A DNA stretch of 34,800 bases from positions 1 through 34,800 of the IMG/VR virus record IMGVR_UViG_3300045135_001505; one strand, written 5' to 3'. Of the stretch, positions 1 to 34,800 are shown one piece after another (the first letter of the stretch is position 1; every line of letters begins with the position of its first letter). A program made the position numbers and the translations under genes. Source of the DNA: a virus. Under the pieces are notes generated by a model. That model ran no database searches. It had not been told where the DNA came from and was given only the letters and a program-made list of their open reading frames with translations.

Positions 1-127
1 ATCAAGGTAATCCTTTAAGTGTAGAAAATTTAACTCAAAACGAACTTATTACTAACAATTTATTAGATGCTGGTTTCTCTGCTTCTGACGCAAATATGCT
101 TGCTGATGTATTAACAGATGAACCAAC
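1..127. repeat. Terminal direct repeat, left copy
   Basis: These 127 bases are identical to the last 127 bases of the window. The overlapping gene continues in the same reading frame from the right end through this copy, so this is one locus seen twice. An exact 127-base overlap is what a de Bruijn assembler run at k=127 leaves on a closed circle, so I read it as evidence of circularity or circular permutation rather than as a biological terminal repeat. Confidence 0.95.
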
Positions 128-3100
128 AGCAACTGGTTTAACGGTAGATAATTTACAAGAAGAACTTACTGATGCTGCAATTAATTTAAGTCAGGGTCTT
201 GTTGTTGGCGGCAAAATGGTAACTGACGTTTTTGGTGCGGGTAACGCAGCGTCTAATAAATTACAAGAATACATAGATTACCTAGATGAAAATCTTTCTG
301 CCGAAGTAAAACAAGACAGAGAAAAAATGTCTGAAATACTTGCACAAGCTGAAGGCCAAGGTTGGTGGGAAGAAACAAAAGCTGGATTAAAAGCCTTTGG
401 TGTTGATCCAGCAAGTGTAGTGTTTAACGCGCTTGGCACTTCAGTTGCACCTTTAGCAGCCACAGGAGCAACAATAGCTTTGGGTGGCGGGTCTGGTGCA
501 GTAGCTGCAACTAATGTCGTCATGGGAACGCTTGGTGGAGTTGGTGTATCGAAAGATGCAATATATGACGCAGTGTATGAAGAATCTTTAAGGCAAGGTT
601 ACAACGATGACCAAGCAACACAAATAGCTTTAGAAGCTCAATCTTATGATTCAGATCAATTAGGAGTTATTGCAGCAGGTGGATTAGTAGGTGCTGCGGC
701 TGGTTCTACTGGTTTTGAAAAAATAGTATCTGGCATAGCTAGTAATATGGCTCGAAAAAGTATTGTAAGGAATGCAGCAGAAGGAGGTCTTTCAGAGGGA
801 TTAGGAGAATATGGAGAAGGATTTATAGAGCAAGTTGCTGCAAACAAGGGTTTACAAGATATAGGAGTAGATGTTCCTTTAACTCAAGGCGCTTATTCAA
901 ATGCAGCATTAGAAGCTGCTGCTGGACAAACCATAGGTACTGTTACTGGCGCATTAGCTTCAGGTGAACGTGATACAACTGATTTATCTACTGATGTAAA
1001 TTTAAACACATTAGATAGATTAGGTAATGTTTTGGAAAGTGAATTTTCAGATCCTTATAGATCGTTAAATTTAGGAGATATAGAGCCAGGATTTGAAGAA
1101 GGTCAGGTTCTTGGTCAAGACATAGATTTTAGTGGTGATTTAGGCAAAGTACAGGCATTACAAGCAATAAATACTGGAACTGGTCAGGTTGAAACTTTTG
1201 ATCAAACAACCGATAAAGCGCAATCGTTTTTACAGGAAGCAGAAAAACTTGGTTTAAACACTACAGAAACTACAGATTTAACTGCTGATGACACTACTAC
1301 AGATTTAACAACCGAAGAAACTGCTGCAACAACTTCAGGAACAGCAGCCGCTTCAGGGACAAGTGGAACACAGGCGGCAACTCAAACAGTTGCTAAACAA
1401 CAGCCAACTAATAAAGCAGTTAACTCAATGATTAACCAAGCAGTTGCTGCATTTGGTTTTGGTGCTGCTGCAATGGCTGCTATAGCGTTTATTGCTAATA
1501 AAAATAACGTTTCTGCTCAACAAATAGCACAAGCTACTGGAGTAGATGTAAATCAAATTAATCGCAGAGCAGCAGAGGCTGGAGTAACTTTGGATCAAGG
1601 AGTAACTGTAGATGCTGGCCCTGCTATTGGCCCAGTACAAACAGATACAACTGCCGCTGATGCTGCCGCTAAAGCTGCCGCTGAGAAAGCCGCTGCCGAG
1701 AAAGCCGCTGCCGAGAAGGCTGCTGCTGACGCTGCCGCAAGACAAGCTCAGTTAGCAAAAGAAGCAGCGCAAGCACAATCAGATGGCAATACAGATCTAG
1801 CATTACAAAAACAAAGAGCATTACAAAAAGCTGCACAAGATGCCGCAAATGCTAAAGCCGCTGCTGAGAAGGCTGCTGCTGAGAAGGCTGCTGCTGAGAA
1901 AGCCGCAGCAGAAAAAGCAGCCGCTGAAAAGGCAGCCGCTGAGAAGGCAGCCGCAGACAAAGCTGCTGCTGAGAAGGCTGCTGCTGAGAAGGCTGCTGCC
2001 GACGCAGCAGCTAAAGCTAAAGCCGATGCTGATGCAAAGGCCGCAGCAGAAAAAGCTGCCGCAGATGCAAAAGCAGCCGCTGAAGCCAAGGCTGCCTTAG
2101 ATGCTGCTAACAAAGCTGCTGCTGACGCCGCTGCAAAAGCGAAAGCTGATGCTGCAAATAAAGCAAAAGCTGATGCTGCCGCTAAGGCTGCTGCCGATGC
2201 TAAAGCTGCCGCTGATGCGAAAGCAAAAGCTGATGCCGCTTCTAAAGCAGCTGCAGATGCCGCTTCTAAAGCCGCCGCCGATGCAAAAGCAAAAGCAGCC
2301 GCAGATGCTGCCTCCAAAGCTGCTGCCGATGCTGCTGCTAAAGCGAAAGCAGATGCTGCTGCTAAGGCACAAGCAGATGCTAAGACACAGGCCGACGCCA
2401 AGGCAGCCGCAGACGCTAAGGCAGCCGCAGACGCTAAGGCTGCTGCAGATGCCGCAGCTAACACAGGAATGTTAACAAGTCTTACAACGGGTAGTAATGT
2501 CGCTGCTAACACAGCAGCAACTACAGCAGCAACTACAGCAGCCAACACTGCGGCTAACACTGCTGCTAACACAGCGGCTAATATTAACTCTGCTTTAAAT
2601 AGTGGAGTAAATGCGAATACTGCAATTAATTCTGCAATTAACAACTCATTAACAAGTTCATTAAATGCAGGAGTAAATACTACTACCGCAATAAACACAG
2701 CAGTTAATTCAGCTATTAATACAGCGGTAAATGCCGGTGTTAATGTAAATGCAGCAACAAATGCAGCAGTAAATAGTGCGGTTAATGCAGCAGTAAATTC
2801 AGGAGTAAATGCTAATACAGCTACAAACGTTGCTACTAATGCAGCGGTCAATGCTAATGTAAACCCAAATGTTAATCCGAATGTTAATCCAAATGTAAAT
2901 CCAAACGTTAACCCGAATGTTAATCCAAACGTTAACCCGAACGTTAACCCGAATGTAAATGTCAATGTAAACCCAAATATAAACCCAAATATAAATCCAA
3001 ATATAAATCCTAACGTCAATCCTAACGTCAATCCAAATATAAACGTTAATCCAAACGTTAACCCAAACGTAAACGTTAACCCGAACGTAAACCCAAATGT

Positions 3101-3314
3101 AAACCCGAATGTAAATCCAAATGTGAATATTACTAATATAAAAAATATTTTAGAGTTAAATCCTCAAAAAGAAACAATAATAAAAACTATGTTGACAGAA
3201 ACACCTGTTACACAAAGCATTTTGTTCGACCCATTATTTACAAAATTGGATAACGTAGAAAAACGATTAGGTATGATTGGATCAATCGCGCAACGATTTG
3301 GAGGAAGAGTATGA
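1..3314 (+). CDS. Giant repeat-rich virion protein, C-terminal part (gene starts at 34328)
   Basis: This is the 3' part of a gene that starts at 34328 and crosses the circle junction. The full product is 1219 residues, and the frame enters here at position 3. In full-length numbering, a Gly/Ala-rich hydrophobic stretch lies at about 250-297 and another at about 594-615. An Ala/Lys/Glu-rich helical segment of [11 protein letters not shown] type, recalling TolA domain II, covers about 662-937. An Asn/Ala-rich part follows, and then 20 NPN(V/I) units at about 1070-1158. A short non-repetitive tail ([10 protein letters not shown], then a Lys/Arg-containing helix) closes the protein. It lies between the holin-like gene and the head-tail adaptor gene and overlaps the latter by ATGA. 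Its neighbours are virion genes, so a tail-tip, ejection or internal virion role is likely, but this is inference. No enzymatic motif was seen. Confidence 0.85.
1651..2463 (+). repeat. Ala-rich coiled-coil coding repeat ([11 protein letters not shown])
   Basis: This region encodes about 270 residues built from [11 protein letters not shown] and AKADA units. At the DNA level it is a degenerate GCTGCTGAGAAG-like array. The composition predicts a long alpha-helix or rod with a charged face, as in TolA domain II. Synonymous codons vary between units (GCT, GCC, GCA, GCG), so the array is held at the protein level and is not a fresh slippage product. Confidence 0.85.
2862..3127 (+). repeat. NPN(V/I) tetrapeptide coding repeat
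   Basis: This is a 12-bp periodic array encoding 20 NPN(V/I) units, with a few NV insertions that shift the register by two residues. Codons for Asn, Pro and Val differ from unit to unit. Short Asn-Pro repeats of this kind form turn-rich extended structures. The array sits just before the conserved-looking C-terminal tail of the protein. Confidence 0.9.
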
Positions 3315-3958
3315 CTTATTTAGATTTAATTAATAACGTCCTCCGCAGATTACGGGAGGATACAGTTACAACTGTTAACGAAACAGACTACTCCTCTTTG
3401 ATTGGTGATCTAGTTAATGACGCTAAAAAAATTGTAGAAAACTCATTTGATTGGACTGCATTGCGCGATGCTATAACTATAAATACGGCAAGTGGGACAA
3501 GCGAATATTCAATAACTGGCAGTGGTGATCAGGCAGTAATTAAAGATGTCATGAACACAACATCACAAAAGTTCATGTATCAGCGCAGCAAGTCATACTT
3601 CAACAACGTGTACTACAATACAGCGGTAGTTGCAGGTTCGCCTGACTACTATACGTTTGTTGGAACAGACTCAAGCAAAGACCTTAAAGTCAAATTGTAT
3701 CCAGAGCCTAATTCTATTTATGCGTTGCGGTTTGACGTTGTGGTTCCGCAAGCAGATCTCACTTCAGACTCAAACAGTTTATTAATTCCTAGCAATCCTG
3801 TAATACAACTTGCTTACGCAATGGCTCTACGGGAGCGCGGTGAAACAGGTGGTCAGTCAGCAGCAGAACAGTTTGCGGTAGCATCTACTGCGCTATCTGA
3901 TGCGATTGCTTTCGATGCTAACAGGTATCCGTCGGAGCTTACCTTTCAGGTGATCTAA
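3311..3958 (+). CDS. Head-tail adaptor / tail tubular protein A-like
   Basis: The product is 215 residues. The N-terminus ([19 protein letters not shown], then [19 protein letters not shown]) is helical and typical of the podovirus head-completion or adaptor protein placed just before the nozzle gene (the P22 gp4 / T7 gp11 position). A mixed beta region follows, then a C-terminal helix ([16 protein letters not shown]). The start overlaps the upstream stop as ATGA. The next gene also overlaps, as TAATG, so the three genes are translationally coupled. The likely role is to join the portal ring to the tail nozzle. The family call rests on N-terminal pattern and gene order, not on an alignment. 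Confidence 0.75.
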
Positions 3959-5487
3959 TGGCCCAGAAACTACAAAGCATAACCATTACGGCTCCAGGCT
4001 TTGCGGGTATAAACACCCAAGACGCCCCGCTGGCTCAAGATCCTACCTTTGCGTCAGTTGCAGATAACTGCATCATCGACAAAGAGGGACGGGTTGCTGC
4101 GCGTAAAGGTTATTCTATGGTGTCTACCAATGGAGCTTCTGTATTAGGAAGTTCTGATGGCATCGAGGCTGTACATCAGTTCAGAGACTCAGGTGGGAAC
4201 GTAGTAGTGTTTTCTGCTGGTAACAGCAAGATATTTTCAGGAACTACTACACTTACTGATGCTACCCCCGTTTCTTACACAGTATCTGATGACAACTGGA
4301 AGATAGTTAATTTCAACGATAAGGCGTATTTCTTTCAAAGGTCACAAGAACCTTTAGTCTATTCTAATACCGCTGGTGCTGTTCAAAAAATGTCAGCTCA
4401 CTCTGGTGCTGCGGGTACACCACCACAAGGTAACGAAGTTCTTGCAGGCTTTGGTAGATTGTGGGTTGCCGACTTTGCTAGTAATAAGTCTACGATTTAC
4501 TGGAGTGATCTGTTAGACGGTACAGTTTGGACCGGAGGATCGTCAGGATCTATTGACGTATCTAAGGTATGGCCTAATGGATACGATGAAATTGTTGCTC
4601 TAGCTGCTCACAATGGCTTTTTAGTTATTTTTGGTAAAGACGCTATTCTTATTTACGAAGGTGCTGATTCTCCTTCTACCATGACTCTTGCGGATACTAT
4701 ATCGAATATAGGTTGTGTATCTCGTGATGCTGTAGTTTCTACAGGTAAAGATCTAATATTTTTAGATCGTTCAGGCGTAAGAAGTCTTGCAAGAACCATT
4801 CAGGAAAAATCCTCACCAATTGGCGATGTATCTAAGAACGTCAACAATGACGTTAAGAATTTAGTAGCAAGTGAAACGGGAAATATCTCATTACATTATT
4901 CGCCTAAAGAAGCCTTTGTGCTTGTTAACTTCCCGTCTTTACAAGCAGTATATGTTTTTGATACTAGGTTTCCTCTCCAAGATGGATCATATCGGGCTAC
5001 CACTTGGACTCAAATATCACCACTATGTTTTACTAATTTAGTGGATGACACTATTTATATTGGCAATGCAAATGGTATTGCTCAATATGATACTTATAAA
5101 GACAACACCAGTTCTTATCAGCTAAGTTACTTTTCCCATCCTCTAGCATTTGGGGATAGTTCGGTACTTAAATTTCTAAAGAAAGTTAACTTAACTACTT
5201 TTGATGGAGCGGAAGCAACAGTTGTACTTAACTGGGCTTATGACTATTCAAACGCTTATAAGAAGCAGGCGTACACGTTACCTGCTAATAACGCTGCTCA
5301 ATACAATATATCCGAATACAATACTGAAGCTGAGTATTCTTCTTCATTAAGTTTAGTTAACAGACAGAAGGTAAATGCTTCTGGTTCTGGTGCTGTTGTA
5401 TCCGTAGGAGTTGAAACTGCGGTCAATGGTAAGTCTATTGCTATTCAACAATTAAACATTCATGCACTACTTGGAAGGATTGTCTAA
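3958..5487 (+). CDS. Tail nozzle / tail tubular protein B-like
   Basis: The product is 509 residues and beta-rich. It opens with ITITAPGFAGINTQDAPLAQ and a CIIDKEGRVAARKGY motif, which I associate with podovirus tail-tube or nozzle proteins that build a beta-propeller ring (T7 gp12 / P22 gp10 position). Repeated strands such as LWVADFASNKSTIYWSDL and IVALAAHNGFLVIFGKDAIL fit propeller blades. It lies directly after the adaptor gene (TAATG overlap) and before a short fibre-type protein. The expected role is the distal tail tube through which DNA is ejected. A structure prediction would distinguish the P22 from the T7 version. Confidence 0.72.
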   Translation: MAQKLQSITITAPGFAGINTQDAPLAQDPTFASVADNCIIDKEGRVAARKGYSMVSTNGASVLGSSDGIEAVHQFRDSGGNVVVFSAGNSKIFSGTTTLTDATPVSYTVSDDNWKIVNFNDKAYFFQRSQEPLVYSNTAGAVQKMSAHSGAAGTPPQGNEVLAGFGRLWVADFASNKSTIYWSDLLDGTVWTGGSSGSIDVSKVWPNGYDEIVALAAHNGFLVIFGKDAILIYEGADSPSTMTLADTISNIGCVSRDAVVSTGKDLIFLDRSGVRSLARTIQEKSSPIGDVSKNVNNDVKNLVASETGNISLHYSPKEAFVLVNFPSLQAVYVFDTRFPLQDGSYRATTWTQISPLCFTNLVDDTIYIGNANGIAQYDTYKDNTSSYQLSYFSHPLAFGDSSVLKFLKKVNLTTFDGAEATVVLNWAYDYSNAYKKQAYTLPANNAAQYNISEYNTEAEYSSSLSLVNRQKVNASGSGAVVSVGVETAVNGKSIAIQQLNIHALLGRIV

Positions 5488-5717
5488 TGACTGATTACAC
5501 AAAGACAACTAACTTTGCCGCCAAGGATGCCCTGGTGTCAGGCAATCCTGCTAAAGTGGTGAAGGGAACTGAAGTGAACACCGAATTTGATAACATAGCA
5601 ACTGCGGTAGCTACTAAGGCTAATTTAGCTGGCCCGACATTTACGGGTACTACAACTGCTGCTGACCTCACAGTGACAGGAACATTTTCTGGCACTATTG
5701 ATGGAGGGACTTACTAA
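5487..5717 (+). CDS. Small tail protein with fibre-type repeats
   Basis: The product is 76 residues. The N-terminal half (TNFAAKDALVSGNPAKVVKGTEVNTEFDNIATAV) resembles the attachment segment of many podovirus tail fibres. The C-terminal half (FTGTTTAADLTVTGTFSGTI) is a triple-beta-helix-like Thr/Gly repeat. It overlaps both neighbours at TAATG junctions. It may be a short adaptor that docks fibres to the nozzle. The product is too short to be a full fibre, and no frameshift into a longer partner was seen. Confidence 0.7.
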   Translation: MTDYTKTTNFAAKDALVSGNPAKVVKGTEVNTEFDNIATAVATKANLAGPTFTGTTTAADLTVTGTFSGTIDGGTY

Positions 5718-6799
5718 TGCTTCATGAAAATGTAGGAAATTTTTTAGGAAACTTTTTAGGAAGTCCTACCGCTGGACTTATAGGAGCTATAGGTCAGGGT
5801 GTTTTAACTGAGCGTGGTATTAAAGACATAGGCCAAGCCCGTCAGGAAGCTAATATATTCTTTGGTGGTCAACCTGATTTACCCACTTATGAAGGCGGTT
5901 TGTTAAAAGAGATAGAAAGAGAGGGTCAATTTAAACCCTTTACTGTTACGGGTACAAATGTATTTGGTGAGCCTGCGGCTGCTACTATTAGCGAAACAGG
6001 TACTGAGTTAGCTTTAAGCCCTGAGGAAGCGGCATTGCAAAGGTCTTTGACTGGGTTTGGTCAATACGCTTTTGACTTTTTGGGCGATCCTGCTCAGAGA
6101 GAGGCAGAACAAAGTGCTTTAATTGGTATGCTAACTCAAGATCCCGCAGCGCGAGCTGCTAGAGAATCAAATATATTTGGCAGGCTAGAGGCTATGCAAG
6201 CTCCTGAAAGGGAAAGAGCTAGACTTCAGCTAGAAGAAAGATTGTTTGGTCAGGGTCGGGGTGGTGTGCAGACAGCAATGTATGGAGGCACTCCTGAACA
6301 ACTAGCTTTGAATAAAGCCATAGAAGAACAACGTGCGGCTTCTGCGGTATCCGCTATGGAACAGGCTCGTGCTGAACAAGCCTTGCAATCTCAACAAACT
6401 CTACAGGGTCTACAGGAATTTAGAGGCCGCATGGGTCTTTTGGGTGAAGTTGGTCTTGGTGCTATTCCAACTGCTTATACACCACAGACTGAACTCTTGA
6501 GAACGCTTACACCTCAGTTAGAAGCATCTCGTTTAGCATCTCAATTACAAGCTAGTAGGTTAGGTTTAGGTGCTGGCATCGCTGAATCTGCTATCGAGTC
6601 CCAGTTGGGTTTTGAGGGTCTTAGGAACGCCCTGAGACAGCAGCAGTATCAAGGTTTGTTTGACTTGTTGCGCGGTGAGCAGGAAAGCCAAAGGGCGGCA
6701 CAGCAAGCGGCTAATCCGGCAACTGTTGCAATAAGTCCGACAGCCGGTTTTCAATTACCAAGCATCATGCAGCCAATACCACAATTTCCACCAAGGTAA
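5717..6799 (+). CDS. Putative internal virion protein (360 aa)
   Basis: I do not recognise a named family. The product begins with a Gly/Leu/Ile-rich hydrophobic stretch (VGNFLGNFLGSPTAGLIGAIGQGVL). A long Gln/Ala/Glu-rich, mostly helical body follows (EQARAEQALQSQQTLQGLQE), and the end is Pro-rich (MQPIPQFPPR). It starts immediately after the small tail protein (TAATG) and is followed after 6 bases by another long helical protein. The position between the nozzle gene and the end of the late operon matches the ejection-protein genes of P22- and T7-type phages. The N-terminal hydrophobic segment would suit membrane insertion during DNA entry. Function is inferred from position and composition only. 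Confidence 0.65.
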   Translation: MLHENVGNFLGNFLGSPTAGLIGAIGQGVLTERGIKDIGQARQEANIFFGGQPDLPTYEGGLLKEIEREGQFKPFTVTGTNVFGEPAAATISETGTELALSPEEAALQRSLTGFGQYAFDFLGDPAQREAEQSALIGMLTQDPAARAARESNIFGRLEAMQAPERERARLQLEERLFGQGRGGVQTAMYGGTPEQLALNKAIEEQRAASAVSAMEQARAEQALQSQQTLQGLQEFRGRMGLLGEVGLGAIPTAYTPQTELLRTLTPQLEASRLASQLQASRLGLGAGIAESAIESQLGFEGLRNALRQQQYQGLFDLLRGEQESQRAAQQAANPATVAISPTAGFQLPSIMQPIPQFPPR

Positions 6800-6805
6800 G
6801 ACATC

Positions 6806-8128
6806 ATGCCTATAGATATCCCATCACTATTTAGTGACATCATAGAAAGCCCAGAGCAAAGACGTACTCGATTGTTAACAGAGGGTACGCTGCTAGGCCG
6901 TGAATTAACGTCAGGGTTGCGTGGATTGGCTAGGACTCAGGCTCCTTTAGTATCAGCACTTGCCATGCAGATGCCTCAGAGAAGAGAAAGCATTAGAAGG
7001 GGTGTCGGTGGAATGTTGGGCCTTGATGTCCGAACCCAAGGCGAAAAGGTAGAAGATATATTGCGCCAAGGGGACACAACTACGCCGCGCGGTCTTAGAA
7101 GATTAGCTCTTGATTTGCGTCAGGTAGCCCCTGCTCAAGCGGCAGCATTAGTGCGCGCAGCAGATGAGCGAGAGCTAACAGATTTGCAACTGCAAGAAGC
7201 AAAAGACAAGGTAGCGGCTCAGGATCTACAGGTTACCGCTAACAGCAGGTATCGTACTTTTGTTGCCGATCTTGTAAAAGGAACTAGGTTTAAAGGATAC
7301 GAAAAGGGTATACGAGATGGTGTGGTTCCTATGGAAAGAATTCAGAAAATTATGGATGATCTCGGAGCAGAGCCGCCTGAAGAAAGCTACACCCTAATGA
7401 CGATGATGGTGGATGGCGACACGTTTGATTTTAAGTGGGACGGGGACGATGGGTTTTTCAGGCTTGATGGGACGCCTGTACCCGTTGAAAGTCTAAGAAA
7501 CGCCAGAATTGTTAACACTCCAGAGATTACCGGAACTATCGAAGACGTTTTTGGTTCAACAGAGCAGCAGGATTATGTCAGGGACCTGTATCTATCAAAT
7601 CAGAATTTTATAGACACGGCTAACCTCGCAATTGAGTATTTCCAAGACAACAAATTTGCAAATACTACAGTTGCATCGGCGTCTCGCGTTTTAGGTGATG
7701 TAAAGGCGAATATTGAGGCGTTGGCGAATCTTAAATCTCAAGATGGTACGCCACTGTGGGCAGACAATTCAGTACTAAACGTAGACACATATGAAACGTC
7801 CGATGACCCAGATTTACCGTCTTTTGCTTCTTTGGGTATTACGCAGGCAGCAGCGAAGCCAATCATCCTGTCATTAGCATTGCAATACGCCGCAGCAACC
7901 GGTTTGGGACAAGGTCGCTCTCTAACGGATGCGGACGTAAGGTTGGCGATGGGTGCAGTTGGGGCGCAGAACCAGAACAGTGAAGCAATTATACAAACTC
8001 TAAATACTGCCAAGAACCTTATAACTACACAATACAACCGATCAATCGGTTTACTGGAAGAAGAAAAACGCAAACCGCTTGAAGATAGACTGCAACCGTT
8101 TGATGTTAATACGTTGATCAGAAGATAG
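6806..8128 (+). CDS. Putative internal virion protein (440 aa)
   Basis: This is an unrecognised protein of 440 residues. It is predominantly helical, with Arg/Gln-rich segments in the first 150 residues (PQRRESIRRGVGGMLGLDV; LDLRQVAPAQAAALVRAADE). The middle is acidic (DGDTFDFKWDGDDGFFRLDG) and the C-terminal part is helical (EEEKRKPLEDRLQPFD). It follows the 360-residue protein and precedes the 771-residue protein with gaps under 10 bases, so the three probably form an ejection-protein set. No catalytic motif was found; in particular I see no transglycosylase signature. Confidence 0.65.
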   Translation: MPIDIPSLFSDIIESPEQRRTRLLTEGTLLGRELTSGLRGLARTQAPLVSALAMQMPQRRESIRRGVGGMLGLDVRTQGEKVEDILRQGDTTTPRGLRRLALDLRQVAPAQAAALVRAADERELTDLQLQEAKDKVAAQDLQVTANSRYRTFVADLVKGTRFKGYEKGIRDGVVPMERIQKIMDDLGAEPPEESYTLMTMMVDGDTFDFKWDGDDGFFRLDGTPVPVESLRNARIVNTPEITGTIEDVFGSTEQQDYVRDLYLSNQNFIDTANLAIEYFQDNKFANTTVASASRVLGDVKANIEALANLKSQDGTPLWADNSVLNVDTYETSDDPDLPSFASLGITQAAAKPIILSLALQYAAATGLGQGRSLTDADVRLAMGAVGAQNQNSEAIIQTLNTAKNLITTQYNRSIGLLEEEKRKPLEDRLQPFDVNTLIRR

Positions 8129-8136
8129 GTGAAGAA

Positions 8137-10452
8137 ATGGCGCAGCCCACCGGACCCAAATTTGAAGACTTAAGCCCACAGCAAAAGCGGGAAGAGATAG
8201 AAAGACTCCATTTGATTCTCATAAATGAGGGATTAGATGCGAGTAATATCAACGATCCTGTCGCTCAGGCAGAGTACCGCATATTTGAAAGTGAGCTTGC
8301 TCAAAAGGGGCTGGGTAATCCTGAAGATTATCGGCGTTCTCTGTTGCCGCCAGATCCTAATCCCTATAGGCGCGCTGCAAGCGCAATGTCTGAAAGACTT
8401 GGGTACTCGCCTGTCATAACCTCGCCTAGCGGTACAGAGGTTCCTAATCCATATGCAGGCACATCGCTATTTGATGTCATTCCTGGAGTAGCAGAGACAG
8501 GTGCGAGTCTTGTTACCGGTATCGGCGCAGCAGGAGTGGCTGGTGTTAATTATGTGAAAGAAGCAATGTTAGCAGCATTTACAGACAAGACGTTCTACGA
8601 AGCTATGTCTGATGCCACTAAGGATGCGGAAAGTATTATTGGGACCTTTACCTACCAACCTTTAACACAGGCCGGTAAAGATATAACCGCTGTGGTGAGC
8701 GCGCCGATACTGGCATACGACCAAGCCACGACTGCTGCTCAAAATTATGTGACATCTAGACTGGGCGGCACAACAACGGGTGGTGTTGACCCTATTATCA
8801 GCAGTAGTTTTTCGGCTTTGGTAGATGAAATTGACGGATATCGGCAGCGTGATGAAACAGTGCCACGAGAGCTACTTGATCGTGCAAATATGTTTCGATC
8901 AATAATAGCCGACTCACCAGACGTTGAGATAAACAGTCCAGCGATATTTGCCGGTGTAACCACTAAAGCATTGTTGGACTTTGCTCCGGATCTAGCCGGT
9001 GTTGGCAGAACGCAGGCGCTAAGGAATCGAGCCCGACGTGACTTTCGGAAGATGGCAGAAGACTACAATATTGATCTGACCGGACTAACAGAAGATCAAA
9101 TAACAGATTTGGCTGAAGCGGCTAGAACCCTGACGGGTCAGAGAACTGTAGGTGGCAGTATAGTCGGTACAGGCCCAGGCGCCGTCGATCTGCAAGAGGC
9201 TGTAAAGCATCAGAGACAGATTATGTATAACCTCACTCAGCAGATGTTTGAGGAGGCAAAAGCAACAGACGCTTACTTTCCCGACGTACAGTTACGCGCG
9301 CTTGATGGGGCAATGGCGCACGTTATGCAGGATTATCGAGCAGAATTTGCAAACCTTAGAGTAGCCCCACAAAGGCTTAACGAATTCTCTGAAATGGTGA
9401 GAGAGTTTGATTTTGAGGTATTGCCGGCAGAAGGCGGTGAAGCTATTGGTTTTGTTCCAATTAATAAACTGCATGCGTTCCGGCAGCGGCTGAATTCGGA
9501 CATTCGGAGACTTCAGAGAAGCACAAGAGATTATGATTCTAATTTGGAGCTAGACACTTTGCAGGCTATGAGAGGAACCATCGATGAGTTCATGGATACT
9601 CAATTGATCAGTGATTTGTCCTCTGCAAACGCTGAAGCGATCAGCAAGTGGCGTCAAGCTAATCAGTGGTATAAGACATTCAAAGAAACATTTGAAACAA
9701 CCGGTCAAGGACAATTCGCCGGTAATGCCGTGAACAAGATGCTGAATCACGACATGAATGCTGTACAGGTCCGAAACGTAATCTTAGGCGCAAACACAAT
9801 AAGCAAGCCAGAGGCATCTCTTATCGTTGATCGACTAAATACAATATTCGGTAATGACAGCGCGCAGATGGAGGCACTTAGAAAAGAGGTTATTTTTAAA
9901 ATAATACCACCGTTACTAAAAGATACCCCTGATCTCGGAAGGTTTTTGCAAAACTATGAGGAATTTAGAAGAGGAAACGACCCATTAGTACAATCTCTTT
10001 TTCAAGGCGATGATCTTGAAAATCTCAATAATTTGGTAAGGATTGTAAGAGCGGACAAGCGAGTATCGGACCGCCAAGTAGGTCAGATGACAGCGCGCTC
10101 CCCTGGTCTGGATCGTATTATCGCTGCGAACACAGTAGGTAGTGATTTGGCACAACAAAGCGCAAAGTTGGTGTTTGTTACGTCAATCATTAATAATCTT
10201 TCCCGAGCGGCTCGGAAATATGGATTCGCCATAGCAAGGCCCAGCGATACAACTCAGATAATGAATGAGTTTTATGGGGTAAATATTGGGGAATTGCCGT
10301 TCGGTCAGATTACCGACTTCCCAACTGTTGCCGCTACTCTGGAAACAACTAGACAGGTTGAGGAATCTCAAGAGAGAGATACGCTCGGTAGATTGCAGGC
10401 AATATCAGAGAGCGCGCGCGCAGAGACTCAGCGTAGAACTAATACTCAATAA
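8137..10452 (+). CDS. Large putative internal virion / ejection protein (771 aa)
   Basis: This is the last gene of the late operon. A purine-rich AGGTGAAGAA precedes the ATG. The N-terminus is helical and charged. A Gly/Ala/Val hydrophobic segment follows at about residues 110-140 (FDVIPGVAETGASLVTGIGAAGVAGV). The remainder is a long helical region with coiled-coil character (DIRRLQRSTRDYDSNLELDTLQAMRG) and an Arg/Gln/Thr-rich end. Large mainly helical proteins in this position are ejected with the DNA in P22- and T7-like phages. The family is not identified by motif. Its stop lies inside the end of the convergent NinG-like gene, a 14-base tail-to-tail overlap. Confidence 0.68.
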   Translation: MAQPTGPKFEDLSPQQKREEIERLHLILINEGLDASNINDPVAQAEYRIFESELAQKGLGNPEDYRRSLLPPDPNPYRRAASAMSERLGYSPVITSPSGTEVPNPYAGTSLFDVIPGVAETGASLVTGIGAAGVAGVNYVKEAMLAAFTDKTFYEAMSDATKDAESIIGTFTYQPLTQAGKDITAVVSAPILAYDQATTAAQNYVTSRLGGTTTGGVDPIISSSFSALVDEIDGYRQRDETVPRELLDRANMFRSIIADSPDVEINSPAIFAGVTTKALLDFAPDLAGVGRTQALRNRARRDFRKMAEDYNIDLTGLTEDQITDLAEAARTLTGQRTVGGSIVGTGPGAVDLQEAVKHQRQIMYNLTQQMFEEAKATDAYFPDVQLRALDGAMAHVMQDYRAEFANLRVAPQRLNEFSEMVREFDFEVLPAEGGEAIGFVPINKLHAFRQRLNSDIRRLQRSTRDYDSNLELDTLQAMRGTIDEFMDTQLISDLSSANAEAISKWRQANQWYKTFKETFETTGQGQFAGNAVNKMLNHDMNAVQVRNVILGANTISKPEASLIVDRLNTIFGNDSAQMEALRKEVIFKIIPPLLKDTPDLGRFLQNYEEFRRGNDPLVQSLFQGDDLENLNNLVRIVRADKRVSDRQVGQMTARSPGLDRIIAANTVGSDLAQQSAKLVFVTSIINNLSRAARKYGFAIARPSDTTQIMNEFYGVNIGELPFGQITDFPTVAATLETTRQVEESQERDTLGRLQAISESARAETQRRTNTQ

Positions 10453-10861
10453 CATCCAAGATCCCTACTTCCCCGTCCATGCGTAGCTGTTGTAGCCGCG
10501 CATGCTCTTCTCTGTAGTGTTTAGCGACATCCTTCAGGTTCTTGTTTATAGACTTAGCCAGACTGATGTCGTTACGCTTCTCTCTTAGAATTTCCATCAC
10601 GCCCTCCCCTACCTTGTTTAACATCCATCTTTGAAAGTCATCAGGGTTAGATCCTAGCTTCTGGTGGCATCCAAAGCAGTGGGCAAAAGCATTGTCAGGG
10701 CAGAACCTCAGGGCCTTGTTACGCCTGCCAAAGTAGTGTGAGCAGTGTAGTCCCATGCTCTTTTCTTCATACTTCTTCCCGCAGCACTCGCAGGTCCAAT
10801 CAGCCGCCTCTCGGATGCACATAGAGAACCAACGGTCTGCGGGTGTTATTTTGATAGGCAT
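10439..10861 (-). CDS. NinG/Rap-like recombination endonuclease
   Basis: The product is 140 residues with paired Cys/His knuckles: C24-x2-C27, then HCSHYFGRR at 39-47 and C62-x2-CH at 62-66. The order CxxC, HCxHY.xRR, HCxxCH is that of the lambda NinG (Rap) family, zinc-binding HNH-like proteins that act on recombination intermediates such as D-loops and Holliday junctions. A helical Lys/Arg-rich C-terminus follows. It is the last gene of the leftward recombination operon, which also carries NinB-, SSB-, exonuclease- and annealing-protein-like genes, and this supports the call. No terminator is visible after it, and its 3' end overlaps the oppositely oriented late gene. Confidence 0.82.
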   Translation of the reverse strand: MPIKITPADRWFSMCIREAADWTCECCGKKYEEKSMGLHCSHYFGRRNKALRFCPDNAFAHCFGCHQKLGSNPDDFQRWMLNKVGEGVMEILREKRNDISLAKSINKNLKDVAKHYREEHARLQQLRMDGEVGILDVIEY

Positions 10862-10864
10862 AGG

Positions 10865-11062
10865 TTATCCGTATGGTGAGTTGCCATTGCGCTGTGGCTG
10901 TTCAGCAGGCTCATCAAGATAGTTAGTCAGGACTATGGCAAGTGTCTGCGCGTTTGTTAGACGTAGCCCTGTAGCCTTTGACGCTTTCTTCATTGCCTTC
11001 TCAAAGTCCGTTTTAATCTCTGGTGTCGATGTTAGGTTAAAACTAAGTGTTGCCTTTGCCAT
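10865..11062 (-). CDS. Small hypothetical protein, possibly DNA-binding
   Basis: The product is 65 residues. An N-terminal strand-like segment (ATLSFNLTST) is followed by two helices with many lysines (FEKAMKKASKATG; NAQTLAIVLTNYLDE). This strand-helix-helix order recalls ribbon-helix-helix proteins, but the match is only by eye. A good Shine-Dalgarno AGGAG lies 8 bases before the ATG. The start is inside the end of the nuclease gene (20-base overlap), and the NinG-like gene follows after 3 bases. Confidence 0.65.
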   Translation of the reverse strand: MAKATLSFNLTSTPEIKTDFEKAMKKASKATGLRLTNAQTLAIVLTNYLDEPAEQPQRNGNSPYG

Positions 11063-11447
11063 TCAGTAGTCTCCTGTTTTCCAAGTGGGCTTGTTTGATG
11101 TCTGCTTTGCTCTGTCCGTGATACTCCACCGCATGGTGGGCTTTAACCAGTTCTCGACAGATCCATTTACGTCCTGACTTGATGTCACCCAAGTACCTTC
11201 CGTATTTTCCTTTTTTAGTGGTCCTGAGGGTGACCTCTGCTCCAACTGGAGCGAAAGATTGGACAAATTCTTTGGCCTGTAGACCGTATTTTTTCTCTTC
11301 CAGATCTCTAGTGCGAGACTCCGGTGTATCGACTCCATTAAGACGAATCCGCTGACGGTGCAGCCAACAATCAAAACCAAGATCAATATCAACATCGACT
11401 GTATCTCCATCAATCCATTTCAGAATTACGCTTTTGTATTCGTGCAT
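11043..11447 (-). CDS. Staphylococcal-type (thermonuclease) nuclease
   Basis: The product is 134 residues. The SNase signature is clear: WIDGDTVDVDIDLGF at 11-25, RIRLNGVDTPE at 33-43 and KYGRYLG at 81-87. Active-site residues correspond to Arg35, Asp40 and Glu43, the same numbers as in the S. aureus enzyme, and Arg84 takes the place of Arg87. The expected activity is calcium-dependent cleavage of DNA or RNA. No signal peptide is present, so it acts inside the cell. It lies within the recombination operon between a small membrane protein and a small basic protein. It could degrade host nucleic acid or process ends, but the sequence does not decide this. Confidence 0.85.
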   Translation of the reverse strand: MHEYKSVILKWIDGDTVDVDIDLGFDCWLHRQRIRLNGVDTPESRTRDLEEKKYGLQAKEFVQSFAPVGAEVTLRTTKKGKYGRYLGDIKSGRKWICRELVKAHHAVEYHGQSKADIKQAHLENRRLLNGKGNT

Positions 11448-11458
11448 GTCTTATCCTC

Positions 11459-11647
11459 TTAGCAGTGATCTGCACCAGGCGGTATGCCTACATAGTCATG
11501 ACCAGTTGATTCCCACGCCATGCGTTGCTTACAGGCATCGCTGTAATACGGGTCCGTAGAGAATATGCCGTTGAGTAGCATCATTAGCATGAATAGAAAT
11601 AAAACAGTGGTTCCTGCTGCGTATAAGGTTTCTTTTAGTATTTTCAT
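11459..11647 (-). CDS. Small single-pass membrane protein
   Basis: The product is 62 residues, with one strong hydrophobic segment at about 10-28 (AAGTTVLFLFMLMMLLNGIF) after a Lys-containing N-terminus. A polar tail with two cysteines (ACKQRMAWES; GADHC end) follows. The ATG shares a base with the stop of the upstream 49-residue gene (TAATG), so translation is probably coupled. No family was recognised. It could be an inner-membrane anchor or host-interaction factor made with the recombination proteins. Confidence 0.65.
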   Translation of the reverse strand: MKILKETLYAAGTTVLFLFMLMMLLNGIFSTDPYYSDACKQRMAWESTGHDYVGIPPGADHC

Positions 11648-11796
11648 TATTCCTCCTGCGCCTGTTCTAGTTTGAATCGAATATCCTCAAGTTGATCCCT
11701 GAGTTCCTCTAGAATGGACTCCAAGGCTGATAAACGCCTTGCAAGGTCCATGATCTCTTCTGTCTCTTCTTCGCTCATATCTAGTGTAATTCTCAT
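11647..11796 (-). CDS. Small acidic coiled-coil protein (49 aa)
   Basis: I translated this short frame by eye. It starts MRITLDMSEEETEEIMD and continues with leucines in heptad-like spacing (LARRLSALESILEELRDQL) to a Glu-rich end. The start overlaps the NinB-like gene by 4 bases (ATGA) and the stop overlaps the next start (TAATG), so it fits the operon's coupling pattern exactly. It is a probable dimeric coiled coil of unknown role. It is short enough to be dropped by gene finders with a 60-residue cutoff. Confidence 0.68.
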   Translation of the reverse strand: MRITLDMSEEETEEIMDLARRLSALESILEELRDQLEDIRFKLEQAQEE

Positions 11797-12260
11797 TGGT
11801 TTTGGCTTCCGCTGTATTCCAAGTAATCGCCCTGAGCCTCTAGTAACAAGCCCTCTTCAGCAAAGAATGACTGCATCCAATCTAGGAAGAAAGTCATCTC
11901 GCCTTTGGTCCACCCACTACTGGAGGTCAGATCTGTCTTGCGCTCCTTGGTCTGCGGGTTGATTAGTGTCTGAACCAGAAAATTCTGTTTGGTGTCGCTG
12001 TAGCACCGCATCTTGCAGTAACGCTTCATGCTCTCAAGCTCGATCTCGGACACCTTAGTCTTGAATGTGAACTTAGCCGCCTCGCGCAACCAGATATGAA
12101 ACAGAGCGTTCTGGGATAGACCACGCAGTGAGAACACCTTGCAGTCCATCCCTTCGCTAGAAAACGCCACAGATAGCTGGCCCTCCTTGCGGAGAACCTC
12201 TAAAGCCGACCGGAATACATCCCGCAGATCGTCTTCGCTATGTATGGAGTGTATGTCCAT
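11793..12260 (-). CDS. NinB (lambda Orf)-like recombination mediator
   Basis: The product is 155 residues. A central SLRGLSQNALFHIWL segment at about 44-58 matches the RS.xQNxxxW pattern of the NinB/Orf family. The C-terminal GEMTFFLDWMQSFFAEEGLLL corresponds to the family's terminal helix before a small end segment. Lambda Orf binds ssDNA and SSB and helps load annealing or recombination proteins. The presence of a NinG-like gene, an SSB and an annealing protein in the same operon supports this. The C-terminus overlaps the next small gene by 4 bases. The family call is by motif and context without an alignment. Confidence 0.72.
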   Translation of the reverse strand: MDIHSIHSEDDLRDVFRSALEVLRKEGQLSVAFSSEGMDCKVFSLRGLSQNALFHIWLREAAKFTFKTKVSEIELESMKRYCKMRCYSDTKQNFLVQTLINPQTKERKTDLTSSSGWTKGEMTFFLDWMQSFFAEEGLLLEAQGDYLEYSGSQNQ

Positions 12261-12263
12261 AGG

Positions 12264-12866
12264 TCACCCCCACTGTTCAGCCATTGCATTGGCTATTCCA
12301 GGGTATGTCTTGCTTCTGAGTTTCCATCTGTCTTCACTTGGGGACATATGGTGGACCTCAGGCTGTATGTCTTCTTTCTCTATAACCTCGGTCGGGTCCA
12401 GAAAAAAGTCCTGCTGATGACTGCTAGTTGGCTTCAGTGGAGACAATCCGCGCGTCCAGAAGCACGTTCTCTTAGTTGCTGCATCACCAAACTCCCACGG
12501 CTGGCAGGTAAAGTCTGGACCCCTGCCAACAATCTCCAGAGCATACTTGTGCATGATAGGGTTCTCTACAGCTACCTTTGTTGAGTTGGCGTTGAGACAG
12601 TCTAAGAAAAACTGGGCTGCTAACCTCATTTCATCCCAGAGATTGCGTTCATGCAGCCACCTGACACCTGAATTGCAAAGTCTGGTACATGGAGGGTGAG
12701 CGATCACCAGATCCCACTCGTAACCAAGGACCATATTCACATCACCTTGTATGTGCGGACCCTCAGCCTCAGTTGGCAAAAGGTCACAACTAAAAGCGTC
12801 ATGACCCTTTGCAATGAAGGCATCCCTCACCGTCCCAGAATATTCACAAGCTACTAAGACTCTCAC
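12264..12866 (-). CDS. C5 cytosine DNA methyltransferase-like protein
   Basis: The product is 200 residues. Motif I-like VLVACEYSGTVRDAF at 3-17 binds AdoMet in this family. Motif IV contains PPC at 58-60 with Cys60 as the candidate nucleophile. Motif VI is ENP at 101-103, and KRTCFW at about 132-137 takes the motif VIII position. The protein is shorter than typical C5 enzymes (300-400 residues), and I could not identify a full target-recognition domain or motifs IX-X. No restriction endonuclease partner is nearby. Protection of phage DNA from host restriction is the simplest role. It sits 2-3 bases from both neighbours in the recombination operon. Confidence 0.8.
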   Translation of the reverse strand: MRVLVACEYSGTVRDAFIAKGHDAFSCDLLPTEAEGPHIQGDVNMVLGYEWDLVIAHPPCTRLCNSGVRWLHERNLWDEMRLAAQFFLDCLNANSTKVAVENPIMHKYALEIVGRGPDFTCQPWEFGDAATKRTCFWTRGLSPLKPTSSHQQDFFLDPTEVIEKEDIQPEVHHMSPSEDRWKLRSKTYPGIANAMAEQWG

Positions 12867-12868
12867 GG

Positions 12869-13600
12869 CTAGACATCAAGCCTGAACTTCTTGGCGTCAC
12901 TTATGTGATGGAAGTAGACCTCTTCAAGCATTCGGGTGTAGTCCTGTAGCGATGCCTGAGGAGTCAGAGGATTACGCCGCGCATGGATCTTCTTCATCAT
13001 GTGCTTATGGTCGTACCGCTTGACGTTGAAGGCCGCGCAGCAAGCCGCCACAAAGTATCTGCGACCGGTGCAATCACGCTCCTTTTCAAACTTAGAGCCG
13101 ATCTCAATAATCCTTTGAGCAGCCATCCTGCCCCACTCAAGCTGCTCTGGAGTGATACGCAACTTACCCTTCTGGAAATCGGATCGCCTTTTGTTGGCAG
13201 ACAATTGACCGTTACTCAACAAGATAAAGTTCTGTTCATGCTTGAACCCAAACTCCTCCATGAACTCCGCATAGATAAAGTAATTCTTTTTGCCCAGATC
13301 CAAGTAGCTTTGCAGGTAATCGTTTAGATTCCAGTTTTTGCTGTTGCTGTTGAGCCTCTGTACATCTGGCAGGCCAAGGCCAGGTATCTTGACAAAGTGA
13401 ATAGGATGCTTGAGTTCTGAGGCGGCGGTAAATCGATGCTGCCCGTCTATGATCTCAAACTTCTCATTCACAATGATCGGGACCGGAATTACCTTCTCGG
13501 CCATTGATTCCTTTATGTGCCTAACGTGGGCCTTGGATACGCCCCTGTTGCCGCCAATCAGCTTAAATCTTTCGTAATTGCTAGTTTTTTCAATACGCAT
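12869..13600 (-). CDS. ParB/sulfiredoxin-fold domain protein
   Basis: The product is 243 residues. The N-terminal domain (about 1-80) holds GGNRGVSKAHVRHIKESM and then IIDGQHRFTAA, with the GQHR motif at 53-56, as in ParB-like nuclease or NTPase domains of phage origin. The rest is helical with many Lys/Arg residues. A GGGGAG Shine-Dalgarno stands 6-7 bases before the ATG. Phage relatives occur beside recombination and methyltransferase genes. Whether this copy cleaves DNA, binds CTP or only recognises DNA cannot be told here. True partitioning is unlikely, since no ParA gene is present. Confidence 0.75.
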   Translation of the reverse strand: MRIEKTSNYERFKLIGGNRGVSKAHVRHIKESMAEKVIPVPIIVNEKFEIIDGQHRFTAASELKHPIHFVKIPGLGLPDVQRLNSNSKNWNLNDYLQSYLDLGKKNYFIYAEFMEEFGFKHEQNFILLSNGQLSANKRRSDFQKGKLRITPEQLEWGRMAAQRIIEIGSKFEKERDCTGRRYFVAACCAAFNVKRYDHKHMMKKIHARRNPLTPQASLQDYTRMLEEVYFHHISDAKKFRLDV

Positions 13601-13611
13601 ACTTACTCCCC

Positions 13612-14013
13612 TTAGAATGGTATGTCATCGTCGAAATTGTCGAAATTAGTCATTGGCGCGCTAGTAGCCAGTTCCTGAGTTGTTGCCTCGACCGTCTCTG
13701 GCGTGTACACCAATTCGATGGTTACAGCCACGATCTGAGTTTTGTAGACTTTATGCTTCTCGCCGCAGTCATGCTCCCGATCGTAACTAGAAGTCTGTAG
13801 CCTGCCTTCAACGTAGAGCCTAGAACCCTTGTGGACGTACTTTGATAGGAAGTTATCCACAACGGCCCCGAATGCTACGCAGTCGTGATAGGTCGCCGTG
13901 TCTTTGAAATTGGTAGCCAGTGTGAAATTAGCCACCGATACATCGCCTGAGTTTCGGATACTAGGGTCCTTGACCACCGTACCGACTATGATTGCTTTGT
14001 TTACGCCTTTCAT
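13612..14013 (-). CDS. ssb: Single-stranded DNA-binding protein
   Basis: The product is 133 residues. The OB-fold opens with MKGVNKAIIVGTVVKDPSIR and contains VANFTLATN, the YHDCVAFG segment and LYVEGRLQT, all standard SSB features. A Thr/Ala-rich linker follows, and the protein ends in FDDDIPF, the acidic tip that recruits SSB partner proteins such as RecO, PriA and exonuclease I in bacteria. It coats ssDNA during replication and recombination. The start overlaps the exonuclease stop by ATGA, so the two are co-translated. Confidence 0.95.
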   Translation of the reverse strand: MKGVNKAIIVGTVVKDPSIRNSGDVSVANFTLATNFKDTATYHDCVAFGAVVDNFLSKYVHKGSRLYVEGRLQTSSYDREHDCGEKHKVYKTQIVAVTIELVYTPETVEATTQELATSAPMTNFDNFDDDIPF

Positions 14014-14648
14014 GAGAATAATCCATTCCAGTTAAATTTATCGACGCCATCCTCAATGAGCAGAACGGCTTCCTGTAGGTGTACAGCTAACTCGTTGATG
14101 AGGTCATCGTCCCTGTAAGTACGGACAATCAGCGGCTTCATCTTCGGGTGATAGGACATGAAGTCCCAGTAGCCTCTACCCGTTACAAACATGCACCCTT
14201 GTACCTGGAGCATGTACTTTGAAGGCACTTTACCCGCCCTCAAATACTCAACGTGCGTCCCCTGTAGTGGGCATTTGATCTCTAGCCCCCCTATCAGCCC
14301 ACGGTCGCACTTCACATCTATCAACCCGTCAGGGCTGCACCCCACCTCCATATTGGGGTGTTTGATGAAATCCACCTGTCTAACCTCAGTATCATTGATA
14401 AGCTGGTACATGGCTCTGGCTTCATCTTCCAAGCTAGTGCCGCGCTCCATTGGCTCGGTGATCTTGACGTAGGTGGGATCTCCGGTCAGTTTCTCGGCTA
14501 TCAGGGCGTTCACATAGCCCATGAAGGACGTACTACGCTGACCCTTGGTGGTTACTACCTTGCTGAAGTTTGACGCGCTAGGGACGCCCAGACGGGCTTG
14601 TAACCACTCTTCAGTGCCTTGCCCGCCACATTCTATTTCTCTAGTCAT
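14010..14648 (-). CDS. YqaJ/lambda-type 5'-3' exonuclease
   Basis: The product is 212 residues. The motifs are GTEEWLQARLGVPSASNFS at 11-29, GTSLEDEAR at 70-78, SPDGLID with Asp107, and the catalytic LEIKCP with Glu123 and Lys125. This is the PD-(D/E)xK order of YqaJ/Red-alpha exonucleases, which resect duplex DNA ends to leave 3' single strands. The partner is the Sak/DUF1071-like annealing protein a few genes upstream, giving a Red-type recombination pair. It is flanked by SSB (4-base overlap) and a small unknown gene (8-base overlap). Confidence 0.9.
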   Translation of the reverse strand: MTREIECGGQGTEEWLQARLGVPSASNFSKVVTTKGQRSTSFMGYVNALIAEKLTGDPTYVKITEPMERGTSLEDEARAMYQLINDTEVRQVDFIKHPNMEVGCSPDGLIDVKCDRGLIGGLEIKCPLQGTHVEYLRAGKVPSKYMLQVQGCMFVTGRGYWDFMSYHPKMKPLIVRTYRDDDLINELAVHLQEAVLLIEDGVDKFNWNGLFS

Positions 14649-14862
14649 CTGGAGTTTCCTCCTTAAAAATAAGTTTCATTCTTTCAAATATGTCTAACTC
14701 CCTGCTCACTGCGGAAATCGATACGTCTGACAATTTAGGATCGTGCAAATCCTCTCGTAGGTTTTCACAAGCTGCTAGAATCAGCGTGTGCAGGGCTTCA
14801 TAATCAGCCCCCTCAATAACAAAACTGTCGTATTGACCATTCGTAATCCTCAATCTTTTCAT
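14641..14862 (-). CDS. Small hypothetical protein (73 aa)
   Basis: No family was recognised. The product is mostly helical and slightly acidic (LHTLILAACENLREDLHD; FERMKLIFKEE). It is wedged between the exonuclease gene, with an 8-base overlap, and the 123-residue gene, with a 4-base ATGA overlap. This tight packing supports it being translated. Its place beside the exonuclease hints at an accessory role, but nothing in the sequence shows what that is. Confidence 0.7.
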   Translation of the reverse strand: MKRLRITNGQYDSFVIEGADYEALHTLILAACENLREDLHDPKLSDVSISAVSRELDIFERMKLIFKEETPDD

Positions 14863-15230
14863 CGGTAATTATCCTCATAATATGCTGGTGTTAATTCAGG
14901 AAGGTTGGTTGCCTTGCTATCCTCAGACGTTTGCTTTCGGGTCCGAAAAAACCCGTCATGCTGTGGATAAGCCGCCATAAACCGCCGTGCGTAGAAGGCT
15001 CGGTAGTTGTTGTTTAACTTGAATCTAGCGTCTTTCAAATGCTCACTAGTGCCAAGGATTACGTCCTGCTCCCACCTGATTCGCTCGAATATGGCGTTGA
15101 CAGAGTAATTCTTGAACCCCTTGCGGAGTACCTCAAAGGTAAACCGCTTGAACAGATCCCAGACTATCGGGTGTTGTCTATGGAAATCCTCTACCTGTTC
15201 CCGCATTTCCTCTTTGCGTGTCTTAGGCAT
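14859..15230 (-). CDS. Conserved-type phage protein of unknown function (123 aa)
   Basis: The product is basic and helical. Notable segments are HPIVWDLFKRFTFEVLRKGF, FERIRWEQDV and FKLNNNYRAFYARRFMAAYP, followed by HDGFFRTRKQTSE. The aromatic and Arg-rich FKLNNNYRAFYARRF block is of a type I have seen in phage hypothetical proteins next to recombination genes, and it looks like a nucleic-acid-binding surface. It overlaps both neighbours (8 and 4 bases). I know of no assigned function. Confidence 0.75.
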   Translation of the reverse strand: MPKTRKEEMREQVEDFHRQHPIVWDLFKRFTFEVLRKGFKNYSVNAIFERIRWEQDVILGTSEHLKDARFKLNNNYRAFYARRFMAAYPQHDGFFRTRKQTSEDSKATNLPELTPAYYEDNYR

Positions 15231-15813
15231 CCGCAGCCCCCTGCCTCTCCAGCATTAATTTAATTTTTTGGGTCTTTTTCTTGTTCAGCATGGCTTTAGC
15301 TGTCTCAAACTGATCAACCTGTAGCTGATCCAGTTTGGTGATCTTGAACGCCTCACAGAACTTGGATTCTAAGGTTTTAGTCTCCACCATCAGGTCCACT
15401 ATCTCTCTGGCCTGATCAGGGCTGATCAACTGGACCTTTTGTCGCGGAACGCCCTCACCTTGGTAGATATAGAACCCTAGCCCGAACATCGCCATATTCT
15501 TAGTGAAGCACCGCATGCGGGCGTCTGATATGTCATCGCAGCTTGGATTCTGGATAGCCTGGTTCTTATGATCAGTGACAGCGAGCCACATTGGGCGGGT
15601 GATGCCATTGATCTCCATTTCAGTGTGCACAGTGACAGAGCCGTCACCATGGACCTGATCCGGTAGTTCGCGGAATATCGCGCTCGGGTACACCTCCATT
15701 AAAGTAGCCCAAGCGAAATTCCAAGGTAGGTAGTCAAACTTCCCCTTCTGCTTCTTATGTTTATTAACATCGATAGCAGAGAGGGTTTCCCAGATATGTT
15801 TGGCTTCACTCAT
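15223..15813 (-). CDS. Sak/DUF1071-like single-strand annealing protein
   Basis: I chose the ATG at 15813 (196 residues) because GGGAGG lies 6 bases upstream. An earlier ATG at 15855 would add 14 unlikely residues. The N-terminus WETLSAIDVNKHKKQKGKF and then YLPWNFAWATLMEVYPSAIF are characteristic of DUF1071/Sak annealing proteins. A predicted beta core follows (GDGSVTVHTEMEINGITRPMW), then DDISDARMRCFTKNMAMFGLGFYIY. Such proteins anneal complementary single strands covered by SSB and work with the YqaJ exonuclease. The C-terminus is Lys-rich. The gene opens with an 8-base overlap with the 65-residue gene. Confidence 0.85.
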   Translation of the reverse strand: MSEAKHIWETLSAIDVNKHKKQKGKFDYLPWNFAWATLMEVYPSAIFRELPDQVHGDGSVTVHTEMEINGITRPMWLAVTDHKNQAIQNPSCDDISDARMRCFTKNMAMFGLGFYIYQGEGVPRQKVQLISPDQAREIVDLMVETKTLESKFCEAFKITKLDQLQVDQFETAKAMLNKKKTQKIKLMLERQGAADA

Positions 15814-16003
15814 CGTCAGCCTCCCTGAGTTCCTGCGTATGGACGCTAATCTCACGGGCAGTACCTGTGCCTATGTCGGACAGAAACTGGTCTACAACGG
15901 CCTGTACGGACTCGTCGTGGCTTGCCAGATGGGGGTTGCGGATATACTCGACTAAGGCTTGCGCCTCAAGGCCGTCAACAACGATTAAGCTAGACTTACG
16001 CAT
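15806..16003 (-). CDS. Small hypothetical protein (65 aa)
   Basis: This is an acidic, probably helical protein without a recognised family (MRKSSLIVVDGLEAQALVEY start, Glu/Asp-rich end). It lies 2 bases after the first gene of the operon, and its stop overlaps the annealing-protein start by 8 bases. The coupling to the annealing protein is the main evidence that it is real. Confidence 0.65.
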   Translation of the reverse strand: MRKSSLIVVDGLEAQALVEYIRNPHLASHDESVQAVVDQFLSDIGTGTAREISVHTQELREADDE

Positions 16004-16005
16004 AA

Positions 16006-16428
16006 TTAATCTCCTTTTTTGGATCTGTAGTCATCTAGATAGATTGGTTCATCGGCATAGCCGCGTTCAGCAGACTCCGCCTTGCAATACTCCTCAATAA
16101 TGTAGTCCTCACGGCTATTTAGCTCTGACTGAGCGAGTAACCTGAGGCTTTTGGTCACATCCCTAGTAAATTCAGAATCTAGGTTATTCCGCATGTATTG
16201 GAGCATGTAATCGACAAACTCACCGGAATCGCCCCACATAGTGACAGCTTCAAAAAAGTAGTCTGCTTTGTCGGTATCGGAGAGTAGGTCATCAATGATG
16301 GCATCAAGCACTTCATTATCAGCTTGCTTAACGCCGACATCACGGTCATACAGGTCAGCAATATTGTCCTGAATGATCTCTGAAACGGTGGGCTTGCGGG
16401 GTGGGGGTATATCGAATGGATCTGACAT
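16006..16428 (-). CDS. First gene of recombination operon, acidic hypothetical (140 aa)
   Basis: No family was recognised. A Pro-rich start (DPFDIPPPRKPTVSE) leads into a helical acidic body with several Asp/Glu clusters (EVLDAIIDDLLSDTDKADYFFE) and a polar end. The GAGG Shine-Dalgarno is 7 bases before the ATG. It is the promoter-proximal gene of the leftward recombination operon and is preceded by the 0.9-kb intergenic region. The strong negative charge would allow DNA mimicry or a regulatory role, but this is speculation. Confidence 0.72.
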   Translation of the reverse strand: MSDPFDIPPPRKPTVSEIIQDNIADLYDRDVGVKQADNEVLDAIIDDLLSDTDKADYFFEAVTMWGDSGEFVDYMLQYMRNNLDSEFTRDVTKSLRLLAQSELNSREDYIIEEYCKAESAERGYADEPIYLDDYRSKKGD

Positions 16429-16480
16429 AATCGGTCCTCATTGAATAATAAAATAACGTGTAGCAGGTGGATCATTACAA

Positions 16481-16529
16481 ATTATCGGCCATCAATCAAT
16501 AACTTTAATAAATAATTGCAGGCGATAAT
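16481..16529. promoter_or_regulatory. Inverted repeat ATTATCG/CGATAAT with outward GATAAT boxes
   Basis: The 7-base arms at 16481-16487 and 16523-16529 are exact inverted copies around an AT-rich 35-base centre. Each arm contains GATAAT, a 5/6 match to a sigma-70 -10 box, pointing outward: leftward toward the recombination operon and rightward into the intergenic region. Good -35 boxes are not evident. It may be a divergent promoter or a pair of operator half-sites about four helical turns apart. Confidence 0.35.
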
Positions 16530-16757
16530 CTGTAAGCAATAGTGGTCATTAGATGGTTTGGGACACCTCACCACCTCTAGCACTTTATTTTGTAGCCAAC
16601 CTATCGCCTATTGCAGAAACAGTTCGCCTTCCAAATTGGCTGCCCTGTCTGGCCCCTCTGTGTCCCATGACTCTGTTTGTTTGCCTGGCAGTTAACCGGC
16701 AACGCTCCCATCACTCGCGGGCTATAGGTAGATTTCAGCTTCGCAGCATCAAGATTG

Positions 16758-16807
16758 GTTACGTCGATCTTGTAGGAACCCGACCGGCAGGTTACGTGAA
16801 GTTACGT
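16758..16807. repeat. Three GTTACGT direct repeats
   Basis: Exact GTTACGT occurs at 16758, 16791 and 16801. The last two are one helical turn apart. Short direct repeats phased to the helix can be binding sites for an initiator or regulator. Three copies in 50 bases in a GC-balanced region are suggestive but not proof. Confidence 0.4.
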
Positions 16808-16983
16808 AATTGAACGTAGTGGCACATTAGGAAGGTGTGGGATACAATTCAGGAAATCGACTCAGGGGTCGTTCCTAGCGAATCTCACGGCCTCTTAATG
16901 CGCTGGTAACGCAAGCCGATTTACGGAGTTTAACATGTGGGTTGAATCCGTCTAGTCCTAAGGTGCGATTGACTCCCCGACTG

Positions 16984-17016
16984 CCTCAGGACCGTATCTG
17001 AGGGGCTTCGGCCCCT
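16984..17016 (+). other. Competing hairpins with UUCG tetraloop
   Basis: AGGGGC-TTCG-GCCCCT at 17001-17016 forms a 6-bp stem closed by the very stable C(UUCG)G loop on the plus strand, extendable by weaker pairs. Just upstream, CCTCAG (16984-16989) can pair with CTGAGG (16998-17003) and would break that stem. No T-run follows, so it is not a standard terminator. It fits an RNA switch or a piece of a structured RNA. Confidence 0.5.
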
Positions 17017-17028
17017 TGGGTACACCTC

Positions 17029-17066
17029 AAGTCCAAGTCCAAGTCCAACTAAGTCCAAGTCCAACT
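17029..17066. repeat. AAGTCC tandem repeat
   Basis: The sequence is (AAGTCC)3 AACT (AAGTCC)2 AACT. It contains an exact tandem copy of a 16-base unit (17035-17050 and 17051-17066). It is noncoding on both strands as far as I can see. Confidence 0.85.
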
Positions 17067-17108
17067 AAGAAGCATGCACTCCTGTAGTGCTCGCATGATC
17101 TCGCGCGC

Positions 17109-17139
17109 CAGTTCCGGACAGAAATTTAAAATTCTGTCC
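17109..17139. repeat. Palindromic element copy 1 (GGACAGAA-N8-TTCTGTCC)
   Basis: The 8-base arms at 17116-17123 and 17132-17139 are a perfect inverted repeat around an AT-only 8-base centre. The 15-base left part from 17109 recurs exactly at 17170. This symmetric arrangement suits a dimeric DNA-binding protein, or a cruciform or hairpin. Confidence 0.7.
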
Positions 17140-17169
17140 TTGTCATTAACTAACATCTATGAACGCGAT

Positions 17170-17200
17170 CAGTTCCGGACAGAACTTGCAATTATTGTCC
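17170..17200. repeat. Palindromic element copy 2 (degenerate right arm)
   Basis: This copy repeats CAGTTCCGGACAGAA exactly, 61 bases after copy 1. The right arm is decayed to TGTCC with mismatches inside, so only five outer pairs remain. Conserved left halves with a degenerate right half are usual for graded operator or iteron sites. Confidence 0.6.
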
Positions 17201-17235
17201 GCTTGCACAGTTGGACCGCTTCATTTGCTGATTTA

Positions 17236-17272
17236 ATGTGAAAAATCACATAAATCGATGTGAAATTCACAT
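17236..17272. promoter_or_regulatory. Paired ATGTGA/TCACAT palindromes, candidate operators
   Basis: The first palindrome is ATGTGA-AAAA-TCACAT (17236-17251) and the second is ATGTGAA-A-TTCACAT (17258-17272). Their centres are 21.5 bases apart, about two helical turns. On the minus strand, TTGTCT (17278-17273) lies immediately upstream of the second palindrome, and TTTATG follows 18 bases later. A leftward promoter with an operator in its spacer is therefore possible. The spacer lengths are shorter than the N6 of CRP sites. Confidence 0.5.
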
Positions 17273-17335
17273 AGACAAGCCTCTGAGAGCGCGTGTAAGG
17301 AACGTTCTCAAGTAAGTAATACCTGAGCAAGGGGC

Positions 17336-17359
17336 AAAAAAAAGCCCCTGAAAGGGGCT
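17336..17359 (-). terminator. Rho-independent terminator of operon A
   Basis: On the minus strand, AGCCCCT and AGGGGCT form a 7-bp stem with a 3-base loop, followed by eight T residues. It lies just past the stop of the 65-residue gene at 17374. It ends leftward transcription of operon A and separates it from the intergenic region. Confidence 0.88.
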
Positions 17360-17373
17360 AAGAATTGATCGGT

Positions 17374-17571
17374 TTAAGCTGTTTTCCTGCCGGTGGTCAG
17401 ATTGATTTCTAATCTCAGACCCCCAAGACAATCGCGGCAGCGCAGATAATCATACTGCTTTTCAGCTATCAGCCGGTCCCTGATTACTTTTCCTGTGTTC
17501 GGGTCCGATATGGTGTCGATATAAACCTCCGGACCCCCGTTTTTGACGCCAAATAATTTAAATGATCGCAT
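17374..17571 (-). CDS. Small hypothetical protein with CRDC motif (65 aa)
   Basis: No family was recognised. The product starts MRSFKLFGVKNGGPEVYID and contains a single C-x2-C pair (CRDC) followed by a Leu/Arg-rich strand. A zinc knuckle would need a second pair, which is absent. It is the last gene of operon A, starts 2 bases after the preceding 41-residue frame and is followed by a strong terminator. Confidence 0.65.
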   Translation of the reverse strand: MRSFKLFGVKNGGPEVYIDTISDPNTGKVIRDRLIAEKQYDYLRCRDCLGGLRLEINLTTGRKTA

Positions 17572-17573
17572 GA

Positions 17574-17699
17574 TTAGACCCCCGTCATAATTGAATTGAT
17601 ACAGAAAAGAAGCACGCCAGAACAGAGTACAAAATACGCAAATTCTCGTGGTGACCGCGTGCCTGTAACAACGTAAACTATTGATTTCAAAAGATTCAT
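17574..17699 (-). CDS. Possible small membrane protein (41 aa)
   Basis: I translated this frame by eye. It starts MNLLKSIVYVVTGTRSPREF and then carries a hydrophobic segment (AYFVLCSGVLLFCINSIM) long enough to span a membrane. A GGGG stretch lies about 10 bases before the ATG, which is a weak Shine-Dalgarno. It fills the gap between two operon A genes and ends 2 bases before the next start. The size and position make it plausible, but it remains unproven. Confidence 0.5.
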   Translation of the reverse strand: MNLLKSIVYVVTGTRSPREFAYFVLCSGVLLFCINSIMTGV

Positions 17700-17733
17700 G
17701 CTAAAATATCCCCTGTTTTATGTTCTTTAACAA

Positions 17734-18234
17734 TTAGGCTGCTTTGTCTTTTGTCTGTGCGTCTGGATCAAGGATCTTATAAATTTCTTGAAACAGGGAC
17801 GGCAGCATAACGTCATTGATTTCTGTCAACATTGTTTCGCTTTTGATCGCTTCTCTGTTGCCGTTAGCTGACAAGTGACTACCGCCACGGCCAAAAACGG
17901 CCGCAGCATCCCGCAGAGTGTAGAAAGATTTCATCAAATCGGATAACTCCCAGGAGTCGGACTCAGTTAATACAGACTCCTGTAGTATTTCGTTTATGTG
18001 ATGAGCATAAGATCCGTCATTTTGCTTACCAAGTATGCTGTCCCAGTGCGTATGGGAACTGATGTCTTTTGAATTTGCGGGATCTAGCTGCTTTGTGTAG
18101 GTTTCAACGTATCCGAAACCCCAATACCAACCGCATTCCCATTTTGCGGCCTCAAGCCAAATTGCATCACCGTTTTGATCTTTTCCAAGCAGAAAGCAAT
18201 CTTTCCCAAATGCATGTGATTTGATTTTTTTCAT
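17734..18234 (-). CDS. Phage hypothetical protein (166 aa, CGWYWGFGYVETY motif)
   Basis: The N-terminus runs KDCFLLGKDQNGDAIWLEAAKWECGWYWGFGYVETYT and is followed by SSHTHWDSIL. The Trp/Gly-rich WYWGFGYVETY block resembles a phage protein family I have seen in unrelated phages without an assigned function. A helical Ser/Leu part with a possible DNA-contact region (RGGSHLSANGNREAIK) closes it. The start overlaps the upstream stop by 1 base. As an early-type gene it may act on the host. Function is unknown. Confidence 0.75.
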   Translation of the reverse strand: MKKIKSHAFGKDCFLLGKDQNGDAIWLEAAKWECGWYWGFGYVETYTKQLDPANSKDISSHTHWDSILGKQNDGSYAHHINEILQESVLTESDSWELSDLMKSFYTLRDAAAVFGRGGSHLSANGNREAIKSETMLTEINDVMLPSLFQEIYKILDPDAQTKDKAA

Positions 18235-18530
18235 TATTCACCTCCCGTCACGAAATCCGGATTAACTCGGGTAGATTTCACTGCTACAAAATCGGCATTG
18301 AAGGCATCTTCAAAGGAATCATATTCTGGCGAAATTTCCAGAAATACCATTTTGGTTGATTCGGAATATGGGAAAAGCCTGCTGATCTCTGTGACGGTCA
18401 TTCTGTCAATGACCTCAGAGTCCAGGATTATTGCTGCTGTTGCCTCATAAGATAGCAACATCGCGTTATAGGCTGATTTGCCGGCTTTCTTGATTGATGA
18501 TTCACGGGCGAATCGAACTTTTCTTTTCAT
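18234..18530 (-). CDS. Hypothetical protein (98 aa)
   Basis: I placed the start at 18530 because GAGG is 6 bases upstream. A longer frame from 18581 would run through the terminator of the previous gene. The product has a strongly basic N-terminus (MKRKVRFARESSIKKAGK), then helices and an acidic middle (SPEYDSFEDAFNADFVA). No family was recognised. It follows a hairpin terminator, so it depends on read-through or its own promoter. Confidence 0.65.
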   Translation of the reverse strand: MKRKVRFARESSIKKAGKSAYNAMLLSYEATAAIILDSEVIDRMTVTEISRLFPYSESTKMVFLEISPEYDSFEDAFNADFVAVKSTRVNPDFVTGGE

Positions 18531-18579
18531 GTTTAACCTCATAATGAGTAATTGTTGAATAAATAATAGTGTTTCACCC

Positions 18580-18603
18580 AAAAAGCCGGCATAAAGCCGG
18601 CTT
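18580..18603 (-). terminator. Rho-independent terminator inside operon A
   Basis: On the minus strand the stem is AAGCCGGC/GCCGGCTT (8 bp, 5-base loop) followed by five T residues. It lies 24 bases after the stop of the 115-residue gene and before the 98-residue gene. Leftward transcripts should partly end here. Confidence 0.78.
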
Positions 18604-18626
18604 GATAGGTTTATTGATTGATCGTG

Positions 18627-18974
18627 CTATTCGTTAAATATAGCGGACACTTCCCCGAAATTCCTGGCAATCTGAGTAAATCGGCGAGAAAAACCCTCAC
18701 CGTATGAATCACTATCCCAGAAACCCGTGCCATGCCCGTTCCTAGTCAGCCAGAAATCGTGACCGGCTTGTTCTAATTGTTCATCGGATAGGTAGCAGAG
18801 ATTGTGATTACAGAATGCTAGACAATCGCTGATAGACTCTCCCAGAAATTCTGGATCAAGATCAGTATCTGAATCAGGCTGATGCATATCGCCGGTTTCG
18901 GTGAAGTAGATAGCTTCTATATAGCCATCAATAAAGCGGGCTTCTCTTTTATTAGCTGTTACTGTATAGGTCAT
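18627..18974 (-). CDS. Phage hypothetical protein (115 aa, DFWLTRNGHGTGFWD motif)
   Basis: An N-terminal segment (MTYTVTANKREARFIDGYIE) is followed by an acidic stretch, a Cys-containing helix (DCLAFCNHNLCYL) and the block AGHDFWLTRNGHGTGFWD. That block recalls a family of small phage proteins with no established function. A GGAG Shine-Dalgarno stands 8 bases before the ATG. It is the second gene of operon A and is followed by a terminator hairpin. Early position and family spread would fit a host-takeover or anti-defence factor, but this is inference only. Confidence 0.75.
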   Translation of the reverse strand: MTYTVTANKREARFIDGYIEAIYFTETGDMHQPDSDTDLDPEFLGESISDCLAFCNHNLCYLSDEQLEQAGHDFWLTRNGHGTGFWDSDSYGEGFSRRFTQIARNFGEVSAIFNE

Positions 18975-19001
18975 AATAAATACTCCGGTTAATTAATTTA
19001 A

Positions 19002-19427
19002 TTAGTGATTGGTGACGTAATGAAAGGGGCCGATTTGAAAGTATTTCCACCATCCACCCATGGTTCCGGCATTGGGCATATCGTATGAAAGCCGAAGTCT
19101 GGATGGTGTCTTTTGGTCAACGAAGCACCAGCGTTTCGCCTGGTTAATGAACAGATCGCATTGATCGTGAGAAATCTTGACGCGTTGCCCCAAAAAGAAA
19201 ACACGGATAGCACGTTCGGCTTGCTTGATGGTGAGATTGTAAACAGTGTCGCCGGAAGCCTGGAGGTCGACTCCGCTATCACAAAAAGACAGATGAAATC
19301 TATCATTGGGTTTTGAGTTGCGGCCAAATGTATAACCGCGCCTGATTGCTACTGTCCGGCCCTCACAATGGATATGGTCAAGGATGCCGGTATCGCGAAC
19401 GGATTCTAGAATTGATCGGTAGTTCAT
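19002..19427 (-). CDS. First gene of operon A, hypothetical (141 aa)
   Basis: No family was recognised. The protein mixes strands and helices (GRTVAIRRGYTFGRNSKPND; FHLSFCDSGVDLQASGDTVY), has a Lys/Arg-rich helix (NLTIKQAERAIRVFFLGQRVK) and a Gly/Trp/aromatic end (GTMGGWWKYFQIGPF). The basic surface would permit nucleic-acid binding. AGGA lies about 7 bases before the ATG. As the gene next to the divergent control region, it should be the first leftward gene expressed and is a candidate regulator. Confidence 0.7.
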   Translation of the reverse strand: MNYRSILESVRDTGILDHIHCEGRTVAIRRGYTFGRNSKPNDRFHLSFCDSGVDLQASGDTVYNLTIKQAERAIRVFFLGQRVKISHDQCDLFINQAKRWCFVDQKTPSRLRLSYDMPNAGTMGGWWKYFQIGPFHYVTNH

Positions 19428-19716
19428 AATAAGTCCTATAAGTGAATGAATACGTTACAGGGACCATGCTACTACATAACCATAATGGTCCACAATACCT
19501 TTGTCGTTTATTTAGGTAATTACTTTAGACAGGTTATGGCGATAGGGTGCTATCTACTCTCACTCACTCTCGAATCCCTATCTGTCACGCCTAGTCAATC
19601 GGGTCCGAGAGAATCAGATCAGGCGGGGCAATCAATGAGGGGCGGGGGAGGGGTGCGGCACTGTGTAATAATTATAGTATCCCCCCAAACTTGCAAGAAA
19701 CAAAAACCTGACTACA
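19428..19716. promoter_or_regulatory. Divergent control region between operon A and the late operon
   Basis: This 289-base stretch lies between the two diverging operons and must carry promoters for both. No clear TTGACA/TATAAT pair was found. Visible elements are GGACCAT (19461-19467) with ATGGTCC (19485-19491) as inverted half-sites, a further ACCAT at 19479, and G-rich runs at 19639-19658. After those comes an AT-rich TAATAATTATAGT stretch (19666-19678) with C6 behind it. A 95-residue frame covers much of the region but has no ribosome site and odd composition, so I do not call it. Confidence 0.6.
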
Positions 19717-19908
19717 ATGCCTCGTATGACTGAATTAGAGTTGAAGATAGCTAACTTGGAGTTGGCTGAAGAGTTGAGAAAGGAAGCTCAAAGGCTTCAG
19801 AGGGCGTATGAGCTTGATGAGGATGTATCTTTGGTTGATGTAATGGTAGCTAGGAGGCGGGCTGAAGTTGCTCGTGAGAAATGGAATGAGCCAACCAGTA
19901 AAGACTAA
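19717..19908 (+). CDS. Small coiled-coil protein at the start of the late operon (63 aa)
   Basis: This is the first rightward gene. The product is rich in Glu, Leu, Arg and Ala in helical spacing (ELKIANLELAEELRKEAQRL) and is probably a coiled coil. The start has no evident Shine-Dalgarno, and the ATG at 19726 is an alternative. Its end overlaps the small-terminase candidate by 23 bases. It may belong to the packaging group by position only. Confidence 0.6.
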   Translation: MPRMTELELKIANLELAEELRKEAQRLQRAYELDEDVSLVDVMVARRRAEVAREKWNEPTSKD

Positions 19909-20311
19909 AAATGGCCGTCAGGGTGAAGGTGGTGGCCGCCCTATGGTTGTTCTGAATGAGGAGCAAAAGCAGAAATTAGCTTGGATGGCTCCTTATTTGA
20001 CCATAGAGATGATGGCTGACTCCTTGGAGATTAACAGATCAACATTCCAAGAGATTTTAAAGCGAGATCCTGAGGTTGCCGGTATATATCACAAGTATAA
20101 GAGTGATAAGGTCGCAGAAGTGGCTTCTAGCCTCGTTAACAAGGCCAGAGACGGCGATACGAGAGCGGCTATGTTCTACCTAAGGACTCAGGGAAGATGG
20201 CGTGAAGAGGGCCACACGGCGTCTGAGAGGCCCCAGATTCAAATCAATGTTTCGTCTATGCCTCAGATTGAGGAAGTAAAAGGAGATGTCATTGAGCCAG
20301 AAGCTGATTGA
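19886..20311 (+). CDS. Terminase small subunit-like DNA-binding protein
   Basis: I start at the ATG at 19886 (141 residues) rather than a TTG 18 bases earlier. A Lys/Arg/Gly-rich N-terminus precedes a helix-turn-helix-like segment, KLAWMAPYLTIEMMADSLEI then NRSTFQEILKRDPEV. Further helices follow (DKVAEVASSLVNKARDGDTR) before AMFYLRTQGRWREE. The pattern and the position ahead of the terminase gene fit the small packaging subunit, which binds the pac site and hands DNA to the large subunit. The lysozyme and small basic genes lie between the two subunits. Confidence 0.72.
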   Translation: MSQPVKTKNGRQGEGGGRPMVVLNEEQKQKLAWMAPYLTIEMMADSLEINRSTFQEILKRDPEVAGIYHKYKSDKVAEVASSLVNKARDGDTRAAMFYLRTQGRWREEGHTASERPQIQINVSSMPQIEEVKGDVIEPEAD

Positions 20312-20732
20312 CCAACTCGCTATTCATGAAGGTGTTAAGCGTTTTGCCTATAAATGCCCTGCGGGTAAGTGGACTATAGGCGTAGGGCGTAATATCGATG
20401 AAGATGGTGGTATTGGGCTGTCTGATGCTGAGGTGTATACCCTGCTTAGGAATGATGTGGCCCGTGTAGATCGTGAGTTGGATGAAGCCTTCGAGTGGTA
20501 TAGTTTGTTAGATCAGGTGCGTAAGGACGCCTTGTGTAACCTGTCTTTTAACTTAGGTATGCCTAGACTGATGAAGTTTCAAAAGGCTCTAGGACATCTT
20601 GCTGCTGACCGATATAAAGAGAGTGCTGAGGAGTTCCTAGACTCGTTATGGGCTACTCAGGTAGGTCAGAGGGCGTTGGATGTAGCGCATATGGTTGAAT
20701 TTGGAGAATATCCTGATGGGAATGGGAGTTAA
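20286..20732 (+). CDS. GH24 (T4-type) lysozyme, endolysin
   Basis: The product is 148 residues. The catalytic pattern E-x8-C-x5-T is seen as Glu15, Cys24 and Thr30 within IHEGVKRFAYKCPAGKWTIG. This is the muramidase active site, with Cys in place of the T4 Asp20, a recognised variant. Later segments (CNLSFNLGMPRLMKFQKAL) match the helical domain. No signal peptide is present, so a holin or other export route is needed. A TTG at 20292 has better spacing from AGGAG than the ATG, so translation may start there. It lies among packaging genes, far from the membrane lysis cassette. Confidence 0.9.
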   Translation: MSLSQKLIDQLAIHEGVKRFAYKCPAGKWTIGVGRNIDEDGGIGLSDAEVYTLLRNDVARVDRELDEAFEWYSLLDQVRKDALCNLSFNLGMPRLMKFQKALGHLAADRYKESAEEFLDSLWATQVGQRALDVAHMVEFGEYPDGNGS

Positions 20733-20895
20733 GCACTACCGCAAAGACGGTACGGAATTTACGGGTAAGTACCACAAAATGCCTAATGGGCAGTTACATA
20801 GTGGTGCAACCCACAGTAAGTCTAGTGTTAGACTGTTTCACTACGGTGATTTAAGTAAAAAAGCGCAAGAAAAGGCGCGATCCAACTGGAAATAG
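20716..20895 (+). CDS. Small basic phage protein (59 aa)
   Basis: GGAGA lies about 9 bases upstream of the ATG at 20716. The product is His/Lys/Ser-rich, with VKHYRKDGTEFTGKYHKMPN followed by GQLHSGATHSKSS and a Lys/Arg-rich helical end. It overlaps the lysozyme end by 17 bases. I regard it as a small phage protein of unknown function that sits in a run of basic proteins before the terminase gene. Confidence 0.68.
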   Translation: MGMGVKHYRKDGTEFTGKYHKMPNGQLHSGATHSKSSVRLFHYGDLSKKAQEKARSNWK

Positions 20896-20904
20896 GAGAT
20901 TGTT

Positions 20905-20952
20905 ATGTACGGTAAGCCCCCCAAGAAAAGACGTAAGCCTCGCGGCAGGTAA
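20905..20952 (+). CDS. Tiny Lys/Arg-rich peptide (15 aa)
   Basis: I translated this by eye: MYGKPPKKRRKPRGR. A strong AGGAG Shine-Dalgarno stands 8 bases before the ATG, and the stop shares a base with the next start (TAATG). Nine of the 15 residues are Lys or Arg. The ribosome site and the coupling make translation likely. A role in DNA condensation, or as a leader that sets expression of the next gene, is possible. Confidence 0.6.
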   Translation: MYGKPPKKRRKPRGR

Positions 20953-21173
20953 TGGCTAGAAAGTTCGCAAAGGTTCCCAAGACTAAGCGGGGTACGCCTA
21001 CTAAGTACGTCCGTGGGTCTAAAAATAAAAAGGCTACGGAAGACGAAATAAAGTCTACAGCCCGTAAATACGCTAAAGGAACCCTCACTAAGGCTGAAAT
21101 GGACGCTATAACCAAGAAGAGGTTAGCAAGTGCCAAAAAAACCAGCAAAAAAAAGCGCAAAACCAAAAAGTAG
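20952..21173 (+). CDS. Small strongly basic protein (73 aa)
   Basis: The product begins ARKFAKVPKTKRGTPTKYV and ends in a run of Lys/Arg (KKTSKKKRKTKK), with a short helical middle (DEIKSTARKYAKGTLTKAEM). The charge suggests DNA or RNA binding, such as a packaged condensing protein. It is coupled to the 15-residue peptide by TAATG and overlaps the next GTG-started gene by 44 bases. No family name is assigned. Confidence 0.7.
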   Translation: MARKFAKVPKTKRGTPTKYVRGSKNKKATEDEIKSTARKYAKGTLTKAEMDAITKKRLASAKKTSKKKRKTKK

Positions 21174-21402
21174 TACAGCAACTACCCTTAAAAACATGTC
21201 CGCTAAGTACAATGTGCCTGTAAGTATATTGAGACAGGTCATGAAGCGTGGGCAGGGTGCTTATTTCTCTTCTGGATCTCGTCCAGGTATGACCCCAACG
21301 TCATGGGGTATAGCAAGGGCTAAGTCGTTTGCTTCAGGATCTGGTGGTGCTAGGAAAGCTGATGCTGATTTGTGGAAAAAAGTAAAGGCTGGTAGAAAAT
21401 GA
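21130..21402 (+). CDS. Small basic protein, DUF5824-like
   Basis: The start is GTG, supported by AGAGG about 7 bases upstream. The product has 90 residues: a Lys/Pro/Ser-rich tail, then a domain reading VPVSILRQVMKRGQGAYFSSG and SRPGMTPTSWGIARAKSF. The RGxGAxxSSxSRPG and WxxARxxSF features resemble DUF5824 proteins of phages and large viruses, whose function is not known to me. It lies between the 73-residue basic gene and a beta-rich small protein, which it overlaps by ATGA. Confidence 0.72.
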   Translation: MPKKPAKKSAKPKSSTATTLKNMSAKYNVPVSILRQVMKRGQGAYFSSGSRPGMTPTSWGIARAKSFASGSGGARKADADLWKKVKAGRK

Positions 21403-21761
21403 GGCCAGAAACCTTCTATACCATTGGTAATAACCCTACAGCAGGGTCTTCCAATACGATAATGACCGTCCCTACAGGTTATGAAGCTCGCGTAACTAAG
21501 GTTTTCGTAACTAACAATACGGGTTCAACTAAAACTTTTTCCGCAGCTTGGGTTCATGGAAGTGATACATATAACTTTGCCTCCTCTAAATCTTTGAATA
21601 GTAAGGACTTTATTGAATACTTTGGCGAGTTTGGTCAATTTTTAATCATGGATGAGGGAGATACTCTGACGGTAACCCCTGAAGCTGCCTCTACTTTTGT
21701 GGTACTTGTATCTTTTATTTTATTAAAACATGATGGGACCAAGTTTGACCTAACTATATGA
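21399..21761 (+). CDS. Small beta-rich probable virion protein (120 aa)
   Basis: The sequence is Thr/Val/Phe-rich with alternating strands (EARVTKVFVTNNTGSTKTFS; GDTLTVTPEAASTFVVLVSF), typical of a beta-sandwich. No named family was recognised. It is coupled by ATGA overlaps to the genes on both sides, immediately before the large terminase. It could be a head decoration or a fibre accessory protein, and I cannot choose between them from the sequence. Confidence 0.68.
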   Translation: MRPETFYTIGNNPTAGSSNTIMTVPTGYEARVTKVFVTNNTGSTKTFSAAWVHGSDTYNFASSKSLNSKDFIEYFGEFGQFLIMDEGDTLTVTPEAASTFVVLVSFILLKHDGTKFDLTI

Positions 21762-23002
21762 ACCTAGATATACAACTACTAGATTGGCAGCAGGAGGTCT
21801 GGAACGACCCGACCCGCTTCAAGGTAGTCGCAGCAGGCCGTAGGACAGGGAAATCCCGTCTTGCGGCCTATTTGCTTGTGGTCAATGGATTACAGGCAGA
21901 GAAAGGCCATGTGTTCTATGTAGCCCCGACACAAGGTCAGGCTAGAGACATCATGTGGAACCTCCTCCTTGATGTCGGCAAAGACGTTATTAAAAGTTCC
22001 CATGTCAATAACATGCAGATCACGTTAATTAACGATGTAATCATTAGTCTTAAAGGTGCAGACAGGCCAGAGACTATGCGGGGTGTAAGCCTTGCATACC
22101 TCGTAATGGACGAGTACGCGGACATGAAGCCTGATGTTTGGGAGCTTATCTTACGCCCTGCTCTAGCTGACTACTCCGCCCCCGCCTTGTTTATTGGTAC
22201 GCCAATGGGTCGTAATCACTTCTACGACCTGTATAGAAACGCAGAAATAGGTGATGATCCTGACTTTGCAGCATGGCACTACACCAGTTACGACAACAAC
22301 CTTATAGACAAGACAGAGATAGATCGCGCCAAGAAGTCGATGTCCTCATATGCCTTCAGGCAGGAGTTTATGGCGTCTTTTGAGGCTCGTGGCTCTGAAA
22401 TGTTTAAAGAGGATTGGGTGCATTTTGATGAAAATGAGCCTGATGGTGACTACTACATAGCCGTTGACCTTGCTGGCTTTGAGGAAATAGGCAAAAAAAA
22501 CAAGACCAAAAATCTTGATAACACAGCTATCGCTATAACCAAGGTTAATCAACAAGGCTGGTGGGTTGCCGATATTATTGTAGGTAGGTGGACCCTAGAT
22601 CAGACCGCAGTCAAGATATTTAGGGCCGTACAGGACTATAGGCCCGTAGCTGTAGGGATAGAAAAAGGTATAGCTAGGCAGGCAGTAATGTCTCCGCTAT
22701 CCGATTTAATGGCTAAATACTCACGGTTTTTTAGAGTAGAAGAACTAACACACGGTAACCGGAAGAAGGTAGATCGTGTGATGTGGGCGTTACAGGGCAG
22801 GTTTGAAAACGGCTTAATATCGCTAAATAAAGGGGATTGGAACTATCAATTTATGGATGAGCTATTTCAGTTTCCAGACGTACTAACACATGACGATATG
22901 GTGGACGCCCTAGCATATATAGACCAACTTGCCAAGGTAGCGTATTCTACGCACTTTGAAGAAGACACTTACGAGGTCTTCGATAGCGTAGCAGGGTATT
23001 AG
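21758..23002 (+). CDS. terL: Terminase large subunit
   Basis: The product is 414 residues. The ATPase domain has Walker A at 27-33 (GRRTGKS), Walker B YLVMDE at 114-119 and a FIGTP coupling motif at about 145-149. The nuclease domain has AVDLAG with Asp237, GIEKG with Glu302 and DDMVDALAY with Asp379/383, giving the RNase H-like metal site. This is the motor that cuts and pumps phage DNA into the prohead through the portal, which is the next gene (1-base gap). The complete set of motifs and a normal length indicate a functional enzyme. Confidence 0.96.
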   Translation: MNLDIQLLDWQQEVWNDPTRFKVVAAGRRTGKSRLAAYLLVVNGLQAEKGHVFYVAPTQGQARDIMWNLLLDVGKDVIKSSHVNNMQITLINDVIISLKGADRPETMRGVSLAYLVMDEYADMKPDVWELILRPALADYSAPALFIGTPMGRNHFYDLYRNAEIGDDPDFAAWHYTSYDNNLIDKTEIDRAKKSMSSYAFRQEFMASFEARGSEMFKEDWVHFDENEPDGDYYIAVDLAGFEEIGKKNKTKNLDNTAIAITKVNQQGWWVADIIVGRWTLDQTAVKIFRAVQDYRPVAVGIEKGIARQAVMSPLSDLMAKYSRFFRVEELTHGNRKKVDRVMWALQGRFENGLISLNKGDWNYQFMDELFQFPDVLTHDDMVDALAYIDQLAKVAYSTHFEEDTYEVFDSVAGY

Positions 23003-23003
23003 C

Positions 23004-24914
23004 ATGCTCGATAAAGAACAGTTTACGATGCAGCAGTCCGTAGAGGGCTGGGTTATGGAGAAGTGTGACGCATGGCGTGATCACTTTGAAAATAACTATG
23101 AAAAAAAATTCGATGAATATAATCGCTTGTGGCGTGGGCATTACTCGGCTGAAGACAAAACAAGAGATTCTGAGCGATCGCAAATCATTAGCCCCGCTTT
23201 ACAGCAGGCTGTAGAGTCGGCAGTTGCCGAAATAGAAGAAGCTACCTTCGGAAGGGGCCGTTTTTTTGACATAAAAGATGATATGCGTGATGGAGAGCCG
23301 CAAGATGTGGTGTATCTCCGCGAGCAGTTGCATAAAGACTTTGCGCTTACAAAAGCCAGAAAAGGCGTTGCAGAGTGCCTGATTAACGCAGCAGTGTACG
23401 GAACTGGCATTGCTGAGATCATTATTGAAGAAGGGAAAGAGGTTAAACCAGCTAGACAGCCTGTAATGGAAGGGCAAATGATGGCTGTTGGCGTAAATGT
23501 TACAGAACGCACTATTTGCCGTCTTAAACCTATTCAACCTCGTAATTTTCTTATAGATCCTGTGGCTACTACTATTGAGGAAGCAATTGGTGTGGCTGTA
23601 GATGAGTATGTCCCCTACCATCAGGTCGAGTTACTCCAAGAGAGCGGGGTTTACAGGGATGTAGACCTAACTTTTGCGCCCGAAAACACTGATTTGGACG
23701 CAGATCCTGAGCTTACTGACCAGCCAGATGACAAAATTCGCCTAACTAAGTACTACGGACTCGTTCCTAAGTACATTTTAGAGCAAGAAGAAGGTTTTGA
23801 GGCTGAAGAAGACGATGGTCACTACATAGAATCAATTGTAGTAGTTGCAAATGGTGGAATTTTGCTCAAAGCAGAGCGAAATGACTACATGATGGGTGAC
23901 AGACCTATTGTTTCCTTCCCATGGGACATTGTTCCTAGCCGTTTTTGGGGTAGAGGTATTTGTGAAAAGGGCTATAACAGCCAAAAAGCCTTAGATGCGG
24001 AGCTTAGAGCGCGTATTGACGCCCTAGCACTCACTGTACACCCAATGATGGCTATGGATGCCACCAGATTACCCAGAGGATCTCGACCAGAGGTACGGCC
24101 AGGTAAAGTATTGCTGACAAATGGTGATCCTAGAGAGGTTTTGCAGCCTTTTAACTTTGGACAAGTATCTCAGATTACGTTTGCTCAAGCGGATGCCCTT
24201 CAGAAGATGGTACAGACCGCTACAGGCGCAATTGACTCCGCAGGTATACCTGGGTCCATAAATGGAGAAGCGACCGCAGCGGGCATCTCAATGAGTTTGG
24301 GAGCCATTATCAAAAGGCATAAGCGGACCCTAATTAACTTCCAAGAGTCATTTCTGATACCATTCGTAACAAAAGTTGCGCATCGGTACATGCAATTTGA
24401 GCCAGATTATTATCCGGTAAATGATTACAAGTTTGATGTGGTATCTTCACTAGGCATTATTGCCCGTGAGTATGAAGTCACGCAGTTAGTGCAGTTGCTT
24501 CAGACTATGGGAACTGATTCACCACTGTATCCGGTATTGATTCAGTCGATTATCGACAATATGAACATTTCTAACCGTGAGCAGCTTATACAGGTTATTC
24601 AACAGGCTTCACAGCCTAATCCGCAGGCTCAGGAGGCCGCACAGGTTGCACAACAAGCACAATTGGCATTTCAACAGTCTCAAACTAACGCTCTTAATGG
24701 TCAGGCAGCAGAATCGCAGGCTAGAGCGCAGAAGATTGCTCAGGAAACTAAAGCAATTCCTGTTGAGCTTGAAAACGACCGTATTAAGGCGGTTGCAACT
24801 AATATAAAGGCTGGAACTGAGGACGATAAAGAGTTTGAGCGGCGCATGAAGGTAACTGAAAAGCTACTAGAAGAGCGCAGATTAAATCTAGAAACAGCAA
24901 AAGCACTTAGCTAA
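23004..24914 (+). CDS. Portal protein (head-tail connector)
   Basis: The product is 636 residues. The order follows podovirus portals of P22 type: an N-terminal helical region, an ISPALQQAVESAVAEIEEATFG motif, wing and stem regions with PIQPRNFLIDPVATTIEEA, and MTRLPRG-like loops. The C-terminus is Gln/Ala-rich and helical (QAAESQARAQKIAQETKAIP). Portal dodecamers form the DNA entry channel at one capsid vertex and dock terminase and then the adaptor. It lies directly after terL and ahead of the scaffold and capsid genes, the standard order. Confidence 0.9.
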   Translation: MLDKEQFTMQQSVEGWVMEKCDAWRDHFENNYEKKFDEYNRLWRGHYSAEDKTRDSERSQIISPALQQAVESAVAEIEEATFGRGRFFDIKDDMRDGEPQDVVYLREQLHKDFALTKARKGVAECLINAAVYGTGIAEIIIEEGKEVKPARQPVMEGQMMAVGVNVTERTICRLKPIQPRNFLIDPVATTIEEAIGVAVDEYVPYHQVELLQESGVYRDVDLTFAPENTDLDADPELTDQPDDKIRLTKYYGLVPKYILEQEEGFEAEEDDGHYIESIVVVANGGILLKAERNDYMMGDRPIVSFPWDIVPSRFWGRGICEKGYNSQKALDAELRARIDALALTVHPMMAMDATRLPRGSRPEVRPGKVLLTNGDPREVLQPFNFGQVSQITFAQADALQKMVQTATGAIDSAGIPGSINGEATAAGISMSLGAIIKRHKRTLINFQESFLIPFVTKVAHRYMQFEPDYYPVNDYKFDVVSSLGIIAREYEVTQLVQLLQTMGTDSPLYPVLIQSIIDNMNISNREQLIQVIQQASQPNPQAQEAAQVAQQAQLAFQQSQTNALNGQAAESQARAQKIAQETKAIPVELENDRIKAVATNIKAGTEDDKEFERRMKVTEKLLEERRLNLETAKALS

Positions 24915-24916
24915 TA

Positions 24917-25168
24917 ATGAATGATAAAGATTATGCGGTCTTTCAAGAAATGTTTATCACCGATGGGTGGAAGCAACTTAAAGAAGATCTAGAAAATATG
25001 GCTCATGTATACAATGATGTACAAACTACGAATTCACTTGAAAGTTTGTATGAAAGAAAGGGAAAATTAGAAATTATTGCGATGTTGTTGAATTTAGAGG
25101 AGACAACAGAGCTTAATCGAAACATTGAGGGTAGCAATCTATCGTGGTGGACAGATGATAATCGTTGA
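24917..25168 (+). CDS. Small hypothetical protein after portal (83 aa)
   Basis: The product is helical and acidic (FQEMFITDGWKQLKEDLENM; LESLYERKGKLEIIAMLLNL). It begins 2 bases after the portal stop without a clear Shine-Dalgarno, so it probably relies on re-initiation. Its end overlaps the zinc-ribbon gene by 14 bases. Proteins of this size and composition are frequent at this place in aquatic podoviruses. No function is known to me. Confidence 0.72.
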   Translation: MNDKDYAVFQEMFITDGWKQLKEDLENMAHVYNDVQTTNSLESLYERKGKLEIIAMLLNLEETTELNRNIEGSNLSWWTDDNR

Positions 25169-25382
25169 TTTTTGTTGTGAACAAGATCATGTATTCGAGT
25201 CATTTGTTCCACGTGAAACACAAAAATTAGATTGTCCTCGATGTGGTGCTGTAGCAAAACGTATCGTTTCTGCTCCGCGTTTTGTTCTTGATGGTTGCTC
25301 TGGGGATTTCCCTACAGCAGCCGATCAATGGGTAAAACGTAGAGACGAAAAGATGGCATTAGAACGTAAGGTAGCCAAGTAA
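25155..25382 (+). CDS. FmdB-like zinc-ribbon protein (75 aa)
   Basis: I start at 25155. A GGTGG stretch precedes it, and the shorter frame begins with the family-like MIIVDFCCEQDHVFESF. It contains C27-x2-C30 (CPRCG) and a first metal-binding pair that is degenerate (CC at 7-8, His12). The segment AKRIVSAPRFVLDG then DFPTAADQWVK is typical of FmdB-type zinc ribbons in phages. Its role in assembly or regulation is unsettled in the family. It lies between the portal and scaffold genes. Confidence 0.75.
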   Translation: MIIVDFCCEQDHVFESFVPRETQKLDCPRCGAVAKRIVSAPRFVLDGCSGDFPTAADQWVKRRDEKMALERKVAK

Positions 25383-25441
25383 CGGTCCTTGAGGTTAAAG
25401 AGCCAACAGGGTAGCTGACGCAAGGTCTTAGGAGTTTAATG

Positions 25442-26221
25442 ATGGCAAAAATTATTGATAAGGTTGAGGTAGATGAAGACGTTAACGCTTCTGTCTCTGA
25501 AGATGTTCAAGAAGAGGTAGCAGAAGTACCGGAGCAGTATCGTGACAAGTCTCCAACAGAACTTATACGGATGCACCAAGAGCTTGAAACTAAGCTAGGT
25601 AATCAAGGTAATGAGTTAGGAGAGCTACGCAACGCGAAGCAAGAAGTCACTGAACTACGAAGGGTGTTAGACGAATACATTCTTAACCAGACCAATAGTG
25701 ATAAAGCCGAAGAGCCTGCCGAAGAGGTAGACTTTTTTGCCGATCCTGACAAAGCTGTAGAATCGAAGATTGCTAACCATCCTGCAATTAAGGAAGCGCA
25801 GCAAGCCTCAGTTCAAATGCGGCAGAGTCAGGCTAAACAGATGCTTTTAGAGAAGCATCCTGATGTGCCAGAGATTATCCAAGACAGCAATTTTGTAAAT
25901 TGGGTTAAGGATAGTCCTATTAGACAAGAGTTATTGCAGCGCGCAGATCAACACTTTGACTCTGCTGCTGCTGATGAAATATTTAGTCAGTGGAAAGCAT
26001 TGCGACAAATGTCTGCATCTGCTGATAACTCTGAGAAAGATGCTAGAAAAGATACTTTGAAAAAAGTTTCTACTGGCGGCGCAAAAGGAAGCACTGAAGC
26101 ACCAGGCAAGAAGATATACCGAAGGGCAGATATTATTGAACTAATGAAGACTGACCCTAGACGTTATCAAAGCATGGAGCCTGAAATAAGGCAGGCATAT
26201 GCGGAGAAGCGTGTCAGATGA
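25442..26221 (+). CDS. Scaffolding protein
   Basis: The product is 259 residues. AGGAG lies 7 bases before this ATG; an ATG 3 bases earlier is equally in frame. The protein is acidic and almost wholly helical, with Glu/Gln-rich coils (KLGNQGNELGELRNAKQEVT) and a basic C-terminal segment (AYAEKRVR) after a Gly/Lys linker. This is the usual makeup of podovirus scaffolds, whose positive C-terminal helix grips the coat protein. The location between portal and capsid genes settles the call, although no family signature is decisive. Confidence 0.8.
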   Translation: MAKIIDKVEVDEDVNASVSEDVQEEVAEVPEQYRDKSPTELIRMHQELETKLGNQGNELGELRNAKQEVTELRRVLDEYILNQTNSDKAEEPAEEVDFFADPDKAVESKIANHPAIKEAQQASVQMRQSQAKQMLLEKHPDVPEIIQDSNFVNWVKDSPIRQELLQRADQHFDSAAADEIFSQWKALRQMSASADNSEKDARKDTLKKVSTGGAKGSTEAPGKKIYRRADIIELMKTDPRRYQSMEPEIRQAYAEKRVR

Positions 26222-26232
26222 GGTGATCTAAC

Positions 26233-27243
26233 ATGGCTGGTGAAACTTCCGGTGCTTTTTTTACGGCGAATGCGACCGTAGACTCAACCGCAGCGGCTAC
26301 TTTTGTACCTGAAATATGGTCCGACGAAGTAATTGCTGCTTATCAAAAATCTCTTAAGATGGCTCCCCTTATTAAGACTCTGAACTTTCAGGGTTCTAAG
26401 GGTGATGTTATTCACGTTCCTAAGCCTGTTCGTGGTTCAGCAAATGCTAAAGCAGAAGCTGCCGCAGTAACTATGCAGGCTAATCTGGAAAGCGAACTGA
26501 CTGTTACTATTAACCGTCACTACGAATACTCTCGATTGATCGAGGACATCGTAGAAGTACAAGCACAAGCAAGTCTGCGACAGTTCTACACTGAAGATGC
26601 AGGTTACGCTTTGGCGAAGCAGGTTGATGATGATCTGTTCCGTGCTGGTACTGGTTTTGGTAGCGGTACTCTTGATATGACCGTCCCAATATCTGGTACT
26701 TGTACTGGTACTGCATGGGAAAGTGCTAATACATTCTTTGTTGACGCATCTAATGGTCTTACTGCCTACACTGACGACACTGTATTGCCTGCTGACGTAT
26801 TTACTGACGCTGGCTTCCGTGCGTTGATCAAGCGTATGGATGACAATGATGTTCCAATGACGGATCGTGCGTTTGTTATTCCTCCTACACTGAGATCAGC
26901 AATTATGGGTACAGAGCGTTATGTATCTGCTGATTTCCGTGATAGTGCTACTGTTCAGTCTGGACTGATTGGCTCTGTTTATGGAATCGACATTTACGTT
27001 TCTTCTAACTGCCCATTGATCGAGGATTCCACTAGCAACACTGCTACTGGTGCAACTGCGGACATCCGTGGTGCTTACTTGATCCACAAAGACGCCCTGA
27101 TGCTTGCAGAGCAAATGAGCGTCCGATCTCAGACTCAGTACAAGCAAGAATACTTGTCAACTTTGTACACTGCTGACACGCTGTATGGCGTACAGGCATA
27201 CCGTCCAGAGGGTGGCTTTATTCTTTGCGTACCTGACGTATAA
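26233..27243 (+). CDS. Major capsid protein
   Basis: The product is 336 residues. A GAGGTGA Shine-Dalgarno precedes the ATG. Its order fits an HK97-fold coat protein: N-arm, FVPEIWSDEVIAAYQKSLKM helix, DVIHVPKP strand, SRLIEDIVEVQAQASLRQFY spine helix, then a beta-domain and a C-terminal YGVQAYRPEGG segment. It lies after the scaffold gene, and a strong terminator follows it. The high-copy coat role is consistent with that arrangement. Confidence 0.9.
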   Translation: MAGETSGAFFTANATVDSTAAATFVPEIWSDEVIAAYQKSLKMAPLIKTLNFQGSKGDVIHVPKPVRGSANAKAEAAAVTMQANLESELTVTINRHYEYSRLIEDIVEVQAQASLRQFYTEDAGYALAKQVDDDLFRAGTGFGSGTLDMTVPISGTCTGTAWESANTFFVDASNGLTAYTDDTVLPADVFTDAGFRALIKRMDDNDVPMTDRAFVIPPTLRSAIMGTERYVSADFRDSATVQSGLIGSVYGIDIYVSSNCPLIEDSTSNTATGATADIRGAYLIHKDALMLAEQMSVRSQTQYKQEYLSTLYTADTLYGVQAYRPEGGFILCVPDV

Positions 27244-27254
27244 GGTGAGGCATA

Positions 27255-27282
27255 GGGAGGGGGCTTTGCCCCCTCTCTTCTT
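27255..27282 (+). terminator. Rho-independent terminator after the capsid gene
   Basis: GAGGGGGC at 27257-27264 and GCCCCCTC at 27268-27275 form an 8-bp stem with a TTT loop, extended by weaker pairs. A T-rich tail (TCTTCTTAT) follows. It lies 12 bases after the capsid stop and 6 before the next start, so it should set a step in late transcription. Confidence 0.85.
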
Positions 27283-27287
27283 ATCTT

Positions 27288-27572
27288 ATGGCTAAGAAAG
27301 ACCCCCGATTAGCAAGGGTTGGAGTCTCTGGCTATAACAAGCCTAAGAGGACTCCCAATCACCCTACTAAAAGCCACGTTGTCGTGGTTAAGTGCGCTGA
27401 TGGATCTGTAAAAACTATTCGCTTTGGTCAGCAAGGCGTGAAAGGCGCAGGTAAAAACCCCAAAACCGCAGCAGAAAGGGCTAGAAGAAAGTCTTTTAAA
27501 GCGCGTCATGCCAAGAATATTGCAAAAGGTAAGTGTTCAGCCGCTTACTGGGCAAACAAAGTTAAGTGGTGA
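27288..27572 (+). CDS. Small basic phage protein, DUF5872-like
   Basis: The product is 94 residues. It begins MAKKDPRLARVGVSGYNKPK and carries a core VKTIRFGQQGVKGAG and then RRKSFKARHAKNIAKGKCSA before AYWANKVKW. The KSFKARHA...AxYWANKVKW block matches a family I recognise from aquatic phages, recorded as a DUF5872-type domain, with unknown function. It starts after the capsid terminator and ends 5 bases before the fibre gene. The many Lys/Arg residues suggest DNA contact, perhaps inside the virion. Confidence 0.75.
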   Translation: MAKKDPRLARVGVSGYNKPKRTPNHPTKSHVVVVKCADGSVKTIRFGQQGVKGAGKNPKTAAERARRKSFKARHAKNIAKGKCSAAYWANKVKW

Positions 27573-27577
27573 AATAG

Positions 27578-29386
27578 ATGACTACGATCATTACTAAGTT
27601 CTCATCCTCTGCATCTGCTGTACCTACAGCATCTGACTTAGTACAGGGTGAACTTGCTGTAAATACCGCAGATAAGAGGCTCTTTACGGAAAACTCAGGT
27701 GCAACAATTATTGAAATTGGAACAAATCCTTCTTCAATTACAACTGGGACTATTACGGCTACTGGTACTGTTACCGCTAACTCTTCTTTGCTTTCTTCCA
27801 ATGCTACTTTTACTGGCGGTACAGTAAATGGAATGGTCATTGGTGGATCTACTCCCCAGGCTATAACTGGTACTTTAATTACCGCTAATACGAATTTTTC
27901 AGGTGCGTTAACTGGTAATGTGACTGGTAACGTAACAGGTAATGTTACTGGAAACATTACGGGTGATGTTACTGGTAATGTAACAGCCTCAAGCGGCACA
28001 ACAACTCTTAACGATCTTGTAATTAACGGAACAGTAGATTTTAACACTGCGGTTCTTACAGATCTCGGCTCCCCTGTAGCCTCTACTGACGCTGCAACTA
28101 AGGGGTATGTCGATACACAAGTTTCTAATCTTGTTGCTGCTGCTCCCGCTGCACTAGATACGTTGAATGAGTTAGCCGCCGCTATAGGTGACGATGCTAA
28201 CTTCTCAACCACTATTACTAATTCTATAGCTACAAAACTCCCATTAGCAGGTGGCACTATGACTGGTGCTATTGCTATGGGTACAAACAAGATTACAGGT
28301 CTTGGCACTCCCACAGCGGGTACAGACGCAGCGACTAAGGCTTATGCCGACACTATGCTTCCGCTTGCTGGTGGAACTATGACTGGCAATATAGTTCTTG
28401 GTGCTAATAAAGCTACGTCTACTGCTACACCATCTACTGCTGATGATTTAACCAGAAAGGGTTATGTAGATTCTATTCTAGGCAGTGCAACCTCTGCGGC
28501 TACTAGTGCTGCAAACGCAGCAACTTCTGAGTCAAATGCGGCAACTTCAGCTTCTAATGCAGCTACTTCTGAATCAAATGCAGCAACAAGTGCTACAAAT
28601 GCTGCTAACTCTTACGATTCTTTTGATGACCGTTATTTAGGAACTAAGACTAGTGACCCTACTTTAGATAATGACGGTGATGCTTTAGTTGCAGGTGCTA
28701 TCTACTTCAATACAACCTCTAACGTAATGAAGGTGTATACAGGTAGCGCATGGCAAAACGTGGCTCCTACTGCTACCAGTATTACTGCTAGTCAAATATC
28801 TGACGTTACCTCTACTGCTGCTGAGTTAAATCTTAATGATGGTTCTGTTGCAGGAACTATTGTTAATAGTAAGACTGTGGTTTATGGGGCAAGTGGTGAA
28901 GTTAACGCAACTACCTTACAGATTGGCGGTACGTCAATAACTTCTACCGCAGCAGAACTTAACTACCTAGACATCACAACTCTAGGAACTACAGAAGCCT
29001 CCAAAGCTGTCACAGCAGACGCTAACGGTGTAGTGACCTTTGATAACGGCATATCTGAAGAGTACACAGCGGTCACTTCAACGACTAATGCTACGACTGT
29101 CAACCTACAAGACGGTACGAACTTCTCTCATACACTGACTGAGAACACTACGTTTACGTTTTCTAACCCAGCGGCTAGTGGTAAGTCTTCTTCATTTACC
29201 TTAAAGCTGGTACAGGACGCTAGTGCTTCAGGTTATACAGTAACGTGGCCCACAGCAGTTGATTGGCCTTCAGCCACAGCACCAACACTCACAGCTACGG
29301 CTAGTGCGGTTGATTACTTTGTCTTTATAACGCATGACGGCGGTACGACTTGGTACGGCTTCACAGCAGGACAGGCTCTCGCATAA
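27578..29386 (+). CDS. Tail fibre protein (602 aa)
   Basis: An N-terminal segment (SSASAVPTASDLVQGELAVNTADKRLF) of the type that docks fibres is followed by GTITATGTVTANSSL strands and the run LTGNVTGNVTGNVTGNITG. Two copies of LPLAGGTMTG, each followed by TDAATKAYADT or a similar block, mark a fibre repeat. An Ala/Ser/Asn-rich segment (SESNAATSASNAATSE) precedes YDSFDDRYLGTKTSDP, seen in other fibres. The C-terminus is beta-rich and Thr-rich. Repeats point to a trimeric fibre that binds the host surface. The stop overlaps the next start (TAATG). Confidence 0.88.
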   Translation: MTTIITKFSSSASAVPTASDLVQGELAVNTADKRLFTENSGATIIEIGTNPSSITTGTITATGTVTANSSLLSSNATFTGGTVNGMVIGGSTPQAITGTLITANTNFSGALTGNVTGNVTGNVTGNITGDVTGNVTASSGTTTLNDLVINGTVDFNTAVLTDLGSPVASTDAATKGYVDTQVSNLVAAAPAALDTLNELAAAIGDDANFSTTITNSIATKLPLAGGTMTGAIAMGTNKITGLGTPTAGTDAATKAYADTMLPLAGGTMTGNIVLGANKATSTATPSTADDLTRKGYVDSILGSATSAATSAANAATSESNAATSASNAATSESNAATSATNAANSYDSFDDRYLGTKTSDPTLDNDGDALVAGAIYFNTTSNVMKVYTGSAWQNVAPTATSITASQISDVTSTAAELNLNDGSVAGTIVNSKTVVYGASGEVNATTLQIGGTSITSTAAELNYLDITTLGTTEASKAVTADANGVVTFDNGISEEYTAVTSTTNATTVNLQDGTNFSHTLTENTTFTFSNPAASGKSSSFTLKLVQDASASGYTVTWPTAVDWPSATAPTLTATASAVDYFVFITHDGGTTWYGFTAGQALA

Positions 29387-31515
29387 TGAGTAAAAAACTC
29401 TTACAAGCAGCCGCAGGTGCAGGCGGCGATGTTACATATAAGTGGATCACTTATGATTTTGGTGACAGTGATGGTGGGTCAATAGGTTCATATCTTATTG
29501 ATGTAGATTGGGATGCTTCTGGAAATATGTATGGCGTTGGTGGTTGGGGCAAACCTACTAGTTCTTTGTATTCCAAAACATCGCTAGAAACAAAAATGTT
29601 TATTGTTAAATTTGATTCTAATTTTAATATTGTTTGGGAAAAAGAATTAACAAATTCAGGAGGTGGACAGTTAGATTTTCCAACTGGAATTGCTGTCAAT
29701 AATAATGGCGATGTTGTAGTTACGCGATATGAGTCTAATCAAACTGATACCTGCATTATATCAATTGATAGTTCAGACGGCAGTGTAATTGATGATGAGT
29801 CAGTTGTAACGAGTGATAACAAAACATTTAAAATGAACGGTATTGCAACTGATGGCACAGATTTTTGCGTATGTGGTTGGGTAGAAAACCCATCAGTAAG
29901 CGGTGACCAATGTTTTACTACAGCTAAAGTTTCAGTAAATGGCAGTGGTAATTTGAGTGTTTCAACTCTTCGTTTAGCAACAACCAGTTCAGAAGATGTT
30001 AAAGCTAGAGAAATAATATGGGATGGTTCTAACTATTGGGCTGTTGGCGGAGGTAACACGACACCTGTATTCCTTAACATAGCAAAAATAAATAGCAGCG
30101 GGACAATGAATCCCGATAAATATGTAGATATTACTAGTTCAACTTCTTACGGTGTATCAATTGCAAGTGATGGAACTGATATTTATGTAGGCACTAGGAA
30201 CGATGGTTCTGCTCATGGGATTATGAAAATTAATTCAGCATTAACATCATGCGCTTGGAGTTTAGATTTAAACGATTATTCTTTTTCTATTTTATCAATG
30301 TGTATTGGAAACGATGGATATTTGTATGCGCTAAGCAATAGAAGCTCTATATTACAAATAGATACGTCTAATGGGTCAATTCAAAACACAATGATGATAA
30401 CCGACCCTAATAGTCAAACAGCAAACTCAGCTTATCAAAATTCAAGTAACAATGTTGATAATAAAGGAGACGAGAATAACGGGCCTTTGTGGATTAAGTC
30501 TAAAGATGATGCTTTGTATATTGGAACATCTAGTAGAACAGCGTCAGCTAATTCAACAATGAATATAATTGTAATTCCTGAAGCTGATTTTACAACTGAA
30601 GTATTACACAATCCTTTTACAGGAATTATCGCGCCTATTTCTGGTTATCCAAGTGTGAGCGCAACTAGCAGTCCAAGTGGTTTTACTTTCACAAATCATT
30701 CAACAATTAATGCTACACCAACTAACTCTAGCAAAGGGCCACTTAGTGCTACCATTAGAGATAGCGTTGTTGGAGAAACAACAGAATTAAGTGAATACAC
30801 TGGAAATATCAGGGTCTTTACAGTGGATTATTTGGGAGTAGGCGGTACATCAGGTTCTGAATATTTTGCCTATTATGGATTAGGAGCAACATATAATGCT
30901 TTTGATGTGCAAGAAAACGACATAATTATTGGGGTGTCTGTTCGCGCAAGTGAAGGCACTGGCCCTGTTGATTCGGCTGTTCGTTGTAAAGATGGTTTAG
31001 GAAATAATTTTTCAGATGCTATTTTAGTAGAACAATCTGGTTCTGGCACAAACGTAAGCTGCGATGTTTCGTTTCTTCGCGCAACAACAAATTCAACACA
31101 AATGAGCCAAATTGAATTTACTAAGTCTGGTGATGCTAATGACAGCACAGTATTTGCTGCTTTTGTTGTAAGAGGTTTATCAACAGGAACATTTATTGAT
31201 ACAAGCGCAACGAATAGCACTACTTCGTCTCCAGAAATTACGCCTCCAAATGTTACAACAGCAGGTGAGGCTTTGGTTTTTCATGTTGCTGCAACGGCAA
31301 ATGATAGTAATTATGGAAACAGAGGATGGCGTACTCATGACAAACCAAATTTTACTATTTTTCAAAACGGATCAGATGTTGAAGACTCTTCAATAATTTG
31401 TGGTTTTCAATATACATCAGGTGCTGCTACGGTATCTTGCTCTGACCCGTATGTTAATTTTAGCGATACAACAGGCGCAGCAGTAGGCGTATCTGTTGCG
31501 TTAATTCCTGCTTAA
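29386..31515 (+). CDS. Second tail fibre / receptor-binding protein, propeller-like (709 aa)
   Basis: I use the ATG at 29386 because it overlaps the fibre stop (TAATG). The N-terminal two thirds contain repeated blade-like units (SGNMYGVGGWGK; DFPTGIAVNNNGDVVVTRYE; GTDFCVCGWVENPS; SNYWAVGGGN; SDGTDIYVGTRNDGSAHGI), consistent with a beta-propeller. The last third is Ser/Thr/Gly-rich with VFAAFVVRGLSTGTFIDTSA and a hydrophobic VALIPA end. Codons lean AT-rich compared with the fibre gene. It is probably the distal receptor-binding component. Propeller and role are inferred from repeats and position. Confidence 0.75.
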   Translation: MSKKLLQAAAGAGGDVTYKWITYDFGDSDGGSIGSYLIDVDWDASGNMYGVGGWGKPTSSLYSKTSLETKMFIVKFDSNFNIVWEKELTNSGGGQLDFPTGIAVNNNGDVVVTRYESNQTDTCIISIDSSDGSVIDDESVVTSDNKTFKMNGIATDGTDFCVCGWVENPSVSGDQCFTTAKVSVNGSGNLSVSTLRLATTSSEDVKAREIIWDGSNYWAVGGGNTTPVFLNIAKINSSGTMNPDKYVDITSSTSYGVSIASDGTDIYVGTRNDGSAHGIMKINSALTSCAWSLDLNDYSFSILSMCIGNDGYLYALSNRSSILQIDTSNGSIQNTMMITDPNSQTANSAYQNSSNNVDNKGDENNGPLWIKSKDDALYIGTSSRTASANSTMNIIVIPEADFTTEVLHNPFTGIIAPISGYPSVSATSSPSGFTFTNHSTINATPTNSSKGPLSATIRDSVVGETTELSEYTGNIRVFTVDYLGVGGTSGSEYFAYYGLGATYNAFDVQENDIIIGVSVRASEGTGPVDSAVRCKDGLGNNFSDAILVEQSGSGTNVSCDVSFLRATTNSTQMSQIEFTKSGDANDSTVFAAFVVRGLSTGTFIDTSATNSTTSSPEITPPNVTTAGEALVFHVAATANDSNYGNRGWRTHDKPNFTIFQNGSDVEDSSIICGFQYTSGAATVSCSDPYVNFSDTTGAAVGVSVALIPA

Positions 31516-31528
31516 TGGAGATTTAATT

Positions 31529-31993
31529 ATGTCTTATAGAGTAAGGCTTACAGGAGATATAAAAACTAAAAGCGAAATTAAAAAATTAAATCCTAATATT
31601 TCGTTACCAAAAACTTGGGGCTTAAATGTTTATGAAGCCTTAGGAATTGATCCAATTTACGACACAAACACTCCTGAGCCGTCTTCAGAAGATAAAGAAG
31701 TAATAAGGAATGGGGTTGAGCAAAATGATGAAGGGAATTGGATTTATGCTTACACTGAAGTAAATAAATATGCTTCTGAAGAAGAAAAAACCATAGCAAT
31801 GGAAGCCGCTGAAAGAGCAAAAGCTCAAGGAATAAGAAATAAAAGAAATGATTTGTTAGCCAAAACAGATTGGATGGGTTTGTCAGACGTTACTATGTCA
31901 ACTGAGTGGGCAACCTACCGGCAAGCACTACGGGATGTTCCTAGTCAAGCAGGATTCCCACACACGATTACTTGGCCTAGTGAGCCTGAGTAG
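31529..31993 (+). CDS. Tail fibre assembly / chaperone-like protein (154 aa)
   Basis: GGAGA precedes the ATG. The N-terminal half is Lys/Pro-rich (LTGDIKTKSEIKKLNPNISL). The C-terminal half has a helix AERAKAQGIRNKRNDLLAKT and then DWMGLSDVTMSTEWATYRQA and LRDVPSQAGFPHTITWP. The RNxLLAxTDW...WxxYRQALRDxPxQ...FP pattern is typical of the DUF4376-like/tail-fibre chaperone end found in many phages. It lies directly after the fibre pair and probably helps fold or attach them. Confidence 0.8.
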   Translation: MSYRVRLTGDIKTKSEIKKLNPNISLPKTWGLNVYEALGIDPIYDTNTPEPSSEDKEVIRNGVEQNDEGNWIYAYTEVNKYASEEEKTIAMEAAERAKAQGIRNKRNDLLAKTDWMGLSDVTMSTEWATYRQALRDVPSQAGFPHTITWPSEPE

Positions 31994-31998
31994 TATGA

Positions 31999-32214
31999 AT
32001 GGTTCACGTTTTTGTATTAATTATGACCATCGAAGGTGTGGAGGTAGCTAACGACTCCTGTCGGGAGGCTATGTGCTTTTTTAATTTAGACACCTGCAAT
32101 AGTTTTGCGGCTAAGTTACGAAGAAGAGGATCTCCAAGTACATCAATTAACATAACGGCTTATTGTAAGCCAATACTTGTAGATCCTAACCAGGACGGTG
32201 TAAAGGTTTACTAA
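31999..32214 (+). CDS. Small cysteine-containing protein (71 aa)
   Basis: A hydrophobic start (MVHVFVLIMTIEGVEV) is followed by a Cys-rich stretch with CREAMCFF and LDTCNSFAAKLRRR, then TAYCKPILVD. Four cysteines in a short chain could form disulfides, but the N-terminus lacks a good signal-peptide cleavage site. The protein resembles small conserved phage proteins whose function I do not know. It ends on the start of the next gene (TAATG) at the head of the membrane cassette. Confidence 0.68.
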   Translation: MVHVFVLIMTIEGVEVANDSCREAMCFFNLDTCNSFAAKLRRRGSPSTSINITAYCKPILVDPNQDGVKVY

Positions 32215-32684
32215 TGGCTGTTGCAGAAATAGGAATGCTTATTGCTGGAGCCAGAAAAGCAGTGCAGTTTTGTGAGGCGGTAGCAGAAGCAAACGGTGAT
32301 TTTCAGCAGTGTGTAGGTAAGATTCAGACCTTTTTTAATTGCGCTGATGCGATTAAAGAAGAAGAAGTAAAAGCGGAAAGCGGCGATTACTTTTCGCGAA
32401 ACAGCCCAGAAGCTGAAGCACTACAGAACTTAAATGCTCGATATCAAATGGAGCAGATGGAAAACCAGCTCCGCACTTTAATTGTGTGGAATATGTCCGA
32501 ACAACATTATAAGGACATGATGCGTGATAGAAAACGCATACGAGAAAGAAGATTAGAAATTGCTAAAGCTAGAGCAGCGAGACGTAAGATTATGATTGAT
32601 GGCACATTTGTATTAGGCTGCGCTATGCTTGGTTTTGGTCTTATTTGGTACACAGCATTTTTGATTATTGGATATGCAGAGTAA
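32214..32684 (+). CDS. Membrane protein with C-terminal anchor (156 aa)
   Basis: The N-terminal half is helical (AEIGMLIAGARKAVQFCEAV; QQCVGKIQTFFNCADAIKEE). A strongly basic helix follows (RDRKRIRERRLEIAKARAARRK), and then a hydrophobic segment at about 128-152 (TFVLGCAMLGFGLIWYTAFLII). One membrane span with a positively charged cytoplasmic face is likely. It shares TAATG junctions with its neighbours in a cassette of membrane genes. A holin-accessory or other lysis role is plausible by position, not shown. Confidence 0.68.
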   Translation: MAVAEIGMLIAGARKAVQFCEAVAEANGDFQQCVGKIQTFFNCADAIKEEEVKAESGDYFSRNSPEAEALQNLNARYQMEQMENQLRTLIVWNMSEQHYKDMMRDRKRIRERRLEIAKARAARRKIMIDGTFVLGCAMLGFGLIWYTAFLIIGYAE

Positions 32685-32905
32685 TGGAATACCAACTTTT
32701 ATTTAACATAATTATTGCGGTTGCTGGGTTTTTAGGCGGCGTATTAGTCAACAGAGTATTTTCTACATTAGATAAAATAAATGACGAGTTAAAGATTATC
32801 CCAGAGAAGTATGTTGCTAAGGATGACTACCGAGAGGACATCCGCGAGATTAAAGAAACCCTTGGCGCAATTTTTAAGAAATTAGATAACAAGGCAGAAA
32901 AATGA
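32684..32905 (+). CDS. Small membrane protein with coiled-coil tail (73 aa)
   Basis: The ATG at 32684 shares a base with the upstream stop. A hydrophobic N-terminal segment (QLLFNIIIAVAGFLGGVLV) is followed by a charged helix (DKINDELKIIPEKYVAKDDY, DIREIKETLGAIFKKLDNK). The topology recalls a short i-spanin or a holin-like protein. It is followed by the lipase gene with a 4-base overlap (ATGA). I favour a lysis-membrane role and cannot choose between the alternatives. Confidence 0.65.
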   Translation: MEYQLLFNIIIAVAGFLGGVLVNRVFSTLDKINDELKIIPEKYVAKDDYREDIREIKETLGAIFKKLDNKAEK

Positions 32906-33588
32906 AGATAGATCCTGTTTTGCTAAATATGGCATGTAGCTGGTCAATAAAGGCTTACAACGACAAAAATAAAAATGCCATCAAAATCGAAAACAAGCTA
33001 ACGGGTGCAACTGCATTTGTTGTTAAACGCAAAACAATAGACGTTATTGTATTTAGAGGCACACAAAAAAAAGTAAACGACATACTGACTGACATGTGTG
33101 TAGTGCCAGTACCTTATGCCGGTAGGCTGTGTCATGGTGGGTTTGTAGCGCAGCATGCCTCAATATGGGGCAAGATTAAAAAGCACTTAGATCCTAAAAA
33201 GCGCACATTGATCTGTGGGCATAGCTTGGGTGGTGCGTTAGCCGAATTATCTGCGGCTAAGTTAAACGGCAAACATGACAATATAAACCTAATAACTTTT
33301 GGCAAACCGAATGTGTTTTTTAAAGGATTTAAACGCCCAATGACATTAGACACACAGATATCGTGTGTACAGGGCAGCGACATGGTGGCTAGAGTCCCAA
33401 GACTTTGTTATGGCCCCTCAATATCTCAAGACATGCTGTATTTCAGCAATACTGGCGGTACGTTTATAAACCCCCAGAAAAGTTTCCGAATAGCGGATCG
33501 TGGCGGTTTGAAAGACCGTGTAACCGATCATTATATGGATGGATATAAAGCATCGTTAACCCGTTTCCTTGAGGAGGAAAACAAATGA
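32902..33588 (+). CDS. Class 3 lipase (alpha/beta hydrolase)
   Basis: The product is 228 residues. The nucleophile elbow GHSLGG is at 106-111 with Ser108. The catalytic Asp lies in GSDMVARVP (Asp160) and His in TDHYMDGY (His210). Other Lipase_3 features are FRGT at 51-54 and HGGF at 78-81. The expected reaction is hydrolysis of ester bonds in glycerolipids or related lipids. There is no signal peptide. It overlaps the small membrane gene and the lipoprotein gene by ATGA, so it belongs to the late membrane cassette. A role in membrane damage at lysis or in altering host lipids is inference. Confidence 0.9.
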   Translation: MKIDPVLLNMACSWSIKAYNDKNKNAIKIENKLTGATAFVVKRKTIDVIVFRGTQKKVNDILTDMCVVPVPYAGRLCHGGFVAQHASIWGKIKKHLDPKKRTLICGHSLGGALAELSAAKLNGKHDNINLITFGKPNVFFKGFKRPMTLDTQISCVQGSDMVARVPRLCYGPSISQDMLYFSNTGGTFINPQKSFRIADRGGLKDRVTDHYMDGYKASLTRFLEEENK

Positions 33589-33815
33589 GATTAGCCGTCA
33601 TACTGTCGTTTATGGTCCTGTCTAGCTGCACATCAGTGCAAGACGTTATAGATAACAAAGAAATCTATTGTAGTCAGTTCTATAAAGGTATTAGGGCAGT
33701 AGGTAGATCTGCTTTGTCGGCTACAGCGGGTGTGGTGGTTCCTGACGTATGTGACACGATTGATGAAATTGTCGCGGAGGAAAACGCTGATAGCGTAGAC
33801 AAAAGCGATAGCTGA
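33585..33815 (+). CDS. Small lipoprotein, possible o-spanin (76 aa)
   Basis: The N-terminus MRLAVILSFMVLSSCTS is a lipoprotein signal with lipobox LSSC and Cys15. The mature part is short and ends acidic (DEIVAEENADSVDKSDS). Outer-membrane spanin subunits are short lipoproteins of this form, and the gene lies beside a small membrane protein and a holin-like gene. It overlaps the lipase stop by ATGA. It lacks the Pro-rich stretch typical of Rz1, so superinfection exclusion or another periplasmic role is possible. Confidence 0.72.
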   Translation: MRLAVILSFMVLSSCTSVQDVIDNKEIYCSQFYKGIRAVGRSALSATAGVVVPDVCDTIDEIVAEENADSVDKSDS

Positions 33816-33851
33816 TTTACGACTGATTATACAACTGGTGTTGTTGTTTAA

Positions 33852-34325
33852 ATGAAACTAGGTGGATTACTAAAGTCCCTTGCTCCAACGATCGCTAGTG
33901 CTGCTGGCGGCCCGATGGCAGGGATGGCTGTTAAGATGGCAGCGCAGAAGCTAGGTATGCCAGAGGCTACTGCTAATGAAATCGAGGATCTTATTGAGCG
34001 AGAACCTGAAAAAGCGGTATTGCTTAAAGAGGCCGATAAAGACTTTAAGAACCGCATCCGTGAAATGGAGATAGATCTTGAATCTTTTAAGACTGAGGTC
34101 GAAGATCGTAAGGATGCTAGATCTAGGTTCTCAGGGGATATAACCCCTAAAGTGTTTTGTATATTAGCGTTGCTGTTATATGGAGCGTATGTAATGGCTG
34201 TAACTATTATGCCGCACGATCAGAACGACGAGACTATCATTAGCCTAGTTCTAGGCCAGTTGAGCGGTATTTTGGGTACTTGTGCTGCGTTTTTCTACGG
34301 CGGCTCTAACGGTAAAGGTAGTTAA
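33852..34325 (+). CDS. Holin-like protein (GTA-type 3TM holin)
   Basis: The product is 157 residues. An amphipathic hydrophobic N-terminus (GGLLKSLAPTIASAAGGPMA) precedes a charged helical middle (DKDFKNRIREMEIDLESFKT). Two transmembrane segments follow at about 99-118 (VFCILALLLYGAYVMAVTIM) and 130-150 (ISLVLGQLSGILGTCAAFFY). This layout resembles Holin_3TM proteins from phages and gene transfer agents. It would open the inner membrane to release the lysozyme encoded near 20.3 kb. It closes the membrane cassette, directly before the giant virion gene. Confidence 0.8.
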   Translation: MKLGGLLKSLAPTIASAAGGPMAGMAVKMAAQKLGMPEATANEIEDLIEREPEKAVLLKEADKDFKNRIREMEIDLESFKTEVEDRKDARSRFSGDITPKVFCILALLLYGAYVMAVTIMPHDQNDETIISLVLGQLSGILGTCAAFFYGGSNGKGS

Positions 34326-34327
34326 GT

Positions 34328-34800
34328 ATGTCTGAACACAGCGGCATTTGGTCTAGATCACCTTTGCATGGTCAGTCTTCTGGGATTGGGTTCTACTCTG
34401 AGGGACTAGCAGGGATATTTAATCAAATTCTGCAAGACAGTGCTGCAAGAGCGTATATGGCAACAGAAGGCATGTATACCGCTACGGAAGCAATGTTTGA
34501 AGATGCTTACCTAGCATTGCGCGATATACAGATGACTGTTCCTGAGCAACAGCAACCTGATGCTATTGCTGAGTTTTTACGAAATACAGGATTTAGCTCT
34601 CATGTTGTAGAGCAAACATTAGGCATACCAAGAGAGTATGTTGATTTTGCATTAGAACAAGCAGGATATGACTATCAAGGTAATCCTTTAAGTGTAGAAA
34701 ATTTAACTCAAAACGAACTTATTACTAACAATTTATTAGATGCTGGTTTCTCTGCTTCTGACGCAAATATGCTTGCTGATGTATTAACAGATGAACCAAC
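34328..34800 (+). CDS. Giant repeat-rich virion protein, N-terminal part (continues at 1)
   Basis: The ATG follows the holin stop by 2 bases, with AAAGGTAG upstream. The frame stays open to the window end and continues in the same frame at position 3. This part encodes the first 157 residues, including the overlap: SGIWSRSPLHGQSSGIGFYS, then a helical stretch with Met/Ala/Thr (DSAARAYMATEGMYTATEAM), QQQPDAIAEFLRNTGF, and a Leu/Asn-rich segment entering the repeated region. Read alone, the rest of the gene looks like a protein starting at an internal Met at position 96. Confidence 0.9.
   Translation, partial: MSEHSGIWSRSPLHGQSSGIGFYSEGLAGIFNQILQDSAARAYMATEGMYTATEAMFEDAYLALRDIQMTVPEQQQPDAIAEFLRNTGFSSHVVEQTLGIPREYVDFALEQAGYDYQGNPLSVENLTQNELITNNLLDAGFSASDANMLADVLTDEP
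34674..34800. repeat. Terminal direct repeat, right copy
   Basis: This is identical to bases 1-127. Removing one copy gives a closed unit of 34,673 bp and a single 1219-residue frame over the junction. Confidence 0.95.

Follow-up and report, generated by a model that had tools for sequence, protein, structure and literature searches.

Why a phage should carry a lipase gene among its genes for small membrane proteins, and whether the product takes part in lysis, is the question raised by a locus in the stretch of DNA analysed here (34,800 nucleotides, the whole of IMG/VR record IMGVR_UViG_3300045135_001505; hereafter the window). The record represents a complete phage genome with an exact 127-bp end repeat (positions 1-127 equal 34674-34800), so that the genome is circular with a length of 34,673 bp, and the reading frames left open at either end join across the junction into a single gene of 1,219 codons (34328 through to 3314). 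Genes for terminase, portal and major capsid protein can be recognised, and the portal bears a distant likeness to the portals of marine phages in the HMO-2011 group. The early block holds a recombination pair, consisting of a YqaJ-like recombinase and a Sak single-strand annealing protein (14010-14648 and 15223-15855, both on the minus strand). Promoter-like matches were fewer than in shuffled sequences and terminator-like matches about equal to them, and both were uninformative. The genes that matter for the question are listed below, the first six lines giving the gene order around the lipase.

31999-32214, plus strand: 71-aa protein, a usual upstream member of the cluster
32214-32684, plus strand: 156-aa protein with a C-terminal transmembrane (TM) segment, a usual upstream member of the cluster
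32690-32905, plus strand: 71-aa protein with one N-terminal TM segment and a charged, probably coiled tail (PHROG 462); ATG start at 32690
32902-33588, plus strand: class 3 lipase (Lipase_3, PF01764), 228 aa, ATG start; Ser108-Asp160-His210, oxyanion Thr54
33585-33815, plus strand: small lipoprotein, lipobox LSSC with Thr at +2; mature form of about 62 aa with two further conserved cysteines; overlaps the lipase stop by 4 bp
33852-34325, plus strand: holin-like protein of 157 aa in PHROG 1544 (unknown function), with two C-terminal segments that are strongly hydrophobic
20286-20732, plus strand: GH24-type phage lysozyme (PF00959, PHROG 7 endolysin)

The product of 32902-33588 is a member of the Lipase_3 family by score, catalytic triad and predicted fold. 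It matches Pfam PF01764 with an E-value of 3.3e-15 (56.6 bits, cut-off 22) and PHROG 21992 ('esterase/lipase') over residues 32-169 (E 3e-18), and the sequences of solved structures that it matches are those of fungal lipases and feruloyl esterase A (E about 1e-8). Ser108 lies in a GHSLG catalytic elbow, which is kept as such in 119 of 122 distinct relatives and reads GHSLA in the other three; Ser108, Asp160 and His210 are invariant in all 122 (and were so in an earlier, smaller set of 82), as is the oxyanion motif FRGT containing T54. The dN/dS ratio of 0.016-0.053 against the three closest relatives rules out a chance open reading frame. An AlphaFold2 model built on a 30-member alignment (pTM 0.87, pLDDT 86) is predicted to have the alpha/beta hydrolase fold of fungal lipases and feruloyl esterase; its best Foldseek matches, 2ix9, 1uwc, 3tgl and 6xok, are feruloyl esterase A and fungal lipases (E 1e-11 to 1e-8), and the TM-scores by query against fungal lipase-family structures were about 0.57-0.69. 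The first-pass annotation, which had proposed an intact class 3 lipase gene with a Ser108-Asp160-His210 triad and oxyanion features, is thus confirmed down to the positions of these residues, and the loss of catalytic residues in close relatives, which it had named as evidence to the contrary, was seen in none of the 122 distinct proteins. It was also right that the gene overlaps those for a small membrane protein and a lipoprotein, in each case by the 4 bp ATGA (32690-32905 on one side, 33585-33815 on the other).

With the Thermomyces and Rhizomucor lipases and feruloyl esterase A, the window protein shares the Pfam domain, the GHSLGG elbow, the order Ser-Asp-His, the oxyanion FRG[ST] and, as predicted, the fold. 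The fungal lipases of this family are secreted and have a mobile lid, whereas the phage-encoded protein is short (228 aa) and has neither a visible signal peptide nor any hydrophobic or TM segment. The likeness to PHROG 21992 is one of sequence, but PHROGs places that family in the class 'other' and states no lysis context for it.

To understand the setting of the gene, we turned to its relatives in IMG/VR viral contigs, where each scan returned 162-430 candidate lipase stretches. As these scans overlap and some contigs are repeated, the figures below count loci and not independent lineages; the distinct lipases form 20 clusters at 80% identity. Across this large family of marine phages, the lipase is near-obligately paired with a small lipoprotein gene. 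Among the first 208 loci, the lipoprotein family of the window came next after 175 of 176 lipase genes, overlapping or abutting them, and the 176th lipase (L202) is followed by an unrelated lipobox protein; in the other direction, a lipase was present upstream of every lipoprotein with room for one (175/175). Several loci (L113, L200, L201, L203, L204, L207 and L208) keep a holin-like or lysozyme gene and are without both lipase and lipoprotein, and no lipase occurs along the whole 60-kb contig of L203. We give a second count, by lipobox instead of family profile, because the simple lipobox test misses some family members. Under the strict version of this test, 124 of the 148 partners of distinct lipases passed, with lipases down to ~37% identity, as compared with 4 of 951 control genes (other genes of at least 150 aa from the same loci), and when the lipases were clustered at 60% identity the partners passed in 9 of 10 clusters. 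The 24 failures were mostly lipoproteins that the family profile detected. Within the lipoprotein family itself, 97 of 101 distinct members carry a lipobox, and the four misses include two fragments at contig starts and one sequence with unread bases.

The pairing extends to divergent members. Lipases of about 40% identity also have an overlapping or adjacent lipoprotein, which belongs to the window's family, to a diverged form of it (CAITxNLKDGYD...LPDPC) or to an unrelated CTQIEAL family, and a lysozyme or holin-like gene mostly follows. At one locus, a further small lipoprotein gene immediately precedes the lipase (L313:4835-5032), such that lipoproteins flank the enzyme on both sides. In the window, 33585-33815 is the only plausible lipoprotein gene of the whole genome. 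Its AlphaFold2 model was poor (pTM 0.40) and too low for a fold search.

The first-pass annotation had placed the lipase in a late membrane/lysis cassette. What holds of this description is the location next to a holin-like gene, joined in most relatives by a lysozyme close downstream; what does not hold for the window is the presence of the lysozyme, which is encoded at 20286-20732 (58.6 bits against PF00959, cut-off 22.3), 12 kb from the lipase and upstream of the terminase genes. Because the holin-like gene is followed by something other than a lysozyme gene, we had considered a loss of the endolysin in this phage, an idea that was dropped once the gene was found at that site. The order lipase, lipoprotein, holin-like protein, lysozyme is nearly constant across more than 200 viral loci, the lysozyme being downstream in 190 of 229 lipase loci and, in most relatives, after the holin-like gene. 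The other 39 comprise 23 with the window's type of downstream gene and 16 that end too soon to tell, and a group of relatives sharing the window's downstream genes likewise has no lysozyme in the cassette. The cassette sits within the structural block, beside a tail fibre assembly chaperone and a large structural gene. The structural genes downstream of it vary between loci, being of a 629-aa 'stabilization protein' type in 125 and of the window type in 23, so that one cassette order is seen against differing backgrounds. At two loci, genes are inserted between the lipoprotein and the holin-like gene (L043:1897-2379 and L059:3400-4305; a nuclease-like protein and a 301-aa acidic protein).

The reading of 33852-34325 as holin-like follows from three lines of evidence. 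At the equivalent place, phage DSL-LC04 encodes a PF11351 3-TM holin and an M15 endolysin; the window protein aligns with this holin at 22% identity over 77 residues, a part of its length, in a single comparison (E 6e-5); and a homologue in a Vibrio phage adjoins the endolysin of that phage. Neither the window protein nor several of its relatives matched GTA_holin_3TM (PF11351) itself.

Relatives with the lipase elsewhere and no lysis genes nearby had been named beforehand as evidence against a lysis role. Synteny proved uniform except in one locus, where a divergent lipase of 58% identity (L325:4977-5669) stands alone among early genes, with no lipoprotein and no lysis genes. The statement that lipases are rare in phages stood in part as well. 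A tblastn search of 50,697 named phage records with the lipase returned no matches at E ≤ 1e-3, and the family consensus at E ≤ 10 gave chance-level matches only, but the IMG/VR viral contigs gave the candidate stretches counted above. The lipase-lipoprotein pairing, the endolysin elsewhere in the genome and the complete, circular state of that genome are additions to the first-pass annotation.

The lipoprotein genes of these marine phages point to Gram-negative hosts. Metagenome-assembled genome (MAG) contigs among the loci (L082-L086) are labelled Gammaproteobacteria, Maricaulis, Verrucomicrobiales and Flavobacteriales; they were rejected as a source of host information, because they resemble binned phage contigs. 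One of them, the 49.6-kb NYWC01000113.1 (L082 and L084), carries the lysis cassette twice, in identical copies separated by 34 kb, which is consistent with a circular phage genome of ~34 kb that was written out more than once and placed in a bacterial bin.

A lipase that by its sequence would stay in the cytoplasm, encoded beside a holin-like gene and, in most relatives, a lysozyme, resembles in arrangement a lysis enzyme released by a holin. Given this arrangement and the precedents of LysB and the colicin release proteins, we judge lipid attack at the time of lysis to be the most likely function, and we lean, with modest confidence, towards the lipase and the lipoprotein acting together on envelope lipids at that point. 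The lipase would be made late, as its gene position suggests, and, having no signal peptide or hydrophobic segment, would be shut off from the lipids of the periplasm until the inner membrane is opened by the holin-like protein. It might then enter the periplasm together with the lysozyme and hydrolyse the acyl esters of lipids in the envelope, with the result that the outer membrane would fail once the peptidoglycan is lost. The lipobox with Thr at +2 would, by enterobacterial rules, sort the lipoprotein to the outer membrane, where it may dock, activate or complete the lipase, as their strict co-occurrence and gene overlap suggest.

This proposal is supported by gene context and draws on the conserved catalytic residues, the selection on the gene, the predicted fold, the synteny and the co-occurrence with the lipoprotein. 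Counting against it are the distance of 12 kb to the window's lysozyme; the indirect identification of the holin; the early, solitary lipase of L325; and the poor lipoprotein model, which gives no docking surface.

Among known systems, the pair could be the Gram-negative counterpart of LysB, the lipolytic enzyme that acts in the third step of lysis (PMC5707550). LysB, a mycolyl-arabinogalactan esterase of the mycobacteriophages Ms6 and D29 (PMC5707550, PMC6116114), is likewise an alpha/beta hydrolase of the serine type whose active site is lipolytic, and its gene shares a lysis cassette with those for holin and endolysin. Such a setting occurs in most relatives of the window, which itself has its endolysin elsewhere and a holin gene that is holin-like only. 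In contrast to the window protein, which belongs to Lipase_3 and whose gene is tied to that of a lipoprotein, LysB resembles cutinases and cleaves the mycolate link in mycobacteria, and among the matches listed from Pfam, PHROGs, PDB sequences and Foldseek there was none to LysB or a cutinase, the matches being to Lipase_3 and fungal lipases instead. A second precedent is provided by the bacteriocin release lipoproteins (colicin lysis proteins), which act with outer membrane phospholipase A (PMC9517006). There, too, a small lipoprotein and a lipid hydrolase release the contents of the cell, as we infer for the phage pair, but the enzyme is an integral outer membrane protein of the host, whereas both partners are here encoded as a phage gene pair. 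The titles and abstracts of the open-licence literature name no such lipase-lipoprotein pair in phages of Gram-negative bacteria.

The lipoprotein could instead be an o-spanin acting with the 71-aa TM protein (32690-32905) as i-spanin, the lipase being an accessory insertion between two spanin genes. Indeed, as in two-component spanins (Rz/Rz1; PMC6139136), genes for a small membrane protein and a small lipoprotein lie by a holin-like gene and, in relatives, an endolysin, and the sole plausible lipoprotein gene of this complete genome encodes a protein of the usual o-spanin size with periplasmic cysteines, with weak PHROG matches to Rz-like spanins (E 0.046 and 0.087). However, what the lipoprotein constantly accompanies is an enzyme and not the i-spanin-like protein. 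It tracks the lipase rather than the 71-aa protein, which was not recognised in about 45 loci having both lipase and lipoprotein (an unrelated i-spanin being possible there), and no lipoprotein with room upstream is without a lipase. Moreover, the 71-aa protein is i-spanin-like by anatomy only, and the positive charges after its TM segment disfavour the N-in, C-out topology of i-spanins. We therefore consider the spanin explanation unlikely.

Three further explanations place the action of the lipase before lysis or outside it. The enzyme might degrade host lipid during infection, for energy or membrane remodelling, and occupy the late block by chance, in line with the lipase matches in algal and giant viruses found in BFVD and with the lipase of L325 among early genes. 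The fixed place beside holin-like and lysozyme genes and the near-obligate lipoprotein pairing over about 37-100% identity make such auxiliary metabolism quite unlikely, and to our knowledge metabolic genes are not usually kept bound to a lysis cassette. A role in the envelope before lysis is also conceivable, since some small lipoproteins of phages have a known role in superinfection exclusion, and secretion systems supply their lipase effectors with dedicated immunity proteins: the lipoprotein could, for example, exclude superinfecting phages or mask receptors while the lipase changes surface lipids, or it could be an immunity partner that shields the producing cell from its own lipase. In line with this idea, the lipase is seen paired with members of at least two lipoprotein families, one of which has diverged forms; the late position with lysis genes speaks against it, as does the lack of an export signal, owing to which the lipase would meet periplasmic lipid only after a hole has been made, and we hold it to be very unlikely. 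Lastly, the location of the cassette inside the structural block, next to the chaperone and the large structural gene, would suit an enzyme carried with the virion and either injected or active during entry. Yet the lipase is coupled directly to the lysis and lipoprotein genes and stays with them when the structural block changes, which renders this option highly improbable.

Lipid attack at lysis, the function that we favour, would bear on how Gram-negative hosts are opened. Lipolytic lysis enzymes are already known for another envelope type, that of the hosts of mycobacteriophages. According to PMC12819732, which cites the survey PMC6139136, about 13% of the tailed phages that infect Gram-negative bacteria are without a recognisable spanin, and whether these carry disruptins or other outer-membrane disruptors is an open question. 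The lipase family, present on hundreds of viral contigs from the sea but in none of the named phage records searched, provides a concrete candidate for an outer-membrane disruptor. That the pair constitutes a class of its own, apart from both spanins and disruptins, is a tentative and rather doubtful extension of this proposal; in this two-part enzymatic system, used by a large group of marine phages, the lipoprotein would guide the lipase, once released through the holin, to dissolve the outer membrane of Gram-negative hosts. If lipids are indeed attacked in this way, their hydrolysis would no longer be a speciality of mycobacteriophages but a last step of lysis in general, with consequences for the form in which the lipids of the host enter sea water.
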